Source: Bacteroidales bacterium (GTDB lineage Bacteria > Bacteroidota > Bacteroidia > Bacteroidales > UBA932). Taken from it: DNA of 64,000 bases. This document shows positions 1 through 64,000 of the stretch, piece by piece. Each line of letters opens with the position of its first letter. Positions within the stretch are counted from its first letter, which is position 1. The translations under genes were made by a program, and so were the position numbers. The DNA is taken from positions 39,143 to 103,142 of the forward strand of contig JAFZIO010000039.1 in the NCBI GenBank assembly GCA_017554335.1, in the 5' to 3' direction. The notes under the pieces are model-generated. The model was not told where the DNA came from and made no database searches. It saw only the letters and a program-made list of their open reading frames with translations.

Positions 1-1
1 T

Positions 2-2038
2 TTCGCCATAGACCGCGGCGACAGGGTGCGCATCAAGGATATCAACTTCATAGGCAACGAGCATGTCAAGGACATCAAGCTCGCCTTCGCCATGAAGAAG
101 ACCAAGTCCAACAAGATTTACAACTTCTTCAGCAGCAAGAAGTTCAACGAGAAGGAGTACATAAACGACAAGAAGCTGGTGCTGTCTGCCTTCAACGAGG
201 CCGGCTACCGCGACGCCCGTCTGGTACGTGACTCCATCTATTACATCGAGCCCAAGAAACTCGGCATTGACCTGGTGTTCGAAGAGGGCGACAAGTACTA
301 CTTCGGCGATATCACCTGGACCGGCAACTCGGTCTATCCCACCGAGGCCCTGAACGAGGTGCTCAAGCTGAAGAAAGGCGATGTGTACGATGTGGTTTCC
401 ATGGAGAAGCGCCTCTACGGCGGCGGCAAGCAGAACGAATACGACATTTCCAAGCTCTACCGCGACAACGGCTACCTGTTCTTCAACATCACCCCGGTGG
501 AGACCAACATCCAGAACGACTCAGTAGACGTGGAGCTGCGTATCTCCGAGGGTAAGCAGGCCACGCTCAACAATATAGTGATCAACGGAAACGACCTTAC
601 CAGCGAGCGTGTGGTGCGCCGTCAGGTGTTCACCCGTCCCGGTTACCTTTTCCGCCAGACCGATTTCGAGCGTTCCATACGTGAAATAGCCTCACTGGGC
701 CAGTTTGATCCGGAAGCCATAGCCGATCCCAATACCGGTTACTCCATCATCCCCAACCAGCTGAACAACACCGTAGATGTTGTTTACAACGTTACCGAGA
801 AGCCTTCCAGCCAGCTGGAACTTTCCGGAGGATGGGGAGCCAACACCTTCGTGGCCACCGTGGGCGTGAGCTTCAACAACTTCTCCACCCGCAGGCTCTT
901 CGACAAGAGTGCATGGAGGCCCGTGCCTCTGGGAGACGCCCAGAACCTGGCCTTCCGTTTCCAGACCAACGGCAAGTATTACACGGCCCTCACGGCCAAC
1001 TTCAGCGAGCCGTGGCTCTTCGGCAAGAAGCCCACATCGCTCAACCTTTCCGGCTACTATACCCGCTACACCAACTCCAACCTCTGGCTCGGCATACTCA
1101 GCAACGACCAGCAGATGGAGGTGTTCGGCGCTTCCGCGTCCCTTGGTAACCGCCTCAAGTGGCCGGACAACTACTTTGTACTTTACAACGGCCTGAGCTG
1201 GCAGACCTACAGACTGAAGAACTGGTCCGGCTACGGATTCATCTTCGATACCGGCGTGTCCAACAACATCAGCTATACCATCAACCTGATGCGTAACTCC
1301 ACAGACCAGCAGATTTATCCCCGCCAGGGCTCGGATTTCTCGCTGTCGCTGTCGCTCACGCCTCCCTTCTCGCTGTTCCGTAATTACGATTACGACATCA
1401 ACGGGGAGAAGATCACTTCCCGCAACGGCAAGCCCATCAGCTGGAAGGACGTGCAGTACGACAACTGGACCGTACAGCAGCGTTATCACTGGATAGAGTA
1501 TCATAAGTGGAAGTTCTCTGCAGCTACTTATTCCAAGCTCGTCGGAGACCTTGTGCTCATGACCCGTGCGCAGTTCGGTTACCTCGGCTTCTACAACCGC
1601 AAGTGGGGTTATTCTCCGTTCGAGGGCTTCCTCGTGGGCGGTGACGGTATGTCCGGATACATGACTTACGGAAACGAAATCGTTTCACTCCGTGGTTACA
1701 CCAACTACAGTCTGACTCCCCAGACCGTTACCCCGTACAACACCTCCGGATCGGCATACTCCGGCAACGTATACGACAAGTTCACCGTTGAGCTGCGTTA
1801 CCCGGTTATCCTTCAGCCGTCTTCTACCATCTTCGTTCTGGGCTTCCTCGAGGGAGGAAACTGCTGGAGCGACATCCGGGATTTCAATCCCTTCCAGATC
1901 AAGCGCAGCGCCGGCGTAGGCGTGCGTATATTCCTCCCTATGATCGGTCTGCTCGGCGTCGACTGGGGTTACGGTTTCGATGCCAAGGACAGCACAGGAG
2001 GCAGTCAGTTCCACTTTGTTATAGGACAACAATTTTAA
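2..2038 (+). CDS. bamA: Outer membrane assembly factor BamA, C-terminal part (5' end outside window)
   Basis: The frame is open from base 2, and residues encoded before the first internal GTG (position 26) already read as POTRA sequence, so the gene starts upstream of the window. What remains is about two to three POTRA repeats (motifs such as IKDINFIGN and the second one near YYFGDITWTGN) followed by a 16-strand Omp85 barrel. The typical barrel region GWGANTFVATVGVSFNNFS and the final aromatic residue (ending IGQQF) needed for barrel insertion are visible. BamA is the core of the outer membrane protein insertion machine and works with periplasmic chaperones. The next gene, skp, follows at once, which is the usual Bacteroidetes order. 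I see no frameshift in the visible part. Confidence 0.95.
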   Translation, partial: FAIDRGDRVRIKDINFIGNEHVKDIKLAFAMKKTKSNKIYNFFSSKKFNEKEYINDKKLVLSAFNEAGYRDARLVRDSIYYIEPKKLGIDLVFEEGDKYYFGDITWTGNSVYPTEALNEVLKLKKGDVYDVVSMEKRLYGGGKQNEYDISKLYRDNGYLFFNITPVETNIQNDSVDVELRISEGKQATLNNIVINGNDLTSERVVRRQVFTRPGYLFRQTDFERSIREIASLGQFDPEAIADPNTGYSIIPNQLNNTVDVVYNVTEKPSSQLELSGGWGANTFVATVGVSFNNFSTRRLFDKSAWRPVPLGDAQNLAFRFQTNGKYYTALTANFSEPWLFGKKPTSLNLSGYYTRYTNSNLWLGILSNDQQMEVFGASASLGNRLKWPDNYFVLYNGLSWQTYRLKNWSGYGFIFDTGVSNNISYTINLMRNSTDQQIYPRQGSDFSLSLSLTPPFSLFRNYDYDINGEKITSRNGKPISWKDVQYDNWTVQQRYHWIEYHKWKFSAATYSKLVGDLVLMTRAQFGYLGFYNRKWGYSPFEGFLVGGDGMSGYMTYGNEIVSLRGYTNYSLTPQTVTPYNTSGSAYSGNVYDKFTVELRYPVILQPSSTIFVLGFLEGGNCWSDIRDFNPFQIKRSAGVGVRIFLPMIGLLGVDWGYGFDAKDSTGGSQFHFVIGQQF

Positions 2039-2049
2039 TGTTTGATAAT

Positions 2050-2613
2050 ATGAAAAAGATTCTTTTGGTTGCCGCTTTGGCGATGATTAGCGCTGCGGCT
2101 TTCGCACAGCAGAAGTTCGCCCATGTCAACTTCTCCGAATTGGTCCAGTTGATGCCCGAGGCAGACCAGGCACGCACCACCATGGACGCTTCCAGCAAGG
2201 AGGCGGCAGAGACCTATCAGGCCATGGCCGATGAATTCAACGCCAAATATCAGCAGTATCAGCAGAAAGCCGCTACCTGGACTCAGGCTATCCGTGAGAC
2301 CAAGGAGAAGGAGCTGACCGATATCCAGCAGCGTATTCAGGAGTTCAATCAGACCGTACAGGCCGAGCTCCAGCAGCAACAGCAGCAGCTTATGGCTCCT
2401 ATTTACCAGAAGGCACAGGAGATTGTAGAGAAGCTTGCTAAGGAAGGAGGCTATATCTTTGTCTTCGACCAGACCAGCGCCCTTTATATCGATCCTGCAC
2501 AGAGCACCGATCTTACTCCTGCCGCCCGCAAGGCTCTCAACATTCCTGACGACAGGACTCTGGAATCCCTCCAGAAGGAGCTCCAGGCAAAAGCTGAAGC
2601 ACAAGCTCAATAG
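2050..2613 (+). CDS. skp: Periplasmic OmpH/Skp-family chaperone
   Basis: The protein has an N-terminal signal peptide (MKKILLVAALAMISAAAFA) and then a glutamine-rich, coiled-coil tentacle region, roughly residues 50-120, typical of OmpH/Skp chaperones that hold unfolded outer membrane proteins for BamA. An upstream ATG at 2038 overlaps the bamA stop codon, but the ATG at 2050 starts directly at the signal peptide, so I prefer it. It is translated just after bamA and probably from the same mRNA. Length (187 residues) is normal for the family. A 20-base gap separates it from korA. Confidence 0.9.
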   Translation: MKKILLVAALAMISAAAFAQQKFAHVNFSELVQLMPEADQARTTMDASSKEAAETYQAMADEFNAKYQQYQQKAATWTQAIRETKEKELTDIQQRIQEFNQTVQAELQQQQQQLMAPIYQKAQEIVEKLAKEGGYIFVFDQTSALYIDPAQSTDLTPAARKALNIPDDRTLESLQKELQAKAEAQAQ

Positions 2614-2633
2614 TTATAAACAGACCACATAAG

Positions 2634-4475
2634 ATGCAACACAAAGTCATTGACTTAAAGGATGTTGTGATCAGGTTCGCCGGAGACTCGGGAGATGGTA
2701 TGCAGCTCACCGGGTCTCTTTTCGCAGATATGTCTGCGATTTACGGCAACGGCCTGGCCACTTTCCCTGATTTTCCCGCCGAGATACGCGCGCCCCATGG
2801 CACCGTGTCCGGCGTTTCCGGTTTCCAGGTACACATTGGAACCGAGGCGGTAGGTACCCCCGGCGATTTCTGCGACCTGCTCGTGGCGATGAACCCGGCG
2901 GCCCTCAAATCCAACGCCAAGTGGTGTAAGCCCACCGCAATGATACTGGTAGACGGCGACGCCTTCGATGAGAAGGGTATGGCCCGTGCAGGTTTCACTA
3001 CCGACGATCCTTTCACGGAGCTGCGTGTTGAGGACCGCACGCTCATCGTGGCTCCCATCACCACCCTTACCCAGGAGTCCCTGAAAGACAGTGGCCTCGA
3101 CCCCAAGACCGTGCTCAAGTGCAAGAACATGTTCACCCTCGGAATGGCCTGCTATATCTACAGCCGTCCGCTGGAGTACATCTACCAGTACCTGGAGCGC
3201 AAGTTCTCCAAGAAGCACCCCGAACTTATCGAGCCCAACAAGAAGGTCCTGAACGACGGTTTCAACTATGCCGCCAACATCCAGGCCATACCGAATACTT
3301 ACACCATAGCCCCGTCCAAGAACAAGAAGCCCGGAACTTACCGTAACATCACCGGCAACCAGGCTACCGCATGGGGCCTCCTCGCCGCTTCCGAGAAGTC
3401 CGGCCTTCCGCTCTTCTGCGGCTCTTACCCCATCACGCCCGCAACGGCAATCCTGGAGGAGCTGGCAATACACAAGAGCCTGGGCGCCAAGACCCTGCAG
3501 GCTGAGGACGAAATCGCCGGAATATGTACGGCCATAGGCGCCAGCTACGCCGGCAACCTTGCCGTCACCACCACCTCCGGCCCCGGCCTTTCCCTTAAGA
3601 CCGAAGCCCTGGGCCTCGCCGTCATGGCCGAGCTCCCTCTGGTGGTCGTGGACGTGCAGCGCGGCGGCCCCTCTACGGGCCTCCCGACCAAGACCGAGCA
3701 GTCCGACCTCAATCAGGCCCTTTACGGCCGCAACGGCGAGTGCCCGATGCCCGTCATCGCAGCTCACTCCCCGTCAAACTGCTTCGATGCGGCTTTCAAT
3801 GCCGCCAAGATAGCCCTGGAGCACATGACGCCCGTCATGCTCCTTTCCGAAGGCTTCCTCGGCAACGGCAGCGAGCCCTGGCTCATCCCCTCAATGGCCG
3901 ATTATCCCGAAATCAAGCCGCCGTTCGTAAACGGAGTGCTGTCGGAAGGGGAGAAGTTCCAGCCGTTCGAGCGTGACCCCGAAACTCTGGTGCGCCGCTG
4001 GGCCATCCCCGGCCAGAAGGGCTTCGAGCATCGCGTCGGCGGTCTTGAGAAGAACCACGCCGGCGTGCTTTCCACCGACCCTGCAAACCACGAACTGATG
4101 GTTCGCGAGCGTGCGGAGAAAGTGGCCCGCGTCGCCAGTTGCATTCCGCCGCTGGAGATTCTCCGCGGCCCCGCTTCCGGCAAGCTGCTGGTAGTCGGCT
4201 GGGGCGGCACCTACGGCCACCTGCTCAACGCGGTGGAGGAAGTGGGAGACGCCGTCTCTTATGCCCATTTCGACTATATCAACCCGCTGCCCGCCAATAC
4301 GGAGGAGATTTTCTCCAAATTCGAAAAGATTCTGGTGTGCGAGCTCAACAGCGGACAGTTCGTGGGCTACCTGCGTGCCAGCCTGCCGCAGTTCAACTAT
4401 TTACAGTACAATAAGGTCCAGGGACAGCCGTTCCTCGTGAGCGAACTTGTGGACGCAATCAAGAAGGAGATATAG
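2634..4475 (+). CDS. korA: 2-oxoacid:ferredoxin oxidoreductase, fused gamma-alpha subunit
   Basis: This 613-residue protein combines the gamma domain (about 1-190, nucleotide-loop-like GDSGDGMQLTG at the start) and the alpha pyruvate:ferredoxin-oxidoreductase domain (about 225-610, with YPITPAT and TTSGPGLSL). This fused layout is typical of 2-oxoglutarate:ferredoxin oxidoreductase in Bacteroidetes. With KorB it would decarboxylate 2-oxoglutarate to succinyl-CoA, reducing ferredoxin, or run in reverse. Only two bases separate it from korB. The 2-oxoglutarate preference is inferred from subunit layout and from gdhA next door. A general 2-oxoacid (for example 2-ketoisovalerate) specificity cannot be excluded from sequence alone. 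Confidence 0.88.
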   Translation: MQHKVIDLKDVVIRFAGDSGDGMQLTGSLFADMSAIYGNGLATFPDFPAEIRAPHGTVSGVSGFQVHIGTEAVGTPGDFCDLLVAMNPAALKSNAKWCKPTAMILVDGDAFDEKGMARAGFTTDDPFTELRVEDRTLIVAPITTLTQESLKDSGLDPKTVLKCKNMFTLGMACYIYSRPLEYIYQYLERKFSKKHPELIEPNKKVLNDGFNYAANIQAIPNTYTIAPSKNKKPGTYRNITGNQATAWGLLAASEKSGLPLFCGSYPITPATAILEELAIHKSLGAKTLQAEDEIAGICTAIGASYAGNLAVTTTSGPGLSLKTEALGLAVMAELPLVVVDVQRGGPSTGLPTKTEQSDLNQALYGRNGECPMPVIAAHSPSNCFDAAFNAAKIALEHMTPVMLLSEGFLGNGSEPWLIPSMADYPEIKPPFVNGVLSEGEKFQPFERDPETLVRRWAIPGQKGFEHRVGGLEKNHAGVLSTDPANHELMVRERAEKVARVASCIPPLEILRGPASGKLLVVGWGGTYGHLLNAVEEVGDAVSYAHFDYINPLPANTEEIFSKFEKILVCELNSGQFVGYLRASLPQFNYLQYNKVQGQPFLVSELVDAIKKEI

Positions 4476-4477
4476 CT

Positions 4478-5497
4478 ATGGCAAATCTTACATTCAAGGA
4501 TTTCAAGTCCGACCAGGAAGTGCGCTGGTGCCCCGGTTGCGGTGACCATGCCGTGCTTGCGGCTCTCCAGAGGGCGCTCCCTAAGGTAAGCTCCGCACTT
4601 AACTACGAGAAGGAACGTTACGTGGTGGTGTCCGGCATCGGATGCTCCTCCCGCCTTCCTTATTATATGGATACTTATGGCTTCCACAGCATCCACGGAC
4701 GCGCTACCGCCATATCCACCGGCATCAAGGTGGCCAACCCCTGGCTTACCGTTTGGCAGGCCTGCGGCGACGGCGACGCCCTGGCAATCGGAGGAAACCA
4801 TTTCATCCACGCCATAAGGCGCAACATAGACATTAACATAATCCTCTTCAACAACCAGATTTACGGTCTTACCAAGGGACAGTATTCACCGACATCCAAG
4901 TTCGGAGCAATAACCAAGACTTCCCCTTACGGAACGGTGGAGCATCCCTTCAATCCCGGATCCCTGGTGCTCGGAGCAAAGGGTACGTTCTTCGCCCGCT
5001 CGCTGGACGTGGAACTTAAGCTGAACGAGGAAATAATGACCGCCGCTGCCCTGCATGACGGCTGCTCGGTGATGGAAATGCTTACCAACTGCGTTATTTT
5101 CAATGACGGAGCCCATAAGTCCATCTCCGACCCCGAGGTCCGTGCAGACCGCACCATAGTCCTTCGTGACGGCGAAAAGATGGTGTTCGGCAAGAACTCC
5201 GACAAGGGCCTTGTGTACGACGGCAAGAAGCTGCGCGTGATACATATCGGAGAGGGAGGCTATACCCTCGACGACGTGCTGGTGCACCACCCTCACGAGG
5301 ACAATATCGGCATCCAGATGGCTCTGGCCGACATGAAGGGCCCCGATTATCCGGTTGCCCTCGGCGTTATCAGGGATGTGAAGGACATCACCTACGACGA
5401 CGGCGTGCGCGATCAGGTGAAGGACGTAATGGCCAAATCCAAGATCCACAGCGTGGACGAACTGCTTCACAGCGGCTCCACATGGGAAGTAAAATAA
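4478..5497 (+). CDS. korB: 2-oxoacid:ferredoxin oxidoreductase, beta (TPP-binding) subunit
   Basis: The 339-residue protein carries the early CPGCGDH motif (Cys18, Cys21) that helps bind the iron-sulfur cluster, and the thiamine diphosphate/Mg motif GDGDALAIGGNHF ... NNQIYGLTKGQ. These identify the beta subunit that pairs with the preceding KorA protein. The spacing of two bases implies translational coupling and a 1:1 complex in the cytoplasm. gdhA follows 23 bases later and is probably on the same transcript, putting two 2-oxoglutarate enzymes under joint control. No separate delta ferredoxin subunit is encoded nearby, so electrons must go to a free ferredoxin. Confidence 0.9.
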   Translation: MANLTFKDFKSDQEVRWCPGCGDHAVLAALQRALPKVSSALNYEKERYVVVSGIGCSSRLPYYMDTYGFHSIHGRATAISTGIKVANPWLTVWQACGDGDALAIGGNHFIHAIRRNIDINIILFNNQIYGLTKGQYSPTSKFGAITKTSPYGTVEHPFNPGSLVLGAKGTFFARSLDVELKLNEEIMTAAALHDGCSVMEMLTNCVIFNDGAHKSISDPEVRADRTIVLRDGEKMVFGKNSDKGLVYDGKKLRVIHIGEGGYTLDDVLVHHPHEDNIGIQMALADMKGPDYPVALGVIRDVKDITYDDGVRDQVKDVMAKSKIHSVDELLHSGSTWEVK

Positions 5498-5520
5498 CCA
5501 ACAACCACTTTAATTAATAA

Positions 5521-6864
5521 ATGAAAACTACAGACATCATGGCCCGCCTCCAGGCCAAGTATCCCGGAGAGAAAGAATATCTCCAGGCAGTTCAGGAGGT
5601 TTTGGAATCCGTAGAAGACGTTTACAACCAGCACCCTGAGTTCGAGCAGGCAAAGATAGTTGAGCGTATGGTCGAGCCCGACCGTATCTTCACTTTCCGC
5701 GTTACCTGGGTCGACGACAGGGGAGAGGTTCAGACCAATACCGGCTACCGTGTGCAGTTCAACAGCGCCATCGGCCCCTACAAGGGAGGTCTGCGTTTCC
5801 ACAGGGCAGTAACCCCTTCCATGCTTAAGTTCCTCGGCTTCGAGCAGACCTTCAAGAACGCTCTCACCACCCTTCCTATGGGCGGCGCAAAGGGCGGTTC
5901 CGACTTCGACCCCAAGGGCAAGAGCAACGAGGAAATCATGCGCTTCTGCCAGGCCTTCATGATGGAGCTCTGGCAGTGCATCGGCCCCGACCAGGATATT
6001 CCCGCGGGTGACGTAGGCGTGGGCGGACGCGAAATCGGCTACCTCTACGGTATGTACAAGAAGCTGGCCCGCCAGTACAACACCGGCGTGCTGACCGGTA
6101 AGGGCGGCACCTGGGGCGGCAGCATTTTGAGGCCTGAGGCCACCGGATTCGTTGCTCTCTATTTCACCCAGAACCTGCTGCACAAGGCCGGCAAGGACAT
6201 CAAGGGCATGAAGGTGGCTGTCTCCGGCTTCGGCAACGTGGCATGGGGCGCCTGCATCAAGGCTACCGAGCTCGGTGCCAAGGTGGTGGCAATAAGCGGT
6301 CCCGACGGCGTCTGCCACATCCCCGACGGCATCACCAAGGAGATGATAGACTACATGCTGGTCATGCGTGCTTCCAACCGCGACAAGGTGGAAGATATGG
6401 CTACCAGGTTCCCCGATAAGGCAAAATTCACTGCCGGCAAGAAGAGCTGGAGCGTTCCCGTAGACATCGCCCTGCCTTGCGCATTCCAGAACGAGCTTTC
6501 CGAGGATGACGCCAAGGAACTGAAGGCCAACGGATGCATCTGCTGCTGCGAGGTCTCCAACATGGGATGCCAGCCCGGTGCCATCCACTTCTTCCAGCAC
6601 AACGGCATACTCTTCGCTCCCGGCAAGGCCGTGAACGCAGGCGGTGTAGCCACTTCCGGTCTGGAAATGACCCAGAATGCCGAGCATATCAGCTGGAGCG
6701 GCGCCGAGGTGGACGCCAAGCTGCACTTCATCATGGATTCCATCCACGAGCAGTGCGTGAAGTACGGCACCCAGCCCGACGGCAGCATAGACTACGTGAA
6801 GGGCGCGAACATCGCCGGCTTCATGAAGGTCGCAACTGCTATGTTAGAGCAGGGCACGATTTAG
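5521..6864 (+). CDS. gdhA: Glutamate dehydrogenase
   Basis: The 447-residue protein is a full-length hexameric-type glutamate dehydrogenase. It shows the glutamate-binding segment PYKGGLRFH, the catalytic lysine region LPMGGAKGGSDFDPKGK, and the dinucleotide fold VAVSGFGNVAWG. It interconverts 2-oxoglutarate plus ammonium and glutamate, the main ammonia entry point in gut Bacteroidales. NADP preference is inferred from similarity to the short 440-450 residue class. It follows korAB closely. A palindromic element begins in its last codons and places the stop codon inside an inverted repeat (see 6856-6975). The protein end (AMLEQGTI) still looks like a natural C-terminus. Confidence 0.93.
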   Translation: MKTTDIMARLQAKYPGEKEYLQAVQEVLESVEDVYNQHPEFEQAKIVERMVEPDRIFTFRVTWVDDRGEVQTNTGYRVQFNSAIGPYKGGLRFHRAVTPSMLKFLGFEQTFKNALTTLPMGGAKGGSDFDPKGKSNEEIMRFCQAFMMELWQCIGPDQDIPAGDVGVGGREIGYLYGMYKKLARQYNTGVLTGKGGTWGGSILRPEATGFVALYFTQNLLHKAGKDIKGMKVAVSGFGNVAWGACIKATELGAKVVAISGPDGVCHIPDGITKEMIDYMLVMRASNRDKVEDMATRFPDKAKFTAGKKSWSVPVDIALPCAFQNELSEDDAKELKANGCICCCEVSNMGCQPGAIHFFQHNGILFAPGKAVNAGGVATSGLEMTQNAEHISWSGAEVDAKLHFIMDSIHEQCVKYGTQPDGSIDYVKGANIAGFMKVATAMLEQGTI

Positions 6865-6975
6865 CGTCCGCTAAATCGTCCCCGGACTTCCAACCCCCGC
6901 TGCTGCGCAGCTGCCCCCAGGGGCACTGAGGGGCGATCCCCTCAGACTTCCCCGGGTCGCTACGCTCCAGAAAGC
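6856..6975. repeat. Cluster of palindromes after gdhA, possible REP-like element
   Basis: Three inverted repeats are packed together. ACGATTTAGC (6856-6865) pairs with GCTAAATCGT (6870-6879), and the gdhA stop codon TAG (6862-6864) lies in the first arm. A GC-rich core has GCTGCTGCGCAGCTG. CTGAGGGG-CGAT-CCCCTCAG follows as a perfect 8-bp hairpin. No reading frame runs through the region. The look is that of a dispersed palindromic repeat rather than a terminator, because a separate terminator with a T-run lies just downstream. Copy number elsewhere in the genome is unknown. Confidence 0.5.
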
Positions 6976-6980
6976 GAACG

Positions 6981-7016
6981 AAAAACAGCCTCGAAAATGT
7001 TTCGGGGCTGTTTTTT
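6981..7016. terminator. Bidirectional terminator between gdhA and rpsU
   Basis: AAAAACAGCCTCGAAA pairs with TTTCGGGGCTGTTTTT (one G-T pair, three-base loop). The A-run and T-run on the two sides make it work for both convergent genes, gdhA (+) and rpsU (-). Confidence 0.85.
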
Positions 7017-7031
7017 ATAATCTTTAAAAGA

Positions 7032-7226
7032 TTACTGCTCCTCGAGGAGGCGGAGGTGCTGTACGTAAATCGCTTTCTGCTTGGCAATACGGCGCTTTAC
7101 GGAAGGCTTCTCGAAGTTCTTGCGGGAACGCATTTCGCGCACTGCACCGGTCTTTTCGAATTTACGCTTGAACTTTTTCAGAGCGCGCTCGATATTTTCG
7201 CCTTCTTTTACCTGTACTATGATCAT
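7032..7226 (-). CDS. rpsU: 30S ribosomal protein bS21
   Basis: The 64-residue basic protein starts MIIVQVKEGENIERALKKF, the standard Bacteroidetes bS21 start. I chose this ATG although the frame stays open 12 codons further, because family members begin here and the upstream stretch contains a strong ribosome binding site. bS21 sits near the 3' end of 16S rRNA on the 30S platform. In Bacteroidia it helps hide the anti-Shine-Dalgarno sequence (structural work on Flavobacterium ribosomes). The mRNA here carries an unusually complete Shine-Dalgarno sequence, which fits the proposed feedback control of rpsU. Confidence 0.95.
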   Translation of the reverse strand: MIIVQVKEGENIERALKKFKRKFEKTGAVREMRSRKNFEKPSVKRRIAKQKAIYVQHLRLLEEQ

Positions 7227-7232
7227 TCTTTT

Positions 7233-7246
7233 ATCACCCCCTTTTT
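7233..7246 (-). promoter_or_regulatory. Extended Shine-Dalgarno sequence of rpsU
   Basis: Read on the minus strand, AAAAAGGGGGTGAT lies six bases before the rpsU ATG. Its core AAAGGGGGTGAT matches the perfect anti-Shine-Dalgarno complement AAAGGAGGTGAT in 11 of 12 bases. Most other genes in this window have no such match. It probably serves as an autoregulatory site sensitive to bS21 level. Confidence 0.85.
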
Positions 7247-7280
7247 CTTTTAAGGACTGCAAAGGTATAATATTTTTTTA

Positions 7281-7288
7281 TATATTTG
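7281..7288 (+). promoter_or_regulatory. Bacteroidetes -7 promoter box (TATATTTG) for the PHP gene
   Basis: TATATTTG fits the Bacteroides -7 consensus TAnnTTTG and lies 19 bases before the ATG at 7308. No clear TTTG box is seen at -33. Confidence 0.6.
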
Positions 7289-7307
7289 TGAGTCATACCA
7301 CATTTTT

Positions 7308-8504
7308 ATGAAAAAATTTATTCTTTGTCTGGCTGCAGCGCTTCTCACCTTTGGAGCGGGAGCTACGGTTCCACACCGTTCCAGCATTCCCAACATCCCC
7401 GGTTACATGACGCTGAAGGGTGATTTTCACATCCATACCAATTTCAGCGACGCCACCGTCTGGCCCGTTACACGCATAGACGAAGCAGATTTCGACGGGC
7501 TCGATTTCGTGTCCATCACCGATCACCTGGAGACCCATCACCAGCATATGTCCAAGGATTTCGGAGCCAACGTAAACCGTAACTCATCCTATGAATTGTC
7601 CCTCAAGGCCGCCAAGAAATATGGCATCCTGGTCATTCACGGAGCCGAGCTCACCCGCGGCACCCGCATCTTCCCCGGGCATTTCAACACCCACTTCATC
7701 AAAGACGGAGATGCAATCGCCAAAGCGTCGGAGGAGCATAACGGCAAGTACGGCGACGATGAATTCAAGCAGGAAGAAGAGGCCATAAAGGCCGGCCTGC
7801 GTGCAGCAAAGAACCAGGGCGCCTTCCTGGTATGGAACCACCCCGACTGGGAGCAGCAGGCTCCCAACGAGACCAAGTGGTGGCCCATCCACACCGAGGT
7901 GCTTAACGCCGGACTCATGGACGGAATAGAAATCGTAAACCGCTTCAGCGGCTACGACCCTGAGGCTTTCCATTGGGCGATTGAAAAGGATCTTGCCATC
8001 GTAACAGGCACAGACGCGCACAAGCCCATGTTCCAGTGGGTGGATTATGAGAAGGGCGAGTATCGTCCTATGACCCTCGTCTTCGCACGCGAGCGCTCCC
8101 TTAAAGGCATACGCGAGGCTCTCGATGCACGCCGCACTGCCGCCGTTGCAGACGGATGCGTATACGGCAAGGCGGAGTGGCTGGAGCCCCTGCTCAAATC
8201 TTGCCTGCAGATTACGGACGTGAAATATTCCGAGAAGAAAGTCACAGTAAACTTACGCAATATCAGTTCAATTCCTATCACCCTCACCAAGGCCCCCGGC
8301 GGAGAGAAACTTACATATCCCCGTCTCCTTTATATAAACGAGGGAGAAGAGTTTTCCATTGGCATCAACGGCATAGACAGCCGCAAGCCCATAGGCATAT
8401 GGGAGTTTGACGTGAATTTCTACATTGCCAACTGGTTCACCGACGTGGACACTCCCCTGCTGGTTAGCTACCACTTTATAGTGCCTGAGCAATACAGGAA
8501 ATAA
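7308..8504 (+). CDS. Secreted PHP-domain phosphoesterase
   Basis: A signal peptide (about residues 1-19) is followed by a PHP domain. The metal-ligand motifs are clear: FHIHTNFSD (His41, His43), SITDHLE (Asp72, His73), HGAELT, PGHFNTHF, WNHPDW and GTDAHK. PHP proteins use a di- or trinuclear metal site to hydrolyse phosphoesters. The export signal and the extra C-terminal beta domain (about 300-398) resemble the phosphodiesterases related to Sphingobium Sb-PDE, which would suggest periplasmic phosphodiester cleavage. The substrate is unknown. The mini-ORF and GLUG lipoprotein that follow are on the same strand, 21 bases downstream, and could share its transcript. Confidence 0.85.
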   Translation: MKKFILCLAAALLTFGAGATVPHRSSIPNIPGYMTLKGDFHIHTNFSDATVWPVTRIDEADFDGLDFVSITDHLETHHQHMSKDFGANVNRNSSYELSLKAAKKYGILVIHGAELTRGTRIFPGHFNTHFIKDGDAIAKASEEHNGKYGDDEFKQEEEAIKAGLRAAKNQGAFLVWNHPDWEQQAPNETKWWPIHTEVLNAGLMDGIEIVNRFSGYDPEAFHWAIEKDLAIVTGTDAHKPMFQWVDYEKGEYRPMTLVFARERSLKGIREALDARRTAAVADGCVYGKAEWLEPLLKSCLQITDVKYSEKKVTVNLRNISSIPITLTKAPGGEKLTYPRLLYINEGEEFSIGINGIDSRKPIGIWEFDVNFYIANWFTDVDTPLLVSYHFIVPEQYRK

Positions 8505-8525
8505 TTTATTCCATATCTTATTATT

Positions 8526-8675
8526 ATGTCCAAGAAAAGAGTATTGTTTTTCAACGAAACGGGGTACAAGGCACCCCGGATCGAGATGACTGAGAAGGTC
8601 TGTGAAGACCTTGTGTGTACCAGTCCCGACGGTCTCACTGAGGACTTCGGCGACACAGATGATTTCACCTGGTAA
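8526..8675 (+). CDS. 49-residue mini-ORF with C-x-S...TEDF...W tail
   Basis: An uninterrupted ATG-to-TAA frame fills most of the gap between the PHP gene and the next lipoprotein gene, ending 12 bases before the latter's ATG. It encodes 49 residues with a Lys/Arg-rich start, then Y-x2-P-x-I at residues 14-19, Cys31-x-Ser33, Gly36, TEDF at 38-41, Asp45 and a terminal Trp. There is no signal peptide. The same spaced motif appears in the mini-ORF at 25197-25319, which is also immediately upstream of a fimbrillin-like lipoprotein gene. That repetition is my main reason to call it real. I do not know its function. A leader peptide, a small partner protein or a secreted peptide are all open. Confidence 0.6.
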   Translation: MSKKRVLFFNETGYKAPRIEMTEKVCEDLVCTSPDGLTEDFGDTDDFTW

Positions 8676-8687
8676 AATTCAAGCGCT

Positions 8688-11600
8688 ATGAGAAAAAGTA
8701 TCATTCTTGCGGCGTTTGCATTTGCCGCTCTGGTTTCCTGCACCAAGGAATTCGCACCCGTAGAGAAAATCCAAGCTACGGTTACTCCCGAGGGATATGT
8801 TCCCGTTACTCTCACCGCACAGGTAGATCCTGAGACCAAAGCCACTATCGACGGCAACTTCATCATGTGGGCCGTGGGCGATTCCGTAGCAGTTTTCGCA
8901 GACGGCGCCGGAGAGCCCCTCAAGTTCATCGTTTCCGAGATCATGGGCAACGACACTGTCGAGGCCGTCAAGTTCGGAGGCAATGTGCCCGAAGGAACCA
9001 CAAGTTACATCTGTGCATATCCTTACCGTTCAGACATCACCTGCGCTGAAGGCCAGGTTACCCTGAGCATCCCCAGCGAACAGGTGGTCCCTGCAAACGG
9101 CAACATCGATCCTGCCGCAATGCCTTCTGTGGCCTATTACCCGCAGGTAACCAGCTCCGCTTCATTCCGTAACGTAATGTCCCTCCTCAAATTCAACGTG
9201 GGAAAGAATGAAGGCGTTACCGAAGTTGCCATTACCTCCGAGAGCCCCGTATTCGCAGGCAAGATCGTGGCCAAGGTCGTAGAAGAGTCCGCACCCGAGC
9301 TCACCAGCCAGTGCGACCTTCCGGTTGTCGTAAAGTCAGCCGAAGGCTTCCTTCCCGAGACCGACTACTACGCCGTAGTAGCTCCCTGCTCCGATGTCAA
9401 AGGCCTTATGGCAGGTGCACTTCAAGGCGTAAAGCTTGGTGTACGTACTACCGAAAAAGCACTGAGCGTAACGCGCAACAACGGTCTCAACCTCGGCGAC
9501 GTTACCGACGCCGTAACCTGGAGATATCGTTACATCAAGACCGGTGAAGACCTCGCAGGATTCCTCGCAGAGGCTGATACCTATCCCGCAGGCTGGGAGG
9601 TGGAGGTCCTGAACGACATTGACTGCTCCGGAGTGGAGCTTGTTCCCGCAACCAGCTATGCCGGTATTTTTGACGGCCAGGGCTACAGCATCAAGAACTG
9701 GACTTCCAATGGAACTCCTCTGTTTGTGACCAATACCGGAACCGTTAAGAATTTCACGGTTGATGCATCTTGTAAGCTTAACCTGCCTGAGACCATATCT
9801 GGCAATATTGCTTTTGTAGTATGCAGCAACAAGGGCGTCGTTTCCGGCATTACCAACAACGCTGATATCATCGGTGATGTTACAATCGGAGGTGGTTATG
9901 CTGCCGCAATAGTCGGCCGCTGCGACGCTACCGGTCTTGGACACGGAATTACGGTTGCTGATTGTGTAAATAATGGCAATATCACTCTCAATACTACTGC
10001 CAATACTGCTGGAACCCAGTACGTCGGAACCATTATGGGTAGTATGGGTGCAAATGCAGAGAACGTTATTACGGATTGTATCAATAACGGCGATCTCACC
10101 ATCAATTGCTCCGGAACCAATACCAAGAACTTCTATATCGGTGGTATTACAGGCGGAACTACCAACAACAGTAACAATGTTAACCTGATTAACAACGGCG
10201 ATGTAACGCTTAAGTGCGCGGGCCATGAAGCCGCTTTGTGTCTGGCAGGTATTTCCAGTTACACTACCGGCAACATTACAAACTGCGAGAACAACGGCAA
10301 TATTTCGTTCTTGTCTGAGGGCCGTCTCAAGGCTACTTTTGTAGCTGGTCTTGCCGGTTATTATGCAGACAGGACTGTAAGCAACAGCGTAAACCGAGGC
10401 GACATCACCATCAGCGCAACTGCTATCGGAGGCCGTAATAACATCGGTGGTATGGATGGCACAAAGAGTTACGTCGGCACTAACGGTATTTCAGCCGGTC
10501 TTACAATAGGTGGCCTTGTATCCGCTACCGGTTACAACAATCCTACTTTCGAGAGCTGCTCCAATTACGGTAAAGTAACCCTGACCCTCACGGATCCTAT
10601 GGGCAATCCGGGAAGCCATACTGCAGCCCGTCCTTCCATGGGCGGTCTGGTAGGTGACTGCGCCGGTCCTATGACTGATTGCCATAACTACGGTGATGTT
10701 TCCGTAACATTCGGAACAGCTGACTTCAAGGCTACCAATGCAGGTTATACGCCTTATGTCGGTGGCTTGGTAGGTTCCAGCTATAACTTCTCCGGTGCCA
10801 CTACCAGTGGCGGAAGTAATAAGAACGCCAGGAACAATTTCACCCTTACGGATTGTTCCAATTCCGGAAATGTTACTCTGGTTAATTACAACCAGCATAC
10901 TACCAACAATGCTGTTGGCGGTATCTGCGGCTGGCCTCAGTCCGAGGATAAGACGGCAGTATACGTAGCCAAGAATTGTGTTAATACCGGAAACGTTTCA
11001 GGCATCGGAAATGCTAAGATACGCGTGGGCGGTATCCATGGCGGCACTGGACGTATGGATGGATGCACGAATACCGGTAATGTTTACATAGAAGCCGCAC
11101 AGCCGGAATCTGTGGCAGGAAGTATCGCCGGATTCCACAGCCAGGCACATACCTTCTCCAACTGCATCGCCGGTGGTACTGTTACCGCCAATTGTACAGT
11201 GGCTGGACTTGGTGGCCTTGTTGGCCAGCTTGGCAACGTTACCTTCAACGCAATGGACGGATGCTCCGTTGACTGCGAACTCAACGGCGGCCCCGAGAAC
11301 GCAACCGGTCTCATCGTCGGTAAATTCAACGGAACAGACAAGCCTATCGTGCTCGGTACCGAGGATGATCCCATTGAGGTTGCAGGTAAGATTGACGGCA
11401 CTGCAGTTACTGCAGAGACCATCCAGACCTACTTCTGCGGATCCAACGGCATGAACATCCCTGTTCACGATGTGTTCTACTCATTCGAAGGACAAAACTA
11501 CAGGGCAGCATACTTCGTGGAAAACCTGGAGGGAGAAAGCTTCATCTATGAGGGCAAGAAGTACGCAATCAAGAAGCTTGCAGACGGCAGGTGGTGGATG

Positions 11601-12326
11601 GCCGCTCCTCTGGCATACATTCCCAAGGGCAAGACCGTTTCCGCAGATCCTGTTGAAGATGCCGGTATCTGGTATACATATACTACTGATGGTACTACTA
11701 CTACCGCCTTGACGGATTTCAATGACGGTTATCTCTATGATTATCCTACCGCCTTCGGTGTTGCCCAGGATGCAATCACTTATGGCACTAGGGATGAATA
11801 CAAAGACGGTACTAACGTGGGTAACTTCCGCAATTTTGAAGGTACTCAGGGTATCTGCCCTCCGGGCTGGTATATACCTACCCGTGCCGACTTCCTTAAG
11901 ATTGTCGGCGCTTCCAATAAGGATGATTCCATTACTCCTCCTGAGACAGCAGCAGTGGAAGATGCTTCTGCAGCATACTGGGTGGCCGACTACAAGGGAT
12001 CGTCTATCCCCGTGTTCAATGAGGCCGGATGGAATTTCTCATTCCTGGGAGTTCGCGCCAAGACCAGTACCGCTCAGACAGGTGCTTATAACAAGACAGT
12101 GACCAAGGAGGCTACTTGTTCCGTTGCTGAGTGGATAGGCAAACCGGCATTCAACCAGGTCATGTGTTCCACTCCTTACATGCCTAACGTTGCTGGTAAC
12201 AATGTGCAGTACTTCTGCCTGATGACCACCTTCACCGCTGCCAATATGCAGGGCAAGCTCAGCCTGAGCTACGGCAACTATCTCCATGGTATGGAGGTCC
12301 GTTGTATACGTAAGCAGGCCGAGTAA
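8688..12326 (+). CDS. Large surface lipoprotein: fimbrillin-like N-domain, GLUG repeats, FISUMP-like C-domain
   Basis: The 1212-residue protein has a lipoprotein signal (lipobox LVSC, Cys18). Residues about 25-280 resemble fimbrillin/Mfa-like domains (KATIDGNFIMWAVGDSVAVF, then Y-rich TSYICAYPY). Residues about 290-900 form a GLUG-type beta-helix with repeated GGIVG or GGLVG followed by CxNxGxV. The last 200 residues resemble the FISUMP (Fib_succ_major) module, with GICPPGWYIPTRADFLKIVG. It is likely anchored outside the outer membrane and adhesive or ligand-binding, but no ligand is indicated. It shares the beta-helix design with the proteins at 12449 and 40338, with different N-terminal domains. 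A mini-ORF lies 12 bases upstream. Confidence 0.8.
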   Translation: MRKSIILAAFAFAALVSCTKEFAPVEKIQATVTPEGYVPVTLTAQVDPETKATIDGNFIMWAVGDSVAVFADGAGEPLKFIVSEIMGNDTVEAVKFGGNVPEGTTSYICAYPYRSDITCAEGQVTLSIPSEQVVPANGNIDPAAMPSVAYYPQVTSSASFRNVMSLLKFNVGKNEGVTEVAITSESPVFAGKIVAKVVEESAPELTSQCDLPVVVKSAEGFLPETDYYAVVAPCSDVKGLMAGALQGVKLGVRTTEKALSVTRNNGLNLGDVTDAVTWRYRYIKTGEDLAGFLAEADTYPAGWEVEVLNDIDCSGVELVPATSYAGIFDGQGYSIKNWTSNGTPLFVTNTGTVKNFTVDASCKLNLPETISGNIAFVVCSNKGVVSGITNNADIIGDVTIGGGYAAAIVGRCDATGLGHGITVADCVNNGNITLNTTANTAGTQYVGTIMGSMGANAENVITDCINNGDLTINCSGTNTKNFYIGGITGGTTNNSNNVNLINNGDVTLKCAGHEAALCLAGISSYTTGNITNCENNGNISFLSEGRLKATFVAGLAGYYADRTVSNSVNRGDITISATAIGGRNNIGGMDGTKSYVGTNGISAGLTIGGLVSATGYNNPTFESCSNYGKVTLTLTDPMGNPGSHTAARPSMGGLVGDCAGPMTDCHNYGDVSVTFGTADFKATNAGYTPYVGGLVGSSYNFSGATTSGGSNKNARNNFTLTDCSNSGNVTLVNYNQHTTNNAVGGICGWPQSEDKTAVYVAKNCVNTGNVSGIGNAKIRVGGIHGGTGRMDGCTNTGNVYIEAAQPESVAGSIAGFHSQAHTFSNCIAGGTVTANCTVAGLGGLVGQLGNVTFNAMDGCSVDCELNGGPENATGLIVGKFNGTDKPIVLGTEDDPIEVAGKIDGTAVTAETIQTYFCGSNGMNIPVHDVFYSFEGQNYRAAYFVENLEGESFIYEGKKYAIKKLADGRWWMAAPLAYIPKGKTVSADPVEDAGIWYTYTTDGTTTTALTDFNDGYLYDYPTAFGVAQDAITYGTRDEYKDGTNVGNFRNFEGTQGICPPGWYIPTRADFLKIVGASNKDDSITPPETAAVEDASAAYWVADYKGSSIPVFNEAGWNFSFLGVRAKTSTAQTGAYNKTVTKEATCSVAEWIGKPAFNQVMCSTPYMPNVAGNNVQYFCLMTTFTAANMQGKLSLSYGNYLHGMEVRCIRKQAE

Positions 12327-12351
12327 TCAGTCTGGCGACTAATAATAAAAG

Positions 12352-12387
12352 AGCCGCATGGCGCCAAAAGCGCTGTGCGGCTTTTTT
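12352..12387 (+). terminator. Rho-independent terminator after the 8688 lipoprotein gene
   Basis: AGCCGCATGGCGC pairs with GCGCTGTGCGGCT (two G-T pairs, loop CAAAA), followed by six T. It separates the two adjacent GLUG lipoprotein genes. Confidence 0.85.
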
Positions 12388-12421
12388 AGAGTAAAATAGC
12401 TCTTCCAATGAAAAGATTTCA

Positions 12422-12429
12422 TATATTTG
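12422..12429 (+). promoter_or_regulatory. -7 promoter box (TATATTTG) for the FN3/GLUG lipoprotein
   Basis: TATATTTG matches TAnnTTTG and lies 19 bases before the ATG at 12449, after the upstream terminator. The second GLUG gene therefore seems to be transcribed on its own. Confidence 0.6.
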
Positions 12430-12448
12430 TTAATCTTTACAGTTAATT

Positions 12449-15079
12449 ATGAAACGTATCTTTTCACTTATCCTGTTTGTAGCCTTACTGGCTGCAGCAA
12501 CAGTCTCTTGTAAAAAGGAGCTGGTGGTGCTCAACAGCCCCGTTATCAGTAGCGTAACTGCTGCTACAACATCCGCCGAAGTCACATGGAACGCTGTGGA
12601 TCATGCTACTTCGTACGATCTCCAGTTCCGCGAGGCCGGCGCTGACTGGGCAGACGTCTACTCCGGATCCGCTACTTCCGCTTCCATTGACCAGCTGTCA
12701 CCTGCCACCCAGTATGAGGTCCGCGTAAAGGCGATGGGCGGTGAAGGAACAAAAGAGAGCGACTGGTCTGCAGCTTACAGGTTCACTACCGAGACTGCGG
12801 TAATTACCCTTGACGCACCTACGATTTCCAAAGTGGTGCCCGAGGCCAGGTCTGCTGAGGTTACATGGAATGCCGTTCCCAATGCTACCACATATTATCT
12901 GGAGATTACCAACGGTACCCGTACCGACCTTTACAGGTTCACGGAAACTACCGTGACTTTGGAGAAACTCAAGCCTGCTACTGCCTATCAGGTACATGTA
13001 AGGGCAGCTGCAGAAGGCACCGAGGGCAGCGCCTGGTCCCCTGTTGTGGAATTCACCACCAAGGAGGTCACCTTCACCTATCCTCTGACTATCGACAACG
13101 TTGATGATTTCGTCACCTGGGTCAACGAGAAGGCCGCAAGCTGTACTACGGACAATGTGATTACCCTCGGTATTGACATCGACCTTTCCAGTAAGTCAAT
13201 CACTTCCATCCCCGTCTTTAACGCTGTCCTTGATGCTAACAACCACTGCATTAAGAACTGGACTAACGAAGGAGCGCCTCTGATAGTACAAAATGACGGC
13301 ACCATTAAGGGCCTCGTCATCGACGCCAGCTGTGAGCTGACAATAGTCCCCGGAACAATGGGCTTTATTGTCGCGAATAATGCCGGCACACTCGATGGCT
13401 GTGTTAACAATGCCAACGCAAAATACACCGGAGACCTTACCGAGGTCACATATTTCGGTGCCATAGCCGGCCGTTCCACCGGTCTGGTCAAGAACTGCAC
13501 CAACAACGGTAATATTATTTTCGAGACGGACAAGGGAGACAAGTCCAACAACTGCATCGGCGGTGTAGTGGGACAGTTTGAAGGCACGTCAGGCGTAGTG
13601 GCAGTAGAGAACTGTACGAATAACGGCGCCGTCAAACTGACGACTGCCAATACTCCCAAGAACACTTATGTAGGTGGTGTTGTCGGCGCCTCTGTCGTGA
13701 ACACCAAGGGCAAGGGTGTCAACGAGGGCAACGGCCTGAAGGATTACGGCATCGTGAAGGGTTGCGTCAATACCGGAGAGGTCTGCAACATCTGGTCGGT
13801 CAACGACAGCGGCTCTTACAGTGACCTTGGGGGTGTCATCGGATACCTCGAAGGATCAATAGAGGGTTGCACCAACAAGGGTACCGTAACTCTCCAGGAC
13901 AGCGATGACAACACCACTGCCAGTACTCGTCCCGCAGCCGGCGGTGTAGCAGGTTATGTAACCAGGAACGTCAAGGATTGCATCAACGAGGGTACGTTAA
14001 TAGTCAAGGGTGTATGGTCTGCCGGTACTGAAGGCAACGCCGGCGCTGGCGGTATGTACCAGCCCATATTCGGCGGCGTCATAGGAGGTGCAGGTGAGTA
14101 CTTCCAGGCTTCCTTCGACGGCGGTATCGTGAGCGGCTGTATCAACAAGGGCAAGGTGGATCTCCAGGTATGCCAGAAAGAGAAAGGCGCTACCCAGTCA
14201 GGTGGCGGCGGTGTCATCGGTTACAGCAGCGTTCCTGTAGAGAATTGCCATAACCAGGGAGAACTCAGCATCAATCTCTGGCACAAAGTTGCCCGCGTGG
14301 GCGGTGTCATAGGCTGGTCATATGCCACATCCATAAAGAACTGTTCCAACAGTGGTTCGCTGACTTTCGATTGCAACAGTGCAGCTCTCGGCGCAAATAC
14401 TACCAACTACTTCTCTTATCAGGATTATGTCGGCGGTATTGTCGGAGCATCCCAGGTGGCTGCAGAAATCATCGATTGCGAGAATAAAGCAGATGTAACT
14501 TATAAGGGAGGCGTAACACAGGCTGTGCTCAATTACATAGGCGGTATCATGGGATCCTACACCGGTTCCCAGACAATGACCAACTGCAAGAGCAGCGGCA
14601 AGGTTATAGTTGACAGTGCGGAGGCCTTGTGTGTAGGCGGCCTTTGCGGCGCTTTCAACGGTGTCATGACCGATTGCGCTGTGACAGGTGAGGTGAATGT
14701 CAAGAACTGCGTCGGCATTTCCGGCAAAGAGCCTGAAATCGGGTCATTGGCAGGTTATGGCAACGCATCGTTCGTCAAATGTACCGCAAACCACAACGTT
14801 TCCGTTGAAGCCGGTGGAAGCAGCTTCTACGGTGGTGTATGCGGTGGCTTCGGCAAGGATGTCATCAAGCAGGTGGACGGATGTACACTTAACGCTACCC
14901 TTACCACTGCAGGCTCTGTTACAGCCGCAAAACTCCTCGGCCGCTTCCGCAACAATCCCAGTACCGGAACAATCATTTATTACAAGGATACCACCTTCGG
15001 AGGAAACATCGGCTCACTTGATGTTCTCGGACTCGCAAATGATGGCGCAGTAATCGAAGGCACAGCTCCTGCCCAATAG
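12449..15079 (+). CDS. Surface lipoprotein: two FN3 domains plus GLUG beta-helix
   Basis: The 876-residue protein has a lipoprotein signal ending TVSCKKE (Cys21). Two fibronectin type III domains follow at about 27-114 and 120-206, each with an AEVTWNAV strand and an ATxYxVxVxA strand. From about 230 onward comes the GLUG-type helix with recurrent GGVVG or GGVIG and CxNxGxV rungs. The entry segment (DIDLSSKSI ... CIKNWTNEGAPLIVQNDGTI) corresponds to the same segment of the protein at 8688, so the two share a C-terminal scaffold but carry different N-terminal modules. It is probably exposed on the cell surface and used for binding. The ligand is unknown. Confidence 0.8.
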   Translation: MKRIFSLILFVALLAAATVSCKKELVVLNSPVISSVTAATTSAEVTWNAVDHATSYDLQFREAGADWADVYSGSATSASIDQLSPATQYEVRVKAMGGEGTKESDWSAAYRFTTETAVITLDAPTISKVVPEARSAEVTWNAVPNATTYYLEITNGTRTDLYRFTETTVTLEKLKPATAYQVHVRAAAEGTEGSAWSPVVEFTTKEVTFTYPLTIDNVDDFVTWVNEKAASCTTDNVITLGIDIDLSSKSITSIPVFNAVLDANNHCIKNWTNEGAPLIVQNDGTIKGLVIDASCELTIVPGTMGFIVANNAGTLDGCVNNANAKYTGDLTEVTYFGAIAGRSTGLVKNCTNNGNIIFETDKGDKSNNCIGGVVGQFEGTSGVVAVENCTNNGAVKLTTANTPKNTYVGGVVGASVVNTKGKGVNEGNGLKDYGIVKGCVNTGEVCNIWSVNDSGSYSDLGGVIGYLEGSIEGCTNKGTVTLQDSDDNTTASTRPAAGGVAGYVTRNVKDCINEGTLIVKGVWSAGTEGNAGAGGMYQPIFGGVIGGAGEYFQASFDGGIVSGCINKGKVDLQVCQKEKGATQSGGGGVIGYSSVPVENCHNQGELSINLWHKVARVGGVIGWSYATSIKNCSNSGSLTFDCNSAALGANTTNYFSYQDYVGGIVGASQVAAEIIDCENKADVTYKGGVTQAVLNYIGGIMGSYTGSQTMTNCKSSGKVIVDSAEALCVGGLCGAFNGVMTDCAVTGEVNVKNCVGISGKEPEIGSLAGYGNASFVKCTANHNVSVEAGGSSFYGGVCGGFGKDVIKQVDGCTLNATLTTAGSVTAAKLLGRFRNNPSTGTIIYYKDTTFGGNIGSLDVLGLANDGAVIEGTAPAQ

Positions 15080-15096
15080 TTCCTGAGTTTCTCTAT

Positions 15097-15132
15097 ACAC
15101 AAAAACAGCCTCATCCGAGGCTGTTTTTGTGT
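15097..15132. terminator. Perfect bidirectional terminator
   Basis: ACACAAAAACAGCCTC and GAGGCTGTTTTTGTGT form a perfect 16-bp stem with a four-base loop. The A-run and T-run serve the convergent genes at 12449-15079 (+) and 15135-16685 (-). Confidence 0.92.
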
Positions 15133-15134
15133 CC

Positions 15135-16685
15135 TTAGAAGTAAAGCCTGACGGCGCCCAGCAGGGCGGTACGGTCCCGGAGCGTGAGTCCTGTAGGGTC
15201 GGTATCATCCGGCCCGAAGGCGAACAAGACTTCTCCTTCTCCGCAGAAAGCGAGATTGACTCCCTTTCCTACCGGGAAAGCGTACTCGGCAGACAGGCGG
15301 GCTGACAATTTATGGGAAGCGAGAACGGAAAGATTGTGCGGGTAAAGATTCTGTACTGGTGCGGTGTTTGCGCGGTGCCCGCTGTAACTGTACTCGTGCC
15401 CGAGATTGGTTGTGGCGGACAGAAGGCTTCCCAGAATCAGTGAATTGCCGCTTCCGAAATGCAGGGCTCGCTCCACCCCTGCTTGGAGAAATGCATTCGT
15501 GTAATTGAAATGCGACTCGGGCAGCGCATAGCTGTCCTTTTTCATCTGAATCCCTGCAGCTCCGCTCAGATGCCAGGAATAACTGTCGCCTTCCGTGACG
15601 AAGGCGTCATAGTTGAGACTTGTGATGCCGGTAGTGAGTTTAAGCTGCTCGGCAGAGAAGGTTACTTCCCATTCACCCGTCTCCTTGTTCCACTGTGTCG
15701 TGGGCTCGATACCACGGGTTACGGCATAACTGGAGGAAAGGCCGAGTTTGTGGAGCACGTTGCCGCCCCAGATGGCCGTCACGCCGGCATCGAAATCCTG
15801 CTTCTGCGTACTTCCGTGAGGCTTGGGCTGGGTGGCGCTTTCCCGGATCCGGGTGTCGTGCCTGGCGTATTCCGCCGATGCGATCAGCTTCCAGCCGTCT
15901 TCATATGCGTACTGCAGACCGCCTCCCCATGTGTTGCAGCGGAAGTACATGGTGCTGAGCCCGCTGCCTCCCACCTGCTCGCCGACCCAGTTGCCCAGAC
16001 CCTTGAGAAGGAAAACCTTCTGCGTCTCCTGGTTATTGCTGATGGACGGCGTAGAGCGTTCGAAAGTATTGGAATAAAGGCCGTTGATTCCAATAGTGCT
16101 GTGCCCCGGATGCCAGGCGAGTCCCGGCTTGACGTTTACCGAGTAGTGGAAGGATTCGGCGCGCGGGTCTATCTGCCCGGCTGCTATGCGGTCGGTGTAC
16201 TGTACGTGCACTCCGGCGGCAAAACTCTCCCCAAGAGGCACTGCTGCCTTGAACTGCATCTGGTAGGATTGCTTTTTCCACTGGCCGGCAACCGTATCTG
16301 CAGCGGTATAGGCGAAACGCTCGTCGTAGGGGTCGTAGAGCAGGGTGTTGAAAGAAGAACCCCTTTCATCGGTGTTGTCGTAGCGGAAGCGGCCCCATAG
16401 CTGCACTTTTCCGACTTTCAGGGCCCCCTGGGTGTCAAAACTCATCACACCGTTGGTCTGGCCGCTCTGCATGAGCCTGTAGTCTCCGGTCTCATAGGAG
16501 TACCCGGCGTCCACCAAGTTGAACGCTTCGGGGGCGGATCTGGCGAGTCCGGCGGCGTTGCTGCTTTCCATCCAGGGCGAACGGGTGGTATTCAGCAGCA
16601 GCCACGCCTTGTCCCGCGGCTCCGAAGCCTGCAGGACGAGCGGAAGGCTCAGCAGCGCCAGCAGATATGTGAGCTTTTTCGTCAT
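15135..16685 (-). CDS. Outer membrane beta-barrel protein, DUF6850-like
   Basis: The 516-residue protein has a signal peptide (MTKKLTYLLALLSLPLVLQA) and alternating amphipathic strands throughout, ending in an aromatic residue (AVRLYF), which is the outer membrane barrel signature. It resembles the DUF6850 barrel family that accompanies DUF4876 proteins and TonB receptors in Bacteroidales; the assignment is from memory of family context and is moderate. Its start codon overlaps the stop of the DUF4876-like gene by four bases (ATGA), so it is the last gene of the coupled minus-strand operon. A barrel of this size could be a passive channel or part of a receptor complex. The function is unknown. 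Confidence 0.72.
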   Translation of the reverse strand: MTKKLTYLLALLSLPLVLQASEPRDKAWLLLNTTRSPWMESSNAAGLARSAPEAFNLVDAGYSYETGDYRLMQSGQTNGVMSFDTQGALKVGKVQLWGRFRYDNTDERGSSFNTLLYDPYDERFAYTAADTVAGQWKKQSYQMQFKAAVPLGESFAAGVHVQYTDRIAAGQIDPRAESFHYSVNVKPGLAWHPGHSTIGINGLYSNTFERSTPSISNNQETQKVFLLKGLGNWVGEQVGGSGLSTMYFRCNTWGGGLQYAYEDGWKLIASAEYARHDTRIRESATQPKPHGSTQKQDFDAGVTAIWGGNVLHKLGLSSSYAVTRGIEPTTQWNKETGEWEVTFSAEQLKLTTGITSLNYDAFVTEGDSYSWHLSGAAGIQMKKDSYALPESHFNYTNAFLQAGVERALHFGSGNSLILGSLLSATTNLGHEYSYSGHRANTAPVQNLYPHNLSVLASHKLSARLSAEYAFPVGKGVNLAFCGEGEVLFAFGPDDTDPTGLTLRDRTALLGAVRLYF

Positions 16686-17935
16686 TGGGCTGTGGTCCAG
16701 GTGCTCCAGGAAGGCCTTTTTACTCCGTGGCGGCGTATCTCGGGTTTGCTGCTGATTTCAAAGTCCTCGGTAGTATTGTTGGTGTCCTGCAGCACTATGC
16801 TGCCGTCTTCGCGGGTAGATGCTACCTTGCGCACCACGCTCTGGTTTCCTCCCGTGGTCTCGCATTTAATCCAACCGGCGTCGAGCACCGGCTCAAGGCG
16901 CTTGTCGTCGGGGTTCTCGGTCTTGAGGAAGTCTACGGCGTCCAGTACGTCGGCCTTAAGTATCTCCAAGCCGTAGTTGTTGGCATGGTTGGACTCGATG
17001 TACTCGCCGTCCTTGCGCAGTTCCACGGAGGGGTAGAAGATGACCCATGCGCCGTCGGTAAACTTGCCGAACTGGTTGCCCAGGGCTGTCTCCTTGATGG
17101 TGCAGGCCAGAATCATGTTTACGGCGTTGGCGTCGGTCTGGCCGCCTTTCTCCTTGTATTTGTCGCAGATGGTCTCGAATTCGGCAGTGGACAGGTCGAG
17201 GCTCTCGGCCACCTTGGTGTGGTCGATGGCCGATGCGGCAATAACGAACGATTCACCTGGGGCGATGGGGTAGTCGGTGCCGTTGCCGGGTATACGCCAG
17301 ACGTAGGTGCCTATGAAAATGTAATCTCCTGCGTTGCTGATTTTGTCGGAGAAGTCGTACACCTTGTAGCTCAGGGGGTCTCCTACACAGATGCCGTCGG
17401 CATATACGGTCTCCTCGGAGTTGTTGTAAATCTCGAAGAAAGTGTCCTTGAGGTAACGGCCGGTTGAACTGCCCAAAGCCTTGCTGGCGTTGTAATGTAT
17501 CTCCTTGAAGACCAGCGCTGAGGATGCGGAAGCAGACACTTTTATGGTGGTGCTTTCTCCTTCCGGCTTGCTCAGGGTGACGCTGGTCACAGTTCCTATG
17601 TAGTTATAGGCCCTTCCAGCCCTGGAGCCGTGGGCCTGGGCGGTGATGTTGTACACGCCGGGGATGAGGTCGAAGTGCTCTCCGGAGCCGGGCGCTACGT
17701 CGAAGCTGCGCACTTCTTCCGTTCCTATGTTGGTTACGGTGAGTTTGTACTCTCCGGGGCTCGGGGCGTCACCCAGTTCGGACTCGTCGATAACCGGAGT
17801 CCATGGAACAGCCGTAACCGTAGGTTTGTCCGGGCCGGGGGTGTCGGGGCCGTCGGGGCCGTCAGGGTTCACGGGTTTGTCTTCGCAGCTGCAGAGCACT
17901 GCAAGCATCAACAGGGGGTATAAGAACCTTTTCAT
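16682..17935 (-). CDS. Surface lipoprotein, DUF4876-like
   Basis: The 417-residue protein has a lipobox (LCSCEDK, Cys17), then a Pro/Gly/Asp linker (PDGPDGPDTPGPDKP) and a beta-sandwich-rich body. The body contains VFKEIHYNASKALGS and FFEIYNNSEETVYADG, which resemble the lamin-tail-like part of DUF4876 proteins. It is coupled by four-base ATGA overlaps to the TonB receptor before it and the barrel after it, so the three proteins are made together. Secreted lipoproteins encoded after TonB receptors often act as ligand-capturing partners, and this one may do so. No catalytic motif is visible. Confidence 0.72.
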   Translation of the reverse strand: MKRFLYPLLMLAVLCSCEDKPVNPDGPDGPDTPGPDKPTVTAVPWTPVIDESELGDAPSPGEYKLTVTNIGTEEVRSFDVAPGSGEHFDLIPGVYNITAQAHGSRAGRAYNYIGTVTSVTLSKPEGESTTIKVSASASSALVFKEIHYNASKALGSSTGRYLKDTFFEIYNNSEETVYADGICVGDPLSYKVYDFSDKISNAGDYIFIGTYVWRIPGNGTDYPIAPGESFVIAASAIDHTKVAESLDLSTAEFETICDKYKEKGGQTDANAVNMILACTIKETALGNQFGKFTDGAWVIFYPSVELRKDGEYIESNHANNYGLEILKADVLDAVDFLKTENPDDKRLEPVLDAGWIKCETTGGNQSVVRKVASTREDGSIVLQDTNNTTEDFEISSKPEIRRHGVKRPSWSTWTTAQ

Positions 17936-20739
17936 ATTTTCAGTTTTAATTCAAATCCGAAGTACATTGGACTGCCGAGCTCTGAGTAGCTGCCCTTGGT
18001 TATTTCCGACGGGTCAAGAGGCCTTGAGTTGAACAGGTTGTTCACATAGAACGCGGCGGTCATGAAATTGCGTATCTCCTTAGATACGTTGAGGTTGAAA
18101 GTAAGCGTGGGGATGGTGTGGCTGACAATGAAGCGGGAGTCTGACAGCTGCCCGACCATATAGCGGTACTCAGGGTCGGCCGCCATATCCGCGGTGAAGT
18201 CGTACACCTTCCCGTCGTCGTTGGAAATATAGCGCTGGGGCGCCTCGTCGTTGTGGTATTCCGTCCAGTTTTTGGTGTAGACGTTGAGTTGTGTGGTAAG
18301 GGTAACCACGAAACCTATGGACGGGATGTTGTGGGTTGCGCGCAGCGTAGTGAGGAACTTCTCATAATGATATTTGCGCATGCCCGGATCGTACACCGCC
18401 ACGTGACTGTCTACATAGCTGCCCTGCTTGAGATTGAGGGCGAAGGTCTCTCCGGATGAGGTGGACATGCTGTGCATCCATGCTCCGTTGAGAAAGAACG
18501 AAGTGCGTATGGCGCTGAAGCGACCCAGGTCCAGTTCGTACTCCAGGCCGTAATGATGTTCCCAGGCGTTGTTCGTGGGTTTGTAGTAGCCGAAGAAGCG
18601 GTGGGTGTCCATATCCTGGACGAACAGGGGAGTTCCTGAAGCGTCGTGCCCGCCAATCTTCCAGGTCTTGTAGGGCACCCATACGAAGCTGCCGTAGTCC
18701 CTGGAAAAGCTGTAGCCGTTCTTCATCAGCTCGTCGTAATAGGTGACGCCCAGGCGGTAGCGGCCGGCGATCTTGAGGTCGAATCCTATCTCCGCCTTGC
18801 GGTTGCGGGCTATCTCCAGATCCGGGTTTTCGGTGGAGTAGATGCGTGTGGTGGCCATCACGACGCGGTCGTTCTCGGCCGGAGCCTCGCTGGTGTTGAT
18901 GTTCACCTGGTCGTAGTAGGCGTCGGTGGGGTAGAGGTAGGCGGCGGTAGGTGCCTTGGCCGTGACGCCCCAACCTCCGCGAAGGGTCCAGACTTCAGGA
19001 ATAATCTCAAAGGAGGCGTTGATACGTGGGCACAAGGCCGATTTTCCGTTCACCAGGTCCAGGCGCAGGCCGGCGGTGAGGTTGAAGGTGCGGCGCAGCA
19101 CTTGCGTGCGGAAGGAATTCTCGGCAAAGAAGCCGTTCTGGTTGACGAAGGGTATGTCGTAGAGCGGGCGTTCGCGGTAGCCGGATTCGGTGTTCGTGCG
19201 GTTGGGCGGGCAGTCCTTCGGGAACACCAGGCCGCGTCCGAGGTTGCCGTCAGACTTGAAATCGCTGCCCAGGAGTATCTTCTCGCTGGTCTTGTCCCAC
19301 TGCTTGAAGAGGTTGAGGGTTACCTTGGCGAAGGTGTTCAGCTCCTTGCCGTAGAAGTCGTAATGGCAGAAATAGGTGTACGGCGTCATTATGGCGTATG
19401 CCTCCGGGTCCGTGCCGAGGGCGGTAATTTCCTTGCCGGCGGTGTCGTACAGCCTCATTCCGGGTATGTTGGCCACCGTGGTGCCGTCTTCCATGTTGGT
19501 GGTGTAGATGGCCACTGCGTTCACATTGTCCTGCTCGTGGTACGACTTCTTCCAGGTGTAGCTGTTGGAGACGTCGTAGCGGAGGGTTTTGAGCCAGCCG
19601 CGGTTGATGTTCCAGGTGCCGTTGGTGTTGATGCGGTAGCCGAGGTTGGTGCCGCCCGACGCCAGGTTGGAGCGCTGGTCGTCCGGGTTCTTGTCGCGGG
19701 TGTCCTTGCCGAAGCGGAGGTCCAGGGCGGTGGATGTGACCACGGGCCCGAAGGTCTTGGACCACAGGCCCTTGACGTTCAGCCTCTGGTAGTATGCGTA
19801 AGACTCGGTGGTCTTGGCGTTGCTGTAGGCGTAGTCGCCGCTGAGGTGCAGGTCGCCCGCCTTCTCGCCCAGGCGTATGCCCTTGGAGGCCGCTACCTGG
19901 TAAATCTTCGGGTCGGCCTTCAGGCGTACCGTAAGCGGTTCGGCGCCCGCCTTGGAGTTGATGATGACGGCACCCGAAGTGAGGTCTCCGTACTGCACGG
20001 AAGGGATGCCTCTAATGACCTCCACGGACTCGATGTTGTCTGTCGACAGCTGGCGCACGTCGATGCCGCCGGCGGGGGAGGCTCCTCCGGCCGATACCGA
20101 GGTGCCGGCGATTGCTGAAGATACGCCGTTCATTGCTGCGGTGATGCCCTCCATGTTGGCGTTGTTGGACATTGGCGCGCCGTCGACTATGATGGCGGTG
20201 CCCAGGCTGTTCATGTCGCTGCCGTTCACGGAACGCAGGCTGATGCTGTGGGCGGAGCTCAGGTCCGGATTGGTGATGGAGGCGCCCGGCAGCAGCTGCA
20301 TTATGTCGCGCAGCGAACTGGTCTGGCTGTGGTCTATGGCCTGGCGGGAGATGAGCGACGCGGTGGATTCCCCGGCCTTGGAGGCCTCGGCCACTACATG
20401 CACTTCCTCCAGACGGAAGCTGCTGGCCTTGAGCACGAAGTCTTTCTTCAGGCTCTGCCGTATGACCACGGTGGTATCAATGGTCTCGTAGCCTATCAGC
20501 TGGATGTTGAGTTCATAGGAACCGGGGTCGAGTCCGCTGATGCGATAGGCTCCTTTTGCGTCGGTCGTGGCATAGAGACCGGCGGGCTTGAGCAGCACCA
20601 CGGCATAGTCTACAGGCATCCGGACACCGTTTTCTTCTGTTGTAACGGTGCCGTATATCTCGGCTTTTTTCTGGGCTGCCAGGGTCAAGGGCAGCAGCAG
20701 AAAAAGCACAAGGAGTGCCAGTCTAGCGGGTGTGCGCAT
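17932..20739 (-). CDS. TonB-dependent outer membrane receptor
   Basis: The 935-residue protein has a signal peptide, a carboxypeptidase-regulatory-like domain (about 27-112, GTVTTEENGVRMPVDYAVV), a plug domain (about 125-250, with SIISRQ-type and VEVIRGIPSVQYGDLTSGAV motifs) and a 22-strand barrel ending in FGFELKLKI. It is not a SusC, since it lacks the SusC signature and no SusD follows. It should import a scarce ligand using TonB energy. It overlaps the preceding C25 peptidase gene by 17 bases and the next gene by four. The substrate is not evident. A peptide or metal complex released by the peptidase is a reasonable guess. Confidence 0.9.
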   Translation of the reverse strand: MRTPARLALLVLFLLLPLTLAAQKKAEIYGTVTTEENGVRMPVDYAVVLLKPAGLYATTDAKGAYRISGLDPGSYELNIQLIGYETIDTTVVIRQSLKKDFVLKASSFRLEEVHVVAEASKAGESTASLISRQAIDHSQTSSLRDIMQLLPGASITNPDLSSAHSISLRSVNGSDMNSLGTAIIVDGAPMSNNANMEGITAAMNGVSSAIAGTSVSAGGASPAGGIDVRQLSTDNIESVEVIRGIPSVQYGDLTSGAVIINSKAGAEPLTVRLKADPKIYQVAASKGIRLGEKAGDLHLSGDYAYSNAKTTESYAYYQRLNVKGLWSKTFGPVVTSTALDLRFGKDTRDKNPDDQRSNLASGGTNLGYRINTNGTWNINRGWLKTLRYDVSNSYTWKKSYHEQDNVNAVAIYTTNMEDGTTVANIPGMRLYDTAGKEITALGTDPEAYAIMTPYTYFCHYDFYGKELNTFAKVTLNLFKQWDKTSEKILLGSDFKSDGNLGRGLVFPKDCPPNRTNTESGYRERPLYDIPFVNQNGFFAENSFRTQVLRRTFNLTAGLRLDLVNGKSALCPRINASFEIIPEVWTLRGGWGVTAKAPTAAYLYPTDAYYDQVNINTSEAPAENDRVVMATTRIYSTENPDLEIARNRKAEIGFDLKIAGRYRLGVTYYDELMKNGYSFSRDYGSFVWVPYKTWKIGGHDASGTPLFVQDMDTHRFFGYYKPTNNAWEHHYGLEYELDLGRFSAIRTSFFLNGAWMHSMSTSSGETFALNLKQGSYVDSHVAVYDPGMRKYHYEKFLTTLRATHNIPSIGFVVTLTTQLNVYTKNWTEYHNDEAPQRYISNDDGKVYDFTADMAADPEYRYMVGQLSDSRFIVSHTIPTLTFNLNVSKEIRNFMTAAFYVNNLFNSRPLDPSEITKGSYSELGSPMYFGFELKLKI

Positions 20740-22783
20740 TGTCTTCCAGCCTTCTTATGCTGCGGTAAATTTCTTCTTCAACGCCGGGATTCTGGACTTT
20801 AAGATTCTTCAGCGCATCATATATCTCCTGACGGCGCCATGAGTGGGTGTACCAGCCGAGGGCTTCCGCCGCCGTCATGCGCATGCTCTTGTCCGCCCCT
20901 TCGTCGGCTATCAGTTCCAGCAGTGGATTGATGGCCGCAGGCGTGCATGCATTGCGCTGGCGCTTGATGGTGAACATCTTGTCTTTGTAGGGTGTGCGCC
21001 TTTCGCTCAGGGCCTCCAGGTCTTTGTCGCTGCTGAGTATGCCGTTGCAAATGCGCTTCACTGTAGCTTCATACTCATCCTTCAGCGGCCAGAGGCCTCT
21101 CCAGGCCGCATTCATGGCCTTCTCTACATCTTCTGCCGGGTAGAGGGCGAGCGCGCTGACCAGGTGGAAGCGTACGCGGGAAGACTCCTGCGGATCCAGG
21201 TAGTGGCCGGCGATGGCGTCCAAAAGACCGGGGGCGCCGCAGACCTCCGCGTAACGTGCTGCCATGCGGCGTATCATCTCGTAGGAATCGTCCAGGCCGG
21301 TGCTGATGGCTTCCACCACCAGATTGATGTCTGAGGCCTCCCTCATTATGTAGTAGAACGCCTCCAGGCGCACGTTCAGGTAAGGGCTTGTGCGCATCAG
21401 GCGCAGGCATTCTGCCGGACTGTATTTGCCGGAGTTGATTTTAAGCCCGACCGTGACGTCAGGGTTCCTGGGGGCGGTGGAGGCAAAGCGGTAGGTGGGG
21501 TCGCCGAAGAGGTGAGACTCGAGGGTCATGTAGTGGCGCGCCCATTCGCCTACGCTGCTGCCGGCCGCCAGCATGCCTGCAAGCTCGTTTTTCCAGTGGT
21601 CCTGGATGATGTTGACGCTGTTGCCGGTAACTGCCATGGTGTGGCTGCCGTGCCCGAAGGCGTAACGTGCGGCCACGTAGTCGTCATGCAGGAAGGCTCC
21701 GTTGAAGCAGGCGTCCAGCAGTATCACCTTCGCCGCCGGCTTGTAGCCGTCCAGGTCGGGCAGGGTAATGTCTACGGAGGCGGACTTAAGGGAGTCTGCT
21801 GCGGTAACGGCAGGGTCGTCCCAACCGGCGAGCCAGCTTTCAGGCACTCCGTAGTCGGCCATTAGCTTGGCGGCAGCCGCGGCCTTGTCCTTGGCGCTGC
21901 GCATCTTGCCGCGCAGGAAGATCTTTGTGTACTCCATGTGCTCGGTGGCCATGTAGGTATAGGGCTCCTTGCTTATGTACTGTGCGCCGACGGCTCCGTG
22001 GGTGTGCAGGTGGGCGAAATCCACCTCGGGATCGGCCAATACGGCCTTCAGGCGGTCGCGGGTGTAGCGTTCTTCGTCGAAATGCAGGAAGCGTACCTGA
22101 CCCACCGGCTCCTTGAGGCCGAACTGCTCGTAGAAGGCGCGCTCCTCGTCGATGCGGGCGTTGATGCTCTCCGAGCTGTTGCCATGGCCTCCGAAGTGGA
22201 ACACCTTGTCCAGCGGCTCCCGCCGGCCCTTGGCTTCTGCGGCCCTGTCGAGGAATTCGCAGATGAGCTCATGGAAACTGTGTCCGGTGTCGGTGCGTGC
22301 CGGTTTGATGCGGGCGGTATAGATGTCGCAGCGTACCCTTTGGTCGCCCTCCGGCATCAGGTCGTAATACCACAACGCGCCGTCCTTCCTGATGAAGCGG
22401 AAGCTCAGGCCGAAGTCGTCGTAGAAACGGTCGGAAGGTACGGAGGAACGCTTGTCGGGCATCTTGGGATCCATCTTGAATGCGGTGCACAGATGGTGGG
22501 CCTGGCGTATCATGGGCACGGGGATGTCTCCAACGAGCACCGCACCTTCGAGCTTGCGCTTGCCGTGCAGCAGTTGCAGGGTGTCGCGCAGGCGTTCCGG
22601 GGTCCAGTCGGCCACCAGCACCAGCACGTTCTTTCCGTCGTTCTGGCGTATCGCCGCCGCGTATCGCTCTATGGAGGCGGAGCAGGCTTCGTAGCTGGCC
22701 TTGTCTGCCACGATGGCGAAGGAGTTGCGTGCCTGAATGGGGAGTGCTGCGAAGATCAGCAGGGCTAAGAGTATCTTTTTCAT
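20723..22783 (-). CDS. Gingipain-type C25 cysteine peptidase with HEAT-like C-terminus
   Basis: The 686-residue protein has a signal peptide (residues 1-18) and a clan CD peptidase domain at about 22-435. The catalytic pair is visible as HTHG (His262-Gly263) and DACFNGAF (Cys359), matching the HG ... AC-x-NG-x-F arrangement of gingipains, and the domain closes with a SHLFGDPTYRF motif as in C25 enzymes. Residues about 445-680 look like HEAT-type helical repeats. It lacks a type IX secretion tail and the Ig-like domain of true gingipains, so it probably acts in the periplasm or is exported another way. It sits two bases after the fimbrillin-like lipoprotein gene. Cleavage specificity cannot be read from sequence. 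Confidence 0.82.
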   Translation of the reverse strand: MKKILLALLIFAALPIQARNSFAIVADKASYEACSASIERYAAAIRQNDGKNVLVLVADWTPERLRDTLQLLHGKRKLEGAVLVGDIPVPMIRQAHHLCTAFKMDPKMPDKRSSVPSDRFYDDFGLSFRFIRKDGALWYYDLMPEGDQRVRCDIYTARIKPARTDTGHSFHELICEFLDRAAEAKGRREPLDKVFHFGGHGNSSESINARIDEERAFYEQFGLKEPVGQVRFLHFDEERYTRDRLKAVLADPEVDFAHLHTHGAVGAQYISKEPYTYMATEHMEYTKIFLRGKMRSAKDKAAAAAKLMADYGVPESWLAGWDDPAVTAADSLKSASVDITLPDLDGYKPAAKVILLDACFNGAFLHDDYVAARYAFGHGSHTMAVTGNSVNIIQDHWKNELAGMLAAGSSVGEWARHYMTLESHLFGDPTYRFASTAPRNPDVTVGLKINSGKYSPAECLRLMRTSPYLNVRLEAFYYIMREASDINLVVEAISTGLDDSYEMIRRMAARYAEVCGAPGLLDAIAGHYLDPQESSRVRFHLVSALALYPAEDVEKAMNAAWRGLWPLKDEYEATVKRICNGILSSDKDLEALSERRTPYKDKMFTIKRQRNACTPAAINPLLELIADEGADKSMRMTAAEALGWYTHSWRRQEIYDALKNLKVQNPGVEEEIYRSIRRLEDNAHTR

Positions 22784-22785
22784 AG

Positions 22786-25185
22786 CTATTGTTCTATGCA
22801 GGGTCGGATGGGGAATACGTACTGGCGGTTGCTGCCGTATGTACTGGTAGGCGCACCTCCGTTGTAGCAGTTGAGGTTGAAGCCGGATTTATTGTTGTTG
22901 GCATTGGCGGCCCAATAAGAGAAACCGGTACCAACCTTACTCAATGAAGCTGCGGTTTTAGTGGATGTCAGGTTCATGGTGCTCATGGAACCTGTGGCAG
23001 GATAGAACGTGGTTTCTCCGCTCTTGCCGGGTGCTGAATAAAACGCATAACCTTGTTCGAAGGGGAGTGCATTATCGCCGGTGAAGGCCGTCCAGGCGCC
23101 GATTGGCGGCAGGCAGGTACCTACCGGGCAGGGGTCGTAAACCGTCTTGACCACAGGCTCTGCATTGGCTGCATTTGTGCTTGAAGATGCAAATGCTCCC
23201 TGGGTGGCATTCCACAGGTTGGCGTAAGTGCCATCTCCGTTGGAGTCTTTGTTGTAGAAACTGGGGTGGCTGATATAAGCTGCGATACTCTCTCCCAGTC
23301 TCATGGCCCGGGTTCCTACAGTATCCCGTCCTGACGTCTTGAACCAGGTTTTCTTGATGCAGTCTGCCATGGGATCTGTGTTTGGCGTGCCGTCGCTTGC
23401 TACGAACGGGTCTTTGCGTCCCCACTGGTAGAAAGGACAATTGCCCATCTGGTTATCAACCTGGGCTGCAGATTGCAGCAGCTTGAATTCAATCGTCTTG
23501 CCGCTGCCGCTCTGGGTAAAGGTCAGAAGAGTCTCGTGCGGCTGGTATACTACAGGCGAATCGTAGGGGGCTACCCATCCGAGATTGATTCGGGTAAACT
23601 TATAATTATTACCTGCCTTGTTTGTGATGGCAATGGGCTGCAGTTCGCTTTCAGAGGCTCCGCAAACCCAGATATGCCAGCTCCAGACCACCCCTCCTTT
23701 GGAATCCAGGGCACTGATAACGGCATTTCCTTCGCGAATTGTCTCTGACGGTACCTGGAAGACAATCTTGTCGTTCTCGCCGCCGTCATTGACGAGTCCC
23801 ACTTCTTCTGCCACAAGCCCGGGGGCGTCCTGCCACTCGATGCGTGCGCTCACGGCTTTTGCGCCGGAGCCATTGATGTAGGGGCTGCTTATGGCGGACC
23901 CGTAAGCATCGATGAAAGGGGAGAGTGCGGTGGAGCCGCTCACGGCTGGGGCGTACGCATTAGTGTTCGGGGCGCCGTTCTTGATGGCGTTACCGTACAC
24001 AAGAGGGAAGCTGTACCACCCGGGATCCCTGACAACATAGCAGTTGGCGGTATTAACGCCGCTCAGAGACGCTCCGAACAATGTGTTGTTGTCAGTTGAC
24101 AGGTCTATGGGAGAGCTGCTGCTGCCGCGCGGGGAAGTCTGCAGTCTGGTATTGTTTGCGCTTGTGCCTCCGGAGCCCGCATCGGGGGCGAGGCGGTAAA
24201 CTATATTGCTGTTCGGACTGATTGCCTTCTGGGTGCCTTTGCCGTCGTCCATGTTGACATGGGCGTTGCTGTGGACCGTAAATGACAAGGAGTTGATGCC
24301 CGAGTAGGAGTAAAAAATGGTCTTGGTCGCTCCTGGCTGGACAGAACCCGAGTCGTCGCCGTCCTGCCAGTCAATGCTGAATCCGCTGTCGTATGGCAAC
24401 GGTGTCATTGACAATTCTCCGGTCTTCAGCCGTTTGCTCCGCGTGGCTGTTACGGGATTGGCGGTCGTCTTTTCAACGGAACCGTTTTCGCCGCTGAGCG
24501 TAAGAGTAATACCTTTGCTGAAAGTCTGCGGTGCAATTGCAATGTAGTAGGTGCCCGGCTTGAGCTCAGCCCCTCCGTCTGATATGCTGGCTTCTTTGGC
24601 ACCTTCTGTTATTACAGGGTCGGGGACTCCGGTTTCAGGATTGCCCGGAACTGTCATCCTTATCTTGCCTGCAACCAGCTCGCCGTTGTTGCCGCGAAGG
24701 GAAATCTTATTGACCCCCGTGACGGCAAGGTTGACTTCTACAAGAGTAACGCAATTCTGGAATAACAGTTCTTTGGCGTTAGACGAAGCAACAGCCACAA
24801 TATTGCTGAATTGGTTGGGGATGGCTTTTTGCTCGGACGGAAGGGTAGTGGTGATGCATCCCGTTGAGTTAGTTGCGTCCGGATTATAAGGGTATACGGC
24901 GTAATACTTTGAGTTGGTGTTCTGAATGGTGCCCTCCAGCCAGAACTGTCCGTCACCTCCGGTAGTGGCAATGAAGCGATAGTTGTCGGATTTGCTGAAT
25001 ATGGAAACAGCATCTTTCCCAGCCTCCCAGCAGATCTTGTAGCCGTCTGTGAGGCAGGCCTTGGTGTCTATCTCGCTTATTTTGAAACGGGTGACTTGTC
25101 CGGCAGATACTTCGATGGCCACCGGTTCTTTGCCGCAGGACAGCAGGGCCGCTGTGCTGAGCAAAAGAATAAATAATTTCTTCAT
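22786..25185 (-). CDS. Fimbrillin-like surface lipoprotein with FISUMP-like C-terminus
   Basis: From this ATG the protein has about 799 residues with a lipobox at LLSCGKE. The frame opens six codons earlier at 25203, but that ATG overlaps the mini-ORF stop. The chosen ATG begins a clean lipoprotein signal (MKKLFILLLSTAALLSC) and is preceded by AGGAGGAAAGG. Residues about 30-270 resemble fimbrillin/Mfa-like domains (ICWEAGKDAVSIFSK, YYAVYPYNPDATNS), and the middle holds a second beta domain. The C-terminus (VYDPCPVGTCLPPIGAW and a last Cys-rich tail) resembles FISUMP modules. It is likely surface-exposed. It is the first large gene of the C25/TonB operon and follows a mini-ORF, as does the protein at 8688. 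Confidence 0.78.
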   Translation of the reverse strand: MKKLFILLLSTAALLSCGKEPVAIEVSAGQVTRFKISEIDTKACLTDGYKICWEAGKDAVSIFSKSDNYRFIATTGGDGQFWLEGTIQNTNSKYYAVYPYNPDATNSTGCITTTLPSEQKAIPNQFSNIVAVASSNAKELLFQNCVTLVEVNLAVTGVNKISLRGNNGELVAGKIRMTVPGNPETGVPDPVITEGAKEASISDGGAELKPGTYYIAIAPQTFSKGITLTLSGENGSVEKTTANPVTATRSKRLKTGELSMTPLPYDSGFSIDWQDGDDSGSVQPGATKTIFYSYSGINSLSFTVHSNAHVNMDDGKGTQKAISPNSNIVYRLAPDAGSGGTSANNTRLQTSPRGSSSSPIDLSTDNNTLFGASLSGVNTANCYVVRDPGWYSFPLVYGNAIKNGAPNTNAYAPAVSGSTALSPFIDAYGSAISSPYINGSGAKAVSARIEWQDAPGLVAEEVGLVNDGGENDKIVFQVPSETIREGNAVISALDSKGGVVWSWHIWVCGASESELQPIAITNKAGNNYKFTRINLGWVAPYDSPVVYQPHETLLTFTQSGSGKTIEFKLLQSAAQVDNQMGNCPFYQWGRKDPFVASDGTPNTDPMADCIKKTWFKTSGRDTVGTRAMRLGESIAAYISHPSFYNKDSNGDGTYANLWNATQGAFASSSTNAANAEPVVKTVYDPCPVGTCLPPIGAWTAFTGDNALPFEQGYAFYSAPGKSGETTFYPATGSMSTMNLTSTKTAASLSKVGTGFSYWAANANNNKSGFNLNCYNGGAPTSTYGSNRQYVFPIRPCIEQ

Positions 25186-25196
25186 GGCCTTTCCTC

Positions 25197-25319
25197 CTAC
25201 CATTCAATTACATCGTACTCGGAAAAATCCTCGGTTGAACCGCCTGTAAGGCTGTCACAAATAATGCGGACCAGCTCTTCGCTGATCTCTGCAATGTCCG
25301 GCCGTGTGTATTGTTTCAT
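25197..25319 (-). CDS. 40-residue mini-ORF heading the C25/TonB operon
   Basis: The frame runs from an ATG 20 bases after a promoter box to a TAG whose last bases begin the ribosome binding site of the next gene. It encodes 40 residues: a short basic start, Y4-x2-P7-x-I9, an acidic helix-like middle, Cys21-x-Ser23, Gly-Gly, TEDF at 29-32, Asp36 and a terminal Trp40. Compared with the 49-residue mini-ORF at 8526, the spaced Y-P-I, C-S, G, TEDF, D and W positions all align with one single-residue gap. There is no signal peptide. It is the first gene of the operon, so it could act as a leader peptide, but the conserved C-terminus argues that the peptide itself matters. Confidence 0.65.
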   Translation of the reverse strand: MKQYTRPDIAEISEELVRIICDSLTGGSTEDFSEYDVIEW

Positions 25320-25338
25320 AACATTACTGCTTAACATA

Positions 25339-25368
25339 CAAATATATTATTAATTTTATATATATTTG
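25339..25368. promoter_or_regulatory. Divergent promoter pair
   Basis: TATATTTG occurs on both strands: minus at 25346-25339, 19 bases before the mini-ORF ATG, and plus at 25361-25368, 20 bases before the ATPase ATG. Both match TAnnTTTG. The AT-rich core between them is shared, so the operon and the ATPase gene may influence each other. Confidence 0.7.
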
Positions 25369-25388
25369 CGTAACATTTTTGTTTTGCG

Positions 25389-26540
25389 ATGGATTCTCCT
25401 TTTGTATATAACCGTCCTGTCAGCGGCCGGTATTTTGTGGGACGCAAGGCCGAATGCGCCATTCTGGCCAATTTGCTCAGGAATGGCGAGAACGTAACTA
25501 TGTATGAAACCCCAAAAACCGGCAAAGACTCTCTGCTGCAGCAGGTTTTCTCTTCTTTTAAGCTGGAAGACAAGCAGTTCCGTGTAGTAAAGGTGCCGGT
25601 GATGAATGTCCGCAGCGTAAGCGAATTCTGCATCCGCCTGGGCTCGGAAATCCTGAAGATATATGGTTCGACCGCTTCTGAATATGCGGCTTTGGTAGAA
25701 AGCAACCTGGCCGGCTCGCACTTTGTTTTTGACGAAGTTGCATGGCAGAACAACGGCAGTATACTCTCCCTGGACTGGGATATTGACGAAGAAGACGTAA
25801 GTGCGGTGGTTACCCTCCCGTACCGCATCGCCCGCCAGAACGGAAACCGGCTTTTCGTGTGCATAGATGAGTTCCAAAGCGTCATGCTCACGGAGGACGG
25901 AGATATGATTTGCAGGGCCATGCAGGATGCCTTCAAGGCACGTACGTCGGAAGACCGTCAGGCGGCCTCCTACGTGCTCGTGGGCTCGCAGGTCAATGCA
26001 ATGAAGGAGATCTTCGAGCACCGCCGCCTCTTCCACCGCCAGGTGGAGCGGGTGAAGCTGGAGCCTATAGACCCCAAGGATATAGTGGATTCCGTCAACA
26101 GGGGATTCCTCTCCAGCGGCAAGGTGGCGGAAAGGAACCTGCTCCTGGGCGTCTGCGAACTCTTCCGCAACAACATCTATTACGTCAATTGTTTTATTTC
26201 CATCTGCGATTCGCTGTCCAAGGGCTACATCATGGAACCGGTGCTCAATGAAGCCCTGGCCGACATGCTGGCCATACATGAGCCCCGTTTCCGGGCCATT
26301 ATGGCGGATCTTACCACTTTCCAGGTGTCGCTGCTCCGCGCCGTGATAGACGGCCACACCAGGTTCAGTAGCGCAGAGGTCATACGCCGCTACGAACTCA
26401 ACTCGTCCGCCAATGTACGCCGCCTCAAGGACGCCCTCTGCAAGAAGGAGATAATCACCTTCGATTCAGACGACAACCCGCACCTGCTGGACCCTCTGTT
26501 CGAGTACTGGGTAACAAAATATTATTTTGAAATTCAATAA
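25389..26540 (+). CDS. AAA-type ATPase with C-terminal winged-helix-like domain
   Basis: The 383-residue cytosolic protein starts with a GRKAE segment and a P-loop region YETPKTGKDSLL. The lysine (Lys46) is kept, but the first Gly is Glu40 and the usual Ser/Thr after Lys is Asp47, so the Walker A is non-canonical. Walker B is clear (LFVCIDEFQSV). The C-terminal 60 residues (SSAEVIRRYELNSSANVRRLKDAL) look like a winged helix. The plan resembles archaeal-type/STAND-like ATPases common in Bacteroidetes. The function is unknown. It is divergent from the C25 operon, and its last codons contain the -33 box of rplU. Confidence 0.75.
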   Translation: MDSPFVYNRPVSGRYFVGRKAECAILANLLRNGENVTMYETPKTGKDSLLQQVFSSFKLEDKQFRVVKVPVMNVRSVSEFCIRLGSEILKIYGSTASEYAALVESNLAGSHFVFDEVAWQNNGSILSLDWDIDEEDVSAVVTLPYRIARQNGNRLFVCIDEFQSVMLTEDGDMICRAMQDAFKARTSEDRQAASYVLVGSQVNAMKEIFEHRRLFHRQVERVKLEPIDPKDIVDSVNRGFLSSGKVAERNLLLGVCELFRNNIYYVNCFISICDSLSKGYIMEPVLNEALADMLAIHEPRFRAIMADLTTFQVSLLRAVIDGHTRFSSAEVIRRYELNSSANVRRLKDALCKKEIITFDSDDNPHLLDPLFEYWVTKYYFEIQ

Positions 26541-26555
26541 TATTTACTATCTTTG
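26526..26555 (+). promoter_or_regulatory. rplU-rpmA promoter
   Basis: TTTG (26526-26529), an 18-base spacer, then TATCTTTG (26548-26555) fit the Bacteroides -33/-7 consensus. The -33 box lies inside the end of the ATPase gene. The expected start site leaves a leader of about 75 bases before rplU. Confidence 0.8.
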
Positions 26556-26561
26556 CGGTCC

Positions 26562-26638
26562 GTTTTATGACCGAAGAGCCCGTTAAGATCTGCAAGAATG
26601 GCAGACGCTCCAGGCCCAAACATTTAAAAATTTGTTTG
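26562..26638 (+). promoter_or_regulatory. Possible rplU mRNA leader with small hairpin
   Basis: The transcribed stretch before rplU contains TCTGC (26589-26593) pairing with GCAGA (26601-26605) and further GC-rich segments. The frame is also open upstream of the rplU ATG, but those residues do not belong to bL21. A ribosomal-protein autoregulatory leader is possible; I cannot show it. Confidence 0.3.
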
Positions 26639-26950
26639 ATGTACGCAATCGTAGAAATTGCAGGCCAGCAGTTTAAAGTAGAAGCTGGCAACGAAATCTT
26701 TGTGCAGAGGCTCGCCGATGCCAAGGGTGCTGACGTAGAGTTCGGCAAGGTGCTTCTCGTCGCCGACGGGAAGGCCGTCAAGGTCGGAACTCCGTATGTT
26801 GAGGGAGCCGTTGTTAAGGCTACCGTACTCGATGATGACGCTAAGGCAGACAAGGTTCTTGTTTTCAAGAAGATCCGTCGCAAGGGCTTCCAGAAGCTCA
26901 ATGGCCATCGTCAGAAACTTACCAAGATTAAGATTAACGAAATCGCTTAA
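26639..26950 (+). CDS. rplU: 50S ribosomal protein bL21
   Basis: The 103-residue protein begins [17 protein letters not shown], the standard start of bL21, so the 24 extra codons open upstream are not used. The conserved C-terminal segment [23 protein letters not shown] is intact. It is followed after five bases by rpmA, the usual gene pair. It is driven by the TTTG/TATCTTTG promoter upstream. bL21 is an early-assembly protein of the large subunit that contacts 23S rRNA. Confidence 0.97.
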
Positions 26951-26955
26951 GAGTT

Positions 26956-27216
26956 ATGGCACACAAGAAAGGTCAATCCAGTTCAAAGAACGGTCGTGAG
27001 TCACAAAGCAAGCGCTTGGGTCTCAAGAAATTCGGAGGCGAGGTCGTAAAGGCCGGCAATATTATCGTCCGCCAGAGGGGTACCGTCCACAATCCTTCCA
27101 CCAATGTTGGCATGGGCAAGGACCACACCCTTTATGCACTTATCGACGGCACCGTGAAGTTCACGCGCAAGCGTAACGACAAGTCATACGTGTCCGTTGT
27201 CCCTTTTGAGAACTAA
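26956..27216 (+). CDS. rpmA: 50S ribosomal protein bL27
   Basis: The 86-residue protein begins [22 protein letters not shown] and contains [17 protein letters not shown] and GVGKDHTL-like [14 protein letters not shown], which identify bL27. Its basic N-terminus reaches the peptidyl transferase centre. There is no N-terminal extension of the kind removed by Prp in Firmicutes. It forms a two-gene operon with rplU closed by the terminator at 27245. Confidence 0.97.
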
Positions 27217-27244
27217 GCTCGAAGGTAAAACAAGTATGCAATAG

Positions 27245-27285
27245 AATGACTTGCACTTCGGGATCGATGTGCGGGTCATTTTTTT
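27245..27285 (+). terminator. Terminator after rpmA
   Basis: AATGACTTGCAC pairs with GTGCGGGTCATT (two G-T pairs, 12-base loop), followed by a run of seven T. It lies just upstream of serS. Confidence 0.85.
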
Positions 27286-27299
27286 AATTCAGGAAACTT

Positions 27300-28571
27300 A
27301 TGTTAACGCTCAAGATGCTTCGCGACGACCCTCAGGCGGTTGTCGGGAAATTGAAAATCAAGAATTTCGACGCTCAGCCCATAGTTGACAAGGTGCTTGA
27401 GCTGGACCGTATGCGCCGCAACTTCCAGACCGAAAGCGACGCTCTTCTGGCTCAGCAGAAGCAGAAGGCCGCCGAGATAGGAGCCCTTATGAAGCAGGGC
27501 CTCAAGGACGAGGCCGAGAAGGCAAAAGCTGCAGTGGCTGAACTGAAAGCCCGTTCCAACGAGCTGCTCGGCCGTATGGACGAGGCCGCCGCGGAGATGG
27601 AGCAGAACCTGGTGCTCATGCCCAACATCCCTTGCTCCCTGGTGAAGCCCGGAAAGGGTGCCGAGGACAACGAGGTGGTGAAGATGGGCGGCCCCGAAGT
27701 CAAGCTGCCGGAAGGAGCCCTTCCCCATTGGGAGCTCGCCAAGAAGTACGATATTATAGACTTCGACCTTGGCGTGAAGATCACCGGCGCCGGTTTCCCC
27801 GTATACAAGGGTAAGGGCGCCAAGCTCCAGAGGGCCCTCATCAACTTCTTCCTGGACTGCAACACCGCAGCCGGATACAAGGAGGTGGAGCCTCCCGTGG
27901 TGGTCAACCGTGATTCCGGTTTCGGCACCGGCCAGCTGCCCGACAAGGAGGGCCAGATGTACCACGCCGAGGTCGACGATTTCTACCTCGTCCCTACGGC
28001 AGAGGTGCCTGTGACCAATATTTTCCGCGACGTTATTCTCGCCGCCGACCAGATTCCCCAGCGTCTCACCGCCTACACCCCCTGCTTCCGCAGGGAGGCC
28101 GGTTCTTACGGCAAGGACGTGCGCGGCCTGAACCGTCTGCATCAGTTCGACAAGGTGGAGATTGTCCGCGTTGAGAAGCCGGAGGACAGTTACGCCGCCC
28201 TCGACGACATGGTCGCCCATGTTGAGGGAATAGTGAACAAGCTCGGCCTGAAGTACCGCATCCTTCGCCTCTGCGGCGGAGACATGTCCTTCACTTCCGC
28301 CATCACTTATGACTTCGAGCTTTGGAGCGCCGCCCAGGGCCGCTGGCTGGAGATCAGCTCCGTGAGCAACTTCGAGACCTATCAGGCCAACCGTCTGCAC
28401 CTGCGCTACCGCGACGCCGACGGCAAGACTCAGCTGGCCCATACCCTGAACGGCAGTTCCCTTGCCCTTCCGCGCGTGGTCGCAGCCCTGCTCGAGGATA
28501 ACCAGACACCCGACGGTATCATTATCCCCGAGATACTGAGGCCTTACACCGGATTCGACAAGATTGATTAA
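27300..28571 (+). CDS. serS: Seryl-tRNA synthetase
   Basis: The 423-residue protein has the long antiparallel coiled-coil arm (about residues 25-105, rich in Ala/Lys/Glu) that grips the tRNA-Ser variable arm. A class II catalytic core follows: TAEVPVTNIF, motif 2 (PCFRREAGSYGKDVRGLNR) and motif 3 (NGSSLALPRVVAALLEDNQ). It charges tRNA-Ser with serine in the cytoplasm. The rpmA terminator lies 15 bases upstream, so it probably has its own weak promoter or relies on read-through. Its last eight bases overlap the ruvC start. Confidence 0.97.
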   Translation: MLTLKMLRDDPQAVVGKLKIKNFDAQPIVDKVLELDRMRRNFQTESDALLAQQKQKAAEIGALMKQGLKDEAEKAKAAVAELKARSNELLGRMDEAAAEMEQNLVLMPNIPCSLVKPGKGAEDNEVVKMGGPEVKLPEGALPHWELAKKYDIIDFDLGVKITGAGFPVYKGKGAKLQRALINFFLDCNTAAGYKEVEPPVVVNRDSGFGTGQLPDKEGQMYHAEVDDFYLVPTAEVPVTNIFRDVILAADQIPQRLTAYTPCFRREAGSYGKDVRGLNRLHQFDKVEIVRVEKPEDSYAALDDMVAHVEGIVNKLGLKYRILRLCGGDMSFTSAITYDFELWSAAQGRWLEISSVSNFETYQANRLHLRYRDADGKTQLAHTLNGSSLALPRVVAALLEDNQTPDGIIIPEILRPYTGFDKID

Positions 28572-29121
28572 GGCTTGCACCATACTTGGCATAGATCCCG
28601 GAACCAATTTGCTTGGTTTCGGGATTGTGCGTGTGGATGAGGCAGGCAAACCCCATTTCGTTGACATGGGCGTGCTGGATCTCCGGAGGGTGGATGATAT
28701 TTACGAAAAGCTTCGCATTATCTACGAAAAGGTGGATGCCCTCTGCGAGCTTCACCATCCGGATGACCTGGCGATAGAATCTCCGTTCTATGGCCGTAAC
28801 GCCCAGGTTATTTTCAAGCTTGGCCGTGCCCAGGGGGCCGCTATGACGGCGGCTCTGAAGCACGAGGCCAAGGTTTACGAATACGCTCCCCGTAAGGCCA
28901 AGCAGGCGATTTGCGGTAACGGTGCCGCAAGCAAGGAGCAGGTGGCGCTTATGGTGGAAAAGACGCTCGGCATCAACATAGATGCTAAGTATCTGGACGC
29001 CACTGATGCGCTGGCCATAGCCATGTGCCACTATTACGTTCTCAGCAGCCCTCTCGCCGGCAAAAGCGGAGGCGGCTCCTGGGAGAAATTCATCGCGGCA
29101 AATCCGGACAGAGTGAAATAG
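28564..29121 (+). CDS. ruvC: Holliday junction resolvase RuvC
   Basis: The 185-residue endonuclease shows the RNase H-like acidic residues in LGIDPGT, LAIESPFYGRN and YLDATDALAIAMCH. It resolves four-way junctions with RuvAB during recombination. The start is a TTG at 28564, inside the last codons of serS; no ATG exists between it and the essential first Asp, so the TTG or an even earlier start must be used. The overlap suggests translation coupled to serS. Length is close to the usual 165-190 residues. Confidence 0.93.
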   Translation: MIKACTILGIDPGTNLLGFGIVRVDEAGKPHFVDMGVLDLRRVDDIYEKLRIIYEKVDALCELHHPDDLAIESPFYGRNAQVIFKLGRAQGAAMTAALKHEAKVYEYAPRKAKQAICGNGAASKEQVALMVEKTLGINIDAKYLDATDALAIAMCHYYVLSSPLAGKSGGGSWEKFIAANPDRVK

Positions 29122-29221
29122 TTTTTCTGTGCGTGTTATTATTTCTCCGCATGTAGAATTTTACGGAATATATTTTTAACTCCGTTAAACTTTTGCTAAT
29201 TTGCTGCGTCAAATAAGAGTT

Positions 29222-32179
29222 ATGAAATTATCCAGAATAGTTTGTTTGATTGGTGCTTTGTTAGTCGGCACCTCAGCAATGGCCCAGATCAGCCAGATCA
29301 AGGCTGTCCTTCAAGATTCCTCCACCGGTGAGGCCGTCGGCTTTGCAACGGTTTCCCTTACCAAGGATGGGAGCAAGAAGCCCGACAAGTACGTCCTCAG
29401 CGATTCCGACGGTAAAGTGGATATAACGGGCGTTCGTCCCGGTACATATACTTTCAAGGCGGAGCTGCTCGGCTACAAGGATTATGTGAGAACCGTAACG
29501 GTTCCCGACCAGAAGTTCCTCGGCGTCATCAAGATGGACCCCGACCGCGAGCAGCTTGATGCAGCGTCCGTGTCGGCAGTGGGCAACCCCATCATCATCA
29601 AGAAAGACACCATCGAGTACAACGCCACGTCCTTCAAGACCACGGATAACGACGTTCTGGAAGACCTTCTCAAGAAGCTTCCCGGATTCGAGGTTTCCGA
29701 CGACGGCTCCATTACCATCAATGGCAAGACTGTCAACAAGATAACCATCGGCGGCAAGACTTTCTTCCTGGATGATCCCCAGCTGGCGTCCAAGAACATC
29801 CCCGCCAAGGTCATCAACAAACTCAAGGTGATTGACAAGAAGTCGGATCAGGCCGAGTTCACGGGTATTGACGACGGTGAAGAAGAGACCGTTATCGACC
29901 TCAGCATGAAGCCCGGTATGATGAACGGAACCTTCGGCAACGTTATGGCCGGCGGCGGACACGACGTGCCGTCAACCGACGTCCAGGGTGACTGGAGATA
30001 CCAGACAGCAGCCTTCGTGGGCAAGTTTACCGAGAAGACCCAGCTGTCCTTGATAGTGAACGGCAACAACACCAACAACCGGGGTTTCAACGACCTTTCC
30101 GGCTCCATGATGGGTAACATGCGTGGAGGTGGCGGCGGCTTCGGCGGCGGTATGGGCGGCCGTGGCGGCGGCTTCGGCGGCAACACCGGCATCACCGAGT
30201 CCTGGATGGGCGGCGTGAACGGCGCATGGACGCTCTTCGACAACAAGATGGACCTCAGCGGTAACTATCTGTACAACAATACCCATAAGCTTGTTGAGGA
30301 ACAGAGTTCCCGTACTACCTACCTGCAGGATTACGACCAGATTTACAACACCGAGGGTATTAACGACACCAGGAACTGGGGTCACCGCGTGGGAGCCCGC
30401 CTGGAGCACAAGTTCTCAGACAATACCTCCATCATTTTCCAGCCCCAGATGAACTTCGGCGGCGGTTCTTACTTACAGACGAGTGATTACAATACGGATT
30501 ACGACCGCAGCGGTTCCGTAGAAAAGATCAACAAGGGTAATACTGCCAACTCCGGAACCAACAAGAACTTCAACGCCAGCGGATTTGCCCTCCTGCGCCA
30601 GCGTCTCGGCAAGCCCGGCAGAACCCTGACAGTGATGGGCCGTTACAGCTTCTCCAACAACGAGCTCAACTCCCTGAACGATTCCAAGGTTTATTCTTCA
30701 TATGTTTCCGGAGACGACTGGGGTAACCTTCAGATTACCAACCAGACTATAGACCAGACCAGCAAGTCCCACTCCATCTTCGGCCGTGCAACCTATACCG
30801 AGCCCCTGGGTGAAGGATTCTTCGTGGAAGCGAACTATGGATACAGCTGGTCCCGTTCATCTTCTGTAAAGAATACTTACGATAATACGAACGGCGGGGC
30901 ATACGACCCGTATTATTCCAACAGCGTCGTCAACGACAGCAAGCGTCACGATATAGGAGCCAACTTCCTGTATCAGAACGAGGCTTTCCGTGCCCAGATC
31001 GGTATTTCCGCCCAGCCGACCACCACTCACAACGAGACTTACCGTTCCGGCCAGCAGCTGGATCCTTACGACGACACCCGCTGGCGTTTCGCCCCTTCCG
31101 GCATGCTCTGGTGGGAGATGAACGACGACGCCAACATGCGTATCTTCTACCGCGGCTCGTCCAACCAGCCCAGCGTTTCCCAGTTGATTCCGGTGCCCGA
31201 CAATACCAACCCGCTCCGCGTCAGCTTCGGTAACCCTTACCTGGCTCCTTACTTCAGCCACAACATGGACGGCGAGTACCGTTTCAACAACAGGAAGTCA
31301 TTCACTTCCGTGACTGCGCGTTTCAACGGCTCTTATGTGCAGGATCCCATTACTACTGCAACATGGTACGGAACCAACGGCGCAGCATACTCAATGCCTT
31401 TCAACGGCCCGGATTCCTTCAGTTTCGGCATGAACATGTTCGCAAATATTCCTATTGCAAAGTCCAACTTCTCGTTGAGCAACATGACCAGGGCCAACTA
31501 CAGCACCAGCGCATCTTATGTGGGTGGAAGCGATGTTACTGCACTGATAGGGGATTACTATGACGCCACTACCGGCGATATGGATTATACCGGCTTCATG
31601 AAGGCTTACAACGACGGTAAATTCAAGTTCGACGAGAACATTATCCGTACCGTTTCTGCCACCGAGCGTCTCCGCGTTACTTACAGGAGCGACAATCTGG
31701 AACTCTCCGCAAGCGGCCGCACCCGTATGAACAAGTCCTGGTACACCATCAGCGACACCGCAGACAATACCATGACCTTCAACAACCAGGTCAGCGCCAG
31801 CGTCAACTGGACCTGGGACGAACCCGGCATCACCCTCAAGAGCGATTATAACTATAACTGGTATAACGGTTATTCCAGCGACCTCAATTATACTCCTGAG
31901 CACATACTGAACGCCGAGATCCAGAAGCTCCTATTCAAGAATACCATGACTATCGCCCTCAAGGGCTACGATATCCTCGGCCAGGCAAAGAACCTGAGCG
32001 TCACCGACAGCGACAACTACCACAGCGAGGTAATCAACAACACCCTCGGCCGTTACATCATACTGTCCCTCACATGGCGCTTCGGCACCTTCGACCGTTC
32101 CAAGATGCGCGGTCCCGGAGGTATGCGCGGCGGCCCCGGCGGAATGCGTGGCGGTCCTCCCATGGGCGGTCCCAGATAG
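29222..32179 (+). CDS. Outer membrane beta-barrel (TonB-receptor-like) protein with Gly/Met-rich segments
   Basis: The start at 29222 is chosen over a TTG at 29201 because a signal peptide begins there (MKLSRIVCLIGALLVG). Residues about 20-110 form a carboxypeptidase-regulatory-like domain, and a plug-like part follows with EDLLKKLPGFEVSDDGSITING and GGKTFFLDDP. The rest is a barrel of the 'outer membrane beta-barrel protein' family in Bacteroidetes. Odd features are a glycine-rich loop (GGGGGFGGGMGGRGGGFGG) and a C-terminal tail of repeats like GGMRGGPGGMRGGP after the last barrel strand. Substrate and partners are unknown. It lies alone between ruvC and the ECF sigma gene. Confidence 0.83.
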   Translation: MKLSRIVCLIGALLVGTSAMAQISQIKAVLQDSSTGEAVGFATVSLTKDGSKKPDKYVLSDSDGKVDITGVRPGTYTFKAELLGYKDYVRTVTVPDQKFLGVIKMDPDREQLDAASVSAVGNPIIIKKDTIEYNATSFKTTDNDVLEDLLKKLPGFEVSDDGSITINGKTVNKITIGGKTFFLDDPQLASKNIPAKVINKLKVIDKKSDQAEFTGIDDGEEETVIDLSMKPGMMNGTFGNVMAGGGHDVPSTDVQGDWRYQTAAFVGKFTEKTQLSLIVNGNNTNNRGFNDLSGSMMGNMRGGGGGFGGGMGGRGGGFGGNTGITESWMGGVNGAWTLFDNKMDLSGNYLYNNTHKLVEEQSSRTTYLQDYDQIYNTEGINDTRNWGHRVGARLEHKFSDNTSIIFQPQMNFGGGSYLQTSDYNTDYDRSGSVEKINKGNTANSGTNKNFNASGFALLRQRLGKPGRTLTVMGRYSFSNNELNSLNDSKVYSSYVSGDDWGNLQITNQTIDQTSKSHSIFGRATYTEPLGEGFFVEANYGYSWSRSSSVKNTYDNTNGGAYDPYYSNSVVNDSKRHDIGANFLYQNEAFRAQIGISAQPTTTHNETYRSGQQLDPYDDTRWRFAPSGMLWWEMNDDANMRIFYRGSSNQPSVSQLIPVPDNTNPLRVSFGNPYLAPYFSHNMDGEYRFNNRKSFTSVTARFNGSYVQDPITTATWYGTNGAAYSMPFNGPDSFSFGMNMFANIPIAKSNFSLSNMTRANYSTSASYVGGSDVTALIGDYYDATTGDMDYTGFMKAYNDGKFKFDENIIRTVSATERLRVTYRSDNLELSASGRTRMNKSWYTISDTADNTMTFNNQVSASVNWTWDEPGITLKSDYNYNWYNGYSSDLNYTPEHILNAEIQKLLFKNTMTIALKGYDILGQAKNLSVTDSDNYHSEVINNTLGRYIILSLTWRFGTFDRSKMRGPGGMRGGPGGMRGGPPMGGPR

Positions 32180-32181
32180 TA

Positions 32182-32212
32182 TTTGGCAGATTAAGAAATA
32201 TTACTACCTTTG
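32182..32212 (+). promoter_or_regulatory. Promoter of the ECF sigma gene
   Basis: TTTG (32182-32185), a 19-base spacer and TACCTTTG (32205-32212) form an excellent Bacteroides housekeeping promoter. It overlaps the TTG at 32210, so the sigma factor must start at the ATG at 32228, leaving a leader of roughly 10 bases. Confidence 0.85.
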
Positions 32213-32227
32213 TCCTGTTGTAACCAC

Positions 32228-32791
32228 ATGCAGCAGGACATTTTATTTCTCATCAAGTCTGGAGACAGAGAGGCGTTCAACTCGCTCTGCCGCGAGCGCT
32301 ACGTGTCCCTGATATCTTATGCACGCCTTTTCCTTACCGGGGTGGACAGGAGCTGGGCGGAGGATGTGGTCCAGGACGTACTGTTCGGCCTGTGGCAGAA
32401 CCGCAAGCGGCTCAGGGGTGCGGAAGATGACCTGCAGGCTTACTTGTTGCGTTCCGTTTACAACCGCTGCATGAATCTTCTGAAGCGCGCCCGCAGGGCG
32501 AATCTTTTCGGGGATTATTATGAAGGACGTATTGCTTCCGTGCTGGGCGACTGCTGGTCTCCGGACCGCAATCCAGTAATAATGAGCATCTTCAACTCAG
32601 ACCTGCGGGACATTATAGGAGAAGCCCTGGAAAAGCTTTCCCCGAGGTGCAGGGAAGTGTTCACCCTCAGCTATCTGGAGAATCTGTCCAACAAGGAAAT
32701 CAGCGAGCGCCTGGGCATCTCCCTGAGTACGGTGGAGAACCACATGTACCTTGCACTCAAGCAGCTTCGCGCCAGTCTGGCCGGAGTGTAA
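32228..32791 (+). CDS. ECF sigma-70 factor of the SusC/FecR type
   Basis: The 187-residue protein has region 2 (SWAEDVVQDVLFGLWQNRKRL) and region 4 (LSPRCREVFTLSYLENLSNKEISERLGIS and STVENHMYLALKQLR). It matches the RpoE-like group that partners FecR anti-sigma factors in Bacteroidetes polysaccharide-utilisation loci. It has its own housekeeping promoter. The neighbours FecR and an STN-containing SusC make a complete trans-envelope signalling trio, so it probably drives the downstream susC-susD genes when ligand is bound. Confidence 0.92.
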   Translation: MQQDILFLIKSGDREAFNSLCRERYVSLISYARLFLTGVDRSWAEDVVQDVLFGLWQNRKRLRGAEDDLQAYLLRSVYNRCMNLLKRARRANLFGDYYEGRIASVLGDCWSPDRNPVIMSIFNSDLRDIIGEALEKLSPRCREVFTLSYLENLSNKEISERLGISLSTVENHMYLALKQLRASLAGV

Positions 32792-32846
32792 AAAATTTTT
32801 CATTTTTCATTGGGTGTTTTCTGTCCTGGTGTTGTATATATAATGT

Positions 32847-33818
32847 ATGCAAGACCAGATACTAGACATTATCAATAGATTCCAGAAGCAGTCGGCCTCT
32901 GAGGAAGAGAAGCGTCAGCTTTCCGAGTGGCTCGAAGAGTCAGAGGAAAACCGTCGCTTTTATTCTTTGTTCGCAGCAAATTATTCACTGCACGAAGCTG
33001 TTACCGCCCCCAGCCTGAATAAGGATATGGAGGCCATGATGGCCCGTCTCGATGCCCGTATATCCGATTCCGAACGTCCCCGCCGCTTCGGCCCGGCCAG
33101 GGTGGCTGGCTTCGCTTTCGCTTTTGCAGCAGCACTTGCGGTGCTGTTCTTCGTGTTCCGTGGCGGCGTCCCCGGTTCATCACCTGTGCAGCAGATTCCT
33201 ATGGAGCTGGCAGTAAACAATAATCCTTCAACCATTCACCTTTTGCTGGGAGACGGCACCAGTGTTTATCTGGCAAGCGGCGCACGCCTGAGCCACAACG
33301 TGACTTCCCTCAAAAATAGCAGGGAAGTGGAGCTGCAAGGCGAGGCCTACTTCGACGTAGCCCGCGACGAATCCCGTCCTTTCGTGGTGAAAACTCCCAA
33401 TATAGGCGTGAAGGTTCTTGGAACAGCCTTCTCGGTATCAGCTTCTCCCGAGCGCTCGGAGGTTGTGCTGGAGCGCGGCTCGGTGCGGCTCCTCTCTCCG
33501 GAAGGCAATGCCATGGTGACGCTCAGCCCTAACCAGAAGGCAAGTTATCTGAGCCTTACCGGCGATATGAGCGTTGAGCCCGTATATGCTACCGCTTTCG
33601 TGACCGAGAAATACAATCTCGTGAATATGAGCGACGTGAGCCTGGACGAGATGCTGGCCAAGCTCTCGGAGCTTTACGGCGTACGTATCTGCAGCAGCGG
33701 GTCAGTTGACAACAAGCATTATAACCTGGCCTTCCTTAAGTCGGATTCGCTGCAAGATGTGGTATCTATAGTGGAATATCTCACAGGAGCCCAACTGGAG
33801 ATCCTTAACCATAATTAA
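32847..33818 (+). CDS. FecR-family anti-sigma factor
   Basis: The 323-residue protein has a cytosolic N-terminus (about 1-82) to bind the sigma factor, one membrane helix (about 86-104, VAGFAFAFAAALAVLFFVF), and a periplasmic FecR domain (about 130-230, GDGTSVYLASGARLSH ... GEAYFDVARD). A DUF4974-like end (about 250-320) follows, with YNLVNMSDVSLDEMLAKLSELYGVRI. It should hold the sigma factor inactive until the STN domain of the SusC protein signals. It lies 55 bases after the sigma gene and 24 before susC. Confidence 0.92.
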   Translation: MQDQILDIINRFQKQSASEEEKRQLSEWLEESEENRRFYSLFAANYSLHEAVTAPSLNKDMEAMMARLDARISDSERPRRFGPARVAGFAFAFAAALAVLFFVFRGGVPGSSPVQQIPMELAVNNNPSTIHLLLGDGTSVYLASGARLSHNVTSLKNSREVELQGEAYFDVARDESRPFVVKTPNIGVKVLGTAFSVSASPERSEVVLERGSVRLLSPEGNAMVTLSPNQKASYLSLTGDMSVEPVYATAFVTEKYNLVNMSDVSLDEMLAKLSELYGVRICSSGSVDNKHYNLAFLKSDSLQDVVSIVEYLTGAQLEILNHN

Positions 33819-33842
33819 TAAATAATCCTATCACTTTTAAAC

Positions 33843-36800
33843 ATGAGAAAAACAAAGCTGCTTTTCTTCTGCGTTCTGACCGCGCTCGGAGCATGGCTCG
33901 GCACGGCGGCACATGCGCAGGACGCGCTCTACGATGTGGACCTTTCCATATCCAGGGCGACTGTAAGCTCGTTTACCTCGGCGCTGACCAGGCAGACGGG
34001 AATTCTTTTCTCTTATGACACGGAACTAGCTTCCAAGTCTCTGGGTAACATCTCCATCAAACAGAATCAGGCGACGCTGGAGTCCATCATGACCCGCGCT
34101 TTCGCCGGTAAAGGTATTGACTGGAAGGTGGTTAACCGTACCGTTGTGCTTACTGCCGCCAAGCAGGAGGGCGCCGGCCGTTCCGTAATCAGCGGCCGGG
34201 TGGTCGACGGAAACGGGGACCCACTGCCAGGCGCCGGAGTCCTCATCAAAGGAACCACTAAAGGTACGACCACCGACGCCGACGGACGTTACACCATAGC
34301 AGCCGACCCCGGCAGCGTCCTGGAGTTTTCCTTCATCGGATACACCACCCAGGAGCAGGCAGTCGGCCGCCAGTCGGTCATTAACGTTGCCCTTAGCGAC
34401 GACGCCACCCTTCTCGAGGACGTGGTAGTCGTGGGTTACGGTACCCAGTCCCGCAAGACCTTGAGTACCGCCATCGCAAAGGTGGACGGCGACAAGCTCA
34501 TGGATGCCCCTGTCTCCACGGTCGGTGACGCCCTTAAGGGTAAGGTTACCGGTCTGCGTATCGCATCCAACAACAACCTCCCCGGCGAGAGCCCCCGTTT
34601 CCTCATCCGAGGCGGTTCTTCCATCAACCGAAGCAACGATCCTTTGTTCCTTGTGGACGGCGTGGAGCGTGGTATCGACGACCTCAACCCTAACGACATC
34701 GAGTCTATAGAAGTACTCAAGGACGCGGCTTCTTCCGCAATCTACGGTAGCCGTGCATCCAATGGTGTTATACTCGTAACCACAAAGAAGGGAAATGCTT
34801 ACAAGCAGCCCCAGGTGGTCTTCGACTCCCAGGTCGGTTTCACATCTCCGGCCCGCACATGGAAGCTCGCAAACGCTACGGAGTTCCTTACCATCATCCG
34901 CCCTGCAGCATTCCAGGGACCTAACTCCGCCCTTGTGCTCAACGGAGGCAACGGCGCAGGTATAGGCAATACCGAGAGCACTTCCACCTACTCCACCCGC
35001 TATCTTCAGGACGGCGAGTCGGTGCCCGACGGTTACCTCAGCATGCCCGACCCCGTGGATCCTGCCAAGACTATTATTTATACCGACCATAACTGGCAGA
35101 ACGACTGGTATCATCCTTCACTCTACCACAAGCAGTACGTAGGAATCAACGGCGGCACCAAGGACGTCAAGTATGCCGCTTCTGTCGGTTACCTCGGAGA
35201 TGACGGAATGGTGGCAATGAGTGCGTTCAAGAACTTCACCATGCATGGCAACACCTCCTTCAAGGTGACCAAGTGGCTGGAGGCTTCCACTACATTCGAT
35301 TATTCCAACGGCGTCAAGAACCCTATGACCAGCGACTACTTCACAGTCCTGGGCCGTGGTATCATGATGTCGCCTACACACATCGGCAAGTATCCCGACG
35401 GTACTTTCGCTACCGGCGGTACCAACAAGAACCAGCAGACCGCCGAGTTCTACGAGACCTTCTACGACCGTGAGACCCAGCGCCAGAAATTCATGGGCAG
35501 CATCAATCTCAAGGCCCAGCTGACCGACTGGCTCACCGCTACCGCCCAGTACGCACTCTACGACAACAGCTACCGCGGAAGCTATTATACCAAGGGTGAG
35601 GTGAACGGAAGCGTCAACTTCGTTTCCACCAACCGCAGTACGACTGAAACCCGTACCCAGACCCAGCGCCAGAACTTCCAGGCTTACCTTACTGCAGACA
35701 AGAAGTTCGGCAAGCACCGCCTCAGCGCTACAGCCGGTTACGACTGGTCCAGGTGGCACTACTGGTATGTCACAGCCGGCAACACCGGCTCCCTGTCCGA
35801 CAAGGTCCCTATGCTGACCTCCGGAGGCTCCAACACCGCCGGCACCATGAGCATGAGCAACCAGGACTATGAGACTGCGCTCATCTCTTACTTCGGACGT
35901 GTAGGTTACAACTTCGCCGACCGCTATATCCTTGCCGCTACGTTCCGCGCCGACGGCAGCTCGCTCTTCCTCGGAGAGAACAAGTGGGGCTATTTCCCTT
36001 CAGTTTCAGCAGCATGGGTAATCAGCGAGGAACCTTTCTTCGCCGCAGCAAAGGACAAGGTGAACATGTTCAAGATTCGTGCTTCCCTGGGACAGACCGG
36101 TAACAACAATATTGCACGTACCGACCCTCTGGGCGCTTATTCCCAGAGCACTTACGATACTTACAACGTGTTGCTGCCTTCCAAGATGGTGAACTCCGGC
36201 CTCAAGTGGGAGACCACCACCCAGCTCGACCTCGGTGTGGACCTGAGCTTCCTGAATGACAGGGTGCGCATAGTGGCAGACTACTACAACAAGCTCACTA
36301 CGGACCTTATCTATTCCATCACCCTGCCCGACACCGGACAGTTCGGCTCCGTTAACGCCAACGTCGGCAGCGTACGCTTCTGGGGTGCTGAATTCGAACT
36401 CCACACTGTAAATGTGCAGAAGCGCAACTTCTCATGGGAGACCGATTTCACTTATTCCCTTTCCCGCAACGTGGTGGTATCCCTGCCTGACGAGTACAAG
36501 TATGAACTGGTCGACATGGACGGCAACGCAGTGCTCGACGCCAACGGCGAGCCTGTTTACGGATGGCGCATAGGTGGTTACACCACGGCCAGCGGCTACC
36601 GTTTCGGCGGCACTGCAGTTGGCGAGCCCCTCGGACGCATCTGGGGCTACAAGGTGGCAGGTATACTTCAGACCGAGGAAGAGGCGGCAGCTGCCTACTA
36701 TGATACCCAGTCCCACGGTTACCGCCGCTCCGACGGACAGTCCATCCAGGGACGCAAGGACGCCGGTGACTTCGAGTGGGTCAACCGTCGCGGAACTGCC

Positions 36801-37412
36801 AAGACCGGAGACGGAGCCGAGCAGATCGACGCTACCGATATGTTCCTTCTGGGTAACGTGATGCCTCACTCCACCGGCGGTATCAACAATACCTTCCATA
36901 TGGGCCGGGTGACCTTCAACTTCTATTTCGATTACGGCATCGGCCACTCTATCTACAACTACATGAAGACCCGTATGGTTCAGAACACACTGGGTTACAG
37001 TAACTCCAACGTGGATGTGAACCTGGTCTCCCAGTGCTGGCGCAAGCCTGGCGACGATGCTAGCGTGGCACGTTTCTTCCCCAACGACGCCGACTACGGC
37101 AACCGCAACTATTCCCGCTGTTCCAGCTACAACGTGGAAAATGCGAGTTACCTCTGCCTGCGTGACGCATCTCTCTATTACGACCTGCCCGACAAATGGG
37201 CTAAGGCCGTTGCCATGAAGAAGATAAGCGTCGGCGTTACCGGCAATACTCTCTGGTACTTCACCCGCGTCAGCGGCGCCATCAGCCCCGAGACCGGTAT
37301 CAGCAGCGATTCCGATTCCAACCAGTATTCCTCCGTGCAGATGGGCAGTGCAACTTCGAACATCATGCCCGCCGCCCGCAAGGTGCTGTTTAACCTCAAG
37401 ATAACGTTCTAA
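33843..37412 (+). CDS. susC: SusC-family TonB-dependent transducer with STN domain
   Basis: The 1189-residue protein has a signal peptide, an STN domain (about 28-110, LSISRATVSSFTSALTRQ), a carboxypeptidase-regulatory-like domain (about 115-195, ISGRVVDGNGDPLPGAGV), and the SusC plug signature VVVGYGTQ and DPLFLVDGV. A long barrel follows, ending FNLKITF. The STN domain marks a signalling receptor that talks to FecR. SusC proteins import glycans or other oligomers as a lidded complex with SusD. Here the downstream phosphodiesterase suggests a glycerophosphodiester-containing ligand; that is inference. Confidence 0.95.
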   Translation: MRKTKLLFFCVLTALGAWLGTAAHAQDALYDVDLSISRATVSSFTSALTRQTGILFSYDTELASKSLGNISIKQNQATLESIMTRAFAGKGIDWKVVNRTVVLTAAKQEGAGRSVISGRVVDGNGDPLPGAGVLIKGTTKGTTTDADGRYTIAADPGSVLEFSFIGYTTQEQAVGRQSVINVALSDDATLLEDVVVVGYGTQSRKTLSTAIAKVDGDKLMDAPVSTVGDALKGKVTGLRIASNNNLPGESPRFLIRGGSSINRSNDPLFLVDGVERGIDDLNPNDIESIEVLKDAASSAIYGSRASNGVILVTTKKGNAYKQPQVVFDSQVGFTSPARTWKLANATEFLTIIRPAAFQGPNSALVLNGGNGAGIGNTESTSTYSTRYLQDGESVPDGYLSMPDPVDPAKTIIYTDHNWQNDWYHPSLYHKQYVGINGGTKDVKYAASVGYLGDDGMVAMSAFKNFTMHGNTSFKVTKWLEASTTFDYSNGVKNPMTSDYFTVLGRGIMMSPTHIGKYPDGTFATGGTNKNQQTAEFYETFYDRETQRQKFMGSINLKAQLTDWLTATAQYALYDNSYRGSYYTKGEVNGSVNFVSTNRSTTETRTQTQRQNFQAYLTADKKFGKHRLSATAGYDWSRWHYWYVTAGNTGSLSDKVPMLTSGGSNTAGTMSMSNQDYETALISYFGRVGYNFADRYILAATFRADGSSLFLGENKWGYFPSVSAAWVISEEPFFAAAKDKVNMFKIRASLGQTGNNNIARTDPLGAYSQSTYDTYNVLLPSKMVNSGLKWETTTQLDLGVDLSFLNDRVRIVADYYNKLTTDLIYSITLPDTGQFGSVNANVGSVRFWGAEFELHTVNVQKRNFSWETDFTYSLSRNVVVSLPDEYKYELVDMDGNAVLDANGEPVYGWRIGGYTTASGYRFGGTAVGEPLGRIWGYKVAGILQTEEEAAAAYYDTQSHGYRRSDGQSIQGRKDAGDFEWVNRRGTAKTGDGAEQIDATDMFLLGNVMPHSTGGINNTFHMGRVTFNFYFDYGIGHSIYNYMKTRMVQNTLGYSNSNVDVNLVSQCWRKPGDDASVARFFPNDADYGNRNYSRCSSYNVENASYLCLRDASLYYDLPDKWAKAVAMKKISVGVTGNTLWYFTRVSGAISPETGISSDSDSNQYSSVQMGSATSNIMPAARKVLFNLKITF

Positions 37413-37425
37413 GGAGGAGATGACT

Positions 37426-38931
37426 ATGAAACAGATAATTAGACTTATAGGTATAGCAGTCCTTTGCTCGGCAGCCTTTACATCCTGCCATAAGGATCTC
37501 GAAATCCCTTACGACAATGCCCTTTCCGTCAGTAACATGTGGAAAGATGCATCGGACCTTGAGCAGTCCGTGCCGGGCATTTACAAACGTCTTCATTCTT
37601 ATTTCTCGGACACCGAGTGCAATGTGTTCTATTTTGGAGAGACCCGCGTAGGCGACTATATGTGGGGCCCTTCACTGGAGAGCAAGGTACAGGACAACTT
37701 CAAGATTGCCTGCCGCCACAACACCCTTACCCCTTCCAATACCATTGGATGGTCCGGCCTTTATTCTACTATTGACCAGGCCAATGCGGTACTGAAGCAC
37801 GGTCCTGATTGCAACGCCCCCGAAGCCCGTCTTGAGTGGGCTAACGCCCAGGCCTATTTCGCCCGCGCATTCTGCTATTTCTATGCGGCAAGAATCTGGG
37901 GTGAAGTTCCTGTGAACCTGCTTCCGGTGGAATCCACCACCCAGGAGGAATGCTATCCTTCGCAGAAGAGCATTGCGGAAGTTTACGAGCAGGTAGAGAA
38001 GGACATCCTTGCCTGTGAGGAGCTTGCCGACAAGCTCGGCAGCGAAAAGTACTTCGGCACCAAGGACGCCCTCAACACCCTCAAGGCCGATTATGCCCTC
38101 TGGATGTACGCTACCCGTGACGGCGGTGCCAAGTATCTTGACATGGCTGCGGAAGCCCTTAACGCCATCGGCATTTCTTCTTCCAGGCTGCTGCCCGAAT
38201 ACGACAAGGTGTTCGACCGCACAAACAAGAAGAATGCGGAGATTATTTTCTCTCTTGCCCTCAGCGCTTCCGACACCGGCGGCTACCAGATTTATTTCTG
38301 CCAGCCTTCCAACCTCATTGCCAATGCTTACCGCAACAACCCTGTGCCTATTTCTTCTACCCAGTGGTGGAGTTATTCTCCTGCCTTCGTGAACGAACTC
38401 AAGGCCAGCGAGGCCAAGGGAGATACGCGTGTGGCTACCAACCTCGGTTACGGCCCTTATTCCTCGGCTTCCGACAAGCATGAGATTACCTGGTGCAACA
38501 AACTCGTAGGAGATAAGTCCAAGAGCCCTGTGATACAGGACAACGACCTGATTTACTATCGCTACGGCTATGTGGTGATGCTCGATGCAGAGCTCAAGTA
38601 CTACAAGAAGGATTATGCAGGAGCCAACGCTTCGCTCAACCTGATTGCAAAGCGTGCTTATGGCGTAGACAAGTACTACACCAGCACTGCTCCGGCAGAT
38701 GTTCTCAACAACATAGTGCACGAGTACTTTATGGAGTTCCCCGCAGAAGGTATGATCTGGTGGGCCCTTATCCGTACAGGCAAGATCTGGGATATGGTTC
38801 CCAATTCCGAGATTCCCGAGCAGACCTTCAAGGACCTGCGTGCCAAGAATTCCAACATCCTTCTGTGGCCCATTGCACAGGGTTCCATCAACAAGAATTC
38901 CAATCTCCATCAGATCGAAGGATGGCAATAG
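37426..38931 (+). CDS. susD: SusD/RagB-family surface lipoprotein
   Basis: The 501-residue protein has a lipobox (FTSCHKD) and the SusD/RagB fold: N-terminal TPR-like segments (ARAFCYFYAARIWGEVPVNL, a typical SusD stretch) and the C-terminal EIPEQTFKDLRAKNSNILLWPI. It acts as the substrate-binding lid on SusC. The frame also has an ATG at 37420, but GGAGGAG at 37413-37419 is six bases before the ATG at 37426, which I prefer. This is one of few good Shine-Dalgarno sequences in the window. It starts 13 bases after the susC stop. Confidence 0.93.
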   Translation: MKQIIRLIGIAVLCSAAFTSCHKDLEIPYDNALSVSNMWKDASDLEQSVPGIYKRLHSYFSDTECNVFYFGETRVGDYMWGPSLESKVQDNFKIACRHNTLTPSNTIGWSGLYSTIDQANAVLKHGPDCNAPEARLEWANAQAYFARAFCYFYAARIWGEVPVNLLPVESTTQEECYPSQKSIAEVYEQVEKDILACEELADKLGSEKYFGTKDALNTLKADYALWMYATRDGGAKYLDMAAEALNAIGISSSRLLPEYDKVFDRTNKKNAEIIFSLALSASDTGGYQIYFCQPSNLIANAYRNNPVPISSTQWWSYSPAFVNELKASEAKGDTRVATNLGYGPYSSASDKHEITWCNKLVGDKSKSPVIQDNDLIYYRYGYVVMLDAELKYYKKDYAGANASLNLIAKRAYGVDKYYTSTAPADVLNNIVHEYFMEFPAEGMIWWALIRTGKIWDMVPNSEIPEQTFKDLRAKNSNILLWPIAQGSINKNSNLHQIEGWQ

Positions 38932-38948
38932 TTTAAACCGATTGAATT

Positions 38949-39377
38949 ATGAAGAAGATATTTGCAATTATTGCTGCTGCAGCTCTGTGCTTCGGAGCGG
39001 TGTCCTGCAACAAGGAATTGATTCCCGACGGCGCCGATACCACTACTCTGAGGGTATCAGTAAGTCCGGACCCCGGAGTGGTTCCGGCAGCCGGAAAGGA
39101 TTTTGAAGCGGTAGTCATCGTTCATCAGGGCGTCAGTTTCAATGTCCCCTGGACCGTCAGCGTAGATGGTGACGCGGCATGGGTTTCTGTTTCCGCAAAG
39201 GACATAACTACACATTTCACGGGTACATATGCCGGAGATGACACGGATGTGGTTCAGAGCGGCATATCATGTGTCGTGGCACCCAACCTCACCGGCAAGA
39301 AGCGCAATGTAAACATACGCTTTACGGTGGCCGACGGCTCGTCCATTGTGTATACCCTTATCCAGAGCGCCAAGTAG
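38949..39377 (+). CDS. Small BACON-type surface lipoprotein
   Basis: The 142-residue protein has a lipoprotein signal (lipobox AVSCNKE) followed by one beta-sandwich domain (about 32-140) with WTVSVDGDAAWVSVS and a C-terminal strand IVYTLIQSAK, matching BACON-like folds. Such domains bind mucin or glycans, or act as spacers, in Bacteroidetes surface proteins. It lies 17 bases after susD and six before the phosphodiesterase gene, so it is part of the same operon and may be a surface binding protein for the same ligand. Confidence 0.72.
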   Translation: MKKIFAIIAAAALCFGAVSCNKELIPDGADTTTLRVSVSPDPGVVPAAGKDFEAVVIVHQGVSFNVPWTVSVDGDAAWVSVSAKDITTHFTGTYAGDDTDVVQSGISCVVAPNLTGKKRNVNIRFTVADGSSIVYTLIQSAK

Positions 39378-39383
39378 CAGAAG

Positions 39384-40319
39384 ATGAAAGCATCAAAACT
39401 ATTTGCAGGTTTGGCTTTGGCTGCGGCTCTCGTTGCGGCTCTCCCTTCATGCGAGAAGCCGGACATTCCGCAGCCCAAGCCTATCGATGTTCCGGACGAT
39501 CCCGACACGCCGTCGGATAAGAACCTCGCTACCGAGCCTGCGGCATGCGACAACAAGGTGGTCGCGCATCGCGGCGGATCCCGTGAAACCGGCATGCCGG
39601 ACAATTCCAGGGCCGCCCTGCGCTATTCCATGTCGCTGAAGTGCTATGCCATGGAGTGCGATATCTATTGGACCAAAGACGACAATGTGATAATCGCACA
39701 CGCCAAGGATACCTATTACGTGAACGGGCTGAGACCCTGGGAACATACGGTGGAGGAAATACGCAAGGCCGGCAAACTCAGCAACGGGGAAGAGATTCCC
39801 ACGCTTGAGGAATTCCTGGACATCGTACAGGTGGAGGGCAACTGCACCAAACTCTGCATCGATATCAAGAATCTCGACGGCAATCTTACTGCATACCCTA
39901 TCAATGCTGTCAAGCGTTCCTGTGAGATTATCAAGGAGCGCAAGGCGGAAAAGTTCTGTGAATTTATCTGCACCGGCAATGAGACCGTAGCCAAAGCTGC
40001 CGCCAACTACAAGGCTGCATACGGCATACCTGTGGGCTGGATGGCCAACAAGGCTCCTTCAAGCCATAAGGCTATTGGCTTCAGCTGGGCCAACCTCTCC
40101 GCAGCCAGTTACATGACTCCCTATGGAGACGGGGTGCGCACCATTGACGAGTTCAAGAATGCGGGCATGGAAATCAGCGTCTTCAATATTGACAAAGAGT
40201 CAGGGGACGGGAACGCCGTCTACAGCGATGAGGCTGTCAATTATTATGTCAGCCGCTATGACGACCTGCGTTTTATCTGCACCAACTATCCTTCCTGGTT
40301 ACTAAAAAAACTACAATAA
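39384..40319 (+). CDS. Lipoprotein glycerophosphodiester phosphodiesterase
   Basis: The 311-residue protein has a lipobox (LPSC, Cys23), a proline-rich spacer, and a GDPD TIM barrel (about 55-310). The catalytic and metal motifs are visible: AHRGG (His62, Arg63), MECDIYWTKDD (Glu and Asp ligands), IIAHAKD (second His) and LCIDIKN. GDPD enzymes cut glycerophosphodiesters into sn-glycerol-3-phosphate and an alcohol. The variant spacing after AHRGG (SRETGMPDNS instead of an ENT start) is slightly unusual but keeps Glu and Asn. As a lipoprotein in a SusCD operon it probably acts on the surface or in the periplasm on imported glycerophosphodiesters or teichoic-acid-like chains. GlpT lies one gene downstream. 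Confidence 0.88.
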   Translation: MKASKLFAGLALAAALVAALPSCEKPDIPQPKPIDVPDDPDTPSDKNLATEPAACDNKVVAHRGGSRETGMPDNSRAALRYSMSLKCYAMECDIYWTKDDNVIIAHAKDTYYVNGLRPWEHTVEEIRKAGKLSNGEEIPTLEEFLDIVQVEGNCTKLCIDIKNLDGNLTAYPINAVKRSCEIIKERKAEKFCEFICTGNETVAKAAANYKAAYGIPVGWMANKAPSSHKAIGFSWANLSAASYMTPYGDGVRTIDEFKNAGMEISVFNIDKESGDGNAVYSDEAVNYYVSRYDDLRFICTNYPSWLLKKLQ

Positions 40320-40337
40320 CACAAAACCACACACACA

Positions 40338-42257
40338 ATGAAAATCAAGTCCTTTTTAATGGCATCCCTGGCAGTGCTCGCTGTAGCGGCATGTGAGCCC
40401 AAGGTTGAGCCCGTCGAGACTCCTTCCAGCATAGAGCTCGGCAAAAAAACTGTCGCCATCAGTGCCGACGGCGAGACACAGAGCGTCGCTCTTACAGCCA
40501 ACTGTGAGTGGACGGCAACTGCCACTGCAAATTGGATCTCTGTAGCTCCTGCTTCAGGAAACGGCAACACTACACTGTCTGTCATCGTCAGTGAGAACGC
40601 CACAACAGAGGCCCGTGACGGTAAGGTTACGGTTACCAGCAAGGACGGAAAAGCAAGCGCTGAGCTCCTTGTTTCCCAGGCTGGACAGAAGGCCGGCCCC
40701 GAAGGTCCCGAAGGACCTGAAGGACCCGATCAGCCTGAGGATACTCATGCCATCAAGACTGCCGAGCAGCTCGCAACATTCTTCGCTGAGGCTGCTACTT
40801 ATACCTCCGAAGACGAATGGAGCCTCGGCGCCGACATCGATTGCGGCGGTGCTACCATCAGCCCTGCAGGAGGTTTCGCAGGCGTGCTTGACGGCAAGGA
40901 TCACAAGATCTACAACTATAAGGTCGCTTCCGCAGAGGCTACGTCAGGTCTGTTCCTGACCGTCAGCGGTACCATCAAGAATGTCATTTTCGGTTCCAAG
41001 GACGGTTCCAGCTGGGACGGATTCTCTACCGTTACTTATGTTGACGATGCTCCTACCTTCCATACAGGCGGTGTTTGCGCAGACCTGTCCGGTACTCTTG
41101 AGAATGTTAAGAACTTCGCAAAGGTTGCTGTGGTATTTAAGAATACGGAGGTCTCCGGAATCGGCGGCCTCGTGGGCAGCATCGGCTCTCCCGCAAAGAT
41201 CAGCAATTGTGAAAACGGGGCTCAGATCGAGCTCTCCGGCACTATGGGCAACGGCGCTTATGCCGGCGGTATCGTAGGTTATGCCAACAATGCAGAAGCC
41301 GTTATTGAGAATTGCGTCAGTTCCGCAACCCAGGAGTACACCATTGTCAATGCCAAGTATTTGATGTATGGCGGTATAGCCGGCTACATCCGCGGCGGTA
41401 CCCTGGTGAACAAGTGCCAGAACGTAGGTGACATCACCTTCAATAACGCCGAAGCAGGAGGAACCTATATCATGATTGCCGGTATCGTAGGCGGCGTGTA
41501 TTATGCTGCTAACGTGACCAACTGCACCAACAAGGGTGCTATCACTACCAACCGCAACCAGGTGAGCCGTATCGGCGGTATCGTCGGTACCCTTAACTCC
41601 CAGGGTATCATCGAGGGCAATGTGAATGAGGGTAAGGTCTCTATTGTCCAGGATTTCGCAAATGCCAACTGGCAGGCTGCCGGTGGTATCGTCGGCTTCC
41701 AGGAGAAGGTTGAGACTGAGAATATTATCCGTAACAACACCAACAAGGGTGCCGTTGAGGTGGTTGTAGAGAATGCTACAACACACGCCAACAAGGTTAC
41801 CGCAGGCGGTATTATCGGCCTTGGCGTGCTTGGTCTGGATGTTTCCGGAAACGTGAACGAAGGTGCTGTTTCCATCACCAATAAGGCTGCCGGTCCTTGC
41901 TACGCAGGCGGTATCGTCGGCTGGTTCAAGGGCAACAACTCCTGCACCAAGAATAATGAGAACAAGGGTGCGGTCAGCTGCAAGACCTCCGATGACGCTG
42001 CATCAGTTGCAGGCGGTGTAGTGGGTTGCGTGAACGACAAGGTCGGAACCTGTACCTCCGACAAGAACATCGGTGCGGTCACATGCGCAAATGCAGCGGC
42101 AGCCGGTTCCATAGCAGGTACCAATAATGGAACCCTGACCAACTGCGTGGCCGGCGGAAGCGTCAACGGCACAGCCCTTACCGACGCCAACTTCAACACC
42201 CTTATCCAGGGCGCCTCGAGTACCGGTAAGGCAGAAGGTACCACCTTGGCTAAGTAA
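40338..42257 (+). CDS. Surface lipoprotein: BACON domain, collagen-like linker, GLUG beta-helix
   Basis: The 639-residue protein has a lipobox (AVAACEP), a BACON domain at about 30-118 (WTATATANWISVAPASG), a short GPEGPEGPEGP linker, and a GLUG-type helix from about 135 with repeats of GGIVG and CxNxG. The helix entry (ADIDCGGATISPAGGFAGVLDGKDH) matches that of the protein at 8688. It is the last gene before a terminator and belongs to the SusCD/GDPD operon, 18 bases after the phosphodiesterase. It is likely a surface binding protein; its ligand is unknown. Confidence 0.8.
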   Translation: MKIKSFLMASLAVLAVAACEPKVEPVETPSSIELGKKTVAISADGETQSVALTANCEWTATATANWISVAPASGNGNTTLSVIVSENATTEARDGKVTVTSKDGKASAELLVSQAGQKAGPEGPEGPEGPDQPEDTHAIKTAEQLATFFAEAATYTSEDEWSLGADIDCGGATISPAGGFAGVLDGKDHKIYNYKVASAEATSGLFLTVSGTIKNVIFGSKDGSSWDGFSTVTYVDDAPTFHTGGVCADLSGTLENVKNFAKVAVVFKNTEVSGIGGLVGSIGSPAKISNCENGAQIELSGTMGNGAYAGGIVGYANNAEAVIENCVSSATQEYTIVNAKYLMYGGIAGYIRGGTLVNKCQNVGDITFNNAEAGGTYIMIAGIVGGVYYAANVTNCTNKGAITTNRNQVSRIGGIVGTLNSQGIIEGNVNEGKVSIVQDFANANWQAAGGIVGFQEKVETENIIRNNTNKGAVEVVVENATTHANKVTAGGIIGLGVLGLDVSGNVNEGAVSITNKAAGPCYAGGIVGWFKGNNSCTKNNENKGAVSCKTSDDAASVAGGVVGCVNDKVGTCTSDKNIGAVTCANAAAAGSIAGTNNGTLTNCVAGGSVNGTALTDANFNTLIQGASSTGKAEGTTLAK

Positions 42258-42273
42258 TATAATCGATTATTAG

Positions 42274-42304
42274 AAAGGCGCGGCTGTAATGTCGCGCCTT
42301 TTTA
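42274..42304 (+). terminator. Terminator after the SusCD/GDPD operon
   Basis: AAAGGCGCG pairs perfectly with CGCGCCTTT around a 10-base loop, ending in a T-rich stretch. It separates the operon from glpT, so glpT may have its own promoter or depend on read-through. Confidence 0.8.
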
Positions 42305-42336
42305 TTAACTTAGCAGACTGTAAAGCTAATCACATT

Positions 42337-43668
42337 ATGGCTGAAGTCAAAAAGACCAAACATTCTTTCAAGTACTGGCAGTGGAGAGTCATCATCTGCT
42401 CGATGATAGGCTACGCGATGTTCTATTTCGTCCGTAAGAACTTCTCCTTCGCCATCCCGCTCCTGCAGCAAGTTTATCCGGAAATTACCAAAGCACAATT
42501 CGGTGCCATCATTTCTGCAGGCGGTATCATTTACGGTATTTCCAAGCTGATTAACGGCGTAATAGGCGACCGTACCAATGCCCGCTGGCATCTGGTGATC
42601 GGCCTCGGCGTCTGCGTGGCGGTAAACTTCCTCTTCGGATGGACCGACAAGCTCACCACGCTTATCACCGGAGTCACCGAAGGGCCTGATTTCATCGGCG
42701 GTTTCATTACCATAATGTCGGTGCTGTACATAATCAACCAGATATTCCAGGGCTGCGGATTCGCGCCGTGTAACCACTTGATGGTAAACTGGGTGCCGCC
42801 TCATGAGCTGGCAACCAAGATGAGTATCTGGAACACTTCCCACAGCATCGGCGCCTTTGTTGCAGCGGTTATCTGCGGATACCTTACCAGCTGGCAGCTC
42901 TGCTTCTGGGTTCCCGCAACCATTTCGCTCTTCGGAGTGTTCTTCATAATAATCACCCTTCGTGACACCCCTAAATCCGTCGGCCTTCCCGAACTCCCCA
43001 AGGTTGAGGGAGAGCTGGACGAGAGCAAAGGCAAAGACAAGAAAGAGTGGCGCAAGTTCCTGGTGCAGAAGGTATTCCTGAACCCGGTCATCTGGATTCT
43101 CGCCCTCACCGACCTCTTCGTCTATGTAGTGCGTTTCGCCATCCTGGACTGGGGCCCTTCAATGCTTCAGGACATGGGCCTGAGCCAGGCGCTCTCCGGC
43201 TGGACCGTAGCAATCTTCGAGGTTGCAGGCTGTCTGGGAATGATATTCGCCGGATTTGTGTCCGACAAGTTCTTCAAGAGCCGCAGCCAGCGTGTATGCG
43301 CCATCGAGATGGTGATAGTTGCAGGATGCCTCGTGGCCCTGCATTATATCCAGGACATGAACAGCCCTGTGCTCTTCCTCATCGTGCTGGCCCTCGCGGG
43401 ATTCTTCCTTTATGGTCCCCAGGCCCTTCTGGGTGTGGTGGCCTCCAACGAGGTGAGCAAGAAGGCCGCATCTTCCGCAGTGGGTATAATCGGTTTCATG
43501 AGCTACCTCAGCACCCTTATTACCGGTTATCCTCTCGGTAAGTTCGCCGATACTTATGGCTGGCACCCGATCTTTATCCTGATGGCGGGAGTAGCCGTGG
43601 TCGGCTTCCTGCTCATCGTTACTCTGTGGAACCTTAAGGACCGTTCCCGCAGCGTCGTCGCCGAATAG
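42337..43668 (+). CDS. GlpT/UhpT-type organophosphate:phosphate antiporter
   Basis: The 443-residue MFS protein has 12 predicted membrane helices. It shows the signature of the organophosphate:phosphate antiporter family (YAMFYFVRKNFSFAIPLL near the start, GISKLINGVIGDR, and the helix-5 stretch QGCGFAPCNHLMVNWVP). Such proteins exchange glycerol-3-phosphate or hexose-6-phosphate for phosphate across the inner membrane. The nearby phosphodiesterase favours glycerol-3-phosphate. I chose the ATG at 42337 because the 16 codons before it overlap the terminator region. ptsH starts two bases after its stop, which links it physically to the PTS genes. Confidence 0.87.
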   Translation: MAEVKKTKHSFKYWQWRVIICSMIGYAMFYFVRKNFSFAIPLLQQVYPEITKAQFGAIISAGGIIYGISKLINGVIGDRTNARWHLVIGLGVCVAVNFLFGWTDKLTTLITGVTEGPDFIGGFITIMSVLYIINQIFQGCGFAPCNHLMVNWVPPHELATKMSIWNTSHSIGAFVAAVICGYLTSWQLCFWVPATISLFGVFFIIITLRDTPKSVGLPELPKVEGELDESKGKDKKEWRKFLVQKVFLNPVIWILALTDLFVYVVRFAILDWGPSMLQDMGLSQALSGWTVAIFEVAGCLGMIFAGFVSDKFFKSRSQRVCAIEMVIVAGCLVALHYIQDMNSPVLFLIVLALAGFFLYGPQALLGVVASNEVSKKAASSAVGIIGFMSYLSTLITGYPLGKFADTYGWHPIFILMAGVAVVGFLLIVTLWNLKDRSRSVVAE

Positions 43669-43670
43669 TC

Positions 43671-43934
43671 ATGGTTTCAGCTAAAACCGTCATAAACGCT
43701 CCCACCGGGCTGCATGCGCGCCCGGCAGGGGAGCTGGTGGCCCTTGTCAAGAGCTTCGAGGGCTCTGCCGTAAAGCTTGCCACCGCTGTCCGCAGCGTCA
43801 ACGCCGCTTCCATGCTGTCCCTGCTGTCGCTTGGCCTGAAGGCCGGCACCGAGGTGGAAATCACCGTCGAAGGCGGGCGCGAAGCGGAGGCCCTTGCCGC
43901 CGTCAAGGCGTTCATCGATAATCTCGCCGACTGA
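43671..43934 (+). CDS. ptsH: PTS phosphocarrier protein HPr
   Basis: The 87-residue protein has the phosphorylation site TGLHARPAG with His15, and a central helix SVNAASMLSLLSLGL in which Ser47 matches the Ser46 regulatory site of Gram-positive HPr. HPr takes phosphate from Enzyme I and gives it to the mannitol EIIA domain. It follows glpT by two bases and precedes ptsI by one, so the three are co-translated. No HPr kinase gene lies in the window, so regulatory serine phosphorylation is uncertain. Confidence 0.93.
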   Translation: MVSAKTVINAPTGLHARPAGELVALVKSFEGSAVKLATAVRSVNAASMLSLLSLGLKAGTEVEITVEGGREAEALAAVKAFIDNLAD

Positions 43935-43935
43935 T

Positions 43936-45330
43936 ATGGTCGTCCGCGGCCCCGCATACCTCTGGAACTGTCATCCTGAGGCCTGCCCTGAGCTTGCCGA
44001 AGGGCGGGAGCGAAGGATCTCCTTCTCGGAGGCCTATGATCAGGTCCGCCGGGAGCTGGCCGCTGCTGCAGTCCCGGAGCCTAAGGCGGCAGAGGTCTTC
44101 GCCGCCCACCTCGAGATTCTGGAAGACCCGATGCTTAAGGAGGCCGTGGAGGCCGAACTGGAGGCGGGTAAGCCGGAGCTTGAGGCCCTCGATGCGGCAT
44201 GCAGCGGCATCTGCGCCATGTTCTCCGAAATCGACGACGAGTACCTCCGCGCCCGCGTGGACGACGTTCGCGACGTCTTCGGACGCCTCCGTAACGCAAT
44301 GCTCGGCATATCCCGCCGGCATGAGGTTCCCGCCGGCAGCGTCATTGTGGCGGAAGAACTCCTGCCCTCGGATACCGCCGAAATAGACTTCAGCAGTATC
44401 GCCGGTATTCTGTGCCGCCGCGGCAGCTCCACCAGTCACGTATGCATAATCGCCCATTCCAAGGGCGTGCCCATACAACTGGGGGTGGACATCAGCGGCA
44501 TATCCGACGGGGATCTTGTAAGCGTAGACGACCCTATGGTCGGGCCTTCGTCGATAGAGTCGAAAGTCCGTGCCGCCGGACGCAAGTTGTATGTCAACGC
44601 CGGCAGCGTCGATGACATTCGTGCCGCCATTGCCGCCGGAGCCGATGGAATCGGCCTCTTCCGCACGGAGTTCCTGTTCCTGGGCCGCAGTGCCATGCCT
44701 ACGCGCGAGGAACAGAAGGCGCTCTACAAGGAGGCGCTTGAAGCCTGCGCCGGCAAGCCGCTTACCGTCAGGCTCCTGGATGTGGGTGGCGACAAGGCAC
44801 TGCCGTACCTTCCAATGCCCCGCGAAGACAACCCCTTCCTGGGCTTGAGGGGCGTCCGCTTCCTCCTGGCCCATACGGAACTGCTGGAAGCACAGCTCGG
44901 CGCCATTGCAGACGCCGCCTCGGCGGTCCCCGGCTCGCAGGTCCGCGTGATGATACCGATGGTCTGTACGGTGGAGGAGATCCGCCGCGTACGGGAGATG
45001 CTGAATCAGCCCCTTGAGCTCGGAATAATGGTGGAAACGCCAGCCGCTGTGCTTGACGCCGCCTCCCTGGCCGCCGAATGCGACTTCTTCAGCATCGGCA
45101 CCAACGATCTTACACAGTACGTCATGGCCGCCGACCGTGGCAACTCAGCCGTTGCCGGCCTCTATGATCCCATGTCGCCAGCCGTACGCCGCGCCGTTGA
45201 ACTTGCCGTATCCGCTGCTCACGCCTCCGGCATCCCCGTTGGCATTTGCGGCGAGCTGGCCTCCGACCCCCGTGCCACAGACTTCCTGCTGTCGGCGGGC
45301 CTCGATTCCCTCAGTTTGTCCAGATTATAA
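43936..45330 (+). CDS. ptsI: PTS Enzyme I, short form with intragenic palindrome
   Basis: The 464-residue protein has a compact HPr-binding/phosphohistidine part (about 1-200; active-site stretch GSSTSHVCIIAHSKGVP, His168) and the PEP-binding barrel (ADGIGLFRTEFLF, RLLDVGGDKALPY, SIGTNDLTQY, VGICGELASDPRAT). It phosphorylates HPr from PEP. It is about 110 residues shorter than E. coli Enzyme I: the first helices are reduced, and about 60 C-terminal residues used for the last helices are missing. Residues about 12-28 are encoded by a palindromic repeat (see 43973-44018). The stop shares TTATAA with the convergent mtlD. Core catalytic residues are intact, but activity is not assured. Confidence 0.88.
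   Translation: MVVRGPAYLWNCHPEACPELAEGRERRISFSEAYDQVRRELAAAAVPEPKAAEVFAAHLEILEDPMLKEAVEAELEAGKPELEALDAACSGICAMFSEIDDEYLRARVDDVRDVFGRLRNAMLGISRRHEVPAGSVIVAEELLPSDTAEIDFSSIAGILCRRGSSTSHVCIIAHSKGVPIQLGVDISGISDGDLVSVDDPMVGPSSIESKVRAAGRKLYVNAGSVDDIRAAIAAGADGIGLFRTEFLFLGRSAMPTREEQKALYKEALEACAGKPLTVRLLDVGGDKALPYLPMPREDNPFLGLRGVRFLLAHTELLEAQLGAIADAASAVPGSQVRVMIPMVCTVEEIRRVREMLNQPLELGIMVETPAAVLDAASLAAECDFFSIGTNDLTQYVMAADRGNSAVAGLYDPMSPAVRRAVELAVSAAHASGIPVGICGELASDPRATDFLLSAGLDSLSLSRL
43973..44018. repeat. Palindromic repeat inside ptsI
   Basis: ATCCT (43973) pairs with AGGAT (44018), and CCTGCCCT (43982-43989) with AGGGCGGG (44001-44008) around GAGCTTGCCGA. The core CCTGAGCTTGCCGAAGG resembles the widespread dispersed palindrome often seen as CCTTCGACAAGCTCAGG. 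It is translated in frame as HPEACPELAEG, which looks unlike Enzyme I sequence. Confidence 0.7.
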
Positions 45331-46473
45331 TGACTCTACCTTCGCGTAAGCGGCGGCGATTTCAGCTATGAGCGGGTCGCCGGCAGGGATTCCGGTATAC
45401 TTGGCTACAGTAGCCTCGAGGCCGGCGGTCTTGATGCTTTCCAGCATCTCCACGCTCTGGGCGTCCTGAGGATTGTCGAAGTGGAGGGCGCCTCCGATGG
45501 CAAGCAGGAGCTTGTCGTAAGGCAGGCCGAATCCCTTGGCAGTCATCATGGGAAGGATAAGACGGTCGTTCGGGGCCAGCTTGCGAAGGGGCTCGCGGCC
45601 TACGCGGTCGCATTCGTCGCGCAGGTAAGGGTTGCTGAAGCGGCGCAGGATCTTCTCTATGTAAGCGAAATGGGCGTCATGGTCGAAGCCGAACTTGCGG
45701 ACCAGGCCCTCGCCGCTCTGCTGCATGGCCTCCTTGACAATGGCGGCAATTTTTGGGTCGGCGACGCATTCGCCAATGGTGCTGATGCCTTTGAGCTTGC
45801 CAAGATATGCTGCAGTTGCGTGGCCGGTATTGAGGGTGAAAAGCTTGCGCTCTACGTATGCAAGAAGGTTGTCGACGGGAGTCATGCCCTCGATCCTGGG
45901 CACGGGGCCGACGAAAGAGGCGCGCTCAACATCCCATTCGAAATACTCTTCTACGGCTACGTCCAGAGGGATTTCGCAACGTACGGGAGGGACTATGCGG
46001 TCCACTGCTGCGTCGGGGAAGCCGACATGCTTCTCCGACCATGCGGCGGTTTCGGGATCCAGCTGGGCGTATACAAGTTCCTTAAGCTGGGAGGTGGCCT
46101 TCAATCCGTTTTCGCAGGCTATCACGTTGAGGGGAGCCTCGTTGCCGGCGGCCTTGCGGGCGGCAATGCCCTTGGCTACGGTAGGGGCGACGAACTTCAG
46201 GATGCGCAGACCCACAGCGGTGGTGATTATGTCTGCTCCGGCTATCTCGCGGACAGCTTCTTCGCTGCCGGAATTCACGGCACGGACACCCTTTACCTCT
46301 ATATCGTAACTGTTATGGTCAGATACATGAACGGTGTATTCCTTACGGGTGTTGATCTGATTGAGGAGCTCCTCAACTACGTCTGCAAATACGAGCTCAT
46401 AACCCGCCTGTGCGAGCACTGCTCCAATAAAACCGCGGCCGATATTGCCGGCGCCGAATTGAATGGCTTTCAT
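45325..46473 (-). CDS. mtlD: Mannitol-1-phosphate 5-dehydrogenase
   Basis: The 382-residue protein begins with a dinucleotide fold (KAIQFGAGNIGRGFIG) and has the polyol dehydrogenase motifs ENGLKATS, KLFTLNTGHATAAYLG and a C-terminal helical domain (NPYLRDECDRVGREPLRKL). It oxidises mannitol-1-phosphate to fructose-6-phosphate with NAD. It is convergent with ptsI, sharing six bases at the stop codons, and 54 bases after the esterase gene on the same strand. With mtlA, ptsH and ptsI nearby, it completes a mannitol pathway. Confidence 0.95.
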   Translation of the reverse strand: MKAIQFGAGNIGRGFIGAVLAQAGYELVFADVVEELLNQINTRKEYTVHVSDHNSYDIEVKGVRAVNSGSEEAVREIAGADIITTAVGLRILKFVAPTVAKGIAARKAAGNEAPLNVIACENGLKATSQLKELVYAQLDPETAAWSEKHVGFPDAAVDRIVPPVRCEIPLDVAVEEYFEWDVERASFVGPVPRIEGMTPVDNLLAYVERKLFTLNTGHATAAYLGKLKGISTIGECVADPKIAAIVKEAMQQSGEGLVRKFGFDHDAHFAYIEKILRRFSNPYLRDECDRVGREPLRKLAPNDRLILPMMTAKGFGLPYDKLLLAIGGALHFDNPQDAQSVEMLESIKTAGLEATVAKYTGIPAGDPLIAEIAAAYAKVESL

Positions 46474-46527
46474 TGTTTATATGCTTATTTAAAAGATAAT
46501 ACAAAAATAATCAATAGTATGCTCTTT

Positions 46528-47415
46528 TCAAAATGGCTGTCGGAAGACCTCTTTGCTGAAAAGGATAAAATACTTCCGCCAATTGTACCATTCATGGCCT
46601 CCGGGGGTTACCACGAACTGGTGCTTATAGCCCTTGCGGTTCAGGCTGCGGTCCCATAGAATCATATGCGGATAGAAGAAATCCGTATCGCCTATCATAA
46701 TGCCGTAATACTCTGGCGCTTCTGCAAACTGACGTTTCATCTTGCGCCCCAGCCCGCCGTAGAACTCCGGATGCCTGAGACCGAAAACCGTATCGTAAGC
46801 GTAGGGGGAGAACAGTCCCACGTAGCCGAAACTGTCCGGGTAATTTGCAGAAAGATAGATTGCCTGAAGCCCGCCCGTAGACATCCCGGCAACAGCCCTG
46901 CCGGACTTCTCCGGAATAGTGCGGAACAAGCTGTCCACCGTAGCTACGGCATCCTGCATGAAGTGTGTCTCCGTCTCGCCGTCAACAATCCAGAAAGCCC
47001 GCACAGCATTCACGGCATGGCCGCCTTTGTAATCGGCCTCGGAGAAATAATTGTTTACGTTGGGCAGCACCAGGATGAATTCCTCCGCCGATCCGGCCAG
47101 CCTGAGGGAATCCAGAGTCAACAATACCTCGCCCCTCTCAATCCAGGTAACCTCGTTGCCGCGCGCCCCGTGCAGAAGATACATCACGGGATAGCGGCGC
47201 TCCGGCTCTTTAGAATAACTCTCCGGCAGATAAACCACCATCCTGCGTTCGCTGATGGCCTTCTCGCTGCTTTTGTAGCGGACGGCCCTGATGGTTCCGC
47301 GGTAGCCCTGAAGACCTTCGATTTCGGAGGATTCCGCGACATGTGCATAACGCACGTTGGCGCAGGAACACACGAACAACAAAAGAACGCAGATCAGCAG
47401 GGGAGACCTCTTCAT
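46528..47415 (-). CDS. Lipoprotein esterase, putative esterase (PF00756-like) family
   Basis: The 295-residue protein has a lipobox (LFVCSC, Cys18) and an alpha/beta hydrolase body: YPVMYLLHGARGNEVTW oxyanion region, the nucleophile elbow GMSTGG (Ser179), and a late His in PGGHEWYNW. This is the esterase D/feruloyl-esterase type used on acylated sugars or glycans. The substrate is unknown. It follows the glycosyltransferase gene by four bases and precedes mtlD by 54 bases. Confidence 0.8.
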   Translation of the reverse strand: MKRSPLLICVLLLFVCSCANVRYAHVAESSEIEGLQGYRGTIRAVRYKSSEKAISERRMVVYLPESYSKEPERRYPVMYLLHGARGNEVTWIERGEVLLTLDSLRLAGSAEEFILVLPNVNNYFSEADYKGGHAVNAVRAFWIVDGETETHFMQDAVATVDSLFRTIPEKSGRAVAGMSTGGLQAIYLSANYPDSFGYVGLFSPYAYDTVFGLRHPEFYGGLGRKMKRQFAEAPEYYGIMIGDTDFFYPHMILWDRSLNRKGYKHQFVVTPGGHEWYNWRKYFILFSKEVFRQPF

Positions 47416-47419
47416 GGAA

Positions 47420-48574
47420 CTATTGCTTGCTGTCGGCGATTGCCGTTTCGTACATGGCGATGATGGCCTTTATAGAGTCGTTCACGTTGAAGCGCCGGGC
47501 CGCGTCGGCGTACTGCTGGCTGGCAAGATCCCTGTCTTTAGGATGTTCTATCCACCAGTCAATGCGCGCGGCGAGCGCCTTGCTGTCGCACGCCGGATAA
47601 ATGCTCTGCGGGCAAATTGCGAACTGGGGCGTGCCTATGTGACGGCCCTCAGCTATTACGGGAACGGCTCCCTCACGGGTGGCTTCAAGGCAGGAAAGAC
47701 CTTCAACCTCCACCCATGCGCAATGGATGTACAGGTAGCACTTGCGTGCCAGCTCGGCCAGTTCTTCATGGGTGTAGAACCCGAACTGCGGCTCGAATCC
47801 CACTACTCCGTCGGTGTAAAGCTTACTCGCCATCCGGCGGTACTTCCCGGCCTTGGGGCCGTTTCCCGCGAAGATTAAGCGGATATTGCGCGCATGCTTG
47901 CTGTATCGCATGGCGTCGATAAGCGTATTCTGGGACTTCTCGTTGGCAAGACGTCCTATGCAAAGCAGGCGGATTTCTGACATATCCCCGTAAGGCTTTG
48001 TTACAACGCGCTCAGAAGGTATCTCTATGCCGTTGGAGATTACATGGAACCTTGCCTGGGTGCGCTTGGCCATGAGATACTGCTTGCAGATCAGCGTGGG
48101 ACACTGTATGTCTGAGCACTTGTCGAACACCTTGACATTCCAGTATTTCATCAGCAGCGGGCTCAGGAAATTCACCTTGGGCAGGCCCAGGTTTGCCGTT
48201 ACGTTATGGGGGAACAGGTGGAAGGTGGCAACGCAGGCTTTACCTTTTTTAAGTGCCATTTTAATAGCAACTTCTTCCAGGGGCATGGCCTCTTCGAAGT
48301 GTACTATATCTGCCCAGTCGATGGCGTTGTTCAGCCTCTTCCTGTCTATCTTCGCATAACAGAAACCGTTGGCGGCTATTATGGGTTCAAAAATAGGAAA
48401 TACAAAGTGCTCCAGGGGAAAATCGGGCTGAGGCCCGTCCGGATTCGGATTCCGGACTGCCATAAGACGGGCATCTATCCCATTATCCCTCAGCCTCTTT
48501 ATGGTGTTCAACGCAGAAACGCTCAGGCCGTTGCCCGGGTTGTAAGCGTTGTTGCATACAAATAGAACTTTCAT
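47420..48574 (-). CDS. Family GT4-like glycosyltransferase
   Basis: The 384-residue cytosolic protein starts MKVLFVCNNAYNPGNGLS, with two Rossmann-like halves. The C-terminal half has LLCIGRLANEKSQNTLIDA and the E-x7-E-like stretch VEVEGLSCLEATREGAVPVIAEG typical of retaining GT4 enzymes. The frame is open far upstream (to 49378), but that stretch lies opposite mtlA and does not look like protein. A promoter box directly before this ATG supports the shorter form. The acceptor is unknown. It is in an apparent operon with the esterase. Confidence 0.85.
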   Translation of the reverse strand: MKVLFVCNNAYNPGNGLSVSALNTIKRLRDNGIDARLMAVRNPNPDGPQPDFPLEHFVFPIFEPIIAANGFCYAKIDRKRLNNAIDWADIVHFEEAMPLEEVAIKMALKKGKACVATFHLFPHNVTANLGLPKVNFLSPLLMKYWNVKVFDKCSDIQCPTLICKQYLMAKRTQARFHVISNGIEIPSERVVTKPYGDMSEIRLLCIGRLANEKSQNTLIDAMRYSKHARNIRLIFAGNGPKAGKYRRMASKLYTDGVVGFEPQFGFYTHEELAELARKCYLYIHCAWVEVEGLSCLEATREGAVPVIAEGRHIGTPQFAICPQSIYPACDSKALAARIDWWIEHPKDRDLASQQYADAARRFNVNDSIKAIIAMYETAIADSKQ

Positions 48575-48584
48575 AATTGGGCCG

Positions 48585-48618
48585 CAAAGATACGAAAAAA
48601 GTAGTATATTTACCTTTC
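48585..48618. promoter_or_regulatory. Divergent promoters of the glycosyltransferase and mtlA genes
   Basis: On the minus strand TATCTTTG (48592-48585) lies 10 bases before the glycosyltransferase ATG. On the plus strand TATATTTA (48605-48612) and TACCTTTC (48611-48618), both one mismatch from TAnnTTTG, precede mtlA. Both genes would have very short or no leaders. Confidence 0.6.
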
Positions 48619-48622
48619 GAAA

Positions 48623-50482
48623 ATGAAAGAGAAAATACAGAAATTCGGACGCGCCCTTAGCGCAATGGTGATGCCCAACATCGGGGCCTTCATCGCTTGG
48701 GGCCTCATCACTGCCATATTCATCCCCGGAGGCTGGTGGCCCAACGAAAACGTGGCCAAGATGGTCTCGCCCATGCTCAAGTACCTGCTGCCCACGCTTA
48801 TAGCGTTCACGGCAGGCAAGAACGTAGGCGGCTACAGAGGGGGAGTCGCCGGTGCCGTCGCGGCCATGGGAGTCATAATCGGAACCGACACCCCCATGTT
48901 CCTGGGAGCCATGATAATGGGCCCCATCGCAGGCTGGTGTGTGAAGCGTTTCGACAAACTGGTCGAAGGAAAAATAAGTGCCGGCTTCGAGATGCTGGTA
49001 GACAACTTCTCCCTTGGCATCATCTCCATGCTGCTGGCGATAGCCGGCTATCTGGTTGTAGGGCACGCCGTGGCGTGGCTTACGGGCCTCCTGAGTGCCG
49101 GCGTCAACTGGATGCTGGCCCACAAGCTTAACCCTCTGCTTGCGGTGCTGGTAGATCCGGCCAAGGTGCTCTTCCTCAATAACGCCGTGAACCACGGAAT
49201 CATGACGCCTCTGGGCATTCAGCAGGCGGCGGAGATGGGCCAGAGCATGCTCTTCCTGGTAGATCCGAACCCGGGTCCCGGCCTCGGAATACTGCTGGCC
49301 TGCTGGGCATTCGGCAAAGGCAGCACCAAGCAGTCCGCCCCCGGAGCGGTGGTCATCCAGCTGCTCGGCGGCATCCATGAAATCTACTTCCCTTACGTGC
49401 TGGCGCGCCCCATACTGCTGCTGGCGGTCATGATAGGCAATATCTGCGCCCTCAGCTTCTTTACGCTGGTCGACTTTGGCCTCGTGGCCCCTGCGTCGCC
49501 CGGCAGCCTCATATCCATAATCCTCATGTCGCCGAAGGGGAAGACGCTCCTGGGTATCCTGGGCGTGCTGATCGGCACGGTCGTTTCCTTCCTGCTGGCG
49601 GCTCCGATGGTCAAGGCCCGCCCCGACTTCCAGGGCGAGAGCGAAGGGGCTCCCGTTCCCGGGCCCGATGCCTCCGGTGCCCCTGCCGGCGGCGGTGATG
49701 TAATCCGTAAGATAGTTTTCGCCTGCGACGCCGGAATGGGCTCAAGCGCCCTCGGTGCCACCCGCTTCAAGGCACGGCTGATGAAGACGGGGCTGCAGGA
49801 CATCAAGTGTACCAACTGCGCGGTAGGGGACATTCCGGCCGACGCCTCGCTGGTCATATGCCAGAGGGAACTGGCCGACCGTGCCGCCCTTTCCGGCAAG
49901 GAGGTGCTGGCTATCACCAACTTCCTCAGCGATCCGGCCCTGGACGCCCTCCTGAAACGGCTGGAGGGGCAAACTGGCGGAGGTGGCAGCTTCTCTCCCG
50001 GATGCGTTTTCCCAAGTCCCATAGCATCCGGGGGAGAGGGCTGCCCCGACGTCCGGCCCCTCCAGACGCTCGCGGAGTCCAACATTCTCACAGGCCTGGC
50101 CAGTGAGGACAAGGAGTCGGCTATACTGCGTGCCGGCAAGATGCTTGAGGCGGCTGGATATGTTGAGGAAGGCTACGCTGCCGCCATGCTCGAGCGTGAG
50201 CGGGTAGCCACTACCTACATGGGCATGGGAGTCGCAATTCCGCACGGAACCGCAGAGGCCAAAACCAAGGTGCGGCACTCCGGAATCGTCGTCCTGCAGT
50301 ATCCTGAGGGAGTAGATTTCGGGGACGAGAAAGCCCGTCTGGTTATAGGAATAGCTGGAGTCGGCGACGAGCATATTGATATCCTGGCCAGGCTTTCAAG
50401 TGCTTTGGAAGACCCGGATACACTCAATAAACTCTGCGCAACTCCCAATTCGCGTATTATTTACGAAACGCTGAACCAGTAG
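48623..50482 (+). CDS. mtlA: PTS mannitol transporter, EIICBA fusion
   Basis: The 619-residue protein holds EIIC (about 1-340, membrane, with GGIHEIYFPYV and NHGIMTPLG), EIIB (about 360-450, phosphocysteine in VFACDAGMGSSALG, Cys368) and EIIA (about 475-619, His541 in MGVAIPHGT). It takes up mannitol as mannitol-1-phosphate using phosphate from HPr. The domain order is that of classic MtlA. The EIIB-EIIA linker contains an imperfect palindrome translated as a Gly/Ser/Pro/Cys-rich stretch (see 49993-50038). It lies divergent to the glycosyltransferase-esterase-mtlD genes. Confidence 0.93.
   Translation: MKEKIQKFGRALSAMVMPNIGAFIAWGLITAIFIPGGWWPNENVAKMVSPMLKYLLPTLIAFTAGKNVGGYRGGVAGAVAAMGVIIGTDTPMFLGAMIMGPIAGWCVKRFDKLVEGKISAGFEMLVDNFSLGIISMLLAIAGYLVVGHAVAWLTGLLSAGVNWMLAHKLNPLLAVLVDPAKVLFLNNAVNHGIMTPLGIQQAAEMGQSMLFLVDPNPGPGLGILLACWAFGKGSTKQSAPGAVVIQLLGGIHEIYFPYVLARPILLLAVMIGNICALSFFTLVDFGLVAPASPGSLISIILMSPKGKTLLGILGVLIGTVVSFLLAAPMVKARPDFQGESEGAPVPGPDASGAPAGGGDVIRKIVFACDAGMGSSALGATRFKARLMKTGLQDIKCTNCAVGDIPADASLVICQRELADRAALSGKEVLAITNFLSDPALDALLKRLEGQTGGGGSFSPGCVFPSPIASGGEGCPDVRPLQTLAESNILTGLASEDKESAILRAGKMLEAAGYVEEGYAAAMLERERVATTYMGMGVAIPHGTAEAKTKVRHSGIVVLQYPEGVDFGDEKARLVIGIAGVGDEHIDILARLSSALEDPDTLNKLCATPNSRIIYETLNQ
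49993..50038. repeat. Palindromic element in the mtlA inter-domain linker
   Basis: CTCTCCCGGATGC (49993-50005) pairs with GCATCCGGGGGAGAG (50024-50038) apart from a two-base bulge, with an 18-base loop. It is translated in frame between the EIIB and EIIA domains as a low-complexity linker. Confidence 0.6.
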
Positions 50483-50483
50483 C

Positions 50484-50514
50484 TTGCATTTTTTGGACGG
50501 TTTTTTTAAATTTG
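50484..50514 (+). promoter_or_regulatory. Promoter of the NagB/PIG-L fusion gene
   Basis: TAAATTTG (50507-50514) fits the -7 box, with TTGC 19 bases upstream. The ATG at 50521 follows after only six bases, so the mRNA may be leaderless. Confidence 0.55.
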
Positions 50515-50520
50515 TAAACT

Positions 50521-52446
50521 ATGAACAAGCATTTCACACTACCCTATGAAGGCGGACTCATTCAGGATAATCTGCCCGCCGGCATTCTTCACAGTTACGA
50601 AAAAATTTGGACCAAGGTTTTTGACGAATCCCGTCCTGCCTCTTACGAGATTGCAGACCTCATAGTCAATTCCATCAACTCCCACAAGGATGGGTTGTTC
50701 CGTCTGGGCCTCACCACCGGCTCCACCCCCATTTCCCTGTACAACGAACTGGCCCGCCGATGCGATGCAGGCCTGGTTTCTTTCAAAAACGTAGAAATAG
50801 TCTCCATCGACGAGTATTATCCTTCCTCCAAGGACGAACTCCAGAGCCGCAACTGCAGGCTCCACAACGCCCTCATAGACAAGGTTGATATTCTTCACGA
50901 GAACGTACATATACCCGACGGCACCGTTCCCCAGGAGGAACTTACCGAATATTGCCGCAACTATGACGCCCTTGCCAGCGGGCTCGACCTTCTGGTAATC
51001 GGTATCGGCGAGCGCGGCCAGGTCGGTTTCAACGAGGCCGGTTCCAACGACAAGACCCGCACCCGCGTGGTTCGTCTGCCTTACGCATCCCGCAAGCGCC
51101 AGGCCGACAACTTCAACAACGACATTTCGGTAACCCCGGACAAGGCCATCACCATAGGCATCAGCACCATGCTGTCCGCCAAGAAGATAGTGCTCATGGC
51201 ATGGGGCGAAGGCAAGGCGGCTGCCGTTAAGGCTATTGCCGAGGGAGACATCGATTCTTCCTGCCCTGCCTCTTACCTCCAGCGTCACGACCACATCTCC
51301 TTCTACGTGGACGAGGCCGCTGCCAGCATGCTTACCCGTTCCGTGGCCCCCTGGCTTGTCGGCCCCTGCGACTGGACACCCAAGTTCGTGCGCAAGGCGG
51401 TCGTGTGGCTCTGCCAGACCGTTCACAAGCCCATCCTGAAGCTCACTGAAAAGGACTACCTGGACAACAACCTCGGCGAGCTGCTGCAGAAAGTGGGCTC
51501 CTTCGACAGCATCAACATCAAGGTCTTCAACGACCTGCAGCATACCATCACCGGCTGGCCGGGCGGCAAGCCCAACGCCGACGACAGCACCCGTCCCGTC
51601 AGCGCGACTCCGTTCCCCAAGACCGTCCTCATCTTCTCGCCCCATCCGGACGACGACGTTATTTCCATGGGCGGTACCTTCATCCGTCTGGCGACCCAGG
51701 GACACGACGTGCACGTGGCCTACGAGACCTCCGGAAACGTGGCCGTGAACGACGACTTCGTGCTGCAGATGATTGACTGCTCCGCCCAGCTCGGCTATGC
51801 CGACAAGTTCGATGAGGTTAAGGCGCTGGTCGACTCAAAGGTGCCCGGCGAGCCCGAACCGAGGGCGCTGCTGAACATCAAGGGAGCCATCCGCCGCAGC
51901 GAGGCCCGCGGAGCCGTCCGCTCCTTCGGCCTTAACGACAACACAAACGTCCACTTCCTGAACCTCCCGTTCTATGAGTCCGGCGGCATCAAGAAGAACC
52001 CCCGCACCCAGGCGGATGTGGACATCATCAAGAAGCTCATAATCAGCCTCAAGCCCCACATGATCTTCATGGCGGGCGACCTGGCGGACCCTCACGGCAC
52101 GCACAGGGTATGTACCGAGGCAGCTCTCGAGGCTCTGGAGCAGCTTGACGTGAAGGAGTATCCCTGGATCGCAGACACCCACGTGTGGATGTACCGCGGT
52201 GCATGGATGGAGTGGGAGCTCGGACGCGTGGACATGGCAGTTCCCCTGTCTCCGGACGAGGTGGTCAAGAAGCGTCACGCTATCTTCCGCCACATTTCAC
52301 AGAAAGACATCGTTCCTTTCCCCGGTGAGGATTCCCGCGAGTTCTGGCAGAGGGCCGAGGAGCGCACCCAGAACACCGCAAAGCTCTATGACGAGCTCGG
52401 AATGGCTGAGTATCAGGCAATTGAAGTATTCTTAAAACTTTATTAA
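50521..52446 (+). CDS. NagB-like domain fused to a PIG-L deacetylase domain
   Basis: Residues about 30-270 are a glucosamine-6-phosphate deaminase-like domain and residues about 365-640 a PIG-L type deacetylase with the zinc motif SPHPDDDVISMGG (His375, Asp378). In the NagB part the Asp of SIDEYY (Asp97) is kept, but the loop reads GIGERGQVGFNE: the catalytic Asp and His (E. coli Asp141, His143) are Arg165 and Gln167. The domain is thus unlikely to deaminate by the usual route. The fusion layout is known from Bacteroides genomes annotated as nagB. It may deacetylate an amino-sugar phosphate or sense one. It precedes canonical nagB by 14 bases. Confidence 0.88.
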   Translation: MNKHFTLPYEGGLIQDNLPAGILHSYEKIWTKVFDESRPASYEIADLIVNSINSHKDGLFRLGLTTGSTPISLYNELARRCDAGLVSFKNVEIVSIDEYYPSSKDELQSRNCRLHNALIDKVDILHENVHIPDGTVPQEELTEYCRNYDALASGLDLLVIGIGERGQVGFNEAGSNDKTRTRVVRLPYASRKRQADNFNNDISVTPDKAITIGISTMLSAKKIVLMAWGEGKAAAVKAIAEGDIDSSCPASYLQRHDHISFYVDEAAASMLTRSVAPWLVGPCDWTPKFVRKAVVWLCQTVHKPILKLTEKDYLDNNLGELLQKVGSFDSINIKVFNDLQHTITGWPGGKPNADDSTRPVSATPFPKTVLIFSPHPDDDVISMGGTFIRLATQGHDVHVAYETSGNVAVNDDFVLQMIDCSAQLGYADKFDEVKALVDSKVPGEPEPRALLNIKGAIRRSEARGAVRSFGLNDNTNVHFLNLPFYESGGIKKNPRTQADVDIIKKLIISLKPHMIFMAGDLADPHGTHRVCTEAALEALEQLDVKEYPWIADTHVWMYRGAWMEWELGRVDMAVPLSPDEVVKKRHAIFRHISQKDIVPFPGEDSREFWQRAEERTQNTAKLYDELGMAEYQAIEVFLKLY

Positions 52447-52460
52447 CATATTTAACACAT

Positions 52461-53240
52461 ATGAAACTTATTATTCGCGACACCATGGTGGAGGCTTCCG
52501 TTTGGGCAGCCCGTTACATTGCTGAAAAGATTAACGAAAAGGCGGCACGTACCAACGAACCCTTCGTAATCGGCCTCTGCACCGGCTCCACCCCTATCGA
52601 GACCTACAACGAGCTCATCCGCCTCGTCAAGGCCGGCAAAGTCTCCTTCAAGAACGTGATATCTTTCAATATGGATGAGTACGTGGGACTTCCCGTCGAG
52701 CATCCCGAGAGCTACCACAGCTTCATGGCCAAGTACCTCTTTGACCATATCGACGAGCCCAAGGAGAACATCCACATCCTGGACGGTAACGCTCCCGACC
52801 TGGATGCAGAGTGCGCAGCTTATGAGGAGGCAATAGCCAAGGTTGGCGGTTTCGACCTGTTCCTCGGCGGAATCGGCGAAGACGGCCACATCGCCTTCAA
52901 CGAGCCTTTCTCCTCCCTCGCTTCCCGCACCCGCGTTATCGCCCTTACTCCCCAGACCCGCGAGGTTAACTCCCGCTTCTTCGACAACGATCCCGAGAAG
53001 GTTCCTGCAAAGGCTATGTCCGTGGGCGTTGCCACCGTTACCGGAGCCAAGGAAGTCGTGGTTCTTGCTTTCGGTTCCAAGAAGGCTCATGCCATCAAGG
53101 ACGCAGTCGAAGGCCCCGTATCACATTACTGCACCGTCAGTGCCCTGCAGATGCATCCTTGCGCCATCATCGCCTGCGACGATGCCGCTGCCGGCGAACT
53201 GAAGGTGAACAGCTATCGTTACTTCAAGGCTACCGAGTAG
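52461..53240 (+). CDS. nagB: Glucosamine-6-phosphate deaminase
   Basis: The 259-residue protein has all catalytic features: the TGSTPIETY phosphate loop, FNMDEYVG (proton-relay Asp), GIGEDGHIAFNEP (Asp, His and Glu) and MHPC near the end. It converts glucosamine-6-phosphate to fructose-6-phosphate and ammonia. It follows the degenerate NagB/PIG-L fusion and precedes sstT by four bases. The intact motif here contrasts with the altered loop in the fusion protein, so this gene is the likely source of deaminase activity. Confidence 0.96.
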   Translation: MKLIIRDTMVEASVWAARYIAEKINEKAARTNEPFVIGLCTGSTPIETYNELIRLVKAGKVSFKNVISFNMDEYVGLPVEHPESYHSFMAKYLFDHIDEPKENIHILDGNAPDLDAECAAYEEAIAKVGGFDLFLGGIGEDGHIAFNEPFSSLASRTRVIALTPQTREVNSRFFDNDPEKVPAKAMSVGVATVTGAKEVVVLAFGSKKAHAIKDAVEGPVSHYCTVSALQMHPCAIIACDDAAAGELKVNSYRYFKATE

Positions 53241-53244
53241 CGTT

Positions 53245-54468
53245 TTGAGCGCTGTCTCGACCATAATTAAAAAGTGGACCGGTACCAGTCTGGTGATTCG
53301 CATAATCATCGGACTGGTAATCGGCGCTTTATTGGGCCTGCTCGTCCCTTCCTGGACCGGAATAGGCATACTGGGGCACATCTTCGTAAGTGCGCTCAAA
53401 GCCATAGCCCCCGTGCTCGTGGCCTTCCTGGTAAGCTCTTCCATAGCCAAGGCGCAGGGCGGGCTGGGACCGCGGTTCAGGACCGTTGTAATCCTGTATC
53501 TGTCTGCTACGCTGGTGGCCGCTGCGGTCGCTGTGGCGGGCAGTTTTTTATTTCCGGTGACGCTAAGCCTTAATGACGCGGCTAGCGGATCCGCCCCCGG
53601 AGGGCTGGCGGACGTTTTCAAGAACCTGCTCTCCAATATGGTGATGAACCCGATTCAGGCGGTAGCATCTGCCAATTACATAGGCATTCTGTTCTGGGCC
53701 ATAGTTATAGGGCTCGGGCTCAAGCTGGTCGCAAGCGACAGTACCATCAACGTCATATCCGAGATATCCGATGTCATTACCCAGGTGGTGAAATGGATAA
53801 TACAGTTCGCACCCTTCGGTATACTCGGCCTGGTATTTACGGCAGTGTCCGAGAGCGGTCTCGAGATATTCACCACTTACGGACGCCTGTTGTTGCTCCT
53901 GGTTGGCTGCATGCTGACCAGTGTACTGATATTCAATCCATTGATATCATTTATCGCCACCCGTCAGAATCCTTATCCGCTGCTCTTTACCTGTCTGAAG
54001 GAGAGTGGAATCAACGCGTTCTTTACACGTTCTTCGGCGGCCAACATTCCTATCAACATGGAGCTTTGCAGGAAGCTCGGCATCGAGGAGGACTTCTATT
54101 CTGTCAGCATTCCGCTGGGTGCTACCGTTAACATGAACGGGGCGGCGGTAACTATCACTGTAATGACGCTGGCGGTGGCCCATACTATGGGAATCGAGGT
54201 GAGCTTCGCCTCCGCCCTGTTCCTCAGCGTCATTGCTTCGCTTGGTGCATGCGGCGCCTCCGGAGTGGCCGGCGGTTCGCTGCTGCTCATTCCCATGGCA
54301 TGCTCCTTCTTCGGAATCCCTGTCGACGTGTCCATGCAGGCCGTTGCCATAGGATTCATTATCGGAGTCGTTCAGGATTCCGTGGAAACCGCGGTGAATT
54401 CCAGCGGTGACGCATTCTTCACCGCTACGGCAGAATACCACAACAGGCTTAAGGATGGAAGAAGTTAA
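53245..54468 (+). CDS. sstT: Serine/threonine:sodium symporter SstT
   Basis: The 407-residue protein is a DAACS-family transporter with about eight membrane helices, two hairpins and the motifs INAFFTRSSAANIPINME, LGATVNMNGAAVTITVM and GACGASGVAGGSLLLIPM. It resembles SstT, which imports serine and threonine with sodium. The start is a TTG at 53245, since no ATG is available before the first helix and the N-terminus (TIIKKWTGTSLVIRI) fits the family. It overlaps the NusG paralogue by 14 bases. Confidence 0.92.
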   Translation: MSAVSTIIKKWTGTSLVIRIIIGLVIGALLGLLVPSWTGIGILGHIFVSALKAIAPVLVAFLVSSSIAKAQGGLGPRFRTVVILYLSATLVAAAVAVAGSFLFPVTLSLNDAASGSAPGGLADVFKNLLSNMVMNPIQAVASANYIGILFWAIVIGLGLKLVASDSTINVISEISDVITQVVKWIIQFAPFGILGLVFTAVSESGLEIFTTYGRLLLLLVGCMLTSVLIFNPLISFIATRQNPYPLLFTCLKESGINAFFTRSSAANIPINMELCRKLGIEEDFYSVSIPLGATVNMNGAAVTITVMTLAVAHTMGIEVSFASALFLSVIASLGACGASGVAGGSLLLIPMACSFFGIPVDVSMQAVAIGFIIGVVQDSVETAVNSSGDAFFTATAEYHNRLKDGRS

Positions 54469-54934
54469 GCTCCATTGGTACGCCCTCAAGGTGTTCTGGC
54501 GCAAGATCAATCCTGTTGAGGAAAAGTTCGACGAGATGGGCCTGGAGTATTACGCCCAGAGCATCCTGCCATCTTACCTGTTTGTCCGCACGGACAATCA
54601 GACAATCAAGAAACTGCGCCTGGAGTTTTTCGGCAAGTTCTACGTGTATTCCGACTACGTAACCAAGGAGCCTACCGTTGTTCCGGACAAGGAGCTGGAA
54701 ATCTTCCGCATCGTCACTTCCGCCGGCGATACCGGCCTTCAGTTCCTGGACGAAGATGCTGAAAAATACCGCAAAGGCGACAAGGTACGCGTAATCGACG
54801 GCCCCTTCAAGGGCGCAGAAGGTTACGTTGTACGCATCAAGAAAGACCGTCGCCTCGTGGTTACCATTTCCGGCGTCGCTGCAATCGCAACGTCCTATAT
54901 TCCACAGGAGTTATTGGAAAAAGTATATGAATAA
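54455..54934 (+). CDS. UpxY-type NusG paralogue (transcription antiterminator)
   Basis: The 159-residue protein has a NusG N-terminal domain (about 5-105, with LHWYALKVFWRKINPVEEKF and LPSYLFVRTDNQ) and a C-terminal KOW domain (about 110-155, KGDKVRVIDGPFKGAEGYV). UpxY proteins normally sit first in capsular polysaccharide operons and prevent premature termination there. Here the gene is embedded between sstT (14-base overlap) and the sulfatase (eight-base overlap), which is atypical. The ATG at 54455 is chosen because the earlier ATG is inside sstT and adds no family sequence. Confidence 0.85.
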   Translation: MEEVKLHWYALKVFWRKINPVEEKFDEMGLEYYAQSILPSYLFVRTDNQTIKKLRLEFFGKFYVYSDYVTKEPTVVPDKELEIFRIVTSAGDTGLQFLDEDAEKYRKGDKVRVIDGPFKGAEGYVVRIKKDRRLVVTISGVAAIATSYIPQELLEKVYE

Positions 54935-56501
54935 GAAACCTCTGGCCGGCCTGGCGGCGCTTCTGCCCCTTGCCGCCTGTTCCGACAAACCGCAGCAGCC
55001 CAACATCGTTTTCTTCCTTGTGGATGACTTCGGCTGGGTAGACAGCAGCGTTCAGTACGGAGACGAGCTGTATCCCAACAACTTAAGGTTCAATACCCCC
55101 AACATGCAGCGCCTCAGCGAGTGCAGCACGGTCTTCGGCGACGCTTATGCCTGCGCCGTCTCCACTCCCACGCGAACCAGCATCATGACTGGCATGAATG
55201 CCGCCCACACCCGCATCACCAACTGGACATCCGCCATGCGCGACACCCCTTCGGACGCTACCGGAGGCGGTTTCTGGATGGCTGAGCATAAAGGCAACGG
55301 GGACGCTGCTGAAGGTGACATCCTGTCCCGCCCCGACTGGAACCTCAACGGCATCAGCCCCGTACCGGGCGTACCCTATACCCAGTATGCCAATTCCATG
55401 GTGCAGTACCTCAAGGATGCAGGATATTTTACCGTCCATGTGGGCAAGGCTCACTGGGCCTCTGCCGGCACCCCGGGCGTAAACGCTTATAGCCACGGAT
55501 TCTGCGTCAACATAGCCGGCACCATGGCCGGAATGCCCCGCGACTACAGCGGTATGCAGAATTATGGCAACACCCCGGAACGCTGGAACGACTTCGCCGT
55601 TCAGAATCTGGTGGAATACTACGGCACCGAGACCCATCTGACCGAGGCTCTCACCAAGGAGGCTTTGAAAGCCCTGGATTACCCTATCAAGCATAAGCAA
55701 CCGTTCTATCTCTATCTGGCGAGCTATGCCACGCACACGCCCATCCAGCCCGACGAGCGCTTCGCGCAGAAGTATCGTGACGCCGGTATGGACGAGGGTC
55801 AGGCGGCCTACGCCTCGCTGGTCGAGGGTGTGGACGTAAGCCTGGGTCAGGTGCTTGACTTCCTGGAGGAGAAGGGGATAGCGGACAACACCGTCGTCAT
55901 CTTCATGACCGACAACGGCGGCAACTCGGAGAACAAGCAGAAGGGAGGCGTGCTGCATACCCAGAACCTGCCGCTCCGCGAGGGCAAGGGCTCCTGCTAC
56001 GAAGGCGGCATACGCGTGCCCCTTATGATACACGTGCCAGGCAGGACCAAGGTCGGCCGCTGCACCGTGCCCGTCATTTGCGAGGATATGTTCCCGACGA
56101 TTCTGGATATTGCCGGAGTGCGCGATTACGAAACCGTGCAGGAGATAGACGGACAGAGCATACTGCCCCTGGTGACCGGCAATGGAGAGGGCCCCGACCC
56201 CGGGCGCCCGCTGGTGTTCCACTATCCGCATAAGTGGAAGCCGTACGACCTTGTGGATATCGATTTCCTGAGCGCAGTGCGCGTCGGAGACTGGAAGCTG
56301 GTCTACCGTATCGCAGAGGGCAAACTCGAGCTGTACAATCTGAAGGAGGATCTTGGCGAGCAGCATAACGTCGCCGCCGAATACCCCGATGTCACCGCCC
56401 GCCTGGCCAAAACGCTTTCTGACAAACTTCGCGGCTGGGATGCCGTTATGCCCATCGTCGTAGCTACCGGTCAGCCCGCTCCGTTGCCAGATGAACTATA
56501 G
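54927..56501 (+). CDS. Lipoprotein sulfatase, serine-type
   Basis: The 524-residue protein has a lipobox (LAACSDK, Cys18) and an S1-type sulfatase fold with the metal ligands FFLVDDFGW (Asp33, Asp34) and the formylglycine motif AVSTPTRTSIMTG. The residue to be modified is Ser79 (S-x-P-x-R), so it needs an anaerobic sulfatase-maturating enzyme encoded elsewhere. The later FMTDNGGNSENK motif gives further metal ligands. It probably removes sulfate from host or algal glycans on the cell surface; the exact linkage is unknown. The start at 54927 begins the signal peptide and overlaps the NusG paralogue by eight bases. Confidence 0.9.
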   Translation: MNKKPLAGLAALLPLAACSDKPQQPNIVFFLVDDFGWVDSSVQYGDELYPNNLRFNTPNMQRLSECSTVFGDAYACAVSTPTRTSIMTGMNAAHTRITNWTSAMRDTPSDATGGGFWMAEHKGNGDAAEGDILSRPDWNLNGISPVPGVPYTQYANSMVQYLKDAGYFTVHVGKAHWASAGTPGVNAYSHGFCVNIAGTMAGMPRDYSGMQNYGNTPERWNDFAVQNLVEYYGTETHLTEALTKEALKALDYPIKHKQPFYLYLASYATHTPIQPDERFAQKYRDAGMDEGQAAYASLVEGVDVSLGQVLDFLEEKGIADNTVVIFMTDNGGNSENKQKGGVLHTQNLPLREGKGSCYEGGIRVPLMIHVPGRTKVGRCTVPVICEDMFPTILDIAGVRDYETVQEIDGQSILPLVTGNGEGPDPGRPLVFHYPHKWKPYDLVDIDFLSAVRVGDWKLVYRIAEGKLELYNLKEDLGEQHNVAAEYPDVTARLAKTLSDKLRGWDAVMPIVVATGQPAPLPDEL

Positions 56502-56614
56502 AGAATCAGCAGTATCTGTTTCGCAATCGTAAGCACCCTCGCTTGTAGAGGGAGGGGCCCACGAAGTGGGAAGGCGAGCGAAGCGAGGATGGAGAAATAG
56601 ATACTGCTGATTCT
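56502..56614. repeat. Long hairpin element with perfect 16-bp terminal inverted repeats
   Basis: AGAATCAGCAGTATCT (56502-56517) pairs perfectly with AGATACTGCTGATTCT (56599-56614), and the stem continues with G-T and TTTC/GAAA. Inside are CCTCGCTT/AAGCGAGG and CCCAC-GAA-GTGGG. It starts directly after the sulfatase stop and ends in TTTTA, so it may act as a terminator, but its size (113 bases) and nested arms suggest a miniature repeat element. Confidence 0.65.
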
Positions 56615-56636
56615 TTTATAATTTATAAGAAATGAC

Positions 56637-56644
56637 TAAATTTG
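56637..56644 (+). promoter_or_regulatory. -7 promoter box (TAAATTTG) of eno
   Basis: TAAATTTG matches TAnnTTTG and lies 41 bases before the eno ATG. No convincing TTTG is seen at -33. Confidence 0.55.
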
Positions 56645-56670
56645 CGCGGCAAAACAGTAAAACCACTTAA

Positions 56671-57996
<1,326 letters not shown>

Positions 57997-58008
57997 AAGC
58001 GTTGATAA

Positions 58009-58046
58009 AACTAAAAAAGGCGTCCGATCGGGCGCCTTTTTTAGTT
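58009..58046. terminator. Bidirectional terminator between eno and the convergent operon
   Basis: AACTAAAAAAGGCGTCCG pairs with CGGGCGCCTTTTTTAGTT (one G-T pair, two-base loop). It ends on the first base of the stop codon of the minus-strand gene. Confidence 0.9.
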
Positions 58047-58897
58047 TATAACAAATCCACCGTGTAAACCTCTGCGCGGCCGTCGACGGAGAAGCTGACG
58101 CAGAGTTGGTCGTGCCAGAAGAAGACGGCTTCCGGTTCGTGCGGGAGGTCGTGGTCGTTGAAGAGGACTTCGCGCTCCAAGGTGCCGGTGGCGATATCGA
58201 CGACGCGGAGCCAGGCTTCGCGCTTCACACCGACTACCTGGTAGAATTTGCCGTTGCGCATGCAGTAGGCCTGGTCGGTAACCTTTTTGCGCTTGATGTC
58301 GAAGCGCCTGAGTGGCTCACCCATGCTCACCGTGCTGCCGCTTTTGAACGCCGGCAAATCAAACAGCATGAAGACCGTGCGCTTCTTGTCCTGCGAATAA
58401 CCCTCTATCCACAGGTGCTTGCCGTCCTCGTCCGGGATGGCGTGGGGGTAAAGTATGCCCAGGCTGTCGGGAGAGGGCATTTCTATGGTCTGGACTATGT
58501 CGAAGCTGAATGCATCGCCACTACGCTTAATGCGATACACGTGAATCTTGTAATACTCATTGGGCGCGTAATTCTCAGAAGCGTACAATAAAGGCAAGCG
58601 GTCGAACAGGCACGCCTTGCGACGTACGAAGGTAAGGCTGGAATTGTGGAAGTTTTCGTTGAATCCCAAATCGGTAAACGCCAGGGTTTTGCCGCTCTTC
58701 AGGTTAGCCACCGACACTCCGTGGAAATCTCCCTCCGGCTCTTGGTTCTGGGAGTGGAACTGGAAAAACAGGTCGCCGAAGCAGTCGCCGTCGTTGGGGT
58801 AGCGGCGGTCGATGGAACAGATGTGCCTGGTGGCGATATCCTGGGCGTACCCCGCCGCAGAAAGCAGAACGGCAAGCGCAACCAACAGGCGTCTCAT
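58046..58897 (-). CDS. Secreted protein of unknown function, propeller-like
   Basis: The 283-residue protein has a signal peptide (MRRLLVALAVLLSAAGYA) and then repeating beta strands with conserved aromatic residues (GKHLWIEGY, KFYQVVGV, QLCVSFSVDGRAEVYTV), which suggests a beta-propeller. I do not recognise a specific family. The ATG overlaps the stop of the esterase gene (ATGA), so it is the last gene of the methyltransferase-esterase operon. The frame opens nine codons earlier, but the signal peptide begins at this ATG. Confidence 0.6.
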   Translation of the reverse strand: MRRLLVALAVLLSAAGYAQDIATRHICSIDRRYPNDGDCFGDLFFQFHSQNQEPEGDFHGVSVANLKSGKTLAFTDLGFNENFHNSSLTFVRRKACLFDRLPLLYASENYAPNEYYKIHVYRIKRSGDAFSFDIVQTIEMPSPDSLGILYPHAIPDEDGKHLWIEGYSQDKKRTVFMLFDLPAFKSGSTVSMGEPLRRFDIKRKKVTDQAYCMRNGKFYQVVGVKREAWLRVVDIATGTLEREVLFNDHDLPHEPEAVFFWHDQLCVSFSVDGRAEVYTVDLL

Positions 58898-59754
58898 TTC
58901 ATGTACCCGCTGAAGAACTCCCAAAGCACTTCCGGCACGTCCATGTCGGCGGATCCGTTCTTGTGTAAGCCGCCTATGATTTCGTAAAGGCGTACCTCGG
59001 CTCCGTCGGTACCGTCCAGGTAGCGGTGGCGCACTACGGTGTGGCTCTCCGGCTTGTAGAGGGGCAGGGTGTCGCAGACTTCGTGGGTGCAGCAGTCGAC
59101 GCTTATCATGCGGCCGACGGCGTGCGGCACGGCGATGTACTCGCCCCAGCCGTCATGGTTGTCGGGGTCGCCCTCCCAATGGGAGGTCTTGTCGGCGGTG
59201 CCGTGAATCTCTATGAAGGGGACAGGGCCGCGGGGCTTGATGTCCCTGTAAATCCATTCCATGGTCAGGCCGGCCAGCGAAACTATGGCCGCGAAGCGCT
59301 CGGGGTGCGTGTATGCCAGCAGATAGCACATCTCGCCGCCGTTGGACATTCCGCTGAAGCAGGTGTTCGCAGGATTGAGCTTGTACTCCTGCTGGAGCTT
59401 CTTCTGCAGCGCCAGGATGAAGGCCACGTCGTCTACCTTCCATCCTTCCTGCGACGGGTAGCCCACGTTCCAGCCGGGCTTGCCCTTGCCGGGATCGGGC
59501 AGGCCCTGCGGGTAGCAGAGCACGAAGCCGTGACGCCGCGCGCAGTCGATCATGGCAGGGAAGTAGCCGTCGGCCTTGCCGCCGTAGCCGTGGGCCATGA
59601 AGACCAGCGGCCGTTGGGCGCACAGGGAATCGGGCACGTAGAGCCAGTACTCGCGTTCGTGGCCCTGGAACTTCATCGTGTGGCGCACCGTCTGCGCCTG
59701 AAGGGCGGAGGCCAGCAGCACTGCCGCCATAATCAGAATGTATCGTTTCATCAT
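58894..59754 (-). CDS. Secreted esterase of the polyhydroxybutyrate depolymerase/LpqC type
   Basis: The protein has about 286 residues with a signal peptide ([20 protein letters not shown]) and an alpha/beta hydrolase fold: RPLVFMAHGYGGKADGYF oxyanion site, FSGMSNGGEM with the nucleophile Ser137, EIHGTADKTSHW for the Asp, and a late GGLHKNG His. This group cleaves feruloyl or acetyl esters or short polyesters. The long frame open upstream (to 59979) lies opposite the methyltransferase gene in another frame and is not used. The ATGATG start overlaps the methyltransferase stop. The substrate is unknown. Confidence 0.82.
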   Translation of the reverse strand: MMKRYILIMAAVLLASALQAQTVRHTMKFQGHEREYWLYVPDSLCAQRPLVFMAHGYGGKADGYFPAMIDCARRHGFVLCYPQGLPDPGKGKPGWNVGYPSQEGWKVDDVAFILALQKKLQQEYKLNPANTCFSGMSNGGEMCYLLAYTHPERFAAIVSLAGLTMEWIYRDIKPRGPVPFIEIHGTADKTSHWEGDPDNHDGWGEYIAVPHAVGRMISVDCCTHEVCDTLPLYKPESHTVVRHRYLDGTDGAEVRLYEIIGGLHKNGSADMDVPEVLWEFFSGYMK

Positions 59755-60275
59755 CGTCTGAATTGCCAAAGTACGACTCCGATGCTCACGGAGACGTTCA
59801 GGGAATGCTTGGTGCCGTGCTGCGGTATGACCAGGGCTCCGTCGGACGCGTCCACCACCTCCTGCTGCACTCCGTCTACCTCGTTTCCGAACACCAGTGC
59901 GTAGCGTGCGCCGGCGGCGGTTTCGAAGGTCTGCAGTTCGACGGCCTTCTCCGTCTGCTCCACGCTCAGCACCGTCCATCCGTCCGCCTGAAGCTCGCGC
60001 ACCAGTGCCAGAGTGTCGCTACGGTGCTCCCAGGGCACGCTGTCCTCCGCTCCGAGGGCCGATTTGTGTATCTCGGCCGACGGCGGTACGGCGCATATGC
60101 CGCAGAGCCAGATCTTGTCTGCCTTGAAGGCGTCCGCGGTCCGGAAAGCGCTGCCAACGTTGTGCGCACTGCGTATATTGTCCAGAATCAGGGCAATACC
60201 GGAATCAGGTAAAGCCTTGTACTGTTCGGGCGTCACCCGCCCCAGCTCGAAATTAAGAAGTTTACGGTCGCGCAT
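59751..60275 (-). CDS. SpoU/TrmH-family RNA 2'-O-methyltransferase
   Basis: The 174-residue protein shows the three SPOUT motifs: [16 protein letters not shown] (catalytic Arg), [12 protein letters not shown] and [21 protein letters not shown], which form the knotted SAM site. It methylates a ribose in tRNA or rRNA; the exact target cannot be read. It is a short form without an N-terminal L30e-like domain. The ATG at 60275 is preferred over a GTG six bases earlier. A TATCTTTG box five bases upstream implies an almost leaderless mRNA. Confidence 0.88.
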
Positions 60276-60306
60276 TTGCACAAAGATACGAAAATTGTTA
60301 CATTTG
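60275..60306. promoter_or_regulatory. Overlapping divergent promoters of the methyltransferase and glyA genes
   Basis: Plus strand: TTTG (60275-60278), a 20-base spacer, TACATTTG (60299-60306), leading to glyA. Minus strand: TATCTTTG (60288-60281), leading to the methyltransferase. The boxes interleave, so the two promoters probably compete. Confidence 0.75.
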
Positions 60307-60324
60307 TCAGTTAATTATTATCAC

Positions 60325-61671
60325 ATGAAACAGGACATACAGGTATTTGAACTGATTAAGAAAGAGTCGGAACGCCAGCACAGCGGCCTTGAGCTGATTG
60401 CTTCCGAGAATTATGTGTCGGACGATGTATTGAGGGCGATGGGCTCTATCTGCACCAACAAATACGCAGAAGGATATCCCGGCAAGCGTTATTATGGCGG
60501 TTGCGAGGTGGTAGACCAGATCGAACAGCTTGCCATCGACCGTCTGAAGGAGATATACGGAGCCTGCTGGGCCAACGTGCAGCCCCATTCCGGCGCACAG
60601 GCCAACATGGCCGTCACCATGGCGGTGCTCAAACCGGGCGACACCATGATGGGCCTGGATCTCAGCATGGGCGGCCACCTTACCCACGGCTCCCCGGTCA
60701 ACGCTTCCGGACTCCTATATAATATAGTCGCATACGGCCTTAATCCCGAAACCGGCCGCGTAGACTACGACAAGATGGAAGAACTGGCGCTTGAACACAA
60801 GCCCAAGCTCATAGTCGGCGGCGCCTCCGCTTACTCCCGCGAATGGGATTACGAGCGCATGCGCGCCATTGCCGACAAGGTCGGGGCGGTGCTGTGGATA
60901 GACATGGCGCACACTGCCGGCCTTATTGCTGCAGGCCTGCTGAAGAACCCCGTCCAGTATGCCCACATCGTCACCTCCACCACCCACAAAACGCTCCGCG
61001 GACCCCGCGGCGGCATCATCCTGATCGGTAAGGACTTCGACGATCCGCAGGGACGTACGACTCCCAAGGGCGTAGTTAAGAAGATGAGCCAGGTGCTCGA
61101 CTCCTACGTGTTCCCCGGAGTCCAGGGCGGCCCGCTCGAGCACGTCATCGCTGCCAAGGCCGTTGCTTTCTTTGAGGCGCAGCAGCCTGAATACAAGGCC
61201 TACCAGAAGCAGGTGATACGCAACGCCGCCACCATGTGCGACGAGTTCCTGAAGCTGGGTTACAAGGTAGCCAGTGGCGGCACGGACAACCACCTTATGC
61301 TGATCGACCTCCGCGGCAAGTTCCCCGAGCTCACCGGTCGTGTGGCGGAAAAGGAACTGGTGAAGGCCGACATCACCGTCAACAAGAATATGGTGCCGTT
61401 CGATTCCCGCAGTCCCTTCCAGACCAGCGGCATCCGTATAGGCACGCCTGCCATCACCTCCCGCGGTTTCAAGGAGAAGGATATGGTGTATATAGCCGAC
61501 CTTGTCGATACGGTTCTGACTTCCTGCGCCAAGAGTATGGATGCTCTGACCGCCAAGGAGGAACTGACAGCAGACCAGGCCAAGGCGCTCAAGGCGCACG
61601 AGGCGGTGCTTGCCGATGTACGCAAGAAAGTCAACCAGATGACCGCCGGCGTGCCGCTGAACCGCTATTAA
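60325..61671 (+). CDS. glyA: Serine hydroxymethyltransferase
   Basis: The 448-residue protein is a complete Gly[38 protein letters not shown], the PLP lysine in [14 protein letters not shown], and TNDNHL-like [12 protein letters not shown]. It makes glycine and 5,10-methylene-tetrahydrofolate from serine. The frame is open further upstream, but those codons lie opposite the methyltransferase gene, and the promoter places the start at 60325. The C-terminal 25 residues are slightly longer than in E. coli, as is common in Bacteroidetes. Confidence 0.97.
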
Positions 61672-61709
61672 TGACATTTTGTCACTGGTATAGACTTTGA
61701 GATTACAAT

Positions 61710-61737
61710 AAGCGTCTCCGGGTTTCCGGGGGCGCTT
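61710..61737 (+). terminator. Hairpin after glyA
   Basis: AAGCGTCTCCGG pairs with CCGGGGGCGCTT (two G-T pairs, four-base loop). It lacks a strong T-run, so termination may be partial, and it overlaps the likely groES -7 box. Confidence 0.6.
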
Positions 61738-61764
61738 AATTTGTAAACTAATTCAAATTATATT

Positions 61765-63659
<1,895 letters not shown>

Positions 63660-63680
63660 AATTCAATACGTTAGCTTTAG

Positions 63681-63717
63681 ATCGGGGCCCGGCATTTGTC
63701 TGGGCCCCGATTTTTTT
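63681..63717 (+). terminator. Terminator after groEL
   Basis: ATCGGGGCCC pairs perfectly with GGGCCCCGAT around an 11-base loop, followed by seven T. It insulates the rRNA promoter from groEL read-through. Confidence 0.92.
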
Positions 63718-63748
63718 GCTGATTTTTTCGAAAAAAAAGTGAAAAAAA

Positions 63749-63779
63749 TTTGCAGAATAAAAAAAAGTGCTTACCTTTG
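63749..63779 (+). promoter_or_regulatory. rRNA operon promoter
   Basis: TTTG (63749-63752), a 19-base spacer and TACCTTTG (63772-63779) form a textbook Bacteroides promoter. A-tracts just upstream (63731-63748) may act as an UP element. It is the likely P1 of the rRNA operon beginning at the window end. Confidence 0.9.
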
Positions 63780-63852
63780 CAATCCCGTTTGGAACAACGG
63801 TGAAGGCCATCAGCCGAAGAGGCTGGTTTTTTTAGCGCCTTTTTTGAAAATA

Positions 63853-63864
63853 AGTTCTTTAAAT
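63853..63864 (+). promoter_or_regulatory. boxA-like antitermination site in the rRNA leader
   Basis: AGTTCTTTAAAT resembles boxA (core TGCTCTTTA), which binds NusB/NusE to let polymerase pass through rRNA. It lies about 110 bases before 16S rRNA, the usual place. The rest of the leader (63780-63974) shows no gene; an open frame from 63739 across it is not protein-like. Confidence 0.55.
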
Positions 63865-63974
63865 AGATCTTTGAAAAGACTGAAGGAAAGTACAAGCAAG
63901 TACCGAGAACAAACGAGAGCGTTAATTCTTTTAAGGAATTAGTGTCAAGGGTCAAGCTAAGAATTATAGAATAT

Positions 63975-64000
63975 ACAAAGAAGAGTTTGATCCTGGCTCA
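63975..64000 (+). rRNA. rrs: 16S ribosomal RNA, first 26 bases (continues beyond window)
   Basis: The last 19 bases, AGAGTTTGATCCTGGCTCA, are the universal 16S 5' sequence (the 27F primer site), which begins at position 8 of the mature RNA. This places the 5' end near 63975. The promoter and leader upstream agree. Only the start is in the window. Confidence 0.95.

Follow-up and report, generated by a model that had tools for sequence, protein, structure and literature searches.

Small genes preceding surface lipoprotein genes in Bacteroidales probably encode LPP-like RiPP precursors

Two mini-ORFs of a Bacteroidales genome are, to judge from their sequences, real genes and members of a large family of small genes. 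Both lie in the window, by which we mean the whole 64,000-nucleotide stretch of contig JAFZIO010000039.1 analysed here. We consider it likely that they encode precursors of RRE-dependent RiPPs of a type resembling the linear polyphosphorylated peptides (LPPs) of Bacillota: the head of the peptide would serve as the leader, and the core would be modified, exported and paired with a lipoprotein. Support comes from the family itself, purifying selection, the leader motif, a conserved serine, the content of an operon, the co-occurrence of the precursors with that operon, and the linkage to lipoprotein genes. The initial annotation, whose observation is confirmed in part and whose interpretation is likewise supported in part, rightly saw small peptides that form a family and are linked to fimbrillin-like surface proteins. 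Its proposal of a “partner, regulator or leader”, however, missed the main point, which is the combination of a YxxP leader and a fixed Cys/Ala-x-Ser with an operon encoding an RRE, an HprK-like kinase, a signal-peptidase-like (SpI-like) protein and an ABC exporter.

Results

Two small genes and their lipoprotein partners

The features of the two genes are collected in Table 1. The frame of precursor 1 is intact on the plus strand, as first described. The 40-residue frame of precursor 2 also represents a real peptide, but it is open on the minus strand only, the plus strand of 25197–25319 being interrupted by a stop. Both genes stand directly before a lipoprotein gene, as had been noted: the lipoprotein ATG lies 12 nt past the stop of precursor 1, and the MKK start lies 11 nt past that of precursor 2. 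In a scan that included the window with E values up to 5, no family member is listed before the GLUG genes at 12449 and 40338, in agreement with the earlier observation.

Neither precursor matches Pfam or NCBIfam, and the mini-ORF itself resembles no fimbrial family; the counterpart of the fimbrillin-like surface lipoproteins of Bacteroidales is the downstream gene. The association with such surface proteins was recognised correctly, whereas the label “fimbrillin-like” is weakly founded: Pfam detects no fimbrillin family in the N-terminal domain of the lipoprotein, and the profile of this domain gave a single PDB match at E ≤ 0.1, the putative cell-adhesion protein 4k4k (E = 0.0029). A PHP-domain-like gene with a signal-like N-terminus (window 7308–8504) ends 21 nt before precursor 1, which may therefore sit within an operon. 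The gene divergent from precursor 2 (window 25389–26540) has a sub-threshold match to ATPase_2 (E = 0.003).

Table 1. Features of the two precursor genes in the window
Feature	Position	Strand	Basis or remark
Precursor 1, 49 aa	8526..8675	+	Family profile; leader Tyr14-x2-Pro17, Ser33
Precursor 1, predicted leader, residues 1-30	8526..8615	+	Family alignments and position match to the LPP leader (PMC13381572); cleavage site predicted
Precursor 1, predicted core, 19 aa: Cys1-Thr2-Ser3, acidic tail, terminal Trp	8616..8672	+	Predicted by analogy to the LPP core
Precursor 1, cognate fimbrillin-like lipoprotein, 1212 aa, C-terminal Fib_succ_major domain	8688..12326	+	
Precursor 2, 40 aa	25197..25319	-	Family member
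Precursor 2, predicted leader, residues 1-20	25260..25319	-	Predicted
Precursor 2, predicted core, 20 aa: Cys1-Asp2-Ser3, acidic tail, terminal Trp	25200..25259	-	Predicted by analogy to the LPP core
TATATTTG, fits TAnnTTTG, ~20 nt upstream of precursor 2	25339..25346	-	Sequence
Precursor 2, cognate fimbrillin-like lipoprotein	22786..25185	-	ORF from 25203; likely start MKK at 25185

Size and spread of the family

The source assembly comprises 2.35 Mb in 75 contigs and is ~88% complete. A genome blast with precursor 1 returned six matches including itself, all six directly before a lipoprotein-like ORF. A seven-row profile raised this to 15 matches, namely 13 complete members (the seven rows included), one member cut by a contig end and one false match. 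Approached from the partner, a profile of the lipoprotein N-terminal domain found 32 places in the same genome. Among the 30 that were examined, 15 have a member directly upstream (E ≤ 0.01), three have a lower-scoring candidate (E 0.2 to 3.4) identified by eye, and 12 have none; eight of the 15 had seeded the domain profile, and the remaining 22 loci divide into 7, 3 and 12. Within the last group, L101 and L103 lie within ~2 kb of a member-bearing lipoprotein, and L110 lies near one with a weak member.

Across all loci collected, we counted 129 members at E ≤ 1e-3, including one truncated duplicate (L024) and several copies from near or identical records. Most (118/129) directly precede a lipobox-like ORF (109) or another signal-peptide-like ORF (9), that is, an ORF starting between -45 and +130 nt from their stop; for two of the other 11, such a partner lies 144 and 391 nt away. 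Control small ORFs from the same loci directly precede such ORFs in 246 of 1423 cases (67 lipobox-like, 179 other signal-peptide-like), after 77 of the 1500 drawn were dropped for their nearness to a locus end. Lipoboxes and signal peptides were assigned by crude rules that we devised, so these figures give a contrast and no exact rate.

The first broad profile (E ≤ 0.1) has a match in 31 of 99 genomes from the taxonomic family of the source, and a later one (E ≤ 0.05) in 34; the two profiles give up to 15 and 14 matches in the source genome and up to 10 and 12 in the others. A scan of named genomes yielded 39 loci, 37 of them in records of Bacteroidales, Bacteroidia or Prevotellaceae, and many Bacteroidales records with members are titled as ruminant gut samples. 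The remaining two belong to MAGs titled Oscillospiraceae and Fibrobacter, which may be binning errors. In a phylum sample of 345 genomes, only the source genome matched at E ≤ 0.001, just two of the 20 other listed genomes being of the same order. In an order sample, 21 of 295 genomes matched at E ≤ 0.1, some of them by chance. A tblastn search with one member against plasmid and phage records found no match, and 37 members searched against Pfam and NCBIfam gave no convincing known family.

Some YxxP small ORFs are arranged differently. Those at L192, L173, L193 and L183 (genomes G551, G730 and G649) have no lipoprotein directly downstream, and most of them end in Trp with acidic residues, for example LWGDDE. 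Their relative at L172 of G551 does have a lipoprotein directly downstream. Five stretches fetched from G551 and G730 contained no kinase, SpI-like or RRE match. At L123, L157 and L085, two divergent precursors are separated by a few hundred bases, and each is followed by a lipoprotein of its own. An invertible switch between such pairs was considered and rejected, since two pairs show only 73–77% inverted similarity, the level of coding homology.

Anatomy of the peptides

What do the members have in common? The TEDF-x3-D-x3-W tail, to which the initial annotation drew attention, is present in both window peptides but does not extend to the whole family; conservation lies instead in the head, Tyr-x2-Pro-x13-[Cys/Ala]-x-Ser. 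A search for small ORFs ending in the tail pattern, as had been suggested, tracks the variable part and would lose most of the members found. In the profile-aligned rows, Tyr and Pro occur in 128/128 (partly by construction of the profile) and Ser in 125/128, while the residue two before Ser is Cys in 99 and Ala in 26 of the 128. The span from Tyr to Ser is 20 residues in 120 of the 129 members and 19 in two; seven of the 129, one of them truncated, break the [CA]-x-S rule. Similar heads are enriched in the collection, because loci L123–L161 were recruited by the head peptide pattern. After Tyr-x2-Pro, the head continues with a stretch rich in alternating hydrophobic residues. No signal peptide was seen by eye in the mini-ORFs.

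From these alignments, the head is likely to be a leader, the core probably begins at Cys/Ala, and Ser3 is the likely phosphosite. The predicted cores are acidic and 12–37 aa long (median 20 aa), so the conserved block stands at no fixed distance from the stop. Among the 122 members that follow the rule, the residues following Ser carry a net negative charge in every case, an aromatic residue occurs among the last six residues in 110, and the tails contain one Cys among 2208 residues. Asp or Glu occupies core positions 7, 8 and 9, numbered from Cys/Ala, in 23, 15 and 19 of 115 cores.

A putative modification operon

The source genome contains two PqqD-type RREs (at L205 and L206). At L205, genes for an HprK-like kinase, an SpI-like protein, the RRE and an MsbA-like ABC exporter follow in a row. 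The RRE (PF05402, E 1e-14) and the exporter (PF00664, E 3e-32; PF00005, E 1e-23) exceed the respective cut-offs, and the top NCBIfam match of the exporter is MsbA (E 3e-73, below the equivalog cut-off). The kinase matches the HprK-related model TIGR04352 (E 5e-4), and the SpI-like protein matches the archaeal signal peptidase model TIGR02228 (E 4e-5), both below cut-off. Key residues are invariant in the alignments: Asn35 and Asp73 of the RRE in 31/31 rows, the Walker A residues of the kinase in 14/14, and Ser35, His73 and Asp88 of the SpI-like protein in 15/15. An NTP transferase (PF14907; E 2e-31 in a relative) is present at 11 of 32 operon loci; none was seen in the 17 kb around the operon of the source genome.

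In PDB searches, the best match of the RRE profile is TfuB1, a lasso RRE (6jx3_B, E 2.7e-8). The best match of the precursor profile is the partner chain in the same entry, the TfuA leader (6jx3_A), at a non-significant E of 1.2. The LPP RRE structure 9x8z (LppB), which the searched PDB set may lack, is not among the four PDB matches of the RRE profile.

Comparison with the LPP systems of Bacillota

How closely does this operon resemble a known system? LPPs were described by Popov et al. (Nat Commun, May 2026; PMC13381572), and that paper names as core genes SpI, a discrete RRE, an HprK-like kinase, an NTP transferase and an MsbA-like transporter. The RRE binds the leader through Tyr-16 and Pro-13, Asn33 and Asp70 of LppB holding the Pro kink and the Tyr; RREs recognise YxxP in lasso leaders and, as described there, in LPP leaders. 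Core Ser3 is phosphorylated in a kinase-dependent manner, the SpI-like peptidase cleaves after Thr-1, and catalysis by LppS uses Ser29, His68 and Asp93 (PMC13381572). The Bacteroidales system shares the clustering of RRE, HprK-like kinase, SpI-like and MsbA-like exporter genes, with the NTP transferase in some relatives, so that the source operon holds four of the five LPP core genes. Its peptides share the YxxP leader, a Ser roughly where core Ser3 lies and a variable C-terminus, and RRE Asn35/Asp73 are the likely counterparts of LppB Asn33/Asp70 (spacing 38 versus 37).

There are also differences. The host is Bacteroidales, whereas the authors call LPPs and paeninodins restricted to Bacillota and the biological role of LPPs unknown (PMC13381572). 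There are at least 13 members in the source genome and up to 12 matches in others, mostly away from the operon, and most of the precursors precede a surface lipoprotein. Core position 1 is Cys or Ala, the His73–Asp88 spacing of the SpI-like protein is unlike that of His68–Asp93 in LppS, and the NTP transferase was not seen at the source operon. Finally, the LPP leader consensus is YxxPxVLxHQxIxFETxxS, with a Tyr-to-Ser span of 19 (PMC13381572). The part after YxxP (VLxHQxIxFET) is absent here, leaving Y, P and the closing S as the only invariant letters in common; we therefore call the peptides LPP-like and not LPPs. Searches of the open-access literature yielded no report of LPP-like systems, or of small ORFs with YxxP, from Bacteroidales.

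Association of precursors with the operon

We defined an operon locus as one with at least three of the five operon genes, and 32 of the 41 loci scanned qualify. A same-strand precursor lies within 2.5 kb in seven of them (L207, L208, L209, L210, L211, L231 and L279), five of these at 38–147 nt; in the source genome, there is none within 2.5 kb of the operon. The first five were fetched because the closeness was already visible, L279 was added after the operon had been seen, and L231 is a control locus. At L279, which comes from another family, the precursor lies 38 nt before the kinase gene, followed by SpI-like, RRE, NTP transferase and ABC genes, and no lipoprotein follows.

With the later profile, the 99 genomes divide into 31 with both precursor and kinase, 3 with precursor only, 7 with kinase only and 58 with neither (Fisher 1e-15), and 41 of 20000 within-genus permutations reach the observed association. 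Because that profile holds rows found beside operons, the comparison was repeated with the profile that predates the discovery of the operon. At E ≤ 0.1, the counts are 24, 7, 14 and 54 (1e-7), four of the precursor-only genomes (G020, G059, G070 and G082) having false-looking matches; at E ≤ 0.005, they are 18, 3, 20 and 58 (8e-7). The earlier profile finds no support within genera (5747 of 20000 permutations), and much of the association may thus be due to common descent. Three genomes, G026 (73% complete), G033 (96%) and G051 (99%), have precursors and no kinase or PqqD match, and seven have the kinase and no precursor match.

Selection, promoter and the leader–core mosaic

Codon-level conservation, whose absence the initial annotation took as grounds for refutation, is present. 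Lipoprotein identity served to choose 26 pairs in which no locus recurs; their dN/dS is 0.31 for the head, 0.31 for the tail and 0.25 for the lipoprotein. This set was assembled because the first one (16 pairs; 0.34, 0.26 and 0.28) had been picked by tail identity. Within 120 nt upstream, 53 of 114 loci carry TAnnTTTG, which we take to be the Bacteroidetes -7 element; mononucleotide-shuffled sequences give a mean of 6.7 and a highest count of 13.

Do head and tail share one history? Across 109 loci, the similarity between lipoproteins is mirrored more closely by that between tails (Pearson r 0.64) than by that between heads (0.26), with 0 of 500 permutations reaching either value, and head and tail similarity are hardly correlated with each other (0.16). 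When pairs with a lipoprotein score ≥ 0.5 are excluded, the values fall to 0.41 and 0.20. The rank correlations with the lipoprotein are nearly equal (tail 0.15, head 0.14), so the contrast between tail and head stems from close relatives and may be linkage.

When 6555 pairs were compared as DNA, 113 had in common a stretch of 40 nt or more around the Cys codon with ≥ 80% identity; the recruitment of some loci by the head pattern favours similar heads here as well. The shared stretch covers the head alone in 90 pairs, upstream and head in 3, tail and lipoprotein without upstream in 14, both sides in 4, and other combinations in 2; the extension was gapless and misses shared flanks with indels, as at L138/L143. 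In 77 of the 90 head-only islands, the similarity stops no more than 17 nt past the first base of the Cys codon, at the predicted end of the leader. Islands under 90% identity may reflect mere protein conservation; 28 of the 113 pairs reach ≥ 90%, 17 of them head only, among them L156/L068 with 97% over 73 nt. The simplest reading of this pattern, though not a proof, is that some exchange has taken place at the predicted leader–core boundary.

Discussion

Could the peptide be incidental to its neighbourhood? A translated leader that controls lipoprotein translation by coupling or ribosome stalling, with a peptide that has no life of its own, would fit both the position of 118/129 members directly before a lipoprotein-like or signal-peptide-like ORF and the promoter-like TAnnTTTG just upstream of many of them. 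We nevertheless regard it as unlikely. Selection acts at the amino-acid level on head and tail, the precursors co-occur with the operon, and the L279 member precedes a kinase gene instead of a lipoprotein gene. In ribosome-arrest and attenuator leaders, moreover, the conserved residues stand at a fixed distance from the stop, whereas here the distance of the conserved block varies. We give very little credence to the proposal that the DNA of the head serves mainly as a recombination seam at which surface-lipoprotein cassettes are exchanged, with the peptide as a by-product. It would account for the predominance of head-only sharing, including that at ≥ 90% identity, but the islands below that level may reflect protein conservation and the gapless extension overlooks flanks with indels. 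In addition, heads differ strongly within the source genome, the divergent pairs reach only the modest inverted similarity given above, and the peptide itself is under selection.

Two further readings concern the peptide itself. An unmodified small partner or chaperone that binds the fimbrillin-like protein directly is very unlikely in our view. The closer Pearson correlation of the tail with the lipoprotein speaks for it, but the near-equal rank correlations do not, no signal peptide is seen by eye in the mini-ORFs, and conservation is strongest in the YxxP head, which is common to peptides with unrelated partners. The other reading is that they are lasso peptide precursors, which also have a YxxP leader. 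According to Popov et al. (PMC13381572), paeninodin-like lasso peptides, which are phosphorylated, combine a YxxP or WxxP leader with a discrete RRE, an HprK-like kinase and an NTP transferase, and the Bacteroidales system shares the YxxP leader with discrete RRE as well as the kinase and NTP transferase. The PDB searches have a lasso RRE and, weakly, the corresponding leader as best matches, one of 37 members matches the NCBIfam model lasso_cyano (E 0.074), and the operon RRE of a relative matches lasso PqqD models below cut-off. Against this, the source genome (~88% complete) has no match to the B2 peptidase PF13471, the operon carries an SpI-like protein instead, and the cores have no fixed acidic residue at positions 7–9; we hold a lasso product to be highly improbable.

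Under the LPP-like reading, the peptides would most likely, by homology, be processed as follows.

Leader binding: The translated precursor would present its head, with Tyr-x2-Pro, to the stand-alone PqqD/RRE protein, which is predicted to bind it as a leader.

Phosphorylation and cleavage: The HprK-like kinase, of which the genome has one copy, located away from the precursors, would phosphorylate the conserved core Ser3. The signal-peptidase-like protein would cleave before Cys/Ala, making this residue core position 1.

Export and pairing: The MsbA-like ABC transporter would export the acidic core. Since the precursor precedes the lipoprotein gene and the core sequence tracks that of the lipoprotein, the mature peptide probably acts with the adjacently coded lipoprotein at the surface, as ligand, cargo or regulator; linkage and co-inheritance suggest this pairing.

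Two features are new compared with LPPs: the precursors are numerous and scattered, each paired with a surface lipoprotein, and core and lipoprotein are inherited jointly. A more far-reaching scheme is possible, although we hold it only tentatively: one shared LPP-like machine would serve a dozen or more dispersed precursors, each mature phosphopeptide would be exported and then presented on its own lipoprotein or retained by it, and cassettes of “core plus lipoprotein” would be swapped behind shared “promoter plus leader” modules, forming a coded peptide-display system of gut Bacteroidales. The LPP-like reading would extend this class from Bacillota to Bacteroidales, with many precursors per genome. 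As the surface lipoprotein is a consistent genetic partner, it offers a testable idea of what the peptides are for, and Y-x2-P-x13-[CA]-x-S before a lipoprotein gene provides a motif for finding such small genes.

The source genome also holds a separate RiPP-like locus. Its second RRE (L206:7727-9371; G000:C23) lies beside a radical SAM/SPASM maturase-like gene, and next to this locus is a 67-aa ORF with tandem repeats (L199:1267-1470, minus strand).
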